Source: Arcobacter vandammei (GTDB lineage Bacteria; Campylobacterota; Campylobacteria; Campylobacterales; Arcobacteraceae). From it: a stretch of 64,000 bases of DNA. A model generated the notes under the pieces. It was not told the DNA's origin, did not search any database, and saw only the letters and a list, made by a program, of their open reading frames with translations. The stretch covers positions 62,001 through 126,000 of the forward strand of contig NZ_JADKPZ010000003.1 in the NCBI RefSeq assembly GCF_016106035.1, written 5' to 3'. The position numbers and the translations under genes were made by a program. Shown here piece after piece: positions 1-64,000 of this stretch. Position 1 is the first letter of the stretch. Every line of letters starts with the position of its first letter.

Positions 1-1
1 A

Positions 2-139
2 CTAATGGGGTTCAAAGATGGTGAAATTGATTTTGCAAATCAGTCATATCAACAACTTTGCAAAAGAGCAGCTAATGGCTGGGATATTAACTTGGTTAGT
101 AAACTTTTTAAAATAATATTTAAAGGTAGTCAATTATGA
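2..139 (+). CDS. C-terminal end of probable DNA (cytosine-5-)-methyltransferase (5' truncated by window edge)
   Basis: An open frame enters from the left edge and ends at a TGA that overlaps the next gene's ATG in an ATGA junction, so the two genes are translationally coupled. The 45 visible residues contain an MGF-x-DG motif followed by a Y-Q-Q-L...A-A-N-G-W-D-I-N-L-V-S-K stretch. This resembles motifs IX-X at the end of C5-cytosine methyltransferases, especially the group found with LlaJI/HgaI-like systems. The assignment rests on this tail and on the McrB/McrC-like neighbours; the catalytic motifs lie outside the window. Confidence 0.55.
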   Translation, partial: LMGFKDGEIDFANQSYQQLCKRAANGWDINLVSKLFKIIFKGSQL

Positions 140-1761
140 GATTGAAAAGAAACTGCATTTTTTTTAATGCTAAAATTGAAGGATCTGCAACCGTAGATTG
201 GGGTCATGAATTAGGACAAAGTAGTGCTAATGGTTATTTAATGAAGATAGAGGGTTGTTCTGAAATAATTAACGGTTTAGTATTTAATCAAGTAAAAGAT
301 ATCAATAATTTTTTATATGGTCGTGGTAATACTGAAAATAAGGATATTGAAGTAGTTTCAATATTTTATAATGTAGTAATTAGAATCTATGATGTTGAAG
401 AAGATACTCATACAGAACATACCATAAGTAAGCCATTGATATTAATTATTGCAAAGGAAACTAGTGGTAGTCATTTTGGTAGAAGAACATTAAAAATGAA
501 TATAGGTTTTACTTATAACGAGATTAAAAATCAAGAATTTTACAATGAAATTGTTAATATTATACCAAATCCATGTTTTGCATATAGTTTAGATTATGAC
601 AATGTAAATACTGGAATATTAACACTAACTATAATTAAAGCTCCACAACCAGAACCTATTAAAAATAAACCTAATCTTGTTTATGAGTCTTTAGATGAAA
701 GAAATAAGATTTGGGATGCTCTAGAACATAACTATTCTGAAAAATATGCTAGTTTAAATAAATTATCTGTACTTAAATCTTCTTATTCAACTACTAACAA
801 AAAAGCTTCAAATATAATATATTTTGGTTCACCTGGAACTGGAAAATCTTTTGTAGCAGATGGGAAAACTGGTGCGAATATAGAGGGACAAAAAGAATTT
901 GTTGAAAAAACTACTTTTCATCCAGAATATGATTATAACTCTTTTGTTGGTGGTTATAAGCCAGTAATGGTTAAAAAAGATGAAGAAAATAAAATTGAAT
1001 ACAAGTTTGTTCCCCAAATATTTACAAATATCTATGTAAAAGCTTGGAATAATTTAAATAACCATTATTTCTTACAAATTGAAGAAATTAACAGAGGAAA
1101 TTGTGCAGAAATTTTTGGAGATTTATTTCAACTTTTAGATAGAGATGAAAATGGAAAAAGTAAGTATGAAACAACAGCTACTGAAGATTTAAAAATTTAC
1201 TTAGAAGAGAATTTAAAAGAAAATGGATTAGATGGAATCAAAGGTGGTAAGTTAAGATTACCTTCTAATTTATCAATTATTGCTACAATGAATACTTCAG
1301 ACCAATCTTTATTCCCTATGGATAGTGCCTTTAAAAGAAGATGGGATTGGGAATATGTTCCAATTGAATACGATTCAGAAAAAAGTGATTCTGACTTCAT
1401 TATTAGATTAACTTCAGGGTCTAAATATAAATGGTTAGACTTTTTAAAAGAAGTTAATAAAAGAATTTTAGATGCGACACACAGTCAAGATAAACAAGTT
1501 GGTAATTGGTTTGTTAATGCTAAAAATACAGATAATATCATTGATGAAAAAACTTTTATTAACAAAGTGATATTTTATCTATGGAATGATGTTTTTAAGG
1601 ATGAAGATGAAACTATTTTTATAAAAGGTGAAGAATTATTAACTTATGAGCATTTCTTTACAAATAACATTAATTCTGAATTAATTGAGTATATTTTTGT
1701 TAATAATTTAAATCTTATAAAAATAGAAAATGAAGTAAGTTCTGAACCAAAAGAAGCATAA
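136..1761 (+). CDS. McrB-like AAA+ NTPase, restriction subunit (LlaJI R1-like)
   Basis: A 541-residue protein. The N-terminal ~200 residues are unrecognised and probably recognise DNA. The C-terminal AAA+ module has a Walker A (GSPGTGKS, residues 231-238), a Walker B (IEEINRGN, around 315-322), the McrB-type MNTSD sensor (385-389) and an RRW arginine motif (401-403). McrB-family NTPases form rings that drive translocation and activate a partner McrC nuclease. The stop codon overlaps the start of the next gene, so the pair is coupled. With the methyltransferase tail upstream, a LlaJI-type restriction system is more likely than a free-standing type IV McrBC. Family assignment is firm; specificity is unknown. 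Confidence 0.88.
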   Translation: MRLKRNCIFFNAKIEGSATVDWGHELGQSSANGYLMKIEGCSEIINGLVFNQVKDINNFLYGRGNTENKDIEVVSIFYNVVIRIYDVEEDTHTEHTISKPLILIIAKETSGSHFGRRTLKMNIGFTYNEIKNQEFYNEIVNIIPNPCFAYSLDYDNVNTGILTLTIIKAPQPEPIKNKPNLVYESLDERNKIWDALEHNYSEKYASLNKLSVLKSSYSTTNKKASNIIYFGSPGTGKSFVADGKTGANIEGQKEFVEKTTFHPEYDYNSFVGGYKPVMVKKDEENKIEYKFVPQIFTNIYVKAWNNLNNHYFLQIEEINRGNCAEIFGDLFQLLDRDENGKSKYETTATEDLKIYLEENLKENGLDGIKGGKLRLPSNLSIIATMNTSDQSLFPMDSAFKRRWDWEYVPIEYDSEKSDSDFIIRLTSGSKYKWLDFLKEVNKRILDATHSQDKQVGNWFVNAKNTDNIIDEKTFINKVIFYLWNDVFKDEDETIFIKGEELLTYEHFFTNNINSELIEYIFVNNLNLIKIENEVSSEPKEA

Positions 1762-3422
1762 TGAAAATTTTAATTGAAGGTGAGAAGTATAATACATCTG
1801 ATATAAAAGACATTATAGATTCTAGATTTTATAAAGAGAATGGGACTAAATCAATTATCGATTATGTTGGATATTACTATTCTTTTAAAAATAAAGAAGT
1901 TGTATATATACTTCCAAAAGTTTTTATTGATGAAAATAAAAAAGTTTTATTTGAATACGATAAACTTGATTTAATCAAACCTGAATTTGAAGAAAATATA
2001 AAAGATAAAGCTAAATTAAATCAATTTAAATATTTGTTAATTCTTTTTAACAAAAGTTTAATTGAATATAAAAATAGATATTATTCATCAGATTTATTAT
2101 CTGAAATGGATTCTATAATATTCAATAGTAATATTGGAAAAGATGAATATTCTTATATCGATATTGTTTTAAATATTATAAATTTTCATAAGAAAAATAA
2201 AACTACAATACTATTCATTGAAAAACAATATAAATCTCAACAACATAGAAAAACAAGTTGGCAAAAGACTATCAATAAAACTTTACCTTTTGTAGATAAA
2301 AATAATGATCCAATTTATATAAAATCTTATAATAGGAAAAAATACACAGATACAGAAGAAACTTTACTAACAATTTTTTATTCGGTTTTAAATTATTTAA
2401 GAGAAGAGTATAAATTTAATATTAACATTGATAATATTTATTTTATTTATACTGGTAAATCTTATGCGAAATTAATTCTTAATGCTCCAAAAATTCTTAA
2501 AAAAATTAAGTATAAATATTTTTCTGATACATTAATTAAAATTTACAAACTTATGGAACTATATTTTAATGTAGATATAAATGCTAGCACATCGAAAAAA
2601 AATGAAGAATTTTTAATGGTAAACAAATATCATATAATATTTGAAGATATGATTGATAAATTATTTTCTGATAATTTAGACAATCCAGATTTATCTAAAT
2701 TAAAGAATCAACAAGATGGAAAGATTGTTGACCATTTATTTGAATATGATTCTTTATTATCAAACGATGAGAGTATTTTTTATATAGGGGATTCTAAATA
2801 TTACAAGATAAAAGATAAAGATAATAATATTACTGATAAAAAATCAATTTACAAGCAGTTTACTTATGCTAAAAATGTAATTCAGTTTAATATTGATTTA
2901 TTAAATGATAGGAAAACTATAAATAGCAAAATTAGATATAGAGATGAAATTACAGAAGGATATAATATCTCACCAAATTTTTTTATTGAAGGTAGAATTT
3001 ATGAAGATATGAACTACGATAAAGCAGAAATTTCACCTAATGGAAAAATTAATTCATCTTATCATTTTACAGAAAGATTATTTGATAGAGATACATTATT
3101 TGTTCATCACTATAATATTAATTTTCTTTTTGTTTTAAAGTCATATACAATTTTTAATAGTTTTAAAATTGAAGCTTTTAGAAAAGAATGTAAAGATAAA
3201 TTTAGAAGAAATTTTATTGAATATCTATCAAAAGAATATATGTTTTTTGAACAAGATTTTAGTACAGAATCAGAGTTAAAAGACTTTGTGGATAAGAATT
3301 TTAGAGTACTTAATGGTAAAATATATAGAATTAATAAAAGTTTAAAATTAATTGTAGCTACTAAAAATCGTGATGAAGTATTGTTTTTATCATCACTTTT
3401 TAGTGAATTTAAACTAAGTTAA
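1761..3422 (+). CDS. McrC-like / LlaJI-family restriction endonuclease subunit
   Basis: A 553-residue protein starting on the last base of the McrB-like gene's stop. A PD-(D/E)xK nuclease core is visible: an acidic residue in VDHLFEYD (D324) followed after about 20 residues by IGDSKYYKI (D344, K346), the usual D...D-x-K layout of McrC-type nucleases. It is longer than E. coli McrC (about 350 residues) and fits the size of LlaJI-type partners. The N-terminal half is lysine-rich with no other recognisable domain. It probably cleaves DNA when activated by the AAA+ partner. The target sequence cannot be read from this. Confidence 0.78.
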   Translation: MKILIEGEKYNTSDIKDIIDSRFYKENGTKSIIDYVGYYYSFKNKEVVYILPKVFIDENKKVLFEYDKLDLIKPEFEENIKDKAKLNQFKYLLILFNKSLIEYKNRYYSSDLLSEMDSIIFNSNIGKDEYSYIDIVLNIINFHKKNKTTILFIEKQYKSQQHRKTSWQKTINKTLPFVDKNNDPIYIKSYNRKKYTDTEETLLTIFYSVLNYLREEYKFNINIDNIYFIYTGKSYAKLILNAPKILKKIKYKYFSDTLIKIYKLMELYFNVDINASTSKKNEEFLMVNKYHIIFEDMIDKLFSDNLDNPDLSKLKNQQDGKIVDHLFEYDSLLSNDESIFYIGDSKYYKIKDKDNNITDKKSIYKQFTYAKNVIQFNIDLLNDRKTINSKIRYRDEITEGYNISPNFFIEGRIYEDMNYDKAEISPNGKINSSYHFTERLFDRDTLFVHHYNINFLFVLKSYTIFNSFKIEAFRKECKDKFRRNFIEYLSKEYMFFEQDFSTESELKDFVDKNFRVLNGKIYRINKSLKLIVATKNRDEVLFLSSLFSEFKLS

Positions 3423-3599
3423 AAATACATATTGTAAAATCATTTTTTTAGTTACTTCTTTCTAAAGAGGAAAATATCGTACTTTTAGATAAAATACATT
3501 TCAACATATTTAACCACTTTAAAACCAAAATTTAGCTACACTCTAACCTTAAAAAAATAGATAAAACAAAACCAAATTAGAAAAAAGATTTAAAAAAAT

Positions 3600-6500
3600 A
3601 TGTCACAAATACCACAATTTACACATTTACATTTACATACAGAGTACTCACTTCTTGATGGTGCAAACAAAATCAAACCACTTGCAAAAAAACTAAAAGA
3701 GTTTGGAATGACAAGTGTCGCTATGACCGACCATGGAAATATGTTTGGTGCGATAGATTTTTACAATGCTATGAGAAATGAGGGCATAAAACCAATTATT
3801 GGAATGGAAGCCTATATCCACAATAGCGAAGATTTGGGCGATAAGACAAATAGACAAAGATACCATTTATGCCTTTATGCAAAAGATGAAATAGGTTATA
3901 AAAATCTTATGTATCTAAGTTCACAAGCCTATATAAATGGTTTTTACTACTATCCAAGAATAAATAAAGAGCTTCTAAAAAAACACTCTGCTGGGCTTGT
4001 TTGTAGTGCTGCATGTCTTCAAGGAGAAGTAAATTGGCACTTAAATACTCAAAATGAAAGAAATGTTAAAAATGGTGCAAAAGGTTATGAAGAGGCAAAA
4101 AGAATAGCACTTGAATACAAAGAGATTTTTGGAGATGATTTTTATCTTGAGATTATGAGGCATGGTATTGGGGATCAGCACTTTGTAGATGATCAAATAT
4201 TAAAAATCTCAAACGAAACTGGCATAAAAGTTGTTGCTACAAATGACACTCACTATTTAGAGCAAAAAGATGCTGATGCACACGAAGCTTTTATGTGCAT
4301 TGCTATGAATAAACTCTATGATGATCCAAATAGATTAAGACATAGTGTTCATGAGTTTTATTTAAAATCACAAGAGCAAATAAGTAAACTTTATGCTGAT
4401 ATTCCTGAAGCAATTGAAGCAACTCAAGAGATAGCAGATAAGTGTAATTTGACAATCAAGCTAGGAAACCCAACTCCACCAAACTTTAAATTTACAAGAG
4501 ATAAATTAAAAGAGAGAAATATCGATATACCTGAGTCTGAACTGGAGTATTCGCTAGAAAATGACAAGGTTCTTTTTGCTTATGAGTGTAGAATTGGACT
4601 TGAAGAGAGATTAAAACTTGTCCCAATCGAAAAACACGAAGAGTACAAAGCTAGGTTGGAGCTTGAAATTGAGATTATAAACAATATGAAGTTTCCAGGA
4701 TATATGCTAATCGTTTGGGATTTTGTGAAAGTTGCAAAAGATATGGGAATTCCAGTAGGTCCTGGAAGGGGTTCGGCCGCTGGAAGTTTAGTAGCATATA
4801 GTTTACAAATTACCGATATAGACCCTATTCCTTACGGGCTTCTTTTTGAGAGATTTTTAAATCCTGAAAGGGTATCAATGCCCGATATTGATATGGACTT
4901 TTGTCAAAGTAGACGAGGGGAGATTATTGATTATGTTGTAAATCAGTACGGAAGAGCCAATGTTGCTCAAATTATCACTTTTGGTAAACTTCTAGCAAAA
5001 GGAGTTATACGAGATGTTGCAAGAGTTTTAGATATGCCTTATGCAAGAGCCGATGCTATGGCAAAATTAATTCCCGATGAGTTGGGAATAAATCTTACAT
5101 CTTCTTGGGAAAAAGAGCCAAAAATAAAAGAGCTTTGCGAAGCTGATCCTTTGGCTGCTAGAGTTTGGGAATATGCTCTTGCCTTAGAAGGCTTAAATAG
5201 AAATGCAGGAACTCATGCAGCTGGAGTTGTTATTTCAAATGAGCCACTTTGGAATAAAACACCACTTTTTAAACCAAGTGGATTGGATACTCTTGCAACT
5301 CAATACAACGGAAAATATATAGAAGATGTGGACTTGATAAAGTTTGACTTTTTAGGGCTTAAGACTCTTACAGTTATTGATGAAGCTATAAAATTAATAG
5401 AGCAAAGACATGGCAAAAAAATAGATTTTAAAACCATAGATGTAAATGATAAAGGTGTTTATGATTTAATCCAAACAGGCGATACTTTGGGACTATTTCA
5501 AATAGAATCCGACGGTATGCAAGATTTGTGTAAAAGACTTAAGCCATCAAATTTTGAGGATATTGTTGCCGTTCTTGCACTTTATAGACCAGGACCTATG
5601 GAATCTGGAATGCTTGATGATTTTATCGAAAGAAAGCACGGACGAGCAAAGATTGACTATTTCCACGATGAGCTTGAAGAGGCACTAAAACCAATATTAG
5701 AAAACACTTATGGAGTTATTGTTTACCAAGAACAAGTTATGCAAATTGTACAAAGTGTTGGAGGATTTTCTTTGGGTGGAGCAGACCTTGTGCGAAGAGC
5801 TATGGGTAAAAAAATCAAAGAAGAGATGGATAGATTAAAAGGTCAATTTGCCGATGGTGCAGAACAAAAAGGATTTACAAGAGCCTATGCAGAAGAGCTT
5901 TTTGATTTGATTGTAAAGTTTGCTGGATATGGATTTAATAAATCTCACTCAGCTGCTTATGCTTTGGTTACTTTTTATACTTCATATTTAAAATGCTACT
6001 ACAAAGCCGAATTTATGGCAGCTTTATTGACACTAGAAAAAGATAATACAGATAAAGTTGTGCGATATGTTGATGAGGTTAAAAGACTGGGTCTTGAGCT
6101 TTTTGCACCTGATATAAATAAATCTGATTTGGTTTTTTCAGCTACAAATATTGATGGCAAAGAAGTTGTAATGTTTGGAATGGGGGCAATTAAAGGTGCT
6201 GGAGATATAGCTATAAACTCTATTTTAAATGCAAGAGGAGAAAAAGGATTTAATGATTTATCAGATTTTGTTTCAAGAATAGACTCAAGCAAGGTAAATA
6301 AGAGAGTTATAGAATCTTTAGCAAAAGCAGGGGTTTTTGATAGTTTTGGATACTCAAGAAATGCACTTTTAAGCCAAATAGAAAAAATAATAGATGGTGC
6401 ATCAAAAGCTAGTAATGCAAAAAAAATGGCAACAGGTTCACTTTTTGGAGATAGTGAAGAGCTTACAAAAATAGAAATTGAACTTGAAAATTTAAGCGAA

Positions 6501-7148
6501 TATTCAAAAAAAGAGTTATTAGAACTTGAAAAAGCTAGTTTAGGTTTTTATGTTTCAGGTCATCCACTTGATGAATACAAAGAGCAAATAGATAAAATAA
6601 ATTATACTTTATCTTCTCAAATTGATGAATTAGCAGATGGTAGCCAGATTTTAATTGTTGGAAAAGTTGAAGAGATAACAGAGAAAATATCAAAAAAAGG
6701 GTCAAAATTTGGAATTGTCTCAATCTTGGATTTTCACGGAACTGTTGAGTTTATGCTTTTTGAGGATAGATTAAAGGAACTTCAAGAGAGTTTTGATTTA
6801 AATGAACCAATAGCTATAAAAGTTAGAATCTCAAAAAATGACCAGTTTACACGAATGAGTGTTTTAAAAATTGAGACTATTTTTGATGCACAAAAAGAGA
6901 AGGTAAAAATAAAACAAAAAGAGATTGTAGAACCACCACTAATTATTGCTCTTCCGTTTAGTGATGATGAGATGATTTTGCATGATTTGTTTGATTTAGT
7001 TGTAAATAATCAAGGAAAAAGAGAATTAAAGATAATAATCAAATCAAAATTAGCTGATTTGGAGCTTGAAACTGGAATAAAAGTAAATGAAAATGTGGAA
7101 AAACAGATAAATAGTATAAAAGGAGCATTTGTTGTTGATGCTCAGTAA
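3600..7148 (+). CDS. dnaE: DNA polymerase III subunit alpha
   Basis: A 1182-residue catalytic subunit of the replicative polymerase. In order: an N-terminal PHP domain (HLHLHTEYSLLDG near residue 10), the polymerase core with the catalytic P-D-I-D-M-D motif (D429, D431), a helix-hairpin-helix stretch near 900 and an OB-fold around 1010-1060. The length is normal for DnaE. The 177-base upstream gap is A/T-rich and the ribosome-binding site is weak. The gene lies between two restriction cassettes, which suggests its flanks accept insertions. Its neighbours are functionally unrelated. Confidence 0.98.
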   Translation: MSQIPQFTHLHLHTEYSLLDGANKIKPLAKKLKEFGMTSVAMTDHGNMFGAIDFYNAMRNEGIKPIIGMEAYIHNSEDLGDKTNRQRYHLCLYAKDEIGYKNLMYLSSQAYINGFYYYPRINKELLKKHSAGLVCSAACLQGEVNWHLNTQNERNVKNGAKGYEEAKRIALEYKEIFGDDFYLEIMRHGIGDQHFVDDQILKISNETGIKVVATNDTHYLEQKDADAHEAFMCIAMNKLYDDPNRLRHSVHEFYLKSQEQISKLYADIPEAIEATQEIADKCNLTIKLGNPTPPNFKFTRDKLKERNIDIPESELEYSLENDKVLFAYECRIGLEERLKLVPIEKHEEYKARLELEIEIINNMKFPGYMLIVWDFVKVAKDMGIPVGPGRGSAAGSLVAYSLQITDIDPIPYGLLFERFLNPERVSMPDIDMDFCQSRRGEIIDYVVNQYGRANVAQIITFGKLLAKGVIRDVARVLDMPYARADAMAKLIPDELGINLTSSWEKEPKIKELCEADPLAARVWEYALALEGLNRNAGTHAAGVVISNEPLWNKTPLFKPSGLDTLATQYNGKYIEDVDLIKFDFLGLKTLTVIDEAIKLIEQRHGKKIDFKTIDVNDKGVYDLIQTGDTLGLFQIESDGMQDLCKRLKPSNFEDIVAVLALYRPGPMESGMLDDFIERKHGRAKIDYFHDELEEALKPILENTYGVIVYQEQVMQIVQSVGGFSLGGADLVRRAMGKKIKEEMDRLKGQFADGAEQKGFTRAYAEELFDLIVKFAGYGFNKSHSAAYALVTFYTSYLKCYYKAEFMAALLTLEKDNTDKVVRYVDEVKRLGLELFAPDINKSDLVFSATNIDGKEVVMFGMGAIKGAGDIAINSILNARGEKGFNDLSDFVSRIDSSKVNKRVIESLAKAGVFDSFGYSRNALLSQIEKIIDGASKASNAKKMATGSLFGDSEELTKIEIELENLSEYSKKELLELEKASLGFYVSGHPLDEYKEQIDKINYTLSSQIDELADGSQILIVGKVEEITEKISKKGSKFGIVSILDFHGTVEFMLFEDRLKELQESFDLNEPIAIKVRISKNDQFTRMSVLKIETIFDAQKEKVKIKQKEIVEPPLIIALPFSDDEMILHDLFDLVVNNQGKRELKIIIKSKLADLELETGIKVNENVEKQINSIKGAFVVDAQ

Positions 7149-7231
7149 AGGTTTAAAAATATTTCATTCTGTAATATATTTTGCTAATTTTATATTTTTT
7201 TGTTATAGTTTAAATAAAAAAAGGAGTTATC

Positions 7232-8221
7232 TTGACAAAATTTGAAACAGAACAATCATTTATAAATTTTAACTCTTCAAATTTTTCTAAAACTAGCTTA
7301 AAAGCCATAGATTTATTTGCTGGAATTGGTGGAATAAGATTAGGATTTACAGAAGCTTTTGGCAAAAATATAGAGTTTGTTTTTTCAAGTGAAATAGATA
7401 AATATGCACAACAGACATATTATGCAAATTTTGGAGAAGTTCCACACGGAGATATTACAAAAATAGATGAAAAAGATATTCCACCACACGATATTATACT
7501 AGCAGGATTTCCTTGTCAAGCATTTAGTATAGCAGGAAAAAGATTAGGTTTTGAAGACACACGAGGAACACTTTTTTTTGATGTTGCTAGAATTGCTGCA
7601 TATCATAAACCAAAATTAATATTCTTAGAAAATGTAAAAGGTTTTGTAAACCATGATAAAGGAAATACTTTTAAAGTAGTAAAACAGACTTTGGAAGATT
7701 TAGGCTATAAAGTATTTTCAAAAGTATTAAATGCAAAAGATTTTGGAGTTCCACAAAATAGAGAGAGAATTTATATTGTTGCATTTAGAGATGATGTTCT
7801 TTTTGAATTTCCTAAAAATATAGAAAATTGTGCTTCAATTCACTCAAAACTTGAAAAAAATGTAGATGAAAAATACTATTACAATGATAAACCACTTTTT
7901 GAAAAAATAAAAGATGATATTGTAGATAAAACTTCTATTTATCAGTGGAGAAGAAAATATGTACGAGAAAATAAAAGTGGAGTTTGTCCGACTTTAACTG
8001 CAAATATGGGAACAGGTGGACACAATGTTCCAATAATAAAAGATGATAAGGGAGTACGAAAACTAACACCAAGAGAGTGTGCAAATTTTCAAGGTTTTCC
8101 AAATAGTTTCAAATTTGCAAATTTATCAGATGGGCAACTTTATAAACAGTGTGGAAATAGTGTTGTTGTAGGAGTTATAAAAGAGATTGCAAAAAATATT
8201 TATAAAAGGATTTACCTATGA
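7232..8221 (+). CDS. DNA (cytosine-5-)-methyltransferase
   Basis: A 329-residue C5-cytosine methyltransferase with the full motif set: motif I DLFAGIGGIRLGF (D27), motif IV with the catalytic PCQ (C95), motif VI ENV (E133), motif VIII QNRERIY (about 175) and motif X GNSVVV near the C-terminus. The start is a TTG at 7232, preceded by AAGGAG at 7221-7226. It transfers a methyl group from S-adenosylmethionine to cytosine C5. Its last four bases overlap the next gene (ATGA), so it is almost certainly the protecting partner of that gene. The variable region between motifs VIII and IX is short; the recognition site is not predictable here. Confidence 0.95.
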   Translation: MTKFETEQSFINFNSSNFSKTSLKAIDLFAGIGGIRLGFTEAFGKNIEFVFSSEIDKYAQQTYYANFGEVPHGDITKIDEKDIPPHDIILAGFPCQAFSIAGKRLGFEDTRGTLFFDVARIAAYHKPKLIFLENVKGFVNHDKGNTFKVVKQTLEDLGYKVFSKVLNAKDFGVPQNRERIYIVAFRDDVLFEFPKNIENCASIHSKLEKNVDEKYYYNDKPLFEKIKDDIVDKTSIYQWRRKYVRENKSGVCPTLTANMGTGGHNVPIIKDDKGVRKLTPRECANFQGFPNSFKFANLSDGQLYKQCGNSVVVGVIKEIAKNIYKRIYL

Positions 8222-8982
8222 ATGAAGTAAAACTTATCGAAGCTTTGAAAAATGAAAATTATAAAAAAGCCAAAGTAGAACAAATTGCAAATAATTTTGG
8301 ACTTAAAAAAAGTGATTTAATGAAATTTTATACAAGTCATTTTTTTAATAAAATTTCAAAAGAGATAAATTTGCAAGAACTTAGCGAATTTAATATAGAT
8401 TTTATAGAAGAAAAATTAAGTCAAGATAGTAAAAAAGAGTTTGATTTTATAAAAACTGATTTGAAAAAAATTATAGAAAAATCTTTGTATATTGCTATGA
8501 CAAATGGTTTTAGTACAAATTTAAACCATATTGAAAGTGGAGTAATGACAGCAAATGCTGGAGATAGTGCAGAATTTATTTTTGTTGCAAGAGCAATTTT
8601 GGCTGGATTTAATTGTAGTAGTGTTGATGTACGAAGTAGTAGATATGATGCAATAATTGACTTTGAGGGAATTTTGTTAAGAGTTCAAATAAAAGGTATT
8701 AGCACTGGAAATACTATTAGTTTTAAAGATAGAGATAGAGGCGGACTTGGAATTGACCATACTCACGAAAGAAATATTGGAAAAAGAATTACTTCAAAAG
8801 ATTGTGATATTTATGTTGCAGTTGATAAGCAAGTTGGGATTTGTTATATTATTCCTATGATTTGGGCTGATAGATTATCAGAAGAAGATTGCAAAAGTGT
8901 AAAACTAAACCAAATTGAAGAGTATAAAGAGAATTGGGAAATTGTAAAAGAGTTAGCAAAAAAGCAAAAAGGAACATTTTAA
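8218..8982 (+). CDS. Putative type II restriction endonuclease (PD-(D/E)xK-like)
   Basis: A 254-residue protein overlapping the methyltransferase by four bases. Residues 1-100 are helical and lysine-rich with an HTH-like stretch near 20-40. The C-terminal half carries a likely nuclease core: A-E-F near 117, then R-Y-D-A-I-I-D (D144, D148) and V-Q-I-K-G (Q157, K159). This matches the D...(E/Q)-x-K pattern of PDDEXK endonucleases of the Hjc/group-I-intron-like type. Coupling to a C5 methyltransferase makes a restriction role the simplest reading. I did not recognise a named enzyme. The stop is four bases before surE. Confidence 0.65.
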   Translation: MNEVKLIEALKNENYKKAKVEQIANNFGLKKSDLMKFYTSHFFNKISKEINLQELSEFNIDFIEEKLSQDSKKEFDFIKTDLKKIIEKSLYIAMTNGFSTNLNHIESGVMTANAGDSAEFIFVARAILAGFNCSSVDVRSSRYDAIIDFEGILLRVQIKGISTGNTISFKDRDRGGLGIDHTHERNIGKRITSKDCDIYVAVDKQVGICYIIPMIWADRLSEEDCKSVKLNQIEEYKENWEIVKELAKKQKGTF

Positions 8983-8985
8983 AAT

Positions 8986-9774
8986 ATGTTAAAAATATTA
9001 TTAACAAATGATGATGGATACGATGCAGTTGGGTTAAAAGCTTTGATAAAAGCACTTGAACCAATAGCGAAAATTATGGTGGTTGCACCTGCAAAAAACA
9101 AATCAGCATGTGGACACTCTTTAACTTTGGATAGACCTTTAAGAATGATAAGTGTTGGTGATGATAGTTATAAAATAGATGATGCAACACCAACAGATTG
9201 TATATATCTATCTTTAGGAAATTTATTTAAAAATGGCTATCGACCAGATTTGGTAATCAGTGGAATAAATATTGGTGCAAATATGGGAGAAGATATTACA
9301 TATAGTGGAACAGCAAGTGCAGCTATGGAAGCTGTACTTCACGGAGTTCCAGCTATTGCAATATCACAAGTTTGCAAAGATATGTGTAGAGATATATCTC
9401 ATGGTTGGGAATTTGAATTGGCTTGTAAAACTATAGTAACTTTAGTTAAAAAGATTTTTGATGGTTCTTTCCCATTAGATGAAAGAAAGTTTTTAAATGT
9501 TAATATTCCACCAATTAGTGCCAAAAATTGCAAAGGCTTAAAAATTACAAAAGCAGGATTTAGAGAGTATGGAAACGATGCTTCAAGACATGTAAATCCA
9601 AGAGGTGAAGAGTATTATTGGATAGGACTTCATCCTTTAATGTGGAAAAGTAGTGATGATAAATCTTGTGATTTTGAAGCAATAAAAGATGGTTTTGTAT
9701 CTATAACTCCTATTATGCTTGATATGACTTCATATAAAGATATAGAAACTTTAGAAAATTGGTTAAATAAATAA
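8986..9774 (+). CDS. surE: 5'/3'-nucleotidase SurE
   Basis: A 262-residue SurE phosphatase that dephosphorylates nucleoside 5'- and 3'-monophosphates and is linked to stationary-phase survival. The N-terminal LLTNDDGYDA holds the metal-binding pair D9-D10. The S-x-C-G-H-S-L-T and SGINIGANMGEDITYSGT motifs complete the active site. It follows the putative endonuclease by only three bases, with an AAGGA inside that gene's end as ribosome-binding site. It may therefore depend on transcription through the restriction cassette. Confidence 0.96.
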   Translation: MLKILLTNDDGYDAVGLKALIKALEPIAKIMVVAPAKNKSACGHSLTLDRPLRMISVGDDSYKIDDATPTDCIYLSLGNLFKNGYRPDLVISGINIGANMGEDITYSGTASAAMEAVLHGVPAIAISQVCKDMCRDISHGWEFELACKTIVTLVKKIFDGSFPLDERKFLNVNIPPISAKNCKGLKITKAGFREYGNDASRHVNPRGEEYYWIGLHPLMWKSSDDKSCDFEAIKDGFVSITPIMLDMTSYKDIETLENWLNK

Positions 9775-9798
9775 AAATAAAAAAGGAAATTCCATATT

Positions 9799-10065
9799 AT
9801 GAATTTTGAAAATTCGATTAGAAAACACATAGTAAAACCTTTAGGTGTTTTAAAAGCTGAAGATGAGCTTCAAGAAGTTTTAAAAAGAAAGTTTACAAAA
9901 AGAGAGTATAAAACTTTTGTAGCTTTTGAAGAGGGTAAAACTCTTGAAGAGATAAAAACCTTTTTAAAAGAAGAAGATGAAAATGAGATAGATAAAATCT
10001 ATAAAACTGCTATTAAAAAATTAAATCAAGAGCTATTTAAAAGAGAACTTATTGATATTGGATGA
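9799..10065 (+). CDS. Conserved small protein with HTH-like C-terminal half
   Basis: An 88-residue charged protein with a good AAGGA ribosome-binding site 25 bases after surE. Residues about 30-80 (FTKREYKTFVAFEEGKTLEE... and a helix beginning KIYKTAIKKLNQEL) look like the two-helix layout of sigma-70 region 4 or LuxR-type HTH domains. No membrane segment or cysteine motif is present. It is probably co-transcribed with surE and ends at a shared bidirectional terminator. Function is unknown; the HTH resemblance is a visual impression. Confidence 0.7.
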   Translation: MNFENSIRKHIVKPLGVLKAEDELQEVLKRKFTKREYKTFVAFEEGKTLEEIKTFLKEEDENEIDKIYKTAIKKLNQELFKRELIDIG

Positions 10066-10068
10066 GAT

Positions 10069-10097
10069 AAAAAGATGAAATTTTAATTCATCTTTTT
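10069..10097. terminator. Bidirectional Rho-independent terminator
   Basis: A perfect 11-bp inverted repeat (AAAAAGATGAA / TTCATCTTTTT) with a 7-base loop lies between two convergent genes. The A-run on one side and the T-run on the other allow it to end transcription both ways. It overlaps the stop codon of the minus-strand gene. Confidence 0.85.
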
Positions 10098-12414
10098 ATG
10101 GAATAACTTTTTCATAGTATTTATTTAAATCAAAAATTCCATATTCCAAAGGATTTGATTTTTTAAATTCTTTATCAAAATAATCATAAACTTCCCAAAA
10201 CTTTGTATTTGCACGATTTATAGTGTATTTTAGAAATTTATTATTATAAACTTCTGTATCTTCATAATTTTGTATTAAATCAAAAAAATCACTTAAATCT
10301 TCCTGTTTTACATAAGCAAAAATATTTGGATAAGAACCAACAAAACCTTCAATAAAATCAATATCATCTTTTGCTGGGTCAAGTCTTGAACTCTCATCAA
10401 ACATTAAAGCAACATTTTTATGCCATCTATTTATAACCATAGTATAATTTAGATTTTCACCATTTTTCAATAAAATTCTTATATTTGCAGTGTTAGCACC
10501 AGCTCCTACAAAGTGTTTAATTACTTTTGATACATCAGGAGTTGATAATGCTCTTAAGCTATCTTCTATCTCTTCTTTAGTGTTGTAAGATGGTTTTATA
10601 GAAGTAGGGATGTAGTCTTTCTCAACAAAATTAATTTTATCCTTTTCTGTTTTTGTGTAGTTTAAAAGATTTTCTACAAATTCATATTTATAATCTTTTG
10701 TTTTAAATTTTATACCAGTTTCATTGTCGCTTGGTGTATAAGTTGTAAGATATTGTGCTAACCAACCAATATACCAAGAGTTAAAGTAATCAATTCTACT
10801 TTTTTGTGGAAGAAACTCTAAAAAATTACTTTCGCCCTCAACTCTTAATCTATCCATATGAGTTCTTACAAGTAGTTGATGAGCTGTATTCCCAAATACA
10901 TCAAAACCAGCAACTAAAGAGTAGTAAATTCTCTCTAAAAGTGGAAAATCAATAACCCATAAAGTTTTTGGGATATTTCCTAATGCTCCATAGTGAAGAG
11001 AGGCTGAATCAAAATGTCTATAAACAGTAAGAATTGAATCATTATTTGAGCTATGTCTTAAATAATTTAGTTTTAAACCACCTTTATAATATTTTTTATA
11101 AAGTGCTGCTCTATTTTTTTGATAAGCTTTAGTTTCGCTCTCTTTTCCTAAGTTTTTAAATGTTTGAAAAAGGCTAGGATCTTCTCCTAGTTGATTTGGT
11201 ACTTTTAGATTTTCAAAATTATCTTTTAAAAAATTTTTATCAACTATACTTAAATCATATTTTGGATCCATAAAAGCCACCCAAAAATGGTCTTGAATTA
11301 CATTTAGAGCAATTTGTCCTTTACAAACTGGTCCTTTTATAAAATTATTTATTATAAAATATATATCTTTTAACATAAATTCATAACGGCTAATAGCTGG
11401 AATTTGTTTAAAAACTTCTAGTGCATTTGGGCTATCTTTTTCACTATAGTTTGGAATATATGGCTCTTCTTCCCAGTTTGGTTTTATAAATATATCATTA
11501 TAAAATTTCAATTTTTCATCATCCATTTTATAAACCATATGAGTTTTATGAGTTATTGTAGAAGTTACTTTTTGGAATCTATAAAAAAATGGCTTATTTA
11601 TTCCATCATAAGGAAATCTAGTAGCAATTATTTTTGGCTTTTGACCTGATGGAGTGCTTGAGCGAATTAATTCATAAAAATTATTACTTTTTTCATCAAA
11701 ATAAATATGACCTAAAAATAGATGCTCATAAATATATCTTGCTGTTACTTTATGTTTTATATCTTGATTATTTAAGAAATCTTCAAATTTTTTTATCATA
11801 TTTTGTTCAAAATTTGGTATTTCAGAATCTTTTGTATCATTTAAAGAGCCATTATTTAGCCAAGTCATCAAAGTATTATATTCATCTTTTGTAAGATTAG
11901 GAAATCCATAAGGCATTCCTTTATGAGGATTTTTATCAAAATAACTCTCTAATTCATCTCTATCTTTTACACAAGTTAATTTTTCTGTTTCAGGTGAATA
12001 AGTTCCTTTTAACTCAGGATTTAGCTCTTTTTGAAATAAAAATTGCATCATAATTGACTCTTCACTATCCTCATCTTTATCCAAAACAGAAGAAAAATTT
12101 TTATCTCTCCAATCTTTTGTAGATAAAGCATCAATAAAAAGTCTAGTAGGATCTGCTGCTTTTAATCTTGTTGCATAAACTTCATCTTTTGAACTTCCTC
12201 TACTAAGCCCTTCAAAAGAGTCTAGCTTTAATTGACAAGGAGAGTTATAACAAGAGTGACAAGAAACACATCTATTATCAAGAATTGGTTTTATATCTTT
12301 TGAAAATGAAATTTTTTTATCAAGTTTTACAAATTCAACCTCTTCTAACTCTTTGTTTGAACAGGCTGTAAATAAAAGAGTAAATAGTAAAATTATTAAA
12401 ATTTGAAGTTTCAT
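10096..12414 (-). CDS. cti: Fatty acid cis/trans isomerase (CTI), lipoprotein form
   Basis: A 772-residue protein matching the CTI family, which converts cis-unsaturated membrane fatty acids to trans isomers as a stress response to solvents or heat. The N-terminus is a lipoprotein signal peptide with a lipobox ending at C18 (LLFTAC). A c-type haem motif CVSCH (49-53) sits in the characteristic C-V-S-C-H-S-C-Y-x-x-P-C-Q-L context. The size matches CTIs of Pseudomonas and Vibrio. It is monocistronic between convergent and divergent neighbours. The lipoprotein anchor differs from the cleaved secretion signal described for Pseudomonas CTI. Confidence 0.9.
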   Translation of the reverse strand: MKLQILIILLFTLLFTACSNKELEEVEFVKLDKKISFSKDIKPILDNRCVSCHSCYNSPCQLKLDSFEGLSRGSSKDEVYATRLKAADPTRLFIDALSTKDWRDKNFSSVLDKDEDSEESIMMQFLFQKELNPELKGTYSPETEKLTCVKDRDELESYFDKNPHKGMPYGFPNLTKDEYNTLMTWLNNGSLNDTKDSEIPNFEQNMIKKFEDFLNNQDIKHKVTARYIYEHLFLGHIYFDEKSNNFYELIRSSTPSGQKPKIIATRFPYDGINKPFFYRFQKVTSTITHKTHMVYKMDDEKLKFYNDIFIKPNWEEEPYIPNYSEKDSPNALEVFKQIPAISRYEFMLKDIYFIINNFIKGPVCKGQIALNVIQDHFWVAFMDPKYDLSIVDKNFLKDNFENLKVPNQLGEDPSLFQTFKNLGKESETKAYQKNRAALYKKYYKGGLKLNYLRHSSNNDSILTVYRHFDSASLHYGALGNIPKTLWVIDFPLLERIYYSLVAGFDVFGNTAHQLLVRTHMDRLRVEGESNFLEFLPQKSRIDYFNSWYIGWLAQYLTTYTPSDNETGIKFKTKDYKYEFVENLLNYTKTEKDKINFVEKDYIPTSIKPSYNTKEEIEDSLRALSTPDVSKVIKHFVGAGANTANIRILLKNGENLNYTMVINRWHKNVALMFDESSRLDPAKDDIDFIEGFVGSYPNIFAYVKQEDLSDFFDLIQNYEDTEVYNNKFLKYTINRANTKFWEVYDYFDKEFKKSNPLEYGIFDLNKYYEKVIP

Positions 12415-12507
12415 AAAGTCCCCTAAATAAATTTTGATTTATTATATAAAAACTTTATTTTTAAAGTGCTTTTTGCTAAAATCCAAAACTAAAACAAAAG
12501 GAAAAAA

Positions 12508-13386
12508 ATGCAACATTTAATACGAACTTCTGATTTTACAAAAGAGGAAATTTTAGATATTTTTAATGATGCTAGAGGGTTTTTAGATTTTAAACCATGT
12601 GATATTTTAAAAGGTAAAATAATAGTAACTCTATTTTTTGAAAATTCTACAAGAACTAGAAGCTCTTTTGAAATAGCTGCAAAAAGATTAGGAGCAGAGG
12701 TTGTAAATCTCGATGTTGGTACATCTTCACAAAAAAAAGGTGAAACAATGTATGACACAGTTGCAAACTTGAATGCAATGAAACCAGATGCAATAGTAAT
12801 AAGACACAGTGTACACGGTCTTCCAGAGAGTTTAATAGGTTATGTTGATTGCCCAATTATAAATGCAGGAGATGGAAGACACTCACATCCAACTCAAGCT
12901 CTACTAGATTTATTTACAATTTATGAATATTTTGAGGGAAAAACAGATGGTAAAAAAATTGCCATTGTTGGAGATGTTAGAAATTCAAGAGTTGCTGGTT
13001 CAAATAGAAGATTACTTCCTAGATTTGGAATAGATGTTAATCTTGTAGCTCCTGATTGCTTTAAATATGAAGGAAATGAGTATAAGCAATTTGATAAAAT
13101 ATCTGATGTAATTGATGATATGGATGTTATAATGGCTTTAAGAAGTCAGCTTGAAAGACATAATATTACATATTTTGAATCTCTTCAAGAGTATGCAAAA
13201 GATTTTTGTATTACTATGGAGCATATGGAAAGAAAAGATTTCTTACTTTTACATCCAGGTCCAGTTAATAGAAATGTTGATATAAGTGATGATGCTTTAA
13301 AACATCCAAGATGTAAAGTTTTAGAACAAGTTACAAATGGTGTTGCTATAAGAGCTGCTATTTTAAAGAAATTAATACTTGGATAA
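12508..13386 (+). CDS. pyrB: Aspartate carbamoyltransferase catalytic subunit
   Basis: A 292-residue enzyme for the first committed step of pyrimidine synthesis (carbamoyl phosphate + aspartate). The carbamoyl-phosphate loop S-T-R-T-R is at residues 47-51, and HPTQALLDLFTI follows near 130. The start ATG has an AAAGGA ribosome-binding site and a TAAAAT-like -10 about 30 bases upstream. It overlaps the following pabB start by eight bases. No regulatory pyrI is adjacent, as is usual in this phylum. Confidence 0.97.
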   Translation: MQHLIRTSDFTKEEILDIFNDARGFLDFKPCDILKGKIIVTLFFENSTRTRSSFEIAAKRLGAEVVNLDVGTSSQKKGETMYDTVANLNAMKPDAIVIRHSVHGLPESLIGYVDCPIINAGDGRHSHPTQALLDLFTIYEYFEGKTDGKKIAIVGDVRNSRVAGSNRRLLPRFGIDVNLVAPDCFKYEGNEYKQFDKISDVIDDMDVIMALRSQLERHNITYFESLQEYAKDFCITMEHMERKDFLLLHPGPVNRNVDISDDALKHPRCKVLEQVTNGVAIRAAILKKLILG

Positions 13387-14338
13387 ATTGGATACTTTTA
13401 AAAAATTATTAAACAAATATGGCTCAGAAAAAGAGCCTTTTTTGTTTATCTTATCTTATGACCTAACGAAAATCCATATAGAAAAACTAAATCAAGCAAA
13501 TAAAAATATAAAATATGAACTAAATAGTTTTAATAACACTCTAAAAAAAGAGTTTTTTTTTAATAAATTTCCAATCTCTTTTGAAAGCTATAAAGAAAAA
13601 TTTGAGAAGATAAAAGAGGAGATAAAAAGAGGAAATAGCTATTTATTAAATCTTACATCAAAGACAAAAATAGAGACAAATTTATCTTTAGATGAAATTT
13701 ATGATGCTTCAAATGCTTTATTAAAATTAAGATTTAAGAGCGAAAATGAAAATTTTACCTGTTTTACTCCTGAGAAATTTGTTGAAATTTTTGAAGATAA
13801 AATTTATACATACCCTATGAAAGGTACAATAGATTCAAGTTTAGAAAATGCAAAAGATATTTTATTAAATTGCCCAAAAGAGAAAGCAGAACACACGATG
13901 ATTGTTGATTTGCTAAGAAATGATTTAGGAAGAGTTGCAAATAATATAAAAGTGGAAGAGTTTCGATTTTTTGAGAAAATTGAATTAAAAGATAAAGGGC
14001 TTTATCAAACAAGTTCAAAAATAAGTGGAGAGTTGAAAGATTGGAAAAATAATTTAGGAGATATTATTTTTAATCTTTTACCAGCTGGTTCAATTACAGG
14101 AACACCAAAAAAATCAACAATTAATATTTTAAATAGCATTGAAGATTATGAAAGAGGTTTTTATACAGGAATTTTTGGAATTTTTGATGGAAACTCATTT
14201 CAAAGTTTTGTTTTAATACGATTTATAGAGATGATAGAGGGTGAACTTTTTTATAAAAGTGGTGGTGGAATTACTATTGATAGTGATGTAAAACTAGAGT
14301 ACGAAGAGTTGATAAATAAAGTTTATCTACCATTTTAA
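13379..14338 (+). CDS. pabB: Aminodeoxychorismate synthase component I
   Basis: A 319-residue chorismate-binding enzyme that makes 4-amino-4-deoxychorismate for folate. The C-terminal half has the family motifs: P-A-G-S-I-T-G-T-P-K (from P235), YYTG-like FYTGIFGIFDG and the terminal GGGITIDSD. It is shorter than anthranilate synthase I because it lacks most of the N-terminal regulatory part, typical for Campylobacterota. The start is TTG at 13379 or TTG at 13388; both overlap or touch the end of pyrB. The next gene supplies the lyase step. Confidence 0.93.
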   Translation: MDKLDTFKKLLNKYGSEKEPFLFILSYDLTKIHIEKLNQANKNIKYELNSFNNTLKKEFFFNKFPISFESYKEKFEKIKEEIKRGNSYLLNLTSKTKIETNLSLDEIYDASNALLKLRFKSENENFTCFTPEKFVEIFEDKIYTYPMKGTIDSSLENAKDILLNCPKEKAEHTMIVDLLRNDLGRVANNIKVEEFRFFEKIELKDKGLYQTSSKISGELKDWKNNLGDIIFNLLPAGSITGTPKKSTINILNSIEDYERGFYTGIFGIFDGNSFQSFVLIRFIEMIEGELFYKSGGGITIDSDVKLEYEELINKVYLPF

Positions 14339-14347
14339 AGGAAAAGC

Positions 14348-14908
14348 ATGTATTTTGAAACAATAAAATGTGAGGACTTTGAAATTTTTAATTTAGATTA
14401 TCATAATAAAAGAGTTGCAAAAACAATAGGAAAAAACTTAAATTTACAAGAGTATATAACTCCAATTTCGCCTGAACTTTTAAGATGTAAAATTATATAT
14501 GATAAAGATGAGATATTAGATGTACAATATTTTCCATATACAAAAAGGGATACAAGAAGTTTTAAAATAGTATTTGATGATAATATTGATTACTCTAAAA
14601 AATATTTAAATAGAGAAAAAATTGATGAACTTCTTTTAAAAAAAGAGCTTTGTGATGAAATAATTATATTAAAAAACGGTATTGTAACTGATACAAGTAT
14701 TGCAAATATTGCTATATTTTATGAGAATAGATGGATTACTTCTGAATTTCCACTTTTAAATGGGACAACAAGAGCAAGACTACTTGATGAAAAAAAGATA
14801 TTTGAAAAAAATATTACACTAGAGATGCTTTTAAATTCTAAAAAGTTAGCTATTTTTAATGCAATGATAGGTTTTTGTGAACTAAATGATTATTCATTTA
14901 GTTTATAA
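14348..14908 (+). CDS. pabC: Aminotransferase class IV, probable aminodeoxychorismate lyase
   Basis: A 186-residue short class IV PLP enzyme nine bases after pabB. The C-terminal part has the family pattern: N-G-I-V-T-D-T-S-I-A-N-I-A followed by W-I-T-S-E-F-P-L-L-N-G-T-T-R-A-R-L-L. This is the D/S/T-E-x-x-x-x-N-I and G-x-x-R layout seen in PabC/IlvE. It is much shorter than E. coli PabC (about 270 residues), but this compact form fits a PabB partner that releases p-aminobenzoate. Its 3' end overlaps the convergent peptidase gene by 19 bases. Confidence 0.82.
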   Translation: MYFETIKCEDFEIFNLDYHNKRVAKTIGKNLNLQEYITPISPELLRCKIIYDKDEILDVQYFPYTKRDTRSFKIVFDDNIDYSKKYLNREKIDELLLKKELCDEIIILKNGIVTDTSIANIAIFYENRWITSEFPLLNGTTRARLLDEKKIFEKNITLEMLLNSKKLAIFNAMIGFCELNDYSFSL

Positions 14909-15546
14909 ACTCTATTTAAAAGCTTCTCCCATTTATTCTCTTTGCCCCAATTGAGGTTTATTTTTTTTGTGAATTTATCGTTTGTTAAGTAGTATGAGTC
15001 TATTTCATTAAAAGCAAATTTTGGAATTAAATCTTTTCTTTTTGAAAAAGGAATTACAACAGAACTCAAATTATCCATAACCAAAGGAGATTCATTTTTA
15101 TTTTCACTATAAAGTAAAATCATATGACTTCCTCTATTTCCTTTTACATCAACAACAGCAAAATAAAGATTTTCTTTTTTTATTCCTATTTCTAAAAGTG
15201 TAAAATATTTTGCAATTGCATAATCTTCACAATCACCATGTCCACTTATTAAAAACTCTTTTGGGGTTGCCCAATAATCATCAATTCCTGAACTCTTTGT
15301 ATCAAATTGTGGAAGAGTTTTATTCATAAAACTATTTACATGAGATAATTTTTTTATTAATTCATAATCTTTTATTTTTATTTTTAATTCACTATATTTT
15401 TCAAGTCTTTTCTCAATAAATGACTTTTTTGGAGAACTATTTATATTTTGATAATCTTTTGAATTTAGCTTAAATTCATAGGAAAATAGAGCATTTGATA
15501 GTATAAGGATAAGGATAATTACTTGTTTCATAAGATATAATAACAA
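14890..15546 (-). CDS. Periplasmic transglutaminase-like cysteine peptidase (BTLCP/LapG-like)
   Basis: A 218-residue protein with an N-terminal signal peptide. The real start may be the second Met at 15531, which begins the MKQVIILILILSNALFS signal. The family signature W-A-T-P-K-E-F-L...G-H-G-D-C-E-D-Y-A-I-A-K-Y gives catalytic C106, followed by H141 and D158 (C-H-D triad). LapG-type members cleave the N-terminus of large surface adhesins under c-di-GMP control. No LapD-like receptor or giant adhesin lies in this window, so that role is inference. It overlaps the 3' end of the pabC-like gene. Confidence 0.87.
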   Translation of the reverse strand: MLLYLMKQVIILILILSNALFSYEFKLNSKDYQNINSSPKKSFIEKRLEKYSELKIKIKDYELIKKLSHVNSFMNKTLPQFDTKSSGIDDYWATPKEFLISGHGDCEDYAIAKYFTLLEIGIKKENLYFAVVDVKGNRGSHMILLYSENKNESPLVMDNLSSVVIPFSKRKDLIPKFAFNEIDSYYLTNDKFTKKINLNWGKENKWEKLLNRVYKLNE

Positions 15547-15568
15547 AAAATTTATAAAAGGAACTATT

Positions 15569-16009
15569 TTGCTAGATAATATTATTGAAAGTTATGAATA
15601 TAGGGCTTTAGTTGAAGGGCAAATAAAAGAGCAAATATCTTTTCTTCTATCAAAAGAGCAAGAATTTTCAGTTGTTTTAAATGTTTCAAAAATAGATTTT
15701 AATCCACAACTTCCAGAGTATATTATGGAAAATATCAATCATTTTGCACTATTTACTTTAGCTAATTATACATATAGTACAATAAGTTTATATAGTGATT
15801 TTATGACTTTTGAAACAGGTTTTGGAGCAGAAAATATAGGTAGTGTATTAAGTGTGCCATATTATTCGATTTTACAAATAGTTGTAGATGAAAAAGTTAT
15901 TTTCTTAAATCACACAGCAACAGTTGAGGATTTTAAAATACCAAATCAAAAAAGAAGTTCAGTGGATGTTTTTAAGAGCAACCCTAAAAATAAGAAGTTT
16001 AGTAGCTAA
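15569..16009 (+). CDS. Unknown protein, possible SspB-like fold
   Basis: A 146-residue soluble protein starting at TTG (15569) with an AAAGGA site eleven bases upstream. The central part alternates strands (EFSVVLNVSKIDFNP, then STISLYSDFMTFETGFG and the strand SVLSVPYYSILQIVV) and ends in a basic, disordered tail. The order of a G-F-G strand followed by V-P-Y-x-S-I-L-Q-I recalls the core of the ClpXP adaptor SspB. I saw no sequence identity strong enough to name it. It faces the peptidase gene divergently and ends at a terminator shared with fabH. Confidence 0.7.
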   Translation: MLDNIIESYEYRALVEGQIKEQISFLLSKEQEFSVVLNVSKIDFNPQLPEYIMENINHFALFTLANYTYSTISLYSDFMTFETGFGAENIGSVLSVPYYSILQIVVDEKVIFLNHTATVEDFKIPNQKRSSVDVFKSNPKNKKFSS

Positions 16010-16034
16010 AAAAGTGGTTTGAACCCACTTTTTA
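16008..16034. terminator. Bidirectional terminator
   Basis: An inverted repeat (AAAAAGTGG / CCACTTTTT) with a short loop sits between the convergent unknown gene and fabH, with A- and T-runs on either side. Confidence 0.75.
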
Positions 16035-17030
16035 TTTTTTTGGAGCAAATTTAAATAAAGCACTTCCCCAAGTAAGCCCACCACCAAAAGCATCAAAAAG
16101 TATTGTATCACCAGCTTTTAGTTTTCCTTGTTCAAAAGCATAGTTCATAGCCATAGGAATTGAAGCAGCCGAAGTATTTCCATACTTATCAACAGTTACA
16201 ACTGTTTGCTCTTCTGTTAAATTAAGAGCTTCACCAACAGCTTTTATAATTCTATAATTTGCTTGATGTGGGATAAAATGAGTAATATCCTCATTTGAAA
16301 GATTGTGTTTTTCTAGCATTTTTATAACATCTGAAGTCAAAGTTTTAACTGCTAATTTGAAAGTCTCATTTCCTTTCATAGAAATACATGACATTTTTGC
16401 ATCTAAAACTTCTTGGCTACAAGGGTGTTTGCTTCCACCACCAGCAGTTTTAATTAAATCCTCATAAGTTCCATCACTAGAACAAGAAACATCAATTATA
16501 GCTTCATTTTTATCAGTTGTTGCACTAATAATTGCAGCTCCAGCTCCATCTCCAAAGATAAAGCAAGTAGTTCTATCTTCGTAGTTTAAGATAGAACTAT
16601 ATTTTTCAGCCCCAATTAGTAAAACATTTTTCTTTAAACCAGACTCTATAAAAGCTTTTGCAATATTTAAAATGTAAACAAACCCTGTACAAGCAGCACT
16701 TACATCAAATGCCATAACATCTTTTATACCAATTTTTGAAGCTATTAAACAAGCTGTTGATGGCATACATAAAAAATCTGGAGTTACAGTTGCACAAATT
16801 ATTAAATCAATATCTTCTTTGTTAATTCCTGCTCTTTGTATTGCAATTTGGGCAGCACGAGAACCTAAATCTGAAGATGCTTCATTATTTTCTGCTAACC
16901 TTCTCTCTTTTATACCAGTTCTTTTTGTAATCCATTCATCACTTGTATCAATTATTTTTTCAAAATCTGCATTTGTCATGATTTTTGGTGGAATATAAGC
17001 ACCAATTGATCTAAAAGCCGCATAAGTCAT
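16032..17030 (-). CDS. fabH: 3-oxoacyl-[acyl-carrier-protein] synthase III
   Basis: A 332-residue condensing enzyme that starts fatty-acid synthesis from acetyl-CoA and malonyl-ACP. The catalytic cysteine is C114 in DVSAACTGFVYIL, with the His in FIPHQANYRI and the Asn in YGNTSAASIP completing the triad. It is the last gene of the canonical yceD-rpmF-plsX-fabH lipid cluster, 19 bases after plsX. Confidence 0.97.
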   Translation of the reverse strand: MTYAAFRSIGAYIPPKIMTNADFEKIIDTSDEWITKRTGIKERRLAENNEASSDLGSRAAQIAIQRAGINKEDIDLIICATVTPDFLCMPSTACLIASKIGIKDVMAFDVSAACTGFVYILNIAKAFIESGLKKNVLLIGAEKYSSILNYEDRTTCFIFGDGAGAAIISATTDKNEAIIDVSCSSDGTYEDLIKTAGGGSKHPCSQEVLDAKMSCISMKGNETFKLAVKTLTSDVIKMLEKHNLSNEDITHFIPHQANYRIIKAVGEALNLTEEQTVVTVDKYGNTSAASIPMAMNYAFEQGKLKAGDTILFDAFGGGLTWGSALFKFAPKK

Positions 17031-17049
17031 TACATTTTATCCTTTAGAA

Positions 17050-18057
17050 CTAAAGAGTAGGTTCTTTAGTACTATATTTTAATAATCTTTGTTCAATAAT
17101 ATTATCTAGGTTTGAACTAGCTGCTGTTATTGCTTGAAAGATTGCATTTTTTATAGCTTTAGGGTTTGATTTTCCATGAGAGATAATAACAGGAGCTTTA
17201 ACACCTAATAGTGGAGCCCCACCATATTCAGCATAATCTACTCTTACTTTTAAGTTTTTAAATACTTTTCTCATTAGTACAGCACCAGTAATAGAAATAA
17301 GAGATCTTTTTAGATTTTTCTTAATAATTTTACCAATAGTATCTGCAACACCCTCAGCTGTTTTAAGTAGGATATTACCTACAAAACCATCACAAACAAC
17401 AACATCAACTGTTCCTTTGAAAATATCACTACCTTCAACATTTCCCGCAAAGTTAGGTACTTTTGAAAGTAACTTATATGCCTCTTTAGTTACTTCATTT
17501 CCCTTGCTCTCTTCTTCTCCATTACTTAATAAACCAATAATTGGTTCATCAAGTCTTAATACAGATTGAGCATAAGCTTGACCCATAATCGCAAATTCAA
17601 ATAGATTTTTAGCATCGCTATCTACATTTGCTCCAACATCTAAAACCAAAGTATTTTGATTCTCACTTGTTGGCATAAGTGTAGCAATAGCAGGTCTTGA
17701 AACACCTTTGATTCTTCCAATTCTTAAAGTTGCCAAAGACATAGAAGCCCCAGAATGCCCAGCTGATACAACAGCATCTGCTTTACCATCTCTTACTAAC
17801 TCTATTGCTTTATAAATTGTTGATTCTTTTCTTTTTAAGGCATCTGTTGCACTATCATGCATTGATATTACATCATCTGCTTCATGAATTTCTATTCTAT
17901 TTAAAAAAGTAGGGGGGATAAGTTTTAAAAGTTTTTCTTTATTTCCAACAGCTATTGCTGTAAAATTTATGTTATTTCTAAGAGCTTCTATAAGCCCTTC
18001 AACTATAGGCTCGGGACCAAAGTCCCCTCCCATTGCATCAATTGCAATCTTTAACAT
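17050..18057 (-). CDS. plsX: Phosphate acyltransferase PlsX
   Basis: A 335-residue enzyme converting acyl-ACP to acyl-phosphate for phospholipid synthesis. The N-terminal [16 protein letters not shown] motif is diagnostic, and the length is normal. Its ATG shares one base with the stop of rpmF (TAATG), so the ribosomal protein gene and lipid genes are coupled, as in many bacteria. Confidence 0.97.
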
Positions 18058-18209
18058 TAGTTTTTATATTCACCAGTGTTTGGATTAACCATATGAGGCA
18101 TTTTCCAAGAACCATCTGTATCTTTTACTGGTCTTTTTAATGTAATTTTGTAATGAGCTCTTCTCATTGCTGATCTTGAGTGAGACACTCTTCTCTTTGG
18201 TACTGCCAT
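18057..18209 (-). CDS. rpmF: 50S ribosomal protein L32
   Basis: A 50-residue protein beginning [20 protein letters not shown] and ending in NPNTGEYKN, a clear bacterial L32. It is a basic large-subunit protein. The usual zinc cysteines are absent, as in other cysteine-free L32 forms. An AAGGAG-like site lies just upstream. It is easily missed because it is short and another frame is open across it. It sits between yceD and plsX, the conserved location. Confidence 0.97.
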
Positions 18210-18220
18210 AATTATTCTCC

Positions 18221-18598
18221 TTAAAATTCTTTTTCAAAAAGTTGATTATCATTTGAACAATTCTTACAAATATAATAATCACTTTTTATACTATTTAGCT
18301 CACTTTGAATTATTTCATCAAAATCAATTAAGCTATTTTCTATTTCTATTACTAAAAACTCTTCATCATCACCTTTAAATACACCATCACTTAAAAGAAG
18401 TTTTAAATCTTCATTAAGTGTAAAAGGCTCAGAACAGCCACATCTTGAGCAATCTATATCAATATCGCCCTTCAAAATTGCTTCAATTTTTACTAAAGAT
18501 GATGAAATTCTACAAAAAGTACCTTCAATTTTAACTGAATTAAAAGAAGTTTCTAACTCTTTTTTTGTTGTTGGTACTTTTTTAAACTCTATTTTCAT
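18221..18598 (-). CDS. yceD: DUF177 (YceD) family protein
   Basis: A 125-residue protein with two C-x-x-C pairs: CSRCGC near residue 60 and CKNC near 115. The first pair sits in the I-D-I-D-C-S-R-C context typical of YceD. The family is nearly always encoded directly before rpmF and is linked to 23S rRNA processing or accumulation. It begins six bases after ndk ends and probably shares its transcript. Confidence 0.9.
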
Positions 18599-18604
18599 AA
18601 TTTA

Positions 18605-19018
18605 TTAACAAATTTCTCTTTGAGCAAAGAAAAATGCAATTTCAATTGCAGCATTTTCTAAAGAATCACTTCCGTGAACTGCATTTGCATCAATTGAATC
18701 TGCAAAATCTGCTCTAATTGTTCCAGCAGCTGCTTCTTTTGGATTTGTTGCACCCATTAATTCTCTATTTTTTGCCATTGCATTAGCACCTTCAAGTACT
18801 GAAACTACAACTGGTCCAGAAATCATAAATTCAACTAAATCTTTAAAGAAAGGTCTAGCAGCATGAACTGCATAAAATGCTTCTGCATCTGCTCTTGAAA
18901 GTTGCATTTTTTTTGTAGCTGCAACTCTTAATCCAGCTGATTCAAATCTATCTAAGATTTTTCCAACTACATTTTTTGCTACTGCATCTGGTTTGATGAT
19001 TGATAATGTTTGTTCCAT
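18605..19018 (-). CDS. ndk: Nucleoside diphosphate kinase
   Basis: A 137-residue enzyme that balances NTP pools through a phosphohistidine. The active-site His is H115 in [12 protein letters not shown], and the N-terminal [12 protein letters not shown] is characteristic. It is the first gene of the minus-strand ndk-yceD-rpmF-plsX-fabH run. Confidence 0.98.
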
Positions 19019-19061
19019 CTAATTTGTCCTCTTTAATTTTTTAAGTCGCGGATTATATCCA

Positions 19062-19099
19062 AAAAAATAAAAAAAGACAAGTAAAAAATACTTGTCTTT
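19062..19099 (-). terminator. Terminator downstream of ferredoxin gene
   Basis: A perfect 11-bp stem (AAAGACAAGTA / TACTTGTCTTT) with an AAAAA loop is followed, in the minus direction, by a long T-run. It separates the ferredoxin transcript from ndk. Confidence 0.88.
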
Positions 19100-19127
19100 A
19101 AAATAATGTATTTAATATGTTATAAAA

Positions 19128-19400
19128 CTATTCAATAACTGGAACTCCAGCATTCCCTCTATCATCTTTTTCAACTTTACTAGAACCAACTTCGTCCCAC
19201 ACGATACAGCCCTCAGTTGGACAGGCATCAGCACAGGCTGGTGTATCATTATGACCAACACACTCTACACATTTATCTTTATATACATAATATACATCTT
19301 CACCAGTTGGATTATCATCATTATCAACAATAGCACCAACAGGACATTCATCCAAACAGGCATCACAGCTTATACAAATATCAGTAATTAAAACAGCCAT
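19128..19400 (-). CDS. 2[4Fe-4S] ferredoxin
   Basis: A 90-residue electron carrier when started at the ATG at 19400, which has a GGAGAA site; the frame is open further upstream but lacks a start with a ribosome-binding site. The first cluster motif is C-I-S-C-D-A-C-L-D-E-C-P. The second is C-V-E-C...C-A-D-A-C-P with an insert between the cysteines, as in Allochromatium-type ferredoxins. This type serves pyruvate or 2-oxoglutarate oxidoreductases in Campylobacterota. It is a monocistronic unit divergent from the peroxiredoxin. Confidence 0.93.
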   Translation of the reverse strand: MAVLITDICISCDACLDECPVGAIVDNDDNPTGEDVYYVYKDKCVECVGHNDTPACADACPTEGCIVWDEVGSSKVEKDDRGNAGVPVIE

Positions 19401-19537
19401 TATAATTCTCCTAAAATAAAATTTTGCTAACTTTAACAAAGAGTTTATAAAATTTAACTTTAACAATAAGTATAAAGGATAATATTTATTATTTGAAAAA
19501 ACTTTTTTAATTTAAGCTAATTGTAAATTTTATCTGA

Positions 19538-19543
19538 TACAAT
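19538..19543 (+). promoter_or_regulatory. Putative -10 box for peroxiredoxin
   Basis: TACAAT preceded by GA, about 39 bases before the ATG and in an A/T-rich context; no clear -35, as is usual in this phylum. Confidence 0.45.
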
Positions 19544-19581
19544 TTCGACATTCAAATTAATTAATAAAAAAGGATTTAAAA

Positions 19582-20178
19582 ATGTTAGTAACAAAAAAAG
19601 CTCCAGATTTTACAGCAACAGCTGTTTTAGCAGATGGTCAAATTGTAGAAGATTTTAACTTATATAAAAATATCGGAAAAAATGGTGCGGTATTATTCTT
19701 TTATCCACTAGATTTTACTTTTGTTTGTCCTTCAGAAATTATTGCATTCTCAAACAGAATTAAAGATTTTGAAGAGAGAGGAATTCAAGTAATTGGTTGT
19801 TCAGTTGATTCTCAATTCTCACACTTTGCATGGAGAGAGACTCCAGTTGAAAATGGTGGAATTGGAAGAGTTAAATATCCATTAGTTGCAGATTTAAGCA
19901 AACAAATTTCAAAAGATTTTGATGTATTATTTGGTGATTCAGTTGCATTAAGAGGATCATTTTTAATTGATAAAGATGGAACAGTAAGACATGCAGTTAT
20001 TAATGACTTACCACTAGGAAGAAACATTGATGAAATGATTAGAATGGTTGATACTATGTTATTTACAAATGAGCATGGTGAAGTTTGTCCAGCTGGTTGG
20101 TCAAAAGGTGATGAAGGAATGAAAGCTGATAAATCTGGTGTTGCTGAATATTTAGCAAAACACTCAACAGAGCTATAA
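19582..20178 (+). CDS. tsaA: 2-Cys peroxiredoxin (AhpC/TsaA family)
   Basis: A 198-residue thiol peroxidase. The peroxidatic cysteine is C49 in DFTFVCPSE and the resolving cysteine is C169 in GEVCPAGW, so it is a typical 2-Cys enzyme. It reduces hydrogen and organic peroxides, probably with thioredoxin, since no ahpF is adjacent. It has its own promoter and terminator. Confidence 0.96.
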   Translation: MLVTKKAPDFTATAVLADGQIVEDFNLYKNIGKNGAVLFFYPLDFTFVCPSEIIAFSNRIKDFEERGIQVIGCSVDSQFSHFAWRETPVENGGIGRVKYPLVADLSKQISKDFDVLFGDSVALRGSFLIDKDGTVRHAVINDLPLGRNIDEMIRMVDTMLFTNEHGEVCPAGWSKGDEGMKADKSGVAEYLAKHSTEL

Positions 20179-20190
20179 TATTTTATAAAA

Positions 20191-20218
20191 AGGGTGTCAA
20201 ATTTTGACACTCTTTTTT
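20191..20218 (+). terminator. Terminator after peroxiredoxin
   Basis: A stem containing GTGTCAAA / TTTTGACAC followed by a TCTTTTTT run, 13 bases after the stop codon. Confidence 0.88.
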
Positions 20219-20333
20219 AATATTTCTTGACAAAAAAAGAAATATTAACTAAAATTACACTTTTACTTTAAAAAAATCTCAAAAAAACTACAAAACTACA
20301 TAAATTTATGTGAATTCAAAGGCAAACACACTC

Positions 20334-21656
20334 ATGGAAGAGTCTAAAGAAGAATTAAAATCAAAAACTACAAAAAAAACAAGAACACATATACCTGTTG
20401 ATGGATATAAAATAGAGCAATTAAGAGAGCTACCAATGGAAGCTTTACTTGATATTGCAAATGATTTGGATGTTGAAAATCCTCAAGAATTAAAAAGACA
20501 AGATTTAATGTTTATGATACTTGCATCTCAAATTGATGCTGGTGGATTTATCCTATTTACTGGAATTTTAGAGATAAAAGAGGGTGGATTTGGTTTTTTA
20601 AGAGCTATTGATGGAAATTTTTCTGATACATCAAATGATTCTTATGTAAGTGCAACACAAATTAGAAAGTTTGCTTTAAGAACTGGAGATATAGTAACAG
20701 GACAAGTACGACCACCAAATAAAGATAGTGAAAAATATAATGCACTTTTAAAAATTGAAGCAATTAATTATCTACCAGTTAAAGAGTCTAAAAATAGACC
20801 ACTATTTGATAACTTAACTCCACTATATTCAACTACAAAATTTAATTTTGAGTATGAATCGCATAAAATGACGGGAAGAATGCTTGATTTGTTTGCTCCA
20901 ATGGGTAGAGGACAAAGAAGCTTAATTGTTGCTCCTCCAAAAACTGGTAAAACAGAACTTTTAAAAGAGTTAGCTCATGCAATTAGCAAAAATCATCCAG
21001 AAGTTACTTTAATGGTCCTTTTAATTGATGAAAGACCAGAAGAAGTTACAGATATGCAAAGAAGTGTAAAAGGTGAGGTTTATAGCTCTACATTTGATTT
21101 ACCTGCTCAAAATCATGTAAGAGTAGCAGAAATAGTAATTGAAAAAGCAAAAAGACTTGTAGAGATGAAAAAAGATGTTGTAATTTTACTTGATTCAATT
21201 ACAAGACTTGCACGTGCTTATAATACAGTTACTCCATCATCTGGAAAAGTTCTTTCAGGTGGGGTTGATGCAAATGCTTTACATAAACCAAAAAGATTTT
21301 TTGGAGCGGCTAGAAATATTGAAGAGGGTGGAAGTTTAACTATTGTATCAACTGCTTTAATTGAAACTGGTTCAAAAATGGATGAAGTTATTTTTGAAGA
21401 GTTTAAAGGAACTGGAAACTCTGAAGTTGTTCTTAGTAGAAATGCTGCAAATAAAAGAGTTTATCCAGCTCTTGATATTATCAAATCTGGAACAAGAAAA
21501 GAAGAGCTTCTTTTATCTCCTGATATTTTACAAAAAACATGGATTTTAAGAAATGCAATTTCTCAAATGGATGAAGTTGAAGCCTTGAAATTCTTATATT
21601 CAAAAATGCAAAAAACAAAAAACAATGATGAGTTTTTTGCTTCTATGAATGAATAA
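20334..21656 (+). CDS. rho: Transcription termination factor Rho
   Basis: A hexameric RNA helicase that ends transcription. The Rho N-terminal domain (LREL...[24 protein letters not shown]) is followed by an RNA-binding cold-shock fold (EGGFGFLRA) and the RecA-like ATPase with a Walker A around PPKTGKTE and [12 protein letters not shown] prefer the ATG at 20334 with AAAGG at 20318-20322. An in-frame GTG at 20310 would add eight residues but has no upstream site. The protein has about 440 residues, a normal length. Confidence 0.95.
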
Positions 21657-21778
21657 AAGCTTTATATCCGCTTAAATCTGTCCAAAAAAGTAAAATATTT
21701 ACAAATTTGTAGATATTTTGCTTATACTTTAAACAAAATCAAATAAAACTTCTGATACTATTGTTTCCCGAAATTTGA

Positions 21779-23146
<1,368 letters not shown>

Positions 23147-23155
23147 TAAAAAATA

Positions 23156-23180
23156 AAACTTAAGGATTTTCCTTAGGTTT
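23156..23180 (+). terminator. Probable terminator after gdhA
   Basis: An 11-bp stem with one G-T pair (AAACTTAAGGA / TCCTTAGGTTT) closely follows the stop. The T-run after it is short, so strength is uncertain. Confidence 0.55.
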
Positions 23181-23263
23181 ATAAAAATTCTCTCTTAAAA
23201 ATATAACACTACAAAAAATATAAAATAATCATTTTGAAAACTTAAATTGCCTTTTCCTCAAGT

Positions 23264-23941
23264 TCAATTAAATTTTAAGTTTTCAAATGATAAAGCCTTT
23301 TTATACTCATTTACTCTAAAATCAAAATGTGTAAAATTTATATTTATATTTTTCTCATTTTTATATAAAATATTTGAACCAATAGACCTATTTGCAGCAT
23401 TAGATGGAGAAGTTAGAGATATTGTAATAATAGTCCTATTATTAAAAATAAATTTGTGAATTCGTAAATATTCATCTTCTACTCTTTCAAATTTTATGTT
23501 TTCTTTTTTTAAAATTTGCCTAAAAAAGTATTCTGGAGAGTTTTTTGAATTTTTGCCTGTAAAAAGAATTGTATCAATGTTTTTATATTCAAACAAGTAT
23601 TTTAATATATCTCTTAATTTTATATTTGACATTCCACTATCACTTGCATCTATTTTCTCTCGATAACAAGAATCTACAATATCACAAATTCCAATTTTTT
23701 GATTTTGTAGAAAATCAACTCTTTGTTCTATTGCTCTATTTGAATTCTCAAAAAGTAAGTTTAAAGAGAAGATTTGATTAAAAATTTGCCAAAGTAGATT
23801 GTCTTTTGAGCCATAACAAAAATCGACATCTTTAGGTTTTAACTCTTTTGTACAAAATCGAGGAGGTGGCAAAGTTCCAACTATTAAATATTTTGTATCT
23901 TTACATAAAATAGGATTATATGGATGATAATGTAAAAACAA
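23264..23941 (-). CDS. Uracil-DNA glycosylase superfamily protein
   Basis: A 225-residue protein. The N-terminal Y-L-I-V-G-T-L-P-P-P motif and D-F-C-Y-G-S-K-D-N-L-L-W match the first active-site motif region of the hypoxanthine/uracil-DNA glycosylase superfamily. The C-terminal T-I-I-T-I-S-L-T-S-P-S-N-A-A-N-R-S could be the second motif (a serine/proline-rich loop). It probably removes deaminated bases from DNA. The exact subfamily and substrate are unclear. It is monocistronic and divergent from murI. Confidence 0.72.
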   Translation of the reverse strand: MFLHYHPYNPILCKDTKYLIVGTLPPPRFCTKELKPKDVDFCYGSKDNLLWQIFNQIFSLNLLFENSNRAIEQRVDFLQNQKIGICDIVDSCYREKIDASDSGMSNIKLRDILKYLFEYKNIDTILFTGKNSKNSPEYFFRQILKKENIKFERVEDEYLRIHKFIFNNRTIITISLTSPSNAANRSIGSNILYKNEKNININFTHFDFRVNEYKKALSFENLKFN

Positions 23942-23985
23942 AGAAATCCTTTATTATTTTAACATTTTAGTTATATCTTTTTGGT

Positions 23986-23991
23986 TATAAT
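23986..23991 (+). promoter_or_regulatory. -10 box for murI-dnaX
   Basis: A perfect TATAAT preceded by TGGT, 27 bases before the TTG start of murI. Confidence 0.7.
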
Positions 23992-24018
23992 TCCGACAAA
24001 ATTTCAATAAGGAACCGT

Positions 24019-24804
24019 TTGAAAGTAGGACTTTTTGACTCAGGTCTTGGTGGTTTGACTGTATTAAATGCTATTGCAAAAACTCTAAAAGGTGCAGAAA
24101 TTTTTTATATTGCTGATACTTTATATGCACCTTACGGAGATAAAAACAAAGATGAAATATTTTCAAGATGTGATAAAATAACAGAATTTTTGCTTGAAAA
24201 TTTTGGAATAGATGCTCTTGTAGTAGCATGTAATACAGCAACATCAATTATAATAAAGCATTTAAGAGAAAAATTTCCATTTTTAATAATAATAGGAATA
24301 GAGCCAGGTATAAAACCAGCAATAAATAGTTCAAGAAATGGAAACATTGGTATTTTAGCTACATCTTCGACTTTAAAAGGTGAAAAATATAGGCTTTTGG
24401 TTGATGAGTTAAAAAAAGAGCATGAGATAAATTTGTATGAACAAGCTTGTGTTGGTTTAGTTCAACAAATAGAGCTAGGAGAAACAAGTACATTAAAAAC
24501 TTATGAAATGCTTGAAAATTGGTTAAAACCTATGCTTCACAATCATGTTGATACAATAGTTTTAGGTTGTACTCACTATCCTTTAGTTAAAAAAACAATA
24601 AAAGATATTATGGGTGAAGATGTTGTGTTAATAGATACAGGTGAAGCGATTGCAAAAAGGTTAATCGCTTTAAGTCAAAATGCTGGACATATAAATGAGG
24701 GAGATTTAGATATTCTTATTTTATATACAGGTGAAATAAATAGTAAAATGGTAAAAATAATTTTAAGAAGAAATAAATTTGAAATAAGGAAGTGTGAGAT
24801 ATGA
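24019..24804 (+). CDS. murI: Glutamate racemase
   Basis: A 261-residue cofactor-independent racemase producing D-glutamate for peptidoglycan. The two catalytic cysteines are C71 (VACNTATS) and C184 (GCTHYPLV), with D7 in FDSGLGG. The start is TTG with AAGGA just upstream. It overlaps dnaX by four bases (ATGA). Confidence 0.97.
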   Translation: MKVGLFDSGLGGLTVLNAIAKTLKGAEIFYIADTLYAPYGDKNKDEIFSRCDKITEFLLENFGIDALVVACNTATSIIIKHLREKFPFLIIIGIEPGIKPAINSSRNGNIGILATSSTLKGEKYRLLVDELKKEHEINLYEQACVGLVQQIELGETSTLKTYEMLENWLKPMLHNHVDTIVLGCTHYPLVKKTIKDIMGEDVVLIDTGEAIAKRLIALSQNAGHINEGDLDILILYTGEINSKMVKIILRRNKFEIRKCEI

Positions 24805-26717
24805 GTAGTATTCAAGATAGAGTTTTAGCTCTAAAATATAGACCAAAAAGGTTTGAGGATTTAATAGGGCAAAGTACAGTTTCTCAAACTCTAAGCCTAG
24901 CTCTTGATAGCTCAAGATTATCTCATGCTTATTTGTTTTCAGGACTTAGAGGAAGTGGAAAAACTTCAACAGCTAGGATTATGGCAAAAGCACTTTTATG
25001 CGAACAAGGACCAACATCTAAACCTTGTGAAATTTGTGAAAATTGCAAAAGTGCAAATAAAGGTATTCACCTTGATATTATAGAGATGGATGCTGCAAGT
25101 AATAGAGGAATTGATGATATTAAAGATTTAATAGAGCATACGAAATATAAGCCAAGCCTTGCTAGATTTAAAGTTTTTATAATAGATGAAGTTCATATGC
25201 TTACAAATCAAGCTTTTAATGCACTTTTAAAAACCCTTGAAGAGCCTCCAGGTTTTGTAAAATTTATACTAGCCACAACAGATGCTTTAAAACTTCCAGC
25301 AACAATCTTAAGTAGAACTCAACATTTTAGATTTAATAAAATTTCTCATAATGATGTAGTACATCACTTAAGTCATATTTTACATGAAGAGAAAATAGAG
25401 TTTGAAAAAGATGCTTTAAATATTTTAGCAAGAGGTGGACAAGGGAGTTTAAGAGATACTTTAACACTACTTGACCAAGCTATAATTTTTTCAAAAAATA
25501 AAGTATTTGCTCAAAGTGTTGTTGAGATGTTGGGTTTAATTAACCCAGAAAAAATGGAAGCAATTTTTTCTATGATTTTAAATAAAGGTGATATTAATGA
25601 TATTTTAAAAGAGTTGGAAATTTATGAAACAACTCAAATAATTGATGAAATGACACTATATTTAAAAGATAAGATGATTTCAAAAGATAGAAGATTTGAT
25701 TTACTTTTATTTGATAGATTTTTTAGAGTTTTAAGCGATGCAAAACATCTTTTAGCAATAAATAGTGATGGAACTTTTGTTTTAATTTTAACTTTTATGA
25801 AATTAATTGAAGCAACAAAATTAAAATCAATAGATGATATTATAAATCAAGTTGAAAAAATTGAGGCAAAAGCAGATATTGTAAAACCTGTAAAAGTAGT
25901 TGAAGTACAAAAAGAAGAGCCAAAATTAGAGATTCAAAATATAGTAAAAGAAGAGCCAATAAAAGAAAAAGTAGAAGAAGAAAAAGAAGAGCCAAAAATA
26001 GAAAATAATATCTCTTTAAATACTATTGATGCTATTTCTAAAATAGAGTTTGAAACACCTTTTGATGAGCTACCAACAGTTGCTCCAGTTTTACAAAATA
26101 TTGAACAAACAGCTACTATACAAGAAGTAGAGCAAAAAGAAGTTATTGTTCAAAATGTAGTTTCATCTTTAGAGCAAGAGATAGAATATATTCCATTTGA
26201 AGATGAGAGTGATGAATCAAGTGATTTATATACACAATTAACAGAAAAAGTTTATGATAGAGATTTTGAATTAGGAGAGTGTTTTGAGAAAAACTTTATT
26301 TATAATGGTTTCTCAAATAATGTACTTCAAATAATCTCTTATGCAAAAGATGATGAAAGAAAGCTATTATATAAACATTTTGGTATTATCAAAGCCTTTG
26401 CACAAGAGGTTTACGGCTCAAATGTAGAGTTAGATTTCAAAAAGGAAGAAGCCACCATACTAAATAAAGATTTAGTAAAGGAAGAAAAAAAACAAGAAAT
26501 AAATGAAGTTTTAGAAGAGAGTTATCCAAATGATATAGGTTCTATGATAGAAGATATTGAAGTTGGTTCGGGTTGTGTTGCTGATATGACAAAAAGTTCA
26601 AATGAGACTTTATCCTCAAAAGAGTTACAAGTAAATGATATATTGAACTCAAAAATGTTGGATAAGGCAAAAGAGCTTTTTGATATTAGAAAAATTACAG
26701 TAAAATCACGAAGTTAA
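24801..26717 (+). CDS. dnaX: DNA polymerase III subunit gamma/tau
   Basis: A 638-residue clamp-loader ATPase. The AAA+ module has the Walker A GLRGSGKTSTAR (about 48-59), the zinc-binding cysteines C-E-Q-G...C-E-I-C-E-N-C (about 70-88) and a DEVHM Walker B. Residues about 355-440 are a low-complexity Glu/Lys/Val-rich linker, and the tail is also acidic. I saw no convincing programmed-frameshift signal, so only the long form is supported. It is translationally coupled to murI. Confidence 0.95.
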   Translation: MSSIQDRVLALKYRPKRFEDLIGQSTVSQTLSLALDSSRLSHAYLFSGLRGSGKTSTARIMAKALLCEQGPTSKPCEICENCKSANKGIHLDIIEMDAASNRGIDDIKDLIEHTKYKPSLARFKVFIIDEVHMLTNQAFNALLKTLEEPPGFVKFILATTDALKLPATILSRTQHFRFNKISHNDVVHHLSHILHEEKIEFEKDALNILARGGQGSLRDTLTLLDQAIIFSKNKVFAQSVVEMLGLINPEKMEAIFSMILNKGDINDILKELEIYETTQIIDEMTLYLKDKMISKDRRFDLLLFDRFFRVLSDAKHLLAINSDGTFVLILTFMKLIEATKLKSIDDIINQVEKIEAKADIVKPVKVVEVQKEEPKLEIQNIVKEEPIKEKVEEEKEEPKIENNISLNTIDAISKIEFETPFDELPTVAPVLQNIEQTATIQEVEQKEVIVQNVVSSLEQEIEYIPFEDESDESSDLYTQLTEKVYDRDFELGECFEKNFIYNGFSNNVLQIISYAKDDERKLLYKHFGIIKAFAQEVYGSNVELDFKKEEATILNKDLVKEEKKQEINEVLEESYPNDIGSMIEDIEVGSGCVADMTKSSNETLSSKELQVNDILNSKMLDKAKELFDIRKITVKSRS

Positions 26718-26776
26718 ATTAACTTTTTATTAAAGATAAAAAGATAGACTATAAAAATTTTTTAAAAGGAAAATAT

Positions 26777-27610
26777 ATGATAAAAAGAAGTAAAAACCTA
26801 TTTGTTTTAAGTACACTTTTAGGAGCATCACTTTTTGCAAATGATAATTTAGTTTTAGATTATGAGAAAAAAAGAGTTTCTCAAAATCCAAATGTAAAAG
26901 TAAAAGATATTAAAATAAATACTAAAAAAGATTTAACAATTTCTGGATGGACTGGATATATTTTGGATATTGATGCAGTTATTCAGGGAAAAGATATTAA
27001 AGCTAAAGATTTTTTATTCACAAATGGAACACATATTGCACCAGAGTTAATTGATATAAAAACTATGCAATCAATGAAAGATGTTATTATTCCAAATTTA
27101 ACAGATAAATACTACACAAAAGCAAATTTTATAGCTGGAAATGAGAAAGCAAAAAATAAAGTTGTTTTATTTTCAGACCCATTATGTCCATTCTGTATGG
27201 ACTATATCCCAACAGTTATAAATGAAGTTAATAAAAATAAAGAGAATATTGCACTTTATTATTATGCTTTTCCTTTAATGCAAATTCATCCAGCTTCATT
27301 GCCTTTATCTAAAATGATTGATATTGCACACAATAAAGGTGTTGCAGATATTGTAACAAAGGCATATACAACTGATTGGTCAAAACATTTTGATGAAAAA
27401 ACAACTGATGAAGCGAAAATCTTAGAAGCATTTAATAAAGAGCTTGGAACTAATATTAAAATTGAAGAGTTAAATAAAAAAGATATAAATGACAAAATTT
27501 CAAAAGATATAAATATGGGTGATGATGTTATGGTTTCTGGAACACCAACAATTTATGTAAATGGTGTAAAAGAGAGTCCAAAATTCAATTTTGATACTTT
27601 GGGTAAATAG
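26777..27610 (+). CDS. Periplasmic thioredoxin-fold disulfide isomerase (DsbC/DsbG-like)
   Basis: A 277-residue exported protein with a signal peptide (MIKRSKNLFVLSTLLGASLFAND). The thioredoxin fold carries the redox motif CPFC (C137-C140) in FSDPLCPFCMDYIP and a cis-proline loop V-S-G-T-P-T-I-Y-V-N-G near the end. It likely oxidises or isomerises disulfides of exported proteins. The substrate is unknown. hemC follows three bases later, implying one transcript. Confidence 0.87.
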   Translation: MIKRSKNLFVLSTLLGASLFANDNLVLDYEKKRVSQNPNVKVKDIKINTKKDLTISGWTGYILDIDAVIQGKDIKAKDFLFTNGTHIAPELIDIKTMQSMKDVIIPNLTDKYYTKANFIAGNEKAKNKVVLFSDPLCPFCMDYIPTVINEVNKNKENIALYYYAFPLMQIHPASLPLSKMIDIAHNKGVADIVTKAYTTDWSKHFDEKTTDEAKILEAFNKELGTNIKIEELNKKDINDKISKDINMGDDVMVSGTPTIYVNGVKESPKFNFDTLGK

Positions 27611-27613
27611 TAT

Positions 27614-28552
27614 ATGGAAAAACTTGTAATCGCAACAAGAAGAAGCCAACTTGCTCTTTGGCAAAGTGAATATATAAAAGCTGAACTTTTAAAACACTAT
27701 CCAAATATGAAAATAGAGCTTCAAGAGTTTGTAACAAAAGGGGATAAAATCCTTGATGTGCCACTAGCAAAAATTGGTGGAAAAGGGCTTTTTACAAAAG
27801 AGCTAGAAGTTGCTATGCTTGAAGGCTCTGCTCATCTTGCAGTGCATTCACTAAAAGATGTGCCAACACAGTTTGAAGATGGGCTAACTTTGGCTGCTGT
27901 TTCAAAAAGATTTAATCCACAAGATGCAATTTTGAGCAACAAATACAAAAGCCTTGATGATTTACCAAAAGGTGCAGTTGTAGGAACTACGAGTCTGCGA
28001 AGAAGAATGGCTATAAAAATGCTAAGACCTGATATTGAACTAAAAGATTTAAGAGGAAATATCAACACAAGAATAGCAAAATTAAATGCTGGTGAGTACG
28101 ATGCGATAATCCTAGCAGCTACTGGAATAGAGAAGCTAAATTTACAAAATGAAGTAAAATATTTTTCACCAATTCCAACAGATATTATGATACCTTCTAT
28201 GGGACAAGCAACTTTAGGAATAGAAACTACAACAGATCCAAAAATTATTGAGATTGTTAGCGTATTAAATGATAAAAATGCTGAAATAGAATCAAAAATT
28301 GAAAGAGGTTTTGTAGATATGCTTCAAGGTGGATGTCAAGTTCCAATTGGAATAAAAGCTACAATTTTAGATGAAAATAGTGTAAAAATCTCTGCAATTG
28401 TGGGACTTCCTGATGGAACAGAGTATATAAAAGATGAAAAAATTGTAGATATAAACTCTTATGAAAGTGCTGGAAGAGATTTCGCACAAGATTTCATAAA
28501 AAAAGGTGCAGTTGAGCTTCTAAAAAGAGCTGAAGCTATGGCTTTTAAATAA
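27614..28552 (+). CDS. hemC: Porphobilinogen deaminase (hydroxymethylbilane synthase)
   Basis: A 312-residue tetrapyrrole enzyme joining four porphobilinogens. The dipyrromethane cofactor is carried by C241 in QGGCQVPIG, and the N-terminal ATRRSQLALWQ is typical. One base separates its stop from the ATG of the restriction gene that follows. Confidence 0.97.
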   Translation: MEKLVIATRRSQLALWQSEYIKAELLKHYPNMKIELQEFVTKGDKILDVPLAKIGGKGLFTKELEVAMLEGSAHLAVHSLKDVPTQFEDGLTLAAVSKRFNPQDAILSNKYKSLDDLPKGAVVGTTSLRRRMAIKMLRPDIELKDLRGNINTRIAKLNAGEYDAIILAATGIEKLNLQNEVKYFSPIPTDIMIPSMGQATLGIETTTDPKIIEIVSVLNDKNAEIESKIERGFVDMLQGGCQVPIGIKATILDENSVKISAIVGLPDGTEYIKDEKIVDINSYESAGRDFAQDFIKKGAVELLKRAEAMAFK

Positions 28553-28553
28553 G

Positions 28554-29705
28554 ATGCAAAATAGTATTATCTATGAATATGAAGAAGTTTTAAATAAAAA
28601 TTTAAAAAATCATATCATAGATAATATCTCACTTCATAAATACTTCTCCTTTGATTGGAGAGATTTAAAAGCCACTTCATATTGTGGGATTTTAAATTTT
28701 GAAAATCAAGATTTTTATATCTTACCAAAAATTGCAAAAGATGAAAAACAAAATCTAAATATTTTTATTTATATGTTGATGTTTTCTTATGATATAAAAC
28801 TCTCAAATGAACAAATTGCAATTTGTTCAAACCAAAAATACACTATTTTAGAAGTTTTTGTGCAGATGTTTGCCAAAAATTTACTTGATGAGTTAAAAAA
28901 AGGAGTTTTTAAAGAGTATATTTTAAAAGAGGAAAATTTAAGAGTTTTAAAAGGAAAATATCTAATAAATGAAAATCTAAAATATAACTTTACACACGAT
29001 AAAATTTATTGTCAATATGATGAATTTTGTGAAGATAATACATTAAATCAACTCTTTTTATATGCAGTTAAATTTTTACAAAAATATGTAAAAGATAAAA
29101 AACTTTTAAAACAGATTGAGCTTATTTTTGATGAAGTTGAATACAAACACTTTGATATAACTAAGATAAATATTCATTTTAATAGATTAAATCATAGATT
29201 TAAAACAAGTTTTGAGATGGCTATTTTACTTTTGAAACAACTTATTCCAATATTTTCACAAGATAAAAAGAGTTTTGCTTTTTTATTTGATATGAATATA
29301 CTTTTTGAGAAGTTTATAGCTAGAGTTGTAAAAGATTTAGATAGTCGTGCAAAGATACAAAATAAAGATAATTTTGGCGATTTAATCTTAAAACCAGATA
29401 TTATTTTGCTTAATCAAATAATAGATACAAAATATAAAAAACTAAATAGTTTAGATGACTTAAAACAAAGTGATAAACTTCAAGCTTTTGCTTATGGAGT
29501 AAACTATAAAGTTGAAAATGTAATGCTTTTGTATCCTAGACATTTGGATGAGATAAAATATGATTTAGTTTTAGGAAAAGATGATAAAAAAGTAGATTTA
29601 AAAATAAGATGTATTGATTTAAACTATGAAAAAGATAGTTTTGATGAGTATATTTGCGAGATAAAAAAAGAGTTGAGGGGCTATTATGAGTTTAGTAACA
29701 AATAA
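28554..29705 (+). CDS. mcrC: McrC-like nuclease subunit
   Basis: A 383-residue member of the McrC (5-methylcytosine-directed restriction) family. An N-terminal beta-rich region (F-S-F-D-W-R-D-L-K-A-T-S-Y-C-G-I-L-like) leads to the nuclease core L-K-P-D-I-I-L-L-N-Q-I-I-D-T-K-Y-K, with D282, D291 and K293 as probable PD-(D/E)xK residues. It begins one base after hemC and overlaps the next gene by 20 bases. The order mcrC-nuclease-mcrB is the reverse of the classical mcrB-mcrC order. It should need the AAA+ partner at 30675 for activity. Confidence 0.88.
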   Translation: MQNSIIYEYEEVLNKNLKNHIIDNISLHKYFSFDWRDLKATSYCGILNFENQDFYILPKIAKDEKQNLNIFIYMLMFSYDIKLSNEQIAICSNQKYTILEVFVQMFAKNLLDELKKGVFKEYILKEENLRVLKGKYLINENLKYNFTHDKIYCQYDEFCEDNTLNQLFLYAVKFLQKYVKDKKLLKQIELIFDEVEYKHFDITKINIHFNRLNHRFKTSFEMAILLLKQLIPIFSQDKKSFAFLFDMNILFEKFIARVVKDLDSRAKIQNKDNFGDLILKPDIILLNQIIDTKYKKLNSLDDLKQSDKLQAFAYGVNYKVENVMLLYPRHLDEIKYDLVLGKDDKKVDLKIRCIDLNYEKDSFDEYICEIKKELRGYYEFSNK

Positions 29706-30678
29706 TTTATATAAAGAAGTAAAACAACTATTAGAAAATGCTAGAAATAAGGTTTATCAAACTATAAATAGCACTATGACACAAACCTATTTTGAAATAG
29801 GAAGAAAAATAGTAGAAGAAGAGCAACATGGAGATGAGAAGGCAAAATATGGTGCAATGCTTATAGAAAATTTATCAAAAGAGCTTACAAAAGAGTTTGG
29901 GAAAGGTTTTTCAGTAGATAATTTAGAAAATATGAGACGATTTTATCTAGCCTTTTCAATTTCCGAGACAGTGTCTCGGAAATTTGTATTAAGTTGGTCG
30001 CACTATCTATTTTTAACTAGAATTGAAAATATAGATGAAAGAAATTTCTATGAAATAGAGGCATTTGACAATAACTGGAGTTTGCGAGAGTTAAAAAGAC
30101 AGTTTAATAGTGGGCTTTTTGAAAGATTGGCTTTGAGTAAAGATAAAACAAAAATAAAAGAGCTTTCAACAAAAGGACAAATTGTACAAAAAGCAAATGA
30201 TATGATAAAAGACCCTTATATTTTGGAGTTTGTTGGGCTTCCTGAATTATCAAGTTACAGTGAAAGCCAATTGGAGCAAAAACTAATAGATAGGCTAGAG
30301 AATTTTTTACTAGAGCTTGGAAAAGGTTTTACATTTGTTGCTAGACAAAAAAGAGTTACAATAGATGAAAAGCATTTTAAAGTTGATTTGGTTTTTTATA
30401 ATAGGCTTTTAAAATGTTTTGTTGTAATTGATTTAAAAATTGGAGAGCTAAAACATCAAGATATTGGGCAAATGATGATGTATGTAAACTATTTTGATAG
30501 GTTTGAAAAACAAGAAGATGAAAATCCAACTATTGGGATAATTCTTTGTAAAGATAAAAGCGAAACTTTGGTTGAACTTACTTTGCCAAAAGATAATAAG
30601 CAAATTTATGCAAGTAAATATTTAACAGTTTTACCAAATAAAGATGAGTTGAAAAAATTATTGGAAGAGGGGGAATGA
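29686..30678 (+). CDS. DUF1016 / YhcG-like PD-(D/E)xK nuclease
   Basis: A 330-residue protein of the DUF1016 (YhcG) family. Its N-terminal domain has the hallmark L-S-W-S-H-Y and R-E-L-K-R-Q motifs. Its C-terminal nuclease domain holds D234 (F-K-V-D-L-V-F-Y) and D249-x-K251 (V-V-I-D-L-K-I-G). The family is linked to restriction and other mobile defence loci. It lies between mcrC and mcrB with overlaps at both ends (20 and 4 bases), so it is built into the cassette. A 27-base perfect palindrome lies in the coding region around 29971. Confidence 0.9.
   Translation: MSLVTNNLYKEVKQLLENARNKVYQTINSTMTQTYFEIGRKIVEEEQHGDEKAKYGAMLIENLSKELTKEFGKGFSVDNLENMRRFYLAFSISETVSRKFVLSWSHYLFLTRIENIDERNFYEIEAFDNNWSLRELKRQFNSGLFERLALSKDKTKIKELSTKGQIVQKANDMIKDPYILEFVGLPELSSYSESQLEQKLIDRLENFLLELGKGFTFVARQKRVTIDEKHFKVDLVFYNRLLKCFVVIDLKIGELKHQDIGQMMMYVNYFDRFEKQEDENPTIGIILCKDKSETLVELTLPKDNKQIYASKYLTVLPNKDELKKLLEEGE
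29958..29984. repeat. 27-base perfect palindrome inside the DUF1016 coding region
   Basis: Thirteen bases (AATTTCCGAGACA) mirror perfectly around a single central G at 29971. Translated in frame the segment gives the residues ISETVSRKF, next to the conserved LSWSHY motif. It is unusually GC-rich for this gene. No second copy was seen in the window. Confidence 0.9.
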
Positions 30679-32123
30679 TGATGAATGAAGATGCTTTTAG
30701 AGAATATTTAGGACAAGTAATTAATCAAAGAGGTAATAATTTTACTGAAGCAACAATTAATCAATTTATTGATGATTTGAAAAATAAAATACCAAATCAA
30801 GTTCAAGGCTATGGTAATTTACTCAATATTTATAATTATAAAATAGTAGAAAGTATAAAAGAAAGACTCAACAATCCTGATGATGCATTATATGAATTTA
30901 ATAGAAGAGAAGGAAATGGTCGTCCAAGTAATGCATTATTTCATTATATTAACTTTCTAAAAAAAAATGAGCATATGGTAACTGAAGAGAAAACAAACCT
31001 AAAAATAAAAAATATAATGCTTTATGGTGCACCAGGAGTTGGGAAAACTTATAATTATAAAAAATTGGTTTCATTAATTGAAAGTGGAAAATATAGTGAA
31101 AATGATATTTTTAATGTACTTATTGAAAATAAAAATTTAGATATAAATATTGATGAAACTTTTGGGAATATTGAAAAAGAGAATAGATTAGAATTTGTAA
31201 CATTTCATCAAAGCTACTCTTATGAAGATTTTATTGAAGGGTTTAGACCAAATGAAGATAAAACTATAAAGCTTGAAGATGGAATATTTAAAAAACTTTG
31301 TGATGATGCAGAAATAAATCTATTAAAATCATCGAACAAAAAAGAACTTTTATTTATAGATGCTATTAATTTATTTTTAAGAGAAAAAATAGAAAACCAA
31401 GAGAGTGTAAAAATCAATTTAAAAAGAGATAATAGTTACTTTAATATTTATGACTACAATAATAAAACTATTTATTTTGAAAAGCAAAATGGTGATAAAT
31501 CACATACATTATCTCTTAAAACTTTAGAAAAGATGTATTATGAAGAGGGTAATAATATTATAAATGGAGGACTTGCTCCATATTATAATCCTATTTTAGA
31601 GGAATTATTAAAATTAAAAAATAAAATAAAAGTAGAAGAAACCAAACAAAAAAACTTTTATATAGTAATAGATGAGATAAATAGAGGAAATATCTCTAAA
31701 ATCTTTGGAGAACTTATCACTTTGATAGAAGAAGATAAAAGAGATATTTACGAAGTAACACTTCCATACTCAAAAGAGAAGTTTAAAATACCCTCAAACT
31801 TATATATTATAGCCACTATGAATAGTACAGATAAATCTATTGCAACTATTGATATAGCTTTAAGAAGAAGATTTACATTTTTAAAGATGAAACCGCAAGA
31901 AAGTTTAGTTCCAGAAAATGCAAAAGAACTATTTATAAATCTAAATAATTTTATAGAAAAAACTTTAGGAGAAGATTATCGACTTGGACATAGCTATTTT
32001 ATGCAAGGCTTAGACTTGGATTTTGTAAAAGAGTATAAAATCAAACCTTTACTTGAAGAGTATTTTTATGGTGATGATGAAAATTACAAAAAAGCAGAAA
32101 ATATTTTATACCCAAAAAGCTAG
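30675..32123 (+). CDS. mcrB: McrB-like AAA+ GTPase/ATPase
   Basis: A 482-residue protein with the McrB signature: Walker A GAPGVGKT (118-125), Walker B V-I-D-E-I-N-R-G-N (D333-E334), sensor A-T-M-N-S-T-D (N383-D386) and R-R-R-F shortly after. The N-terminal ~110 residues are the presumed target-recognition part and do not resemble the EVE/YTH-like domains I know. A ~110-residue insertion separates Walker A and B. The ATG lies in an ATG-ATG-ATG run overlapping the nuclease gene. With mcrC and DUF1016 it forms a three-gene cassette. Confidence 0.9.
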   Translation: MMMNEDAFREYLGQVINQRGNNFTEATINQFIDDLKNKIPNQVQGYGNLLNIYNYKIVESIKERLNNPDDALYEFNRREGNGRPSNALFHYINFLKKNEHMVTEEKTNLKIKNIMLYGAPGVGKTYNYKKLVSLIESGKYSENDIFNVLIENKNLDINIDETFGNIEKENRLEFVTFHQSYSYEDFIEGFRPNEDKTIKLEDGIFKKLCDDAEINLLKSSNKKELLFIDAINLFLREKIENQESVKINLKRDNSYFNIYDYNNKTIYFEKQNGDKSHTLSLKTLEKMYYEEGNNIINGGLAPYYNPILEELLKLKNKIKVEETKQKNFYIVIDEINRGNISKIFGELITLIEEDKRDIYEVTLPYSKEKFKIPSNLYIIATMNSTDKSIATIDIALRRRFTFLKMKPQESLVPENAKELFINLNNFIEKTLGEDYRLGHSYFMQGLDLDFVKEYKIKPLLEEYFYGDDENYKKAENILYPKS

Positions 32124-32189
32124 ACAATAGCTATTTATCTTTGGTATATTTAAGCCTTATTTATTTGTATTAAAAATCAAGGAGAAAAA

Positions 32190-32732
32190 ATGAGAATAAA
32201 ACTAGATGATACACTATTTTGCTTGGTTGATGTTCAAGAAAGACTTTTCCCACACATTGGAAATAAAGATGAACTTGAAAGAACTCTTCCAATTTTGGTA
32301 AAAGGTATGAAAGTTTTAAGTGTGCCAATAGTGGTAAATGAGCAGTATAAAAAAGGAATAGGAGAGACTATTCCTGTTTTAAAAGAGCTAGTAGAAGAGT
32401 ATACAGCTTATGAAAAAACTACATTTTCAGGTTGCCAAACATCTGAAATTTTGGACACCTTTAAAAATAGTGGCAAAAAAAACATAGTTGTTGCAGGGAT
32501 TGAAACTCATGTTTGTGTACTTCAAACTTGTATAGATTTGCTTGAAAATGGTTTTAATGTGATTTTAGTTACAAATTGTAGTGGAAGTAGAAGTAAAACA
32601 GATCATAAAATGGCAATAAAAAGATTGATTCAAGCAGGTGCAATACCTACAACTTATGAGTCAATTTTATTTGAACTTACACTTGATGCGAAAAATCCAA
32701 ACTTCAAAGCAATTTCTTCTTTGATTAAATAA
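32190..32732 (+). CDS. Isochorismatase-family hydrolase (YcaC-like)
   Basis: A 180-residue cysteine hydrolase. The catalytic D (CLVDVQERLFPHI), a lysine near 75 and the nucleophilic cysteine in V-V-A-G-I-E-T-H-V-C-V-L-Q-T match the family triad. Substrates in this family range from isochorismate to nicotinamide and amides; the YcaC-like subgroup fits best by length and motifs. It has a GGAG site and ends at a strong hairpin. Confidence 0.88.
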   Translation: MRIKLDDTLFCLVDVQERLFPHIGNKDELERTLPILVKGMKVLSVPIVVNEQYKKGIGETIPVLKELVEEYTAYEKTTFSGCQTSEILDTFKNSGKKNIVVAGIETHVCVLQTCIDLLENGFNVILVTNCSGSRSKTDHKMAIKRLIQAGAIPTTYESILFELTLDAKNPNFKAISSLIK

Positions 32733-32734
32733 AT

Positions 32735-32755
32735 TTTGTCCCAAATTGGGACAAA
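32735..32755 (+). terminator. Hairpin terminator after isochorismatase-family gene
   Basis: TTTGTCCCAA / TTGGGACAAA, a near-perfect palindrome two bases after the stop, followed by T-rich sequence. Confidence 0.7.
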
Positions 32756-32772
32756 TATTTACTTTTTGTAAA

Positions 32773-32812
32773 TAAAAAAAAGGGAGATAGATTTTTCTAT
32801 CTCCCTTTAAAT
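32773..32812 (-). terminator. Terminator of the prp operon
   Basis: A perfect 12-bp stem (AAAGGGAGATAG / CTATCTCCCTTT) with a 6-base loop is followed on the minus strand by a T-run. It lies 29 bases beyond the prpF stop. Confidence 0.9.
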
Positions 32813-32837
32813 TTTAAAAATAATTAAGAAATTCTAA

Positions 32838-34013
32838 TTACCCTAAAATCTCAGCAGGTGCATATACTTCACCTTTCATAATAATTCTTGCACTTCTGCT
32901 CATTGTAGCTTTATCAACTATATATTTTCCATTCTCTTTTTTGATAACTGCTCCAACTTTTAAAGTTCCAGATGGATGTCCAAACTCAACAGCAGTTTTT
33001 TCTCCACCACCAGCAGCAATATTTACTAAAGTTCCTTCAATACAAGCAGCAACACCAATAGCAACTGAAGCTGTTCCCATCATCGCATGGTGAAGTTTTT
33101 GCATAGATAAAGCTCTTACATGTAAATCTATTTCAGAAGCTTTTACTTCTTTCCCACTTGAAGTTGTAAAATCACTCTTTGGTGCAACAAAAGCAATTTT
33201 TGGAGTGTGTTGTCTTGTTTCTGCCTCTTTTAAATCGCTTATTAGTCCCATTTTAAGTGCTGCATAGCTTCTAATTGTTTCAAATCTTTTTAAAGCCTCT
33301 GCATCGCTATTTATATCAGCTTGAAGTTCTGTTCCTTTGTAACCTATATCAGCAGCATTTAAAAATACTGTAGGAATTCCTGCAGTTATCATAGTAGCTT
33401 TAAATGTACCAATATTTGGCACTTCTAAATCATCTACAAGGTTTCCAGTAGGAAATAACTCTTCACTTGGATCAACTGGTTCTGCAAACTCTAGTAAAAT
33501 TTCTTGTGCTGGGAAAGCAACACCATCTATATAGTAATCTCCCATCTCTTTAACTTTTCCGTCCACCATAGTAACATAACAGAGAATTGTTTTTTTGATA
33601 TTTGCCTGCCAAATTCTTACACAACAAACACCATTTTGCGGTACATTATCCACAAGCCCCTCATGAATTGCAAAAGGTCCAACAGCAGAGCTTAAATTTC
33701 CACAATTTCCACTCCAATCCATAAAATCTTTATCAATAGCAACTTGTCCAAAGTAGTAATCTACATCGTGGTTAGGAACTGTACTTTTTCCAACTAAAAT
33801 AGCTTTAGAAGTACTAGAAGTTGCTCCTCCCATACCGTCCATTTGTTGTTTATAAATATCAGGACTTCCTACTATTCTTTGAAGAAGTTTATCTCTTTTT
33901 ACTTTGTCTTCTTGTGCCTCTTTTGGTAAATCAGCGATGTTGAAAAATGTTCCTTTTGAAGTTCCACCTCTCATATATGTTGCTTTTACTCTAATTTGTT
34001 CTTGATATGCCAT
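32838..34013 (-). CDS. prpF: 2-methylaconitate cis-trans isomerase PrpF
   Basis: A 391-residue PrpF isomerase. The N-terminal V-K-A-T-Y-M-R-G-G-T-S-K-G motif and the paired G-N-C-G-N and H-H-A-M-M-G-T-A segments are family marks. It acts with AcnD to replace PrpD in the 2-methylcitrate cycle of propionate breakdown. It is the last prp gene here, 157 bases after acnD; that gap carries unusual hairpins. Confidence 0.95.
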   Translation of the reverse strand: MAYQEQIRVKATYMRGGTSKGTFFNIADLPKEAQEDKVKRDKLLQRIVGSPDIYKQQMDGMGGATSSTSKAILVGKSTVPNHDVDYYFGQVAIDKDFMDWSGNCGNLSSAVGPFAIHEGLVDNVPQNGVCCVRIWQANIKKTILCYVTMVDGKVKEMGDYYIDGVAFPAQEILLEFAEPVDPSEELFPTGNLVDDLEVPNIGTFKATMITAGIPTVFLNAADIGYKGTELQADINSDAEALKRFETIRSYAALKMGLISDLKEAETRQHTPKIAFVAPKSDFTTSSGKEVKASEIDLHVRALSMQKLHHAMMGTASVAIGVAACIEGTLVNIAAGGGEKTAVEFGHPSGTLKVGAVIKKENGKYIVDKATMSRSARIIMKGEVYAPAEILG

Positions 34014-34071
34014 TTTTACTCCTAAAATTTAAAACTTTAAAAAATGATTTTTTAATCACTTTATAAAATTC

Positions 34072-34156
34072 TATTCTTACTTTTCGCATCCAAAAGAAAA
34101 GTAAGAATAACTTAAACTCTAAATTATTCTTACTTAGGCAAGGACTAAAGTCCTTG
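34072..34156 (-). other. Overlapping and tandem hairpins between acnD and prpF
   Basis: Three inverted repeats occupy the intergenic gap. A 14-bp stem pairs 34072-34085 with 34096-34109. A 12-bp stem pairs 34099-34110 with 34124-34135. An 8-bp stem (CAAGGACT / AGTCCTTG) lies at 34139-34156. The first two share the arm GTAAGAATA and cannot form together, so the leader RNA has two mutually exclusive folds. Confidence 0.85.
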
Positions 34157-34170
34157 TCCCGAACAAAGTA

Positions 34171-36756
34171 TTATTTCCCAGCAATAACATCTTTTGCGAA
34201 TTTTTGTAAAATTCCACCAGCTTTATAAACTTCAACTTCTGCAGAAGTATCTAATCTACATAAAACAGTAAATTCTACTTTTTCACCATTTGCTCTAGTC
34301 ATTTGTACTTTTAAATCACATCTTGGAGTAATATCTCCAACAATATCGAAAGTTTCAGTTCCAGTTATAGCATAAGTATGTCTTGTTTCACCATCTTTAA
34401 ATTGAAGTGGTAAAACACCCATTCCTACAAGGTTTGTTCTATGAATTCTTTCGATTGACTCAGCAATTAAAACTTCAACACCTGCAAGTCTTACACCTTT
34501 AGCTGCCCAGTCTCTAGAACTTCCTTGTCCATAGTTTGTTCCAGCAATGATGATTAATGGTTGTTTTCTTTCCATATAAGTTTCTATAGCTTCCCACATT
34601 CTTGACTCTTTACCTTCTGGCATAATTTTTGTCAAGCTTCCTTGTTTAACATTTCCATTTTCATCTTTAACCATTTCGTTAAATAATTTTGGATTTGCTA
34701 ATGTTGCTCTTAAAGCAGTGTTGTGATCCCCTCTATGTGTTGCATAAGAGTTTAAATCTTCTAAAGGTAATCCCATTTTCAGACAATACTCTCCAGATGC
34801 ACTTTTCGCTTGAATAGCATTTGATGGAGATAAGTGGTCTGTTGTTATATCATTTGGAAATACACCAAGTGGTCTTAAATTTTTAAGAGCTGGCATAGAC
34901 ATAAATTCATCTTCCCAATAAGGTGGTTTTTGAATATATGTAGATTTTGCATCCCATTTATAGAATGGCTCAGCTGCTTCTTTTGCACCTTTTGCAAACA
35001 TTGGGTCATAAATTGCTCCAAACATTTCAGGTTTAACTGCACTATTAACAACTGCATCAATCTCTGCATCACTTGGCCAAATGTCTTTTAATCTAATATC
35101 ATTACCATCTTTATCTTTTCCTAAAACATCTGTTTCAATATTAAATCTAATACTTCCAGCAAGTGCATAAGCAATAACAAGTGGAGGAGAAGCTAAAAAT
35201 GCCTCTTTTATGAATGGGTGAATTCTTCCATCAAAGTTTCTGTTTCCAGATAATACAGCAGTTGTATATACACCACTAGCAGCTGCTTCAGCTTCAAGTT
35301 TTGGATCTAAAGCTCCACTCATACCATTACAAGTTGTACAAGCAAATCCTACAATTCCAAATCCTAATTTCTCTAACTCACCTAATAATCCAGACTCTCT
35401 TAAGTATAATTCAGCAACTTTTGAACCTGGTGCTAATGAAGATTTAACCCATCTTTTTCTTGTTAATCCTAACTCATTTGCTCTTTTTGCTAATAATCCA
35501 GCAGCAACAACATTTCGTGGATTTGAAGTATTTGTACATGATGTAATAGCAGCAATTAAAACTGCACCATCAGGGATAACTTCATTTGTAATTTCGATTT
35601 TTTTAGTAATTCCTTCTGAATCAAGTGCAGAAACAGGAAGCAATTTATGTGGTTTAGAAGGACCAGCTAATGTTCTTGCAACTGTTGTTAAATCAAATTC
35701 AATAGTTCTTGCATATGTAGCTTCGCTTAAAGAATCAGCCCATAAACCATTTGCTTTTGCATAAGTTTCAACCAGTTTTACTTGCTCAGGAGTTCTTCCT
35801 GTAATTCTTAAGTAATCAATAGTTCTATCATCAATTGCAAACATTGCAGCACTTGCACCATATTCAGGTGTCATATTTGAAATAGTTGCTCTATCTCCTA
35901 AATCTAGGTATTTAATTCCACTTCCATAGAACTCTAAATATGCAGAAATTACATTGTTTTGTCTTAAGAATGATGTTAAAGATAAAGCAATATCAGTTGC
36001 TGTAATTCCAGCAGCTCTTGTACCTTTAATCTCAACTCCGATAATCTCAGGAACTCTCATATATGAAGGGTTTCCAAGCATTACATTTTCAGCTTCAAGT
36101 CCACCAACACCAACTGCAATAACTCCAAGAGCATCAACATGTGGAGTGTGTGAGTCTGTACCAACAAGAGTATCAGGACTTGCAATCCCATCTATATTAT
36201 GAACTACTGGAGACATTTTTTCAAGGTTGATTTGGTGCATAATACCATTTCCTGGAGGAATAACATCAACATTATCAAATGCTTTTTTTGTCCAGTTAAT
36301 AAAATCAAATCTATCAGCATTTCTTCTATCTTCAATATCTCTATTTTTTTGGAAAGCATCTGGGTCAAATCCACCACACTCAACAGCTAGTGAGTGATCC
36401 ACTATTAATTGTGTTGGAACAACTGGATTGATTTTTTGTGGATCAACACCACTTGCAGCAACTGCTTCTCTAAGACCTGCTAAATCAACAAAAGCTGTAA
36501 GTCCTAGAATATCGTGACAGATTACACGACTAGGATACCAAGGGAAATCTTTGTCTGTTCTTTTTTCAATTAATTGAATTAAAGAATCTTTTAAATCTTC
36601 GCTTGGACATTTTCTAATTAGGTTTTCTGCTAATACTCTTGAAGTGTAGTTTAGTTTTGCAAAAGATCCAGCTTGTATATCTTCAACAGCACTTTTTACA
36701 TCATAATATTTAACATCTAAACCATCTAATTGTTTAAGATATTTTTCGTTTGTCAT
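34171..36756 (-). CDS. acnD: 2-methylcitrate dehydratase (Fe/S-dependent) AcnD
   Basis: An 861-residue aconitase-family protein. The [4Fe-4S] ligands are C407 (TSCTNTSNP), C473 and C476 (ACTTCNG). The neighbourhood of prpF, prpC and prpB marks it as AcnD rather than a housekeeping aconitase. It dehydrates 2-methylcitrate to an isomer that PrpF converts. It starts 75 bases after prpC, with a terminator-like palindrome in between. Confidence 0.93.
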   Translation of the reverse strand: MTNEKYLKQLDGLDVKYYDVKSAVEDIQAGSFAKLNYTSRVLAENLIRKCPSEDLKDSLIQLIEKRTDKDFPWYPSRVICHDILGLTAFVDLAGLREAVAASGVDPQKINPVVPTQLIVDHSLAVECGGFDPDAFQKNRDIEDRRNADRFDFINWTKKAFDNVDVIPPGNGIMHQINLEKMSPVVHNIDGIASPDTLVGTDSHTPHVDALGVIAVGVGGLEAENVMLGNPSYMRVPEIIGVEIKGTRAAGITATDIALSLTSFLRQNNVISAYLEFYGSGIKYLDLGDRATISNMTPEYGASAAMFAIDDRTIDYLRITGRTPEQVKLVETYAKANGLWADSLSEATYARTIEFDLTTVARTLAGPSKPHKLLPVSALDSEGITKKIEITNEVIPDGAVLIAAITSCTNTSNPRNVVAAGLLAKRANELGLTRKRWVKSSLAPGSKVAELYLRESGLLGELEKLGFGIVGFACTTCNGMSGALDPKLEAEAAASGVYTTAVLSGNRNFDGRIHPFIKEAFLASPPLVIAYALAGSIRFNIETDVLGKDKDGNDIRLKDIWPSDAEIDAVVNSAVKPEMFGAIYDPMFAKGAKEAAEPFYKWDAKSTYIQKPPYWEDEFMSMPALKNLRPLGVFPNDITTDHLSPSNAIQAKSASGEYCLKMGLPLEDLNSYATHRGDHNTALRATLANPKLFNEMVKDENGNVKQGSLTKIMPEGKESRMWEAIETYMERKQPLIIIAGTNYGQGSSRDWAAKGVRLAGVEVLIAESIERIHRTNLVGMGVLPLQFKDGETRHTYAITGTETFDIVGDITPRCDLKVQMTRANGEKVEFTVLCRLDTSAEVEVYKAGGILQKFAKDVIAGK

Positions 36757-36791
36757 TTTAATTTTCCATTTTTTATTTTGAAATTTATTGT

Positions 36792-36825
36792 AAAAAAAAA
36801 TTTAGGCTAAATTTAGCCTAAATTT
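36792..36825 (-). terminator. Strong hairpin between prpC and acnD
   Basis: A perfect 14-bp palindrome (AAATTTAGGCTAAA and its mirror, 36798-36825) is followed on the minus strand by a T-run (complement of the A9 tract at 36792-36800). It has all the marks of an intrinsic terminator but lies inside the prp operon, seven bases beyond the prpC stop. Confidence 0.85.
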
Positions 36826-36831
36826 TAAAGA

Positions 36832-37983
36832 TTATTTTCTTTCTTCTAAAGGGATGTAAGCTCTAGGCTCTGGTCCTGTATAGCTAGCTGATGGTCTAAT
36901 AATTTTTCCATCTTCTCTTTGCTCAATTACGTGAGCTCCCCATCCTGTAACTCTTGACATAATAAAGATTGGAGTAAACATATCTGTTGGAATTCCCATT
37001 TGGTTGTATGATACAGCAGAGAACCAGTCAAGATTTGGGAACATTTTCTTTTGATCCCACATAATTGTCTCAATTCTTTCAGCAACATCGTACATTAACA
37101 TATCTTTATTCTCTTCAGATAGTTCTTTTGCAACTTTTTTGATTACTACATTTCTTGGATCTCTTGAAGAGTAAACAGGGTGTCCAAATCCAATAATAAT
37201 CTCTTTTCTTGCCATTCTCTCTTTGATGTCTTTTTCTGCTTCATCAGCTGAAGAGTATCTTTCTTGAATTCTAAATGCAACTTCATTTGCACCACCATGT
37301 TTTGGACCTCTTAAAGCTCCAATTGAACCAGTGATACAAGAGTACATATCTGAGTTTGTTCCTGCAATTACTCTTGAAGTAAATGTAGAAGCATTAAACT
37401 CATGCTCTGCATATAAAATTAAAGATACATGCATAGCTTTAACCCAAGATTCTCTTGGTTTTTCACCATGTAATAGGTGTAAGAAGTGTCCACCAACTGT
37501 ATCTTCATCACTTGCAACATCAATTCTTTTTCCATTATATGCAAAATGGTACCAATATAATAAAATTGAAGGGAAAGCTCCAATTAATCTATCAATAATA
37601 TCTTGAGCAGCTGCTTTTGGATGAGCTTCATCTTCTTGATTTAATGCTCCAAGAACTGAACAACCTGTTCTCATAACATCCATTGGATGACATGTGCTTG
37701 GTAATTGCTCTAATGCAACTTTTACACCTTGTGGTAGTTCTCTATAAGTTTTAAGCTTAGCTTTATAAGCCACAAGTTGTGCTTTGTTTGGTAACTCACC
37801 ATAAACTATTAAGTGTGCAATCTCTTCAAATTCAGCTTTTTCAGCAAACTCTAAAATATCATATCCTCTATAATATAAATCATTTCCTGTATTTCCAACT
37901 GTACATAATGCTGTACTTCCAGCTGCAACACCTGAAAGTGCAACTGATTTTTTTGGTTTAAACTCTGTACTTGTAGTACTCAT
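36832..37983 (-). CDS. prpC: 2-methylcitrate synthase
   Basis: A 383-residue citrate-synthase-family enzyme condensing propionyl-CoA with oxaloacetate. The catalytic region [13 protein letters not shown] is present, with [13 protein letters not shown] earlier. Its operon position between prpB and acnD supports PrpC over GltA. It begins 45 bases after prpB. Confidence 0.95.
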
Positions 37984-38016
37984 ATTTTCTCCTTAGTTTA
38001 GTGTAAAATAAAATAA

Positions 38017-38042
38017 GGAAAAGCTAATTACTTAGCTTTTCC
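38017..38042 (-). terminator. Hairpin overlapping the prpB stop codon
   Basis: An 11-bp perfect stem (GGAAAAGCTAA / TTAGCTTTTCC) has a four-base loop containing the prpB stop. The following minus-strand sequence is T-rich but interrupted. It could attenuate or protect the prpB message. Confidence 0.6.
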
Positions 38043-38915
38043 TTTTGAAAATAACTCATCCATTTTTTGCTCATAAGCATGGTAATTTAACATATCGTAT
38101 AATTCCATTCTTGTTTGCATTGTATCAAGAACTGCTTCTTGAGTACCTTTATCTTTTAACTCTTGGTAAACATTTAGTGCAGCTTTGTTCATTGCTCTAA
38201 ATGCTGATAATGGGTAAAGAACCATATCAATTCCAACACTTGCTAACTCTTCAGTTGTAAACATTGGAGTTGCACCAAATTCAGTAATGTTTGCTAAAAC
38301 AGGAACTGAAATTGCATCTGTAAACTCTTTGTACTCTTTTAAAGTATGTACAGCTTCAGCAAAAATTGCATCTGCTCCAGCTTCAACATAAGCTTTTGCT
38401 CTAGCAATTGCAGCAGCTTGACCTTCACTTGCATGTGCATCAGTTCTTGCAATAATATAGAAATCAGGGTCTAATTGTTGTTTAGCATCAACAGCTGCTC
38501 TAATTCTATCGCACATCTCTTCAGTAGATACTAGCTCTTTATTTGGTCTATGTCCACATCTTTTTGCTGCAACTTGATCTTCAATATGCATACCAGCAGC
38601 TCCAGATCTAATAAACTCTTTTACTGTTCTAGCAACATTGAAAGCATGTCCCCAACCTGTATCAGCATCAACGATTAATGGAGTATCACAAATAGAAGTA
38701 ATTCTTCTAACATCAATACAAACATCTTCAATCATTGTCATACCTAAATCTGGTAAACCATAAGAAGCATTTGCAATACCTCCTCCACTTAAGTAGATAG
38801 CTTTGTGTCCTACTCTTGTAGCTTGTAATGCTTGGTAAGCATTAATTGTTCCAACTATTTGTAGTGGACTAGAAGTTTTAAGAGCTTCTCTGAATCTTTT
38901 TCCTGCACTTGTCAT
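38028..38915 (-). CDS. prpB: 2-methylisocitrate lyase
   Basis: A 295-residue PEP-mutase/isocitrate-lyase-family enzyme that splits 2-methylisocitrate to pyruvate and succinate. The signature K-R-C-G-H-R-P-N-K holds the catalytic cysteine, and D-A-D-T-G-W-G binds metal. It is the first gene of the operon, with a clear promoter upstream. Confidence 0.96.
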
Positions 38916-38944
38916 ATATATCCTTTAAAAAATATTGTAGAGTC

Positions 38945-38950
38945 ATTATA
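38945..38950 (-). promoter_or_regulatory. prp operon -10 box
   Basis: On the minus strand a TATAAT in TGTATAATG lies 29 bases before the prpB ATG. The inverted repeat at 38971-38984 covers the expected -35 position. Confidence 0.75.
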
Positions 38951-38970
38951 CATAATTTAGAAAAAAAAGC

Positions 38971-39060
38971 TTGTATTATTACAAATGAAAAAATACAATT
39001 TTTATACAAATATTATAAATTGTACAATATTTGTTTTTATGTTAAAAAATAGTACAATAT
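38971..39060. promoter_or_regulatory. Candidate operators in the prp divergent control region
   Basis: The 170-base gap holds a series of related motifs: TTGTA-TTAT-TACAA (38971-38984), the perfect palindrome ATTGTACAAT (39019-39028) and an AGTACAATAT half (39051-39060), with further TACAA halves between. Their spacing across the prpB -35 region and just before the regulator start suggests binding by the divergently encoded regulator. Confidence 0.6.
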
Positions 39061-39085
39061 GCAAAAATAAAATTAAAGGTAGCTT

Positions 39086-40063
39086 ATGAATTTTAAAAAT
39101 TCTATTGAAAAATTTGTAGAAATATATAATAGATCAAATTTAAGTATATCCAAATTTGCTTCTATGATAAATAAAGATAGAAGAACGGTTACATCGTGGA
39201 TTGATAACCATACAAATATAGAACCAACAAAAGAGACAAAGGATAAAATTTGTCAAATTTTTAGGTATCCAGATTATATTTGGGAAGATGCTTGTAGTGG
39301 CGAAGAGTTCTTAAAATCTATAACTCAAATACCACAAAAAGAGGTAAGAATTATAGATGAAGACTATAAAGGGCGATTACAATATATCATTGAACATGAA
39401 AAAAATAGAAGATTTGTAATACAAGCTCAATTTCCAGGACCCATGTATAGAGATTCTGCTGTACGAAAAGTGTACAAAGGAACAACAAGTCCTGATATAG
39501 AAGAGCTAAAACAAGAGAGAATTGATCAAATGCTAAGATATGATTATGATACAACTGAGTGGTATTCGATAAAATCGGTACTTAGTTTTTGTTTTGCAAG
39601 TATTGGAAACTTCTTTACAAAAGATGAAAAGATAAAAATACTTGAACTTATGTATGAGTTATTTAATAATAACTACAACAAAAAGCTATTTTTATTTGAC
39701 TCATTTTCAAGAAAAATTTATGGAATGGAGACAACATATATATCTATAAATGTAAAAAATAAGATTTTGTTTTTTAAATCACCTATTGAGTCTGTTTTTA
39801 TTGAAATTAGAAATAAAAATCTAGTTGAAAGAATGCACAAATATTATAGCTCTCCTATTGAAGCACCTTCTCATGTGAATTTTTTGGAGTCCGTAAAAAT
39901 TTTAAAGATACTTCAAGATGCACTAAAATACAACAATACAATTACTCAAGCTTATGAGACTATAAATCGTGAAACAAATTATGGAGAACTATTTTATAAT
40001 AATCTTAGTGTTGATTTGCAAAAAGAGGTAAGTCCACCAAAACTTGGGCAAAGGAGAAATTAG
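39086..40063 (+). CDS. Probable regulator of the prp operon (HTH N-terminus, unknown C-terminal domain)
   Basis: A 325-residue protein transcribed away from prpB. Residues about 17-60 (LSISKFASMINKDRRTVTSWI...) form a helix-turn-helix. The remaining ~260 residues are an unrecognised domain with several aromatic-rich helices and no cysteine cluster or sigma-54 interaction (GAFTGA) motif. It is therefore not the sigma-54 PrpR of enterobacteria, and it does not look like a GntR protein. Position and operator-like repeats suggest local control of propionate catabolism. The ligand is unknown, perhaps 2-methylcitrate by analogy. Confidence 0.75.
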   Translation: MNFKNSIEKFVEIYNRSNLSISKFASMINKDRRTVTSWIDNHTNIEPTKETKDKICQIFRYPDYIWEDACSGEEFLKSITQIPQKEVRIIDEDYKGRLQYIIEHEKNRRFVIQAQFPGPMYRDSAVRKVYKGTTSPDIEELKQERIDQMLRYDYDTTEWYSIKSVLSFCFASIGNFFTKDEKIKILELMYELFNNNYNKKLFLFDSFSRKIYGMETTYISINVKNKILFFKSPIESVFIEIRNKNLVERMHKYYSSPIEAPSHVNFLESVKILKILQDALKYNNTITQAYETINRETNYGELFYNNLSVDLQKEVSPPKLGQRRN

Positions 40064-40110
40064 AATAAATACTTTATTCTAATTTATTTAGAAAATGGGC
40101 TTTAAAGCTT

Positions 40111-40893
40111 TTATTTTTTGGATAACTTATTTTGAATTTCTTCTTTCTCTTTTAAATACTCTTTTAAAGTTTTTTCTTCATTTGAAAGTTCAACTTTTAA
40201 TTTTTTTAAATTCTCATTTTTCCAAATATGTTTTGTAATAGCATTATGATTTTCTTTAGTCTCTTTTTCTACACTATTTTTTAAATTTTCAACTCTTTTT
40301 TCTATTGAAGAAATTTCATTTTTTAAAAAATCTTGTCTTGTTTCTAAAGCTTTATAATCTACATAAAAAAATATTTTATATATAAAATAAATAAGAAGAA
40401 TTAGAATAAAAACAGCTAAATATTTAATATATTTTTCAATTTTTTCATCTCTTTTATTGTCTTTATTCAGATTATAATTATTGTATCTATTAAAATTATA
40501 CTTTTCATCTATTTTAGATTTAATATCAATTTTATCATTAGAAAAATTGCTATATTTTCTTTCTTTGGAAGCTTTCACCTTAGAAATATACTGCCTTAAT
40601 TCTAGTATTGCTGATTCAACCATTGAACTATATTCGGCAATATTAGGATTTGCATCAGGATTATGAACTGTATCATTTCTAATTGATGCTATTTTTCTTA
40701 ATCTTTTTACATTGATGTTGTTATCAGCAAATGTTTTTTCCATAAAATTTATATACTCATGAAGTCCTCTTCCTTCAGCTTTTAGTTCATCTTTAAAGAT
40801 TGCTTCTAGTTGCTTGGATAATCTAACAACTTCTCCTATAGCAAATGATTCTAGTTCGGTATTTTCTATATATTCATTATTTAAATTATCCAT
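40111..40893 (-). CDS. Membrane-anchored protein with HEPN-like N-terminal domain and coiled coil
   Basis: A 260-residue protein, last gene of the cluster. Residues 15-105 are helical and include L-R-K-I-A-S-I-R-N-D-T-V-H (R72-x4-H77), the R-x4-6-H motif of HEPN RNases, in a context resembling DUF4145-type domains. A basic linker follows, then one membrane helix (about 158-178) and a long charged coiled coil (182-260). If the motif is active, the domain would cut RNA at the inner face of the membrane. The domain is related to the N-terminus of the first gene of this cluster. Not a named family to my knowledge. Confidence 0.72.
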   Translation of the reverse strand: MDNLNNEYIENTELESFAIGEVVRLSKQLEAIFKDELKAEGRGLHEYINFMEKTFADNNINVKRLRKIASIRNDTVHNPDANPNIAEYSSMVESAILELRQYISKVKASKERKYSNFSNDKIDIKSKIDEKYNFNRYNNYNLNKDNKRDEKIEKYIKYLAVFILILLIYFIYKIFFYVDYKALETRQDFLKNEISSIEKRVENLKNSVEKETKENHNAITKHIWKNENLKKLKVELSNEEKTLKEYLKEKEEIQNKLSKK

Positions 40894-40908
40894 AATCGCC
40901 CTAAAATA

Positions 40909-41034
40909 TTATTTCTTTGAAAAAATTGCTTTTATTAAATTTGCAATTCCCTCAATAGTTTTAATAACTAACCAACCTAATTTCATAAAACTCTTTAAAA
41001 TCCATGCTTTCCAACCACTTACACCATTACTCAT
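40909..41034 (-). CDS. 41-residue amphipathic mini-protein
   Basis: A short open frame (MSNGVSGWKAWILKSFMKLG...) with a GGAGAAA site seven bases before its ATG. It fills the gap between its neighbours almost exactly (10 bases before the start, 15 after the stop). It has two tryptophans in the first 11 residues and a third later, a hydrophobic/basic helix and a lysine-rich end. This composition suits a membrane-active peptide or a small membrane-complex subunit. No homologue recognised. Confidence 0.6.
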   Translation of the reverse strand: MSNGVSGWKAWILKSFMKLGWLVIKTIEGIANLIKAIFSKK

Positions 41035-41044
41035 TTTTTCTCCT

Positions 41045-41266
41045 TTATTTATATAAATTTTTAATATTATTTTTTCTTTTTTCTAATTCATCTTGAGAGA
41101 TTTTATATTTTTCTTCTAGTTCTTCAATTTTTTTGTTTTTATCTTGCAATTCTTTTGCAAAATCTGAATAAATAGCTAATGCAATCTTTTTTCTTAAGTC
41201 ACAACAATCTGTATAAATGAAAGCACTAGTTATTAAAATGATTAAAGAAGCAATTAAATATCTCAT
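41045..41266 (-). CDS. Small membrane-anchored or exported coiled-coil protein
   Basis: A 73-residue protein: an N-terminal hydrophobic segment (MRYLIASLIILITSAFIY), a short C-C-D-L motif and a lysine/glutamate coiled coil to the end. It overlaps the preceding membrane gene by four bases (ATGA). The hydrophobic part could be an uncleaved anchor. Function unknown; the layout recalls small accessory subunits of membrane complexes. Confidence 0.7.
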   Translation of the reverse strand: MRYLIASLIILITSAFIYTDCCDLRKKIALAIYSDFAKELQDKNKKIEELEEKYKISQDELEKRKNNIKNLYK

Positions 41267-42153
41267 TTTTTTCTCCCAAATATCCTTATTAAAGGTAAGC
41301 AGAAAATTATCAAACCTTGTTGAAGTAGAAGATATGATATTGAAAGAGTGAAAAATTTAATAAAATTTAAGACAGAAATCATAAAATAAAAAAGACTAAA
41401 GTAATGTTTTCTATCATTATCTAAGAAAATATCTACTATTTCATTTGCAAAAGCTAATTTGAAATTGTCTAATAATATATATGTCGTAACTATTTGTCTT
41501 GAAATATCGTTACTTCCATTTGAAATAATTTTATTTTCAAGAGTTAATTCATCAAAATTATTTAAACTGATTTGATTTGATGATACAAATGAGTTGGTAT
41601 CATTATATGATATTGTTATTGCTAAAATAAAAGATGATATAACTGCACCTAAAAAAATTCTTAAAAAATTATTTCCTACATCAGTAACTTCTGATTTTAG
41701 ATTATCTTCTAAACTATTTGGAATCCATTTTTTAGTCATTGAAATATTAAATACTAATACATTAATTGCAACCATTACAATAAATAATAAAAAATTATTA
41801 AAAATATTAAAGTCATATGAAATACCTTTAAATATATATAATAATACAAATGAAGTAACAATACTAAATATTATTGATATTACAAATGAAATAATACTGT
41901 GTTTACTAAACCAATGAAATATTTTGCTATCTTCTTTTGCAATAATTCTAGTCGCTTTTCTAAGTGCTTTTTGCCTTTCAAATAGGGCAATAAATATAAA
42001 AAAGCAAGAAACAAAATACAATATTAATGATAAATTGTCATTTTTTGTAAAAATTATATTTTGTACAAAAACAAAAACCCATAATAATAAAACAAAAAAT
42101 AAATTAGTCAAGCCAAACTTTTTAATAAAAAACACAACATTCCCCCCATACAA
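41263..42153 (-). CDS. Multi-pass membrane protein of unknown function
   Basis: A protein of up to 296 residues with about six membrane helices (around 12-32, 39-57, 88-110, 119-140, 166-186 and 245-285) and a ~60-residue polar loop between helices 5 and 6. The ATG at 42153 lacks a ribosome-binding site. An in-frame GTG at 42135 is preceded by a GGGGGA tract and may be the true start; the coding region would then overlap the previous gene by 14 bases. No transporter or enzyme motif is visible. It is the integral-membrane core of this cluster. Confidence 0.75.
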   Translation of the reverse strand: MYGGNVVFFIKKFGLTNLFFVLLLWVFVFVQNIIFTKNDNLSLILYFVSCFFIFIALFERQKALRKATRIIAKEDSKIFHWFSKHSIISFVISIIFSIVTSFVLLYIFKGISYDFNIFNNFLLFIVMVAINVLVFNISMTKKWIPNSLEDNLKSEVTDVGNNFLRIFLGAVISSFILAITISYNDTNSFVSSNQISLNNFDELTLENKIISNGSNDISRQIVTTYILLDNFKLAFANEIVDIFLDNDRKHYFSLFYFMISVLNFIKFFTLSISYLLLQQGLIIFCLPLIRIFGRKK

Positions 42154-42604
42154 TAAAATTAAAAAAACTACCTAATAATGAAATTAGATATATAACTAAT
42201 AGTGTTAAAATTGTACCTAGACCTATAGTTTTTAGGAAAGAAATAATAGGAGACTCTTCATTACTTTTATAATTTCCATTAGATATTTCTTCTAACTCTT
42301 CTTTTTCTAATTTTTTATAAACTAAATCTCTTGATTCATTAAAAATAATATTACTTATAAACTTAACATTTTTAAGTTTTTCATCAATATCTGAAATATC
42401 ACTATTCTTATCTAAATTTGCAAAAGATTTTAAATCTTTGATATTTACACCAATAACTCTTAAATACTGTTCTACAGAATTTATTTTTTTAAGAAATGTA
42501 CTACCCTCGGCATTTAAATCCTCACTTAATAAATCTTCAATAAATTCAAGTTCTTCAAAAAACTCTTTCTTCTTATCAATATCTTTTTTCAATAAATAAT
42601 CCAA
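42122..42604 (-). CDS. Membrane-anchored paralogue of the HEPN-like domain, motif lost
   Basis: A 160-residue protein, first gene of the minus-strand cluster. Residues 15-105 are helical; 124-153 form one strong hydrophobic helix. Its segment D-L-N-A-E-G...V-N-I-K-D-L-K-S-F-A-N-L lines up with E-L-K-A-E-G...I-N-V-K-R-L-R-K-I-A-S-I of the last gene. The R-x4-H of that partner is D-x4-I here. It may be a catalytically dead, regulatory copy. The start is a TTG at 42604 (or a later TTG) without a clear ribosome-binding site. Confidence 0.7.
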   Translation of the reverse strand: MDYLLKKDIDKKKEFFEELEFIEDLLSEDLNAEGSTFLKKINSVEQYLRVIGVNIKDLKSFANLDKNSDISDIDEKLKNVKFISNIIFNESRDLVYKKLEKEELEEISNGNYKSNEESPIISFLKTIGLGTILTLLVIYLISLLGSFFNFIVWGECCVFY

Positions 42605-42662
42605 TATATTAGATTGTTTTAGAAATCATAACAAACTAAACTTAAAAAATCTAATATATTAG
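42601..42662. promoter_or_regulatory. Twin operator in the divergent intergenic region
   Basis: The perfect palindrome CTAATATATTAG (42651-42662) and a near copy CCAATATATTAG (42601-42612) sit at the two ends of the 67-base gap between the XRE gene and the membrane cluster. Each copy is placed next to one start codon, the expected layout for autoregulation and control of the cluster by the XRE protein. Confidence 0.7.
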
Positions 42663-42671
42663 GGTGTTTTT

Positions 42672-42932
42672 TTGAAAGATATTGAAGATTTAGAGTTTGA
42701 TTTTGCTGAAAAATTACATAGAAGAATTGGGGAAAATGTTCAAAAAGTAAGAAAAGCAAAAAAGGTATCTCAGCTAAAACTAGCTTATGCTTTAGGATAT
42801 AAATCAGTTTCTCAAATATCTAGTGCAGAAGTCTATTACAATAAAATACATTTTAATATTGAACAACTTGCAAAAATTTCTTATGTTTTAGATGTCCCAA
42901 TATCTATATTTTTTGAAGATACAGAGAAATAA
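42672..42932 (+). CDS. XRE-family transcriptional regulator
   Basis: An 86-residue single-domain regulator with a full HTH_3 pattern: R-I-G-E-N-V-Q-K-V-R-K-A-K-K-V-S-Q-L-K-L-A through V-P-I-S-I-F-F. The start is TTG at 42672 with AGGG eight bases upstream. It is transcribed away from the membrane cluster across a palindromic operator pair, so it most likely represses that cluster. Confidence 0.9.
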   Translation: MKDIEDLEFDFAEKLHRRIGENVQKVRKAKKVSQLKLAYALGYKSVSQISSAEVYYNKIHFNIEQLAKISYVLDVPISIFFEDTEK

Positions 42933-43015
42933 AATACAGCTATAAAAAATCCCAAAATCATCTTACTAATGCTATTTTCTCATTTTTTATATTGTTTTTT
43001 ACTCTATTTTTTTAT

Positions 43016-43023
43016 GTTATAAT
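43016..43023 (+). promoter_or_regulatory. Extended -10 promoter for hydroxyacid dehydrogenase
   Basis: TGTTATAAT-type extended -10 (TATAAT at 43018-43023), 24 bases before the ATG. Confidence 0.7.
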
Positions 43024-43047
43024 CAAAATTTAATATAAGGAAGAAAG

Positions 43048-43974
43048 ATGAAAATAGTAATTTTAGATAGAAAAACTTTAGGATTTGATGTAAGTGTAGA
43101 TGTTTTTTCAAAATTTGGGGAAGTTGTATCTTATGATATAACAAATGCAAATGAGACAAAAGAAAGAATTAAAGATGCAGATATTATTCTTACAAATAAG
43201 GTTTATGTGGGAGAGAATGAGTTAAAAAACTCTAGTGTAAAACTTATCTGCATAACTGCAACAGGGATGAATAATGTAGATTTAGCTTATGCAAAAGCTT
43301 CAAATATAGAGGTGAAAAATGTTGCTGGTTATTCAACTTCTAGTGTTGTACAACTTGCATTTTCTATGATTTTTTATTTTGTACAAAAACTAAGCTACTA
43401 TAAAAAATATGTAGATGAACAAAACTGGCAAAAAAGCGATACTTTTACTCATATTGATGAGCCATTTTTTGAACTTGATAAAAAGAGAGTTGGGATTATT
43501 GGGCTTGGTGAAATAGGACAAAATTTTGCAAAAAAAGCTACTGCTTTTGATTGTGAAGTTGTTTATTATTCTACAAGTGGACAAAATTCAAATACTCTTT
43601 ACAAAAGTGTAAGTTTGGAAGAGTTACTAAAAACTAGCGATATTATCTCGATTCATGCACCTTTAAATGAGAAAACTCTAAACCTTTTAAAATATGATGA
43701 ATTAAATCTTATAAAAGATGGTGCTATTTTACTAAATCTTGGTCGTGGTGGAATTATAAATGAAGCTGATTTAGCAAAAATCTTAGATGAAAAAGAGATT
43801 TTTTGTGGGCTTGATGTTGTTTCAAAAGAACCAATTGAAGAAAATAATCCACTATTAGCTGTAAAAAACAAACAAAGACTTTTATTAACTCCGCATATTG
43901 CATGGGCTAGTGTTGAAGCTAGAAAGAGATTAATTGAAAAAGTAGCAAATAATATTGAAGAGTTTTTAAAATAA
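43048..43974 (+). CDS. D-2-hydroxyacid dehydrogenase (NAD-dependent)
   Basis: A 308-residue dehydrogenase. The Rossmann motif V-G-I-I-G-L-G-E-I-G-Q (about 148-158), the I-S-I-H-A-P-L-N motif, L-L-N-L-G-R-G-G-I-I-N-E and the catalytic H in L-T-P-H-I-A-W-A-S are all present. Members reduce glyoxylate, hydroxypyruvate or related 2-oxoacids; the precise substrate cannot be read from sequence. It is monocistronic with a consensus promoter. Confidence 0.93.
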   Translation: MKIVILDRKTLGFDVSVDVFSKFGEVVSYDITNANETKERIKDADIILTNKVYVGENELKNSSVKLICITATGMNNVDLAYAKASNIEVKNVAGYSTSSVVQLAFSMIFYFVQKLSYYKKYVDEQNWQKSDTFTHIDEPFFELDKKRVGIIGLGEIGQNFAKKATAFDCEVVYYSTSGQNSNTLYKSVSLEELLKTSDIISIHAPLNEKTLNLLKYDELNLIKDGAILLNLGRGGIINEADLAKILDEKEIFCGLDVVSKEPIEENNPLLAVKNKQRLLLTPHIAWASVEARKRLIEKVANNIEEFLK

Positions 43975-43983
43975 ATCTAGGAA

Positions 43984-44044
43984 CAGGGAATTTATTCCCT
44001 GCTTATGCTATTTTATTTTTCTTACGACTGGACTGAAGTCCAGT
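43984..44044. terminator. Two hairpins between convergent genes
   Basis: A hairpin CAGGGAAT / ATTCCCTG lies at 43984-44001. A second, ACTGGACT-GA-AGTCCAGT, is perfect at 44027-44044. The first is 10 bases beyond the dehydrogenase stop. The second ends 18 bases beyond the minus-strand mini-gene. They probably end transcription from each side. Confidence 0.65.
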
Positions 44045-44061
44045 TTCCAATTGTAAATAAA

Positions 44062-44190
44062 CTATTTTCTAAAAAATACTCTAAATATTTTTTTGTAGAA
44101 TGGAAGCTTTTTTTCATAAAGCTTCTCTTCTACAATCTTTCTAAGAGAGATTAGATTTTTTGGAGTATAAATAGCTTTTGATATTTTCAC
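44062..44190 (-). CDS. 42-residue basic protein, third gene of the ZorAB-like operon
   Basis: A short frame starting at GTG (44190), overlapping the OmpA-like gene's TGA in a GTGA junction and preceded by AGGAG. It encodes MKISKAIYTPKNLISLRKIV... and ends in a lysine/arginine/phenylalanine-rich tail. The coupling and good ribosome-binding site support translation. It could be a true small subunit or the surviving start of a longer lost gene. No family recognised. Confidence 0.62.
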   Translation of the reverse strand: MKISKAIYTPKNLISLRKIVEEKLYEKKLPFYKKIFRVFFRK

Positions 44191-45197
44191 TTTTTATCTC
44201 CTAAATAGTTTTGAATCTCTTTCATAGCATCTTCATTTTTTAGATTAAATTTAATCTCAATTCTTCTTGAAGCATCTTTATCTTCAACTCCATTTTTATC
44301 TAAAATTAAATCACTATCACTTCTTCCACTAGAGTTTATATATTTGCTAAGTAAATCTCTACTTATGATATTTGAATCATATAAAAACTGCATAACAGCT
44401 TGAGCTCTTTGCTGAGAAAGTGCAAGATTTGAAAGATAAGTTCCATCGCTATTTGTATGCCCTTCAATAGTTATACTTTCGATATTTTTTCTTATCTCTT
44501 TATCTTCAAGAAGTGTTGATAGATATTTTTTTAGAGTATTTTTTAACTCTTTTTTTGACTCCTCTTTTAGTGTTGATGAAGCTTGGTCAAATAAGATATT
44601 TGAAGAGAATTTTATAGCTCCACTTTTTTCATCAATTTGTATAGAGTCGCCCAATTTCTCTTTTAGTTTTGCAATAACATTTAGTTTTAAACCAGTTAAT
44701 GTTTTGATTTTAAGTTTGGCAATATCAAACTCTTCAACCATTTTTTGATGAATTTGAGTTTGAACCAAAAGCTTATCTGCTAAAAGTTTAATCTCTTCAT
44801 CTCTTAGAGTTATAATATTTGATTTTTCATCTATATTTTTTGTAATCTCTTCATTTTTTGTCTGTTCATCTTTATATTTTACTTCAATATCTAAAAGCAG
44901 GGCTTTTAATTTGTCAATTTCACTAGCTTTTAGATTTATCTCATTTTTACTATTTTCTAAATCATTTTTTGTATTTTCATATAAATTTTTGGCTTTTGCT
45001 AACTCTAAAAATAGTTTTGATTTTTGCTCTTCACTTGAATTTAGAGCCTTTTTCTCCTCTTCTAGGCTATTTTTACTAACAGTGTATTTAATAACAATTG
45101 CCCCAATTACTAGAATAAATACAAAAAGTAATCCAGCCATTAAATCTGCATAGGAAATCCAAAAATTTTCTTGACTATTTTGATCTTTTTTATACAT
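44187..45197 (-). CDS. MotB/OmpA-domain motor stator protein (ZorB-like)
   Basis: A 336-residue inner-membrane protein. The single N-terminal membrane helix holds the protonatable aspartate D18 in S-Y-A-D-L-M-A-G-L-L-F-V-F, the MotB/ZorB hallmark. A coiled coil covers residues 40-180. The C-terminal OmpA-like peptidoglycan-binding domain (about 200-336) carries I-E-G-H-T-N-S-D-G and L-S-Q-Q-R-A. It starts six bases after the MotA-like gene ends. No flagellar gene is nearby, so a non-flagellar ion-driven motor such as that of Zorya defence is a candidate. Confidence 0.85.
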   Translation of the reverse strand: MYKKDQNSQENFWISYADLMAGLLFVFILVIGAIVIKYTVSKNSLEEEKKALNSSEEQKSKLFLELAKAKNLYENTKNDLENSKNEINLKASEIDKLKALLLDIEVKYKDEQTKNEEITKNIDEKSNIITLRDEEIKLLADKLLVQTQIHQKMVEEFDIAKLKIKTLTGLKLNVIAKLKEKLGDSIQIDEKSGAIKFSSNILFDQASSTLKEESKKELKNTLKKYLSTLLEDKEIRKNIESITIEGHTNSDGTYLSNLALSQQRAQAVMQFLYDSNIISRDLLSKYINSSGRSDSDLILDKNGVEDKDASRRIEIKFNLKNEDAMKEIQNYLGDKK

Positions 45198-45203
45198 TCT
45201 TCA

Positions 45204-46412
45204 CTACTTATTTAACTCTTTAAATTCTTTTAAATCAGAAATTATTTTTGAAGCCTCTTCATCTATTGCTTCTAAAGAGTTTTTGATTTTTTCATCATAA
45301 TTTTCTAAACCTTGAGTAAATTTCCACTCAATTTTATCCATATCACCTTTCATCGTCTCAATACTTTTAATAATATTTGAATATATAGCTTTTAGGTTGT
45401 CTGAGCTTAGATTTCCCATATGTGAATTTAATTTAATAATATTTAGATTTAACTCTTCAGTAACATAAGTATATCTATCTTTTTGTTTTTCAAAGTTTGA
45501 GATAATATTTGAAATTGAGTTTGAAACACTATTTAAAGCAACTACCAATCTTTCATTATTTTCTATATTTGTATCAATTTTTGAAGTTAATAATAACTCT
45601 TTTTCTAAAAGATTTTCAAGATTTTCAAATCTTTTTTCTATTGAACTATTTATTGACTCTAAAATATTGCTTGAAGTTAATTCAGAAAAAATCTCTCTCA
45701 TTTTTGTAAAGTTATCAAGATTACTTTTTAGATGAATTGATTCAATATCAAGTCTTGTCCAAAATAGAGATTTTGTCTCTTCTTTGATTTTGTATGAAAG
45801 TTGTTGGAATTTACTCATCCCAAATTTTTCAAAAAAAGTCCACCAAATAGATAAAAAAATACCATAAATAGATACATAAAATGCTGTTCCAACTCCACCT
45901 AAAAGCTTTGTAATCTCACTTTCAAGTGCATTTGTAGCATTTGAGCTAAAGTCAGGCATTGAAATAGCAATAGATATAAATGTTCCTAAAATTCCTAAAG
46001 TTGGGAAAATTCCACTTGCAATACTTGAAAAATTACTATTTCTTAAATTACTTGTATAATCTTGTAAAAAATCATCAACATTTCCATTTGCTTTTGTTGT
46101 ATCTCCAATTGTAAGTTGGTTTTTATTTGCATACTCTTTTAGATTTACATCAACATCGTGGTATAAAGTTTTGAATTTACAAGCAACATAAAAAGCATTG
46201 TGTTTTACAAAAAATAGATAGATTAAAAGAATAAAACCTATTAAAATAACACTATGAATTTCAAATTTCAGTGGAAAAACTCCAGCAAAACATAAAATTA
46301 CTAATAAATATAATAAAACAGGAACAGTCAAAAGTGTTACAAATTTAGAGTTTGTATTACAATTTGACTGCAAGTTTTGGCTAATCTTTAATGAATCAGC
46401 ATTTAGTATCAT
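45204..46412 (-). CDS. MotA/TolQ/ExbB-family channel with long coiled-coil tail (ZorA-like)
   Basis: A 402-residue protein with four probable membrane helices (about 25-46, 53-69, 131-152, 170-194). The F-P-T-L-G-I-L-G-T-F-I-S-I and L-L-G-G-V-G-T-A-F-Y-V-S-I-Y-G motifs are those of the MotA/TolQ/ExbB proton-channel family. Residues 200-402 form a long coiled-coil cytoplasmic tail, the ZorA-type arrangement, although known ZorA tails are generally longer. With the next gene it should form an ion-driven membrane motor. Zorya effectors (zorC/D or zorE) are not adjacent. Confidence 0.83.
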   Translation of the reverse strand: MILNADSLKISQNLQSNCNTNSKFVTLLTVPVLLYLLVILCFAGVFPLKFEIHSVILIGFILLIYLFFVKHNAFYVACKFKTLYHDVDVNLKEYANKNQLTIGDTTKANGNVDDFLQDYTSNLRNSNFSSIASGIFPTLGILGTFISIAISMPDFSSNATNALESEITKLLGGVGTAFYVSIYGIFLSIWWTFFEKFGMSKFQQLSYKIKEETKSLFWTRLDIESIHLKSNLDNFTKMREIFSELTSSNILESINSSIEKRFENLENLLEKELLLTSKIDTNIENNERLVVALNSVSNSISNIISNFEKQKDRYTYVTEELNLNIIKLNSHMGNLSSDNLKAIYSNIIKSIETMKGDMDKIEWKFTQGLENYDEKIKNSLEAIDEEASKIISDLKEFKELNK

Positions 46413-46548
46413 AAAAATTCCTTAGATAAAATAATTTTTTGTGCGAATTTTAACATAATAAACTAATATAAAAGGTAAATTAACATAATATTTGCCAATT
46501 AAAAGAAATAATAGGTAAAATAGAGAAAATTTTAAAAAAGATATATTT

Positions 46549-47511
46549 ATGAGAAGAATTATTGCAATATTTATAATATTTACTTACTTTTTATACTCAA
46601 ATGAAGAGTTTCCAATAGTTTCTACAATGCCACCTTATGAAGAGTTGGAATTTGTAAGCTATGACTATTTTCCTAAGCAAAATAATCAAAATATTATAAA
46701 AAAAGAAGAAGCAAGAAATTTTAAACAAGAAGAAAAAAAATATATAGAAAATAATCAAAATAATGAACAAAAACTTGAAACAAAAGTTCAAGAAAAAGTT
46801 ATGAATAATGAAGAGATATTTGTAAAAAAAGTAGATAGTGTTAGCAAAAAAGTTGAAGTTTATTTTAAAGAACCAGTTGAAGAAGAGCTAAGTGAAGAGA
46901 TAAAAGTGGATTTAAGAGATACTTCTTTTAGGGAGTTTGATGAAAATGAGAAAAAATATAAAGATTCAGATGCTCTTTTAAAAGCCTTGAGTATAGGAAA
47001 TCCTAAGAATTATGAACTTACAAATAAGAATTTAGAAAATTATGAAGAGTTGATTATTGAAGTTGATTCAAATAAAAATATTATGAGAGTAAAATCAAAA
47101 GTTGGTAAAAATATAAGTGAAATTAAAACTTATACTGTTTCAACTGCAAAAACGGGTATTAAAAAACCTTTGGGTGAAGGAAGAATCTCAGCTGTATCTT
47201 TAAATCCTGTATGGTATCCAACAAATGATACAAGAAGAAGTTTTGAAAAAAGAGGAATAATTTTACCAACAGTTGTTCCTGCAAATCACAAATACAACTA
47301 CATGGGAGCTGCAAAATTAAATCTTACACATATAGTTGATGGAAATCAGACATATAGAATTCACGGTACTTTAAATGAAAAAACTATAGGAAGTAAGGAA
47401 AGTGCTGGTTGTATTAGAATGAAAAATTCTGATGTTTTAGAACTAGCAAAAATGGTTCAAAATTTTTTTGATACAAATGGAGCTAGTAAAGTAAAAGTTA
47501 TTTTGCTATAA
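46549..47511 (+). CDS. L,D-transpeptidase (YkuD domain)
   Basis: A 320-residue exported protein with an N-terminal hydrophobic signal (MRRIIAIFIIFTYFLYS). A Lys/Glu/Asn-rich linker covers about 45-110. The catalytic domain near the end has H272 and C288 in the pattern H-G-T...S-A-G-C-I-R-M. It cross-links peptidoglycan (3-3) or attaches proteins to it. It is divergent from the motor genes and convergent with the HPP gene. Confidence 0.9.
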   Translation: MRRIIAIFIIFTYFLYSNEEFPIVSTMPPYEELEFVSYDYFPKQNNQNIIKKEEARNFKQEEKKYIENNQNNEQKLETKVQEKVMNNEEIFVKKVDSVSKKVEVYFKEPVEEELSEEIKVDLRDTSFREFDENEKKYKDSDALLKALSIGNPKNYELTNKNLENYEELIIEVDSNKNIMRVKSKVGKNISEIKTYTVSTAKTGIKKPLGEGRISAVSLNPVWYPTNDTRRSFEKRGIILPTVVPANHKYNYMGAAKLNLTHIVDGNQTYRIHGTLNEKTIGSKESAGCIRMKNSDVLELAKMVQNFFDTNGASKVKVILL

Positions 47512-47527
47512 CTTTTACTTTTTCCTT

Positions 47528-48118
47528 TTACCTTTTACCTTTTAGAACTTTTCGTTTGTGCCTTTTATACTGTTTTTTTAGAAAATCTTTATAGCTTTGA
47601 GGATATGCTCGGTTTTTAGGGATATTATTTATTATAAATGCTATTAAAAATAGAATTAATGCTCCACTAAAAACAGGAACTAAAACATAAAAAAAACCTA
47701 AATCGTGAATTTGTTCGTTTCCAATAACTGCAATTAAAGCTGTTGCACCACCTGGTGGATGTAGAGTTAAAGTAAGTTGCATAACTAAAATAGAAGTTGA
47801 AACAGCAATTGCTGCAGCTAAAAAAAGATTTGGTTCAAATAATTTATATGAAATCACACCAATAATTGCAGATAATATATGTCCACCTATTAGATTTTTT
47901 GGTTGAGCAAGAGGAGAGTTTACTGCTCCATAAATTAAAACAGCACTAGCTCCAAATGAGCTTAATACAAGTACTAAACCATCATCATCTAAAAAGTTTT
48001 TATGAAAATATGTTATTGCTAAAATACCAAGTAAAGAACCAATCCAAGACCAAAATAAGTTTGATTTATCAAGTGCTTCAGAGTTTATTCTTTGAAATTG
48101 TCTATAAAAAAACTTCAT
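47528..48118 (-). CDS. HPP-family integral membrane protein
   Basis: A 196-residue protein with four to five membrane helices and the HPP signature: L-H-P-P-G-G-A-T-A-L-I-A in the third helix region, with S-P-L-A-Q-P-K-N-L-I-G-G-H earlier. Members have been linked to nitrite transport, mainly in plants and cyanobacteria; the role here is not defined. It stops 16 bases from the convergent transpeptidase. Confidence 0.9.
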   Translation of the reverse strand: MKFFYRQFQRINSEALDKSNLFWSWIGSLLGILAITYFHKNFLDDDGLVLVLSSFGASAVLIYGAVNSPLAQPKNLIGGHILSAIIGVISYKLFEPNLFLAAAIAVSTSILVMQLTLTLHPPGGATALIAVIGNEQIHDLGFFYVLVPVFSGALILFLIAFIINNIPKNRAYPQSYKDFLKKQYKRHKRKVLKGKR

Positions 48119-48221
48119 TACAATACCTTTTTTAAAGATTAAATCTTAATATTTTTCAAAATTTTTTTTTATGATTTTGGTCAATAGTTTAAAATAAAAT
48201 TCTAAATTTTGTTTATTTCGA

Positions 48222-48227
48222 TATAAT
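48222..48227 (+). promoter_or_regulatory. -10 box for phnA
   Basis: A perfect TATAAT in CGATATAATC, 31 bases before the ATG. Confidence 0.7.
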
Positions 48228-48258
48228 CTTAGCTATTTTTTGAAATGAGGTAATTTTT

Positions 48259-48813
48259 ATGAGTATTGAACAAGAACTTTTAAATAGAAGCGATTCATCT
48301 TGTGAACTTTGTAAATCAACACAAGATTTAACTGTTTTTGAAGTAAGTCCTAGTGATGGAAGTGTGGAACAATCTGCACTTTTATGTGGAAAATGTAAAT
48401 CACAATTTGAAGATGATAGTTTTTTAGATGAAAATCATTGGTTTTGCTTGAGTGATTCAATGTGGAGTACAACTCCTGCTGTACAAGTTTTGTCATATAG
48501 AATGCTAAAAAAACTTGGAAATCAAGACCAACTTGATATGATGTATTTAGAAGATGATGTAAGAGCTTGGGCAGAAGCTGGAATTGCTAAAATTGATGAT
48601 AGTATAGTTCATAAAGATAGTAATGGTGTAGTTTTAAATGCTGGAGATACAGTTACAATCATCAAAGATTTAGATGTAAAAGGTACTACATTTACAGCAA
48701 AAAGAGGAACAGCTGTAAGAAATATTTCACTTACTTCTAATCCTGAACATATAGAAGGAAGAGTAAATGGAGTAAAGATTGTAATTCTTACTCAATTTGT
48801 TAAAAAATCTTAA
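48259..48813 (+). CDS. phnA: PhnA-domain protein
   Basis: A 184-residue soluble protein. An N-terminal zinc ribbon (C-E-L-C-K-S...C-G-K-C) is followed by an alpha-helical middle and a C-terminal PhnA beta domain (L-N-A-G-D-T-V-T-I-I-K-D-L-D-V-K-G and G-T-A-V-R-N-I-S-L). Despite the name, most members are not tied to phosphonate use. Function is uncertain. Confidence 0.92.
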   Translation: MSIEQELLNRSDSSCELCKSTQDLTVFEVSPSDGSVEQSALLCGKCKSQFEDDSFLDENHWFCLSDSMWSTTPAVQVLSYRMLKKLGNQDQLDMMYLEDDVRAWAEAGIAKIDDSIVHKDSNGVVLNAGDTVTIIKDLDVKGTTFTAKRGTAVRNISLTSNPEHIEGRVNGVKIVILTQFVKKS

Positions 48814-48839
48814 AAAGATGAGGTTTATACCTCCTTTTT
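48812..48839. terminator. Bidirectional terminator (AGGTTTATACCT type)
   Basis: A stem GAGGT / ACCTC flanked by A5 and T5 runs between the convergent phnA and LtaS-like genes. It contains the 15-base string AGGTTTATACCTCCT (48821-48835), found again at 53158-53172. Confidence 0.75.
48821..48835 (+). repeat. 15-base direct repeat, left copy
   Basis: AGGTTTATACCTCCT, identical to 53158-53172. The two copies bracket the LtaS-like/eptA/PAP2 block, and each is part of a terminator. Confidence 0.8.
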
Positions 48840-48846
48840 AATTTAG

Positions 48847-50745
48847 TTATTTATAAGATTTATTTTTATACATATCATCTAAAATATAAATCAAAGCTAA
48901 AGCTTCTTTTTGTAAATTTTCATTATTTGGAATCTCTACTAATTTTTTATCTTTATATTCGTAAGTTTTACTAGGTAGATTTGGTACTAAAATAGATATG
49001 TTATCCCCTTTTCTATAAGCATAAGTTTCATCAAAAATCATTAAGTTTATATCTTGTTTGTTGTCTTTAAATATAGAATTTCCTAAAATAGGGTAAGATA
49101 AATCAATTCCTATTAAATCCAAAGCAGTTGCTAAAACATCAGGTTGTGAGCTAAGTCTTTCAACAATTTGAGGTTTAATATCTTGGCTTACAATAACTGC
49201 TGGTATTTGAAACATATCAATAGGTACAACTTGATCCCCATAAACTCTTACATTATGGTCAGCAACTACAACAAAAACTGTATTTTTATAGTAAGCTTCT
49301 TGTTTTGCTAGTTCAAACAGTTTTCCTATTGCAAAATCTGCATATTTTATAGCATTTTCAGCACTTTGCTTTGGAATATTTTTTTCAAACTCTATTTTTC
49401 CATCTGGAAGTTCAAAAGGCATATGATTTGATGAGCTAAACATAACAGTTACAAAATTTTCGCCATTTTTTGAGTAGTTTTTAAACATCTCATTTGCTTT
49501 TATCACTAAATCTTCATCACTAACTCCCCAAGTACTTTTAAAAGTTGGATTTTCATAATCTTTTTCTTCAATTACTTTATCAAATCCATTTCCTAAGTAC
49601 CAACTTTTCATATTATCAAACCTAGCTTCTCCACCATAAATAAAGCTTGATTTATAACCATATGGTTTTAATAAAGTTGCTACTGTAAAATAGTCGTGTT
49701 GAGATTTATTTCTTTTTACAACTTCGTTTCCTGTTATTGGTAAAGTTCCACTAGTTAAGGCTGCAAGTCCTCTTACACTTCTTGTTCCATTTGAATATAA
49801 ATTTGTAAAGGCTATATAATTGTTTGCTAAATTATCCAAATTTGGAGTTAGATTTTGTTTTCCTATAAAACCTGTAAATTGAGCACCCATACTCTCTTGT
49901 ATAAAAATCACAAGATTTTTTTGCTCTTTTTTATCTAAATAAGTTTTTACCTCTCTATAAAATGGTTTAGTTTTATCTTTATAAGAAATTCCCAAAACTT
50001 TTGAAACAAGATTGTATGCCTCTTCTGTATTCATAATTCCATATTTTTTTACATCACTTTCACTTTTTGCATTTGAATAGTAGGCATAAGCTAAAGAGTG
50101 CAAAGAGTTTTTTGTAATCTCATTTATAACTCTATTTGTACTATATAAAGCATCAGAGATATTTACAGGTCTATGCCCAAAAGATGAACGAATACCAATA
50201 AATAAGATTAATAAAATAGGTAAAAGTAAAGCAACTCTTGAAAGATAGTTTTGTTCAAAAACCTTTTCAAACTTTATAAAGTTTGATTTTAGGTATATCT
50301 TAATAGTAATAAATATCAGAATAAAAGCAGCGATAAACTCAAATTTATAATCTTTGAAAAGTAATGAAGCAACCTCTTTTGGGTACTCTAAATATTCAAT
50401 AAACAGATAGTTTGGTCTTAAATCATATTGTGCAAAAAATGGAAAACTTGCACTTTCAATAAACAGAGTAATAACTAAAAAAGCTAAAATATAAAAGTTT
50501 AAAAATTTTGAGATATATTTTGAAAATATTTTGGGGCTTAAAGCCAAAAAAATCGTGGGAATTACCAAAATTATGAATATTGATATTGTATCCATTCTTA
50601 GACCATAGACAAAAGTAAGCAAACTTTCACTAAAAGAAATATCACTTAATCTATTAAAATAGATAAGATAAAAAAAAGCTCTTCCCAAAAGAAAAAGAGC
50701 AACAAAAAGTAGATAAACTTTAAAAAGTTCCCGAGAAATTGACAT
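48847..50745 (-). CDS. LtaS-like membrane sulfatase/phosphoglycerol transferase family protein
   Basis: A 632-residue protein with about five N-terminal membrane helices (to about 210) and a C-terminal periplasmic alkaline-phosphatase-superfamily domain. The nucleophile region is Y-S-N-G-T-R-S-V-R-G (about residue 315), and the late metal motif V-A-D-H-N-V is present. Such enzymes move phosphoglycerol or phosphoethanolamine groups onto envelope polymers. It is divergent from eptA, placing two related transferases head to head. Confidence 0.88.
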   Translation of the reverse strand: MSISRELFKVYLLFVALFLLGRAFFYLIYFNRLSDISFSESLLTFVYGLRMDTISIFIILVIPTIFLALSPKIFSKYISKFLNFYILAFLVITLFIESASFPFFAQYDLRPNYLFIEYLEYPKEVASLLFKDYKFEFIAAFILIFITIKIYLKSNFIKFEKVFEQNYLSRVALLLPILLILFIGIRSSFGHRPVNISDALYSTNRVINEITKNSLHSLAYAYYSNAKSESDVKKYGIMNTEEAYNLVSKVLGISYKDKTKPFYREVKTYLDKKEQKNLVIFIQESMGAQFTGFIGKQNLTPNLDNLANNYIAFTNLYSNGTRSVRGLAALTSGTLPITGNEVVKRNKSQHDYFTVATLLKPYGYKSSFIYGGEARFDNMKSWYLGNGFDKVIEEKDYENPTFKSTWGVSDEDLVIKANEMFKNYSKNGENFVTVMFSSSNHMPFELPDGKIEFEKNIPKQSAENAIKYADFAIGKLFELAKQEAYYKNTVFVVVADHNVRVYGDQVVPIDMFQIPAVIVSQDIKPQIVERLSSQPDVLATALDLIGIDLSYPILGNSIFKDNKQDINLMIFDETYAYRKGDNISILVPNLPSKTYEYKDKKLVEIPNNENLQKEALALIYILDDMYKNKSYK

Positions 50746-50884
50746 AAAACCTCTTTGAATTAAAATTAAGTAAAATTTTTTGAAACAATATTAGATATTA
50801 ATTACAAATTGGTTACAAAAATAATTGTTTATTTATTAACCTTTTTGATGTATAAATTCAAAATTTTAATATAAAGGTTTATCT

Positions 50885-52492
50885 TTGAATCCACTCTCTT
50901 CTTATAGGCTAATACTTTTTAGCTCTACTGTTTTTACTCTATTTTACAACTTTAAATTTTTTAAAGATTTGTTTACTACTTATGGTTTTGCTGGTTTAAA
51001 TCTACTATATTTTTTATCAACAGCTATTTTACTTATAGCTTTGATGACTTTGCTGTTTTCAATTTTTGCTTCAAAATATACAACAAAACTTATTTTGATA
51101 ACTTTGTTTGTAATTTCGGCATTTACAGCCTATTTTATGGATAGTTACGGTGTTGTGATTGATACAGAGATGATAAGAAACTCTTTGCAAACAAATTTAA
51201 ATGAGTCAAAAGATTTATTTAGTTTTAAGCTTATCTTATATGTTATTTTTCTAGCAATTCTTCCTACATATTTGATATATAAGGCAAAAATTGAGTACAA
51301 AAGTTTTAAAAGTGAGCTATTTTCAAGGTTAAAAACTATAATCCTATCTTTACTTGTTATTTTAGTGATAGTGTTTAGTTTTAGTAAATTTTATACCTCT
51401 TTTTTTAGAGAGCATAAATCTCTAAGATACAACATAAATCCGATATATTGGATTTATAGTATTGGAAATTATGTACATAAAACTTTTGATACAGCACCTA
51501 CAACACTGCAAGAAATAGGAAAAGATTCAAAAGTAGTTGAGCCAATAGATGAGCCAAAAGAGTTGATTATTTTAGTTGTAGGAGAAACTGCAAGAGCTGA
51601 TAGATTTTCTCTAAATGGTTATGCTAAAGAGACAAATCCACTTTTAAAGCAAGAAAACTTAACTAGTTTTACAAATATGTACTCTTGTGGAACTTCAACC
51701 GCACACTCTGTTCCTTGTATGTTTTCAGTATATCCACGAGAGCAATATAACTACAAAAAAGGAATTTCTACACAAAATGTCTTAGATGTCTTAAAAAATA
51801 CAAAGGATATTTCTATACTTTGGAGAGACAACAACTCAGATTCAAAAGGAGTAGCTCTTAGAATTGATTATGAGGACTTTAGAACATCAAAAACAAATAC
51901 AATGTGTGAAGATGATGAGTGTAGAGATGAGGGAATGCTTGTAGGTCTTGAAGATTATATAGAAAAAAATAGTGGTAGAGATATTTTAATAGTACTTCAC
52001 CAAATGGGAAGCCATGGGCCAGCTTATTATAAAAGATATCCAAAAGAGTTTGAAAAATTTACTCCTGTTTGTAAAACAAATCAGCTAGAAAACTGTACAA
52101 AAGAGGAGATAAATAATGCTTATGACAATACTATTTTATACACAGACTATTTTTTAAGTAAATCTATAAATTTCTTAAAAAAATATTCAAATACTCATGA
52201 AGTAGGGCTTGTTTATATGTCAGACCACGGAGAAAGTCTAGGAGAAAATGGTGTCTATCTTCATGGAATGCCCTATCCTTTTGCTCCAAAAGAGCAAAGA
52301 AATGTAGCATCACTTATTTGGCTAGGAGATGGAGCTATGGAGCATGAGTATGACAAAGCAAAAATAAATTTGCTTAAAGATAAAGAGCTTTCACAAGACA
52401 ATCTATTTCATACTCTTTTAGGGCTTTTTGAAGTTGAGACAGAAGTTTATAAAAAAGATATGGATATTTTAAATGATTCAAGAAACGATTAA
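50885..52492 (+). CDS. eptA: Lipid A phosphoethanolamine transferase (EptA family)
   Basis: A 535-residue protein: five membrane helices (to about 175) and a periplasmic catalytic domain with E-T-A-R-A-D-R-F-S-L-N-G-Y, the nucleophile segment C-G-T-S-T-A-H-S-V-P-C-M (T270/T272 region) and S-D-H-G-E-S-L-G-E-N-G. It adds phosphoethanolamine to lipid A (or core), lowering negative charge and raising resistance to cationic peptides. The start is TTG at 50885 with AAAGG upstream. It overlaps the PAP2 gene by 20 bases. Confidence 0.93.
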   Translation: MNPLSSYRLILFSSTVFTLFYNFKFFKDLFTTYGFAGLNLLYFLSTAILLIALMTLLFSIFASKYTTKLILITLFVISAFTAYFMDSYGVVIDTEMIRNSLQTNLNESKDLFSFKLILYVIFLAILPTYLIYKAKIEYKSFKSELFSRLKTIILSLLVILVIVFSFSKFYTSFFREHKSLRYNINPIYWIYSIGNYVHKTFDTAPTTLQEIGKDSKVVEPIDEPKELIILVVGETARADRFSLNGYAKETNPLLKQENLTSFTNMYSCGTSTAHSVPCMFSVYPREQYNYKKGISTQNVLDVLKNTKDISILWRDNNSDSKGVALRIDYEDFRTSKTNTMCEDDECRDEGMLVGLEDYIEKNSGRDILIVLHQMGSHGPAYYKRYPKEFEKFTPVCKTNQLENCTKEEINNAYDNTILYTDYFLSKSINFLKKYSNTHEVGLVYMSDHGESLGENGVYLHGMPYPFAPKEQRNVASLIWLGDGAMEHEYDKAKINLLKDKELSQDNLFHTLLGLFEVETEVYKKDMDILNDSRND

Positions 52493-53159
52493 TAGACAAA
52501 TTATCATTACAACTATTTTATTAATAGTTGTAATCTTGCTTTTTGAGTTTACAAATTTTGATATAGATTTTCAAAAGTTTTTTTATAATTTTGAGAATAA
52601 AACTTGGTTTGTATCAAAAGATGAAGCAATAGCAGATTTAATCTTTTATAGTGGGTTTAAAAAATTATTTATTGGCTTTTCTATTTTAGTTGTATTAATA
52701 ACTATTTTTTTATTTTTCAAGAAAATTGGCTTTCTTCAAGAGTATAAAAAAGGTTTATTAATTTTATCTTTATCACTTGTTTTAGTTCCTTCTTTATCTG
52801 GATTAAAAAATATTACAAATGTTCCTTGTCCTACTAATATTATAGAGTTTGGTGGCAATTCAATAGATGTAAAAATCCTTGAAAGTTACCCAAAAGATTA
52901 TATTCAAGAGTCAAAACATAGATGTTGGCCTGCTGGTCATGCTACAATGGGATTTTCTTTAATGGCACTATATTTTCTATTTAGAACACAAAGAAATAGA
53001 AATATTGCTTTATTTTTTGGTGTAACTATTGGAATTTTAACGGGTGGTTATAAGATATTAATTGGAGATCACTTTTTAAGTCATACTTTAGTTACTATGT
53101 TAGCAGCTTGGTTAGTTATTTTATTAGTTGCTAAAGTAGTAAATAAAATAAAAGAGTAG
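52473..53159 (+). CDS. PAP2-family membrane phosphatase (LpxE/LpxF-like)
   Basis: A 228-residue integral membrane phosphatase. The catalytic motifs are K-H-R-C-W-P-A-G-H-A-T-M-G-F (about residue 150-162) and G-D-H-F-L-S-H-T (about 192-199), preceded by membrane helices. Coupling with eptA recalls Helicobacter pylori lpxE-eptA, where removal of the lipid A 1-phosphate precedes phosphoethanolamine addition; the same sequence of steps is likely here. The substrate is inferred, not shown. Confidence 0.9.
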   Translation: MIQETINRQIIITTILLIVVILLFEFTNFDIDFQKFFYNFENKTWFVSKDEAIADLIFYSGFKKLFIGFSILVVLITIFLFFKKIGFLQEYKKGLLILSLSLVLVPSLSGLKNITNVPCPTNIIEFGGNSIDVKILESYPKDYIQESKHRCWPAGHATMGFSLMALYFLFRTQRNRNIALFFGVTIGILTGGYKILIGDHFLSHTLVTMLAAWLVILLVAKVVNKIKE

Positions 53160-53177
53160 GTTTATACCTCCTCTTTT
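53150..53177. terminator. Bidirectional terminator spanning two convergent stop codons
   Basis: The stem AAAAGAG-AGGT / ACCT-CTCTTTT (one mismatch each side) contains the TAG of the PAP2 gene and the TAA of the dynamin-like gene. It shares AGGTTTATACCTCCT with the terminator at 48821. Confidence 0.85.
53158..53172 (+). repeat. 15-base direct repeat, right copy
   Basis: AGGTTTATACCTCCT, identical to 48821-48835; it includes parts of two stop codons. Confidence 0.8.
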
Positions 53178-55186
53178 ATCTTCTCTAAATCTTTGATTTT
53201 TTCTAAATATTGCTCTTTTTTATTTTTTACAAACTCAATTCTATCTTTATTTATCTCTAAATATTGCTCTTTTGAGTATTTTATAATTTTAAATAGATAG
53301 TTTCTTTTTGAAGTTAAGAAATCTTCGATTTTTTCAAAACCAAAGTTTGCTTTTAATTTTGCAACAATTTCATCTTCTCTTGGGTGTGAAATAGAAAATC
53401 TACTTGGCTCTTTTTTGTATAGCTCTTCGCTTTCACTTATTTGTTGCTCAAAATGAGCAATTGTTGCTTGAGTTGTTTGAATATATGAGTAGGATAAAGC
53501 ACCATTAAAGTATGCAAATTTCTTTCTAAGTGCTGAGATATTTTCTAAAATTGCTTTATGGAAAGTTCTTAAAACATTTTCATAAACTTTTGCAGCAAAG
53601 TGTCTTGTATTTGAAAACTCAATATCTGAAGCTATCTCTCTTTGTTTTCTAATAAGTTCAAAAGGCTCTTGCCACTTTACAACATCATTTTTTATTAGAC
53701 GATAAACATCTCTAAATGCCTCATCTGTATCTAATTCTATATTTTTTAAAAGCTTAATTGACCTTTTAAACATTTTATCTACTGTTTGGTCATCATAAAA
53801 TAGTGCTTTATAAACAGCATCGCTATCTATCCAAAAAGTTTCATATTCAAATTTCTCTATTTTTTCACCAAAAAGTGATTTTGACTCTTCAAATCTAAGA
53901 GATTTTTTTCTTTTGATATTTTTAAATGTCTCATTTGCAATTTTTTCCATAACAGCTTCCAAAGAGTTATAGATACTAAAAAGCTCTTTTGAATATCTTT
54001 TATGAATATTTTCAAAAGCTTCATCAACTTTTGTTTCACATGACTCTAAAACATTAACTAAAGCATCATAAACTTTGATTATTGTTTCATACTCTTTTAC
54101 TAAAATATCACAAAAACTTCTTAAATCTTTTTTTATTGCAAACTCTTTAGCTTCTGCTGCTTGTGGTCTTATTGTTGTTTCTATAAAATCTAAAACTTCA
54201 TTAATATTTGAGTCTTCCAAAAGTTTTGTATTATGTGAAGTATCACTTTGTTTTATAGATATTATTTTTCTTTTATGCTCATTTAAAAGATTCTCAATAG
54301 ATATATTGTTCTCTATATCTTTTGCTAAAAGCTCTTTTTTTAGTTGAGTTAGAAGATTTATATTTTCATCTTCAATTAAAATATCTTTCTCTTTTGCTCT
54401 TCCCTCAAGAGCTTTTATAGCTGAAATTGGTACAACCTTTGCAAAATATTTACTAAATTTATCTTTTACATAGTTTGTTGTAGTTTCAACTTGAGTAGGA
54501 GTTAATTTATCTTTTTGATTTAGTACACAAAGTGATTTATTTTTAAAGTGTTGCATATACTCTTCTAAAACTTGAGCTTCAGATAGTTTTCCTGCATTAT
54601 CAATCAAAGTTAGCCAAATAATCCCACCAACATCTTTTAAAACTCTTCTTGTAACATCTGTATCACTTTGAGATTGTGAGTTAAGACCAGGAGTATCTAC
54701 AAATGAAATCTCTTTTAAAATTGGCATTGGAGCATAAAGTGTAAGATATTTGATATTTTTCATATCATCTTGTCTTTGGTCTGTAAAATCAGCAATGCTT
54801 TCTATTGGAGCAAATTCTGTTGCCCCTGAATAGTAAGTGATTTTTAGTTTAAACTCTTCACCATAGTTTATAAAGTTTACTTTTGAAGTAACTGGTGTAA
54901 TTCCTGTTGGAAGTATATTTCTTGATAAAATAGCATTTAAAAATGTAGATTTTCCTGCACTAAATTGCCCTGTAATTGCAACTTCCATTGGGTATCTTGC
55001 CCGTCTTAACTGCTTATTTAAAATAGATTGGAGTTGAATAGAAGGATGAAATTTTTCATCTAGTAATTTATCAATAGTTTTTTTAATATCACCAACTAAA
55101 CCATCTTCATAAATAATCTCTTTTAGGTTATTTTGTTCCTTAAATTCATTTATAAAACTTTTTAATATATTAATATTTGCACTCAT
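53162..55186 (-). CDS. Bacterial dynamin-like GTPase (DLP1/DLP2 pair member)
   Basis: A 674-residue large GTPase. The P-loop is GQFSAGKS (73-80), with T-P-V-T switch I, D-T-P-G-L-N (about 168) switch II and N-Q-K-D as the base-recognition motif. Long helical stalk and trunk regions fill residues 320-674. It starts on the last base of the upstream partner's stop. Campylobacter jejuni has a similar adjacent pair (DLP1/DLP2) that forms hetero-oligomers and tethers membranes. Confidence 0.92.
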   Translation of the reverse strand: MSANINILKSFINEFKEQNNLKEIIYEDGLVGDIKKTIDKLLDEKFHPSIQLQSILNKQLRRARYPMEVAITGQFSAGKSTFLNAILSRNILPTGITPVTSKVNFINYGEEFKLKITYYSGATEFAPIESIADFTDQRQDDMKNIKYLTLYAPMPILKEISFVDTPGLNSQSQSDTDVTRRVLKDVGGIIWLTLIDNAGKLSEAQVLEEYMQHFKNKSLCVLNQKDKLTPTQVETTTNYVKDKFSKYFAKVVPISAIKALEGRAKEKDILIEDENINLLTQLKKELLAKDIENNISIENLLNEHKRKIISIKQSDTSHNTKLLEDSNINEVLDFIETTIRPQAAEAKEFAIKKDLRSFCDILVKEYETIIKVYDALVNVLESCETKVDEAFENIHKRYSKELFSIYNSLEAVMEKIANETFKNIKRKKSLRFEESKSLFGEKIEKFEYETFWIDSDAVYKALFYDDQTVDKMFKRSIKLLKNIELDTDEAFRDVYRLIKNDVVKWQEPFELIRKQREIASDIEFSNTRHFAAKVYENVLRTFHKAILENISALRKKFAYFNGALSYSYIQTTQATIAHFEQQISESEELYKKEPSRFSISHPREDEIVAKLKANFGFEKIEDFLTSKRNYLFKIIKYSKEQYLEINKDRIEFVKNKKEQYLEKIKDLEKIKEEV

Positions 55187-57537
55187 TAGTGTAGTCCTTT
55201 GATATTTAACATAATATTTTCTAATTTTTTTATATTTTTATGAAGATTTATAGATAATTCAGCTTTATTTTTATCATTCTCTTCAAAAGTTTTAATCCTA
55301 TTTTGAAGACTCTCTTCTTCATTTTTAAGTCTTTGTTCAAAAGCTTTTAATGGAGCATTTAGAGTATTGAAAAAGTTTTCAATTAAAAGTGAACTAACTT
55401 TTTTTGCTTTTGTTTTAATATCATCTTCAATTCCTTTAAACTGAGTCTTAATAATATCTTCAATAACTCTATCAAGTTCATTTAATCTACCCTCTTTAGA
55501 ACTTCCAACAGCAGAAATAATCTGACTTACCATAATTTCATTATTTGAAGTTAAAAACCCACTTTTAAAATCATCTTGGAAAAATCCTCTTGCATCAAAA
55601 TTCTCATTCTTATGTCCTAGAGCAAAACCTAAATCGTGATATTTTTGTTCACATTGCTCCCCAATAGTTTGAGATTTTTTTATAAATTTATATCTATAAT
55701 CTCTAATTACATCAATAATTCCATCTTTTATAGCAGTTTCAACAATCACTTTTACTCTTGCATTTTCTGGTCTTTTTTTAGTTTTTTCTAAAGAGTATCT
55801 AGTATCATTTACAACTCTTTGTTTTATTACATTTTGTAACTCCAAAAGCTCACTTTGTAGAAATGTTTCTAAAGAATCTATATAAGACTTTGCATCGCCT
55901 TTGTAGTAATTTATATCTTCACTCATAGAAAAAAGGACTCTTTTATTTGACTCTTTTTTCTTATTAAACTCTGCTAATTCAAGCTCTAATTCATCTTTTG
56001 ATTTATTTAATAAAGTTAATTCATAGTTATTAAATGTTACTTGCTTCTCAATTAATCTATTTAATTGAGTTTTTGCTGATTGAATTACTAAATCACCTTT
56101 TTGTGAATTTGTACCAAATAGGCTCTCCATAAGATAGTTTTCTATCTCTAAAATTCCTGTATCTTCCAAGGTAAATCCAGCTTCAAGTGCCTCTTTTTCT
56201 CTACCTGTTCGATGAAGAAGTGCCATATATCCAGAGATTGGAATAAACTTAATAGTTTTTAAAATATGATCTAGTTGAGAGTCTTTGTTCTGTGCTTTTA
56301 ATTGTCTTTCAATAGATGATTTTGTGTAGTTTATAACTTCTTCAAGATTTTTCTTAGAAACTGTATCAGCTCTAGTAATTACTACTAAAAGTTTTGAGAT
56401 ATTTTGGTATAAAACAGCATCAATAATAAACTCAACATCTTTTAAAGTTGCACTTTGGCTTACATTCATTAAGTGCATCATCATATCACATTTACTTATA
56501 TACTCTTTTGTTATCTCTTCTCTTTGAATAACAGGGTCATCAAGTCCTGGAGTATCAACTATTTCTATACCATCACTTAAAAATTTAAGATTGCTTCCTA
56601 ATTCTACATATTTCACAAGGTTGCATTTTTTTTGGCTATGTTCAGCTGAAGTATATAAAGCTAAATCATTTATATCAACTTCATCAAATCTTGAAACTGG
56701 TCTTATGTAATTTTTTAGATTTTCACCAAAGACTCTGTTTGTCTCATTTACAAAATCTCTCATACTTTCTAAACTTTTTGCACTCTCTTCTATTTTTTCC
56801 CACTCTTTACTATCCCAGTAGTAAACTTTTGCATTATCAGTAGGATTGTGTTTAACAATAGTTAAATTTGCAGTTTCAGGAACAACAGCACTTCCTAAAA
56901 TCTCTTTTCCCATAAGTGCATTTAGCATTGTAGATTTTCCAGCATTCATAACACCAGTAATTCCAATAGAGAATTTTTGATTATTTATATAATTATCTAC
57001 ACTATTTAACTCTTCTTGAACTTCGATATTTGATATTTCATCTTTTAACTCAATAAGAATATTCTCAATATTTTGTTTTAAATCCTTAAATGATGATTTA
57101 TTTTCATCATCAATTTTTGATAGATTTAAACTATCTTCATCTTTTAAAGCATCTATTTCTTTGTAATCAAACAAAGAGTGTAGTCTAGTATAGCTATCTT
57201 TATCAATAATATTTTCATTTTGTAAATATTCAAAACTTTGGTTAATTGTTTCAAGATTTGATTTTGTTTTATTTGCTGAAATAATTTCTATAATATTTTC
57301 TTGAATATGATAAAACTCATTCGCATTTGCAGGTGTTTTTATCTTTAGTTGTTGGCAAAGAGTTTTAAAAGAAGTAAGATTTATGTACTTCTCATAATTC
57401 TTCCTATTTGCACTTATAATTAAAGAAAAAATAGTAAAAGTATCAGAATTAAGCTCTATGTGTATTGGCTCTATTTCCAGATTTTTTTCAAAGGTAATTC
57501 CGTGGTATAGTAAAAAATAGTCGTTTGTCAAACTCAT
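55186..57537 (-). CDS. Bacterial dynamin-like GTPase, larger pair member
   Basis: A 783-residue dynamin-family protein. A helical N-terminal extension of about 190 residues precedes the GTPase domain with P-loop GVMNAGKS (195-202), D-T-P-G-L-D-D and T-R-A-D. The rest is a long helical stalk. It is the first gene of the coupled pair and is the longer one; the N-terminal extension could be the partner-binding arm, as in the Campylobacter pair. Likely acts at the inner membrane in remodelling or repair. Confidence 0.92.
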   Translation of the reverse strand: MSLTNDYFLLYHGITFEKNLEIEPIHIELNSDTFTIFSLIISANRKNYEKYINLTSFKTLCQQLKIKTPANANEFYHIQENIIEIISANKTKSNLETINQSFEYLQNENIIDKDSYTRLHSLFDYKEIDALKDEDSLNLSKIDDENKSSFKDLKQNIENILIELKDEISNIEVQEELNSVDNYINNQKFSIGITGVMNAGKSTMLNALMGKEILGSAVVPETANLTIVKHNPTDNAKVYYWDSKEWEKIEESAKSLESMRDFVNETNRVFGENLKNYIRPVSRFDEVDINDLALYTSAEHSQKKCNLVKYVELGSNLKFLSDGIEIVDTPGLDDPVIQREEITKEYISKCDMMMHLMNVSQSATLKDVEFIIDAVLYQNISKLLVVITRADTVSKKNLEEVINYTKSSIERQLKAQNKDSQLDHILKTIKFIPISGYMALLHRTGREKEALEAGFTLEDTGILEIENYLMESLFGTNSQKGDLVIQSAKTQLNRLIEKQVTFNNYELTLLNKSKDELELELAEFNKKKESNKRVLFSMSEDINYYKGDAKSYIDSLETFLQSELLELQNVIKQRVVNDTRYSLEKTKKRPENARVKVIVETAIKDGIIDVIRDYRYKFIKKSQTIGEQCEQKYHDLGFALGHKNENFDARGFFQDDFKSGFLTSNNEIMVSQIISAVGSSKEGRLNELDRVIEDIIKTQFKGIEDDIKTKAKKVSSLLIENFFNTLNAPLKAFEQRLKNEEESLQNRIKTFEENDKNKAELSINLHKNIKKLENIMLNIKGLH

Positions 57538-57557
57538 TTATTGTCTCTCCTAAATAA

Positions 57558-57593
57558 AAAAAGTTAAATATCACCAATGATATTTAACTTTTT
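57558..57593 (-). terminator. Terminator of the frd operon
   Basis: A perfect 16-bp stem (AAAAAGTTAAATATCA and its mirror) with a CCAA loop and a minus-strand T-run. A second 10-bp hairpin (TTTATGAGAG / CTCTCATAAA, 57606-57630) lies between it and the frdB stop. Confidence 0.9.
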
Positions 57594-57633
57594 CTATATT
57601 TCATATTTATGAGAGCTTAACTCTCATAAATTC

Positions 57634-58365
57634 TTATCTAAGTGCTACTAATTTTCTTCTTAAGTAAGCAATTTTATTTTGAAGTGGTAAATGTTTTGGA
57701 CAATGGTCTTCACAAGCCATTAAAGACATACAACCAAATACTCCATCATCATCTCCAATTAATTCATAGAAATCTTCAGCTGTTCTATTATCGTGCGGAT
57801 CTATATCAAATCTTGCAACTCTATTTAATCCAACTGGTCCAACAAATTTTGGTCTCATTAACATTGTTCCACAAGAAGCAACACAAATTCCACACTCAAT
57901 ACATCTATCAAGCTCAAATGTATCATTTGCAACTTTTGGATCAACTCTCTCTTCTAGTTTTGAAATATCAACTTCAGTATTTGAGTGAATCCACGACTCA
58001 ACTCTTTTACTCATGCTATCCATCCATTTACCAGTATTAACTGATAAATCTTTGATTAATTCAAATGCTGGCATTGGCATTAATTGAAGTTTTCCTGAAG
58101 GGTAGTTTGCAATTAATGTTCTACAACCAAGTGCTGGTTTTCCATTTACCATCATTCCACAACTTCCGCAGATTCCTGCTCTACAAACGAAGTCAAAAGA
58201 TAAATCAGGATCATAATTTTCTCTAATTTGATTTAATGCAATAAAAAGAGTCATACCAGCTGTCTCTTCTAATTTATACTCTACAAAGTGAGGTTTTGAA
58301 ACCTTACTTCTAGGATTATATTTAAGAACTGAAATTGTAATTTCTCTACCTTTTTGCGTACTCAT
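57634..58365 (-). CDS. frdB: Fumarate reductase iron-sulfur subunit
   Basis: A 243-residue subunit carrying three clusters: [2Fe-2S] in [10 protein letters not shown]...G-C, [4Fe-4S] in [12 protein letters not shown] and [3Fe-4S] in [13 protein letters not shown]. It passes electrons between the cytochrome b and flavin subunits. Its start touches the end of frdA. The similarity and gene order CAB match Wolinella and Campylobacter quinol:fumarate reductase. Confidence 0.97.
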
Positions 58366-60350
58366 TATTTATCTCCTGCTCTTTCGTTTTTCTCTTTGTA
58401 GTTCATTGGTAAACTAAACGGCATTAAAGCATCTTGGATTTGATGTCTATCTTTACCTTCAGCTTGCATTTTCTCCGTGATACTATCTACTTGCTCTTGT
58501 CTAATTGCTGAATCTTCATGTTCTATAATCATACCTTTTGCACCATATCCTCTAAATGCAGGAGGCATCTCCATAGTCATAATATCAAGTGGTTCATAAG
58601 TGATTGTTGGCTCCATATCATCTTTAGAAGGCCAAGATGTAAGAGTTCTATTTAACCAGTTTTTATCATCTCTCATTAAATAATCTTCTCTATAGTGAGC
58701 ACCTCTACTTTCAGTTCTCTCTCTAGCACCTTTTGCAACACATAAAGCAACTTTAAGCATTTTTGGAACTCTGTAAGCTTCTTCAAGTTCTGGATTTCCA
58801 ACTCTCTCTTTTGATTTAACAGTAATTTTTTTAGTTTTAGCTAATAACTCTTTTAACTCTTCAACAGCCTCTTTTAATGGCTCTCCACTTCTAAAGATTC
58901 CTACTTTGTCATCCATTAGTTGTTTCATTCTATTTTTAATTTTAAAAATATCTTCGCTACCATTGTATGATAAAAGTTCATCAATATAAGCATCTTGCTC
59001 ATCTAAGAATTTTTGAACAGTTTTTGTAGGAATTGTTACATCATTTGCTAAACAGTAATCAGCAAAATAGTTACCAATAATCATACCAGCAACAACAGTT
59101 TCAGATACTGAGTTTCCACCAAGTCTGTTAAATCCGTGCATATCCCAACAAGCAGCTTCACCACAAGCAAATAGACCTGCTAATTTTTGTGATTCACCAG
59201 TTGGTTTTGTTCTAATACCACCCATTGAGTAGTGTTGCATTGGTAAAACTGGTGCCCAACCTTTTGGACCTTCATCAGCTGGATCAATACCGTTGAAAAT
59301 TTGACAAATCTCTTGAACATCTCTTAGGTTTTTCTCAATATGTTCTCTACCTAAAATAGATATATCTAGCCATACATGGTAACCATAAGGTGAAGGAACA
59401 CCTTTACCATTTCTAATATGCTCAATCATTCTTCTTGAAACAACGTCTCTTGAAGCTAGTTCTTTTTTCTCTGGCTCGTAATCTGGCATAAATCTATGAC
59501 CATCAACATCTCTTAAAATTCCACCATCTCCTCTACAACCTTCTGTTAATAGAATTCCAGATGGAACGATTGGAGTTGGGTGAAATTGAACTGCTTCCAT
59601 ATTTCCTAAAGTTGCAATTCCAGTTTCAAGTGCAATAGCTGCTCCTGTTCCTTCACAAATAACTGCATTTGTAGTTTGTTTAAAGATTCTTCCATATCCA
59701 CCTGTTGCAATACATGTACCTTTTGCCACATAAGCTTCAAGTTCACCAGTTACTAAATCTCTAACAACAGCTCCATAACATCTTCCATTTTCGTGAATTA
59801 AGCTTAAAGCCTCTTTTCTATCTCTAATATCAACATCATGTTTTAGTGCTTCATTTGCAACACCAAAAAGCATTGTATGACCTGTAGCATCAGCCGTATA
59901 ACAAGTTCTCCATTTTTTAGTACCACCAAAGTCTCTTGATGTGATTAAACCATGTCTATCTTCATCTTCAGTAATAGTTGTTTTTTTAGCATTAATAACA
60001 GCTTCTCTTGTACCAGCTTCTACTCTTGACCAAGGAACACCCCAAGATGCTAACTCTCTAATTGCTTTTGGTGCAGTATGTACGAACATTCTTGCAACTT
60101 CTTGATCACATCCCCAGTCAGAACCTTTTACAGTATCAGCAAAGTGTAAATCTTCATTATCTCCATCAGACATTTTAGAGTTTCCTAAAGATGCTTGCAT
60201 ACCACCTTGAGCAGCAGCAGAGTGTGATCTTTTAACAGGAACTAAAGATAAAACGATTGTACTTAAACCTTTTTTTTGTGCAGCAACAGCAGCTCTAAGA
60301 CCTGCAAGTCCTCCACCAATAACTAGTGCATCACAGTAATTAATTTTCAT
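58365..60350 (-). CDS. frdA: Fumarate reductase flavoprotein subunit
   Basis: A 661-residue catalytic subunit. The FAD-binding [10 protein letters not shown] (12-21), the covalent-FAD histidine H43 in [10 protein letters not shown] and the active-site region H-F-N-R-L-G-G-N-S-like (G-F-N-R-L-G-G-N-S) are present. It reduces fumarate at the cytoplasmic side of the membrane; in this phylum it can also serve as succinate dehydrogenase. Confidence 0.97.
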
Positions 60351-61150
60351 TATGCAATTCCTCCAACACTTTTAGTTTTTAATTCATAATTCATAATTTT
60401 TGCAGATGGTTGGAAAGAACCTCTATCAATACCATTTTTAGAATTTTCGTAACCGATTTTCATATAAGCTGCAAGTGAAGCAAATCCTAAAACTAAGAAG
60501 AACACTGTTAATGCCCATTTTAATTTTTTAAGAGTTTTTCTAGTCTCTTTTGGGTTTTCTCCATCAAACCAACCCCACTTAACACAGAGTCTGTATAGTC
60601 CAATTGTTCCGTGGAACTCAACAGCTAATAATAAAAGAATGTAAAGTGGCCACATATACTCTTCCCAAACTCTAGCACTACTTTCGTATGGTCCGATTGC
60701 ATCTGAATGAGTCATAATTACATATAAATGCACTGAACCTAAGAAGAACATTGCAAATCCTGTAAATGCTTGTGTAAACCAAAGTTTTGTATCATCGTGT
60801 CCCATACTTTTTGAGTGAGCTTTAATTACTTGGTACTGTTTGAAGTTACCTGGTAATTTTCTCATACCTAAAGCAGCATGAACTATGAAAATAACAAAAA
60901 TTACAATAGCAGCAATAGATACTAAAAGTGGATTTCCACCCTCAAAAATAAAACTACCTTCTAAAAGTTTTGTAACATAGTACATAAAGTCTTTTGACAC
61001 CAAAATAGATGCAACAAGCATCATATGTGCCCACATAAATAGAGCTAGAAATCCACCTGTGAAACTTTGAATAAAATCAAGTTTTGCAGGTAATCTACTC
61101 TTTTTCCCTTCTGTTGTTTTTCCCAAATAACCCTCTATTAGGTCACTCAT
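60350..61150 (-). CDS. frdC: Fumarate reductase cytochrome b subunit
   Basis: A 266-residue five-helix membrane anchor of the dihaem type. Histidines in M-W-A-H-M, V-H-A-A-L, S-V-H-L-Y and V-E-F-H-G are suited to bind two b haems. It exchanges electrons with menaquinone. It is the first gene of frdCAB, with an AAGGATAG site, and shares a base with frdA. Confidence 0.95.
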
Positions 61151-61274
61151 TTGCTATCCTTTCTTGCGATTTTAGATTTCACAAAATCATAGCAAAATAA
61201 TAGTTTAAAGTTTCTTCAATGGCTTAGAGAATATTAACTTTTTGTTAATGTATAGTGGTAAAAAAGTTACACCT

Positions 61275-61292
61275 AATCCCCAAGTGGGGATT
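61275..61292 (-). terminator. GC-rich hairpin downstream of nuoN
   Basis: AATCCCC-AAGT-GGGGATT, 44 bases beyond the nuoN stop and followed on the minus strand by a T6 run about 10 bases on. It plausibly ends the nuo operon before the frd promoter region. The rest of this 185-base gap shows no gene. Confidence 0.55.
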
Positions 61293-61335
61293 TAAGGGAG
61301 TTTCTGAAATTATATATTGTTTCGTTTCTAAACAA

Positions 61336-62856
61336 TTAGTTTAAAAATAGTGATTGAATAGCTATATTTGTAAGGTGTGTAATTGTATCAATACTAAGTG
61401 ATGGAATAAAGAAAATTATAGCACTTCCAATACCACCAATTATTGTTGCAATTGCTACAACTGCTATTGCATAATTTGAAACACTCTTTTCATTGAAATT
61501 TTGAGTTGCACAAGCTTCTTTTACAGGATAAAAATAGATAGCTGCGATTAATCTAAAGTAGTAGTAAATAGAAACAATAGTCGCAAGAATTGCAAGAATT
61601 GCTATTAATGTGTAACCAGCTTTTATTGTTTCAGTAAATACATAAAGTTTTCCTATAAATCCTATAGTTCCAGGTATTCCTGCTAAAGATAATAAAAATA
61701 TAGTAAGCATTAAAGCATAAAAAGGTCTTTGTTTTGCTAAACCATTAAAATCACTAAAAGTAACTCTTATAAGTGATTTTGAATTTATTTGAGAAATTAA
61801 ACCAAAAGAACCAAGTGCTGCTAACATATATGCAAGTAGATAGAACATTATAGAGTAAGATACATCTATATTTGCTATTTTTGTATTATCATAAGTTAGA
61901 GCAACAAAAGCCATTAAAATATATCCCGTATGAACTATTGAAGATGCTGCTAACATTCTTTTTACACTCTCTTGAGTAAGAGCTAACCAAGTTCCAATAA
62001 CTAAAGTTGCAATTACAACAATAGTTAATAAAGTATCCCAAAAATCAAAAATAGGTGCAACTGTATCAAGAATGATTCTTAAGAAAAGTGCAAAAATTGA
62101 TATTTTAAAAGTTGAAGCCATAAATGCTGTTACAATCATAGGAGCTCCTTGATAAACATCAAGTAACCAAGATTGGAATGGAAAGGCTGCAATTTTAAAT
62201 AAAAATGTAAATAAAATTAGAGTTAAACCAATATAAACTAAAACTAAATCATTTGTATTCGCATTTATAATATAGTTTTGAATATCTGCAAAATTTGTAG
62301 AAACTACAGTTCCATAAACTAAAACTAAGCCTAAAAGGAAAAATGCTCCAACAAAAGCACCTAAAACTAAATATTTAAATAAAGCTTCAATTCTTTTTGA
62401 ATTGTCTTGATTAAATCCAACCATAACATAAACAGAAAAAGATGCAATTTCAAGAGCTATAAATGCAGTAACTAGCTCATTTGCTTGAGTTAAAATCATC
62501 ATTCCAAATAGTGCAAATAAAATTAAACTAAAAAATTCACCTTTAAAATATTCTCTATTTCTAAAATAACTCTCACCAATTAAAACAGTTAAAAGTGTTC
62601 CAAAAATAAGCATTGTATTAAAGAAGTTTGAGAAACTATCAAATGTTAAAAGGTTATGTAAAAAACTTTCATAGGCTTGAACAGAGTAGTTTGTATTTAT
62701 ATTTACTAAAGAAAATACTAAAGCAAAAACTAAAAATAGCGAAGTTACAACAATATGAGTTTTTGTAGAGATTTTTTCATACATACTTAAAAACATAAGT
62801 ACTAATGCTCCAACTAAAACTACAAGTGTTGGTAAAACTAGAATAAATTGATTCAT
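61336..62856 (-). CDS. nuoN: NADH-quinone oxidoreductase subunit N
   Basis: A 506-residue antiporter-like membrane subunit of complex I with about 14 helices. The proton-channel residues lie in helices such as [16 protein letters not shown] (Glu) and I-A-A-F-P-F-Q-S-W (Lys region). It overlaps nuoM by four bases and is the last gene of the operon. Confidence 0.95.
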
Positions 62857-64000
62857 TTTGTTGCTCCAATTTGTAAAATATCTTGTAAATATGAATTTAC
62901 AGTTGGCTCATAGATATTTGTAAAAATATCAGGAAAAAATCCCATAACAAAGATTAGAAGCACCCAAGGAGTTAAAGCTAAAATCTCTTTAATTTTTAAA
63001 TCTTTCATTGAAAGTTCTTCTTGATTCTCTTTTCTATCTTGTAAAATTGCTCTTTGAAACATCCAAAGCATATATGAAGCTCCAATAATCACTGATAGTG
63101 CTGCAAAAATTCCAAGATATAAGTTAAACTCAAATACTCCAAAAATAATTAAAAATTCAGATACAAATCCACTAGTTCCTGGAAGTCCCACATTTGAAAA
63201 TAGCATAATTGCAAAAATAAATGTAAGAATAGGTGCTTTTTTAGCAATTCCACCTAAATCTTTAATTTTTTTAGTTCCTGTTTGATCTTGAATATTTCCA
63301 ACAAGTAAAAACAGTGCTCCTGTTGCTATGGCATGAGCCATTACTAAATATAAAGCACCATTTAAACCATAAGATGTAAGAGTAAATACACCAGCAGCAA
63401 TAAAACTAAGGTGAGATGCTGAAGAGTATGCAAACATTCTTTTTATATCTTCTTGAGTTAAAGCTGCAATACCAAAATATACCATTCCAAAAATACCAAT
63501 AAATACTAGATATGTTGAGTATAGTTGAACTTCATCAGGGAAAATAGGAATTAAAAATCTAATAACAGCATAAATTCCTAGTTTTGCCATAATAGATGAA
63601 AGGATAAATACTGCACCAGTAGGAGCATTTTTATATGTTGCCATAATCCAAGTATGAACAGGAAATAGTGGAATTTTTATTGCAAAGGCAAATAAGAATG
63701 CTAGGAATAACCAAGTTTTAGTTGAAGAATTAAGTGAAGTTATTTTTGCTAAATCATTATAAGCAAAAGACCAAGCACCAAACTCATTTGCATAACTCAT
63801 TCCTAAATAGAATATTGCAAGTAACATAAATAGTGAACCAGCCATAGTATAGATAGTTACTTTTAAAGTAGTTGCTATTTTGTCTCCACTTCCATACATT
63901 CCTATCATTAGGAATATTGGAATTAACATAAGCTCCCAAAAGAAGTAAAATAGAACTATATCTAATGATAATAATGCTCCTGTAACACCAGTTTGTACTA
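62853..64000 (-). CDS. nuoM: NADH-quinone oxidoreductase subunit M (5' end outside window)
   Basis: At least 382 residues of an antiporter-like complex I subunit. The frame stays open through 64000 ([24 protein letters not shown]), so the internal Met at 63929 is not the start. The W-E-L-M helix with its conserved Glu, I-P-L-F-P-V-H-T-W and S-S-A-S-H-L-S-F are NuoM marks. A full protein of roughly 500 residues would begin beyond the right edge. Confidence 0.95.

Follow-up and report, generated by a model that had tools for sequence, protein, structure and literature searches.

The window analyzed here, a 64,000-nucleotide stretch of the Arcobacter vandammei genome, contains a compact cassette in which an XRE/HTH_3 regulator of 86 amino acids (aa) with a TTG start (positions 42672 to 42932, plus strand) is divergent from five minus-strand genes. 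All six open reading frames of the original prediction are present, and neighboring genes of the five overlap or lie 10 to 15 bp apart. Reading from the operon start, they encode a 160-aa protein with a single C-terminal transmembrane (TM) helix at residues 127 to 145 (42122 to 42604, with a likelier TTG start at 42592, preceded by GGA), a 296-aa integral membrane protein with about 6 to 7 TM helices (41263 to 42153, with a likelier GTG start near 42135, preceded by GGGGGG), a 73-aa protein in which an N-terminal TM or signal helix is followed by a coiled coil (41045 to 41266), a 41-aa cationic, amphipathic peptide (40909 to 41034), and a 260-aa protein with a predicted N-terminal HEPN domain, a TM helix at residues 160 to 178, and a C-terminal coiled coil (40111 to 40893). 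TM segments were predicted by hydropathy, which assigns one each to the 160-, 73-, and 260-aa proteins, about seven to the 296-aa protein, and none to the 41-mer, in agreement with the earlier description of a one-helix protein, a roughly six-helix protein, a 73-residue anchored coiled coil, and a 41-residue amphipathic peptide. The ribosome-binding sites of the 73-, 41-, and 260-aa genes (GGGAG, AAGGAG, and AGGG, respectively) are all good, and codon use in the two smallest genes is coding-like, resembling that of real genes in the window and equaled by no out-of-frame control stretch.

The cassette is horizontally acquired foreign DNA in an Arcobacter-type genome. Comparison with congeners, in collections with one genome per species, delimits a single clean insertion of 2,973 bp (2.97 kb) at about positions 40063 to 43035: most congeners have an empty site at which the two flanking genes, an upstream regulator gene that ends at 40063 and a D-2-hydroxyacid dehydrogenase gene that starts at 43048, are directly adjacent, and in the nearest congeners position 40062 joins approximately 43036. 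The GC content of the cassette is the lowest in the window (21.7%, against a median of 27.6% for 2.9-kb stretches). We saw neither an integrase nor a transposase at the insertion, nor any clear target duplication. Since one congener carries thymidylate synthase and dihydrofolate-reductase-like genes at this position, the site is variable, yet it is not a recognized defense hot spot; we set the hot-spot idea aside as unsupported, congeners being either empty there or occupied by those metabolic genes.

On the basis of its sequence, the 260-aa protein carries a true HEPN-type domain (residues 16 to 107; positions 40573 to 40848, minus strand). Against a profile built from its relatives, with the window sequence left out, this domain scores 50.3 bits, compared with 9.9 bits for the best of 2000 shuffles. 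Residues E30, G41, G43, A69, R72, N73, H77, and L99 are invariant in 8 diverse aligned domains, and the signature E-G-x-G-A-RN-x3-H is kept across diverse plasmid-borne relatives. The R-x4-H motif that had been noted in a membrane-anchored coiled-coil protein is found here as RNDTVH (R72 to H77; 40663 to 40680, minus strand), a catalytic-type motif that fits the HEPN pattern R-x4-6-H with a polar residue after the arginine and that is conserved among the relatives. RN-x3-H is the signature of HEPN RNases. The 260-aa protein itself scores under the Pfam HEPN thresholds; its relative on an E. coli plasmid exceeds the HEPN_RiboL-PSP cutoff (38.6 versus 28.4 bits) and also weakly matches DUF4145 and Swt1-HEPN. 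A single-sequence model places helices at residues 3 to 40, 44 to 57, 62 to 77, and 85 to 131 (pLDDT of about 55). The fold assignment rests on sequence profiles because the single-sequence AlphaFold2 model of the whole protein is poor (pLDDT of 60) and, when searched with Foldseek, gave no match with an E value below 0.25.

Within the HEPN superfamily, the domain resembles the DUF4145-like (PF13643) and RiboL-PSP-HEPN (PF18735) families in being helical with an RN-x3-H motif. Bacterial membrane-anchored HEPN proteins have been predicted to degrade RNA at the inner membrane upon a stimulus (PMC3710099), and the cassette subfamily (AEGRGLHE...RN-x3-H, with an N-terminal HEPN domain and then a C-terminal TM helix) differs from the three TM architectures described in that study. 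The 260-aa protein also lies just over the cutoff of DUF6548 (PF20185; 28.4 versus 27.3 bits), a family without known function for which the Alteromonas relative is subthreshold, and much of the match falls in the linker and TM region.

As a query against the genome and viral collections, the 260-aa protein returned no match, and the phage collection was negative both for it and for the Alteromonas HEPN domain. The link to other taxa is an Alteromonas plasmid protein with 45% identity to residues 14 to 78, through which plasmid relatives were reached in Variovorax (annotated as DUF4145), E. coli, Acidithiobacillus, Deinococcus, Hydrogenophaga, and Enterobacter. Most relatives have a hydrophobic helix C-terminal of the domain, many are plasmid-borne, and three genomes of another Campylobacterota family encode proteins of this type. 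Two E. coli plasmid loci (L085, positions 683 to 2066, and L086, positions 4947 to 6304) encode a mini-HEPN protein with tandem HEPN domains and a C-terminal anchor; a gene for a small, glycine-rich hydrophobic membrane protein follows, its start overlapping in L085, and 5 of 5426 E. coli genomes encode the double-HEPN protein, every time on a plasmid. In another Campylobacterota genome, a protein with a DUF4145-like domain (RNHIVH) at its C terminus adjoins a MotB/OmpA-like gene (L094, positions 1432 to 2340 and 2343 to 3077).

The N-terminal domain of the 160-aa protein is probably that of a degenerate or dead HEPN paralogue: it lacks the R-x4-H motif and scores 9.9 bits against the mini-HEPN profile, with 7.9 bits for the best of 2000 shuffles. 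The originally proposed HEPN-like domains are supported for the 260-aa protein and weakly so for this second, degenerate copy. Pfam, NCBIfam, PHROGs, and PADLOC contain nothing convincingly related to the 296-, 73-, or 41-aa protein; we dropped weak matches to Rz spanins, AI-2E transporters, and GtrII as chance similarity of TM or coiled-coil segments. The 296-aa protein (model pLDDT of 52) gave only weak, broken matches among 397 genomes of the phylum and no relatives in viral contigs, and a plasmid search with the 296-, 160-, and 41-aa proteins found nothing.

Co-occurrence of the five genes across Campylobacterota had been proposed as a check, and it failed: the 296-, 260-, and 160-aa proteins were each sought in 250 to 400 Campylobacterota genomes, and the set was seen once, in this genome, with no second example in any collection searched. 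Comparison therefore lends no support to a conserved five-part complex or to cooperation among its members. PADLOC-DB 2.0.0 has no match for the five cargo proteins and matches the XRE regulator only as a generic HTH protein, and together with the failed recurrence, this weighs against naming the cassette a defense system now. None of the cassette proteins belongs to a nucleotidyltransferase family, as a HEPN-MNT pair would require. Zorya and other membrane-based phage defenses offer an analogy, that of a membrane complex with a nuclease-like effector, and share no genes with the cassette.

The locus had also been described as lying among defense-like loci, which holds for the McrC-like (28554 to 29705) and McrB-like (30675 to 32123) genes 8 to 11 kb away but not for the adjacent ZorA/ZorB-like (MotA/OmpA) pair (44187 to 46412): this pair is conserved in many congeners and hence lies outside the island, and neither ZorC nor ZorD was recognized among the nearby open reading frames scanned. 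The region from 28554 to 32123, taken with 26777 to 28552 and 29686 to 30678, has the McrC- and McrB-like genes interspersed with genes that lack an NCBIfam match and is possibly a variant McrBC-type system.

The divergent regulator matches HTH_3 with an E value of 3.3e-4 (21.1 bits, slightly below the curated cutoff of 23). As first noted, it is accompanied by a twin operator, present as two 28-nt copies that are each palindromic, 86% alike, and 50 bp apart: AATCTAATATATTAGGGTG beside the XRE start (42643 to 42670) and AATCCAATATATTAGATTG beside the operon start (42593 to 42620). In the 2.2-Mb genome, the operator core is found at these two cassette sites and nowhere else. What the original prediction overlooked is that this regulator belongs to a large family with one layout and copy-specific operators. 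Its relatives are regulators of about 80 to 90 aa with up to 69% identity to the window protein; 68 of the 104 Arcobacteraceae genomes have them, at 1 to 11 copies each (seven in A. vandammei), and so do 6 of the 19 genomes that were tested from other families in the order.

Among 100 XRE copies surveyed in 54 genomes, 56% (about half to two thirds) have twin similar palindromes 46 to 57 bp apart in the same upstream place, whereas 1% of dinucleotide-shuffled sequences and none of 99 downstream control stretches do; the other copies, about 44%, fall under the twin-operator threshold. The copies closest to the window regulator (61 to 69% identity) have the same operator, AATCTAATATATTAGATT, and other clades have operators of their own, including AACTTTATATATAAAGTT, AACTTATTATAATAAGTT, CTTGTTATAACAAG, ATTCCCTATAGGGAAT, ACTAACTATAGTTAGT, and TTATCCTATAGGATAA. 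Operator similarity tracks the recognition-helix region (Mantel r of 0.57, p = 0.0002), and the partial r that allows for the rest of the protein, with shared descent only partly removed, is 0.44. Within one copy, the paired sites differ at a mean of 3.2 positions, and the sites of different copies in the same genome differ at a mean of 8.6 and never at fewer than 5. Judged from these sequences, the family keeps one operator layout while each member's palindrome is private within its genome. A literature search returned no paper that names both the twin-operator layout and XRE paralogues, which is weak evidence of novelty.

Restriction-modification C proteins and phage repressors of the CI/RstR type are likewise one-domain XRE proteins of about 80 aa that autoregulate through paired palindromic operators, and the cassette regulator is like them in size, in its one domain, and in its paired palindromes. 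Unlike in those systems, the palindromes of the cassette-XRE family stand 46 to 57 bp apart around a divergent promoter region, and a single genome can contain many paralogues that each have an operator sequence of their own and a cargo of envelope genes.

In most cases, the operon divergent from an XRE copy is rich in genes for lipoproteins and membrane proteins. With operons predicted by a simple gene caller, 61% of the genes divergent from good twin operators are envelope-like, as opposed to 35% of the other genes at the same loci (p = 8e-4), and a lipobox is present in 18% and 2%, respectively (p = 3e-5). Cargo varies even among copies that share one operator, and related lipoproteins stand behind copies with different operators in the same A. 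vandammei genome (L156, L159, and L160), so switch and cargo recombine. Searching the cargo of the other cassettes examined for the five window genes and with the HEPN profile yielded no relatives; most of that cargo is lipoproteins and small secreted proteins, and it gives no sign of defense. In one cassette with the exact operator of the window (L137, positions 1074 to 2903), the cargo includes a small secreted protein, an SNase-like protein, and a lipoprotein.

Such sister cassettes, with their lipoproteins and their secreted, zinc-ribbon membrane, and SNase-like proteins and without recognized defense genes, raise the alternative that the window cassette is an ordinary unit of niche or envelope adaptation, which would alter the inner membrane under stress and have no antiphage role, its HEPN-like domain serving as a protein- or RNA-binding dimerization module. 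The want of PADLOC matches for the cargo fits this alternative, as do the three relatives of the HEPN protein in another Campylobacterota family, which lie between housekeeping genes and of which two end in an Excalibur domain. A mere scaffold, however, has no need of the catalytic-motif arginine, asparagine, and histidine that are strictly kept in 8 diverse relatives, and the HEPN relatives are often plasmid-borne; we regard this explanation as unlikely, albeit the strongest of the competing accounts.

A narrower account, and an improbable one, would have the 260-aa effector and its dead 160-aa partner form a HEPN abortive-infection module, with the remaining three genes carried along by accident. 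The tail-anchored mini-HEPN gene is indeed often solitary, as in Alteromonas, in Variovorax, and on a 2-kb E. coli plasmid, and the 160-aa protein is probably a paralogue; against it, the five genes all overlap or follow one another closely, share one promoter region, and lie within one insertion. Least probable is a toxin-antitoxin-like or antimicrobial unit in which the 41-mer is active, as a membrane toxin or in the manner of a leaderless bacteriocin, and the membrane proteins provide immunity or export: the peptide is amphipathic (p of about 0.013 versus shuffles), has a charge of +6 and two or more tryptophans, and follows a strong ribosome-binding site, but it matches no bacteriocin family, no Pfam or NCBIfam entry, no PDB structure even at an E value of 10, and no plasmid relative, and the cassette has no recognizable exporter gene.

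We return to the reading of the locus as a horizontally acquired, self-regulated accessory cassette whose cargo includes a putative membrane-tethered HEPN RNase and whose function probably lies in stress or phage response, a reading that we hold tentatively. The XRE protein, probably as a dimer, would bind the two copies of its private palindrome, one overlapping the start region of its own transcript and the other that of the divergent operon. Because one palindrome stands at each divergent transcript start, in a layout common to many paralogues, we infer repression of both the operon and the regulator. The cargo would form an envelope complex with the 260-aa protein as effector, its putative HEPN RNase domain lying in the cytoplasm and anchored to the inner membrane by a single TM helix, with the coiled coil beyond, and the 160-aa protein probably acting as a HEPN partner without catalytic activity. 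The 7-TM, 73-aa, and 41-aa proteins may sense envelope or phage-entry stress or keep the nuclease inactive, and derepression or activation would then lead to membrane-tethered RNA cleavage and to growth arrest or a block to the phage. This agrees with the original prediction of a membrane-associated stress- or phage-response complex with a regulated RNase in so far as the HEPN domain of the 260-aa protein, the membrane anchoring, the XRE control, and the variable island are concerned; the recurrence of the genes as a conserved set did not hold up, and a defense role would follow only by inference.

With somewhat less than an even chance of being right, we suggest more broadly that the Arcobacteraceae have a large and growing repertoire of insulated XRE switches whose recognition helices and operators have diversified together and which place foreign membrane cassettes under private control, the one in the window being loaded with a membrane-tethered HEPN defense complex of a new type. 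The small membrane-anchored HEPN subfamily to which its putative effector belongs is found on plasmids of Escherichia, Enterobacter, Alteromonas, Variovorax, Acidithiobacillus, and Deinococcus. If the broader suggestion is true, it would show by what means a bacterial family brings foreign membrane genes under control, each arriving with a repressor and an operator that do not cross-talk with the resident copies, and the dozens of related repressor-operator pairs would constitute a natural collection for studying the evolution of DNA-binding specificity and for use as independent switches.
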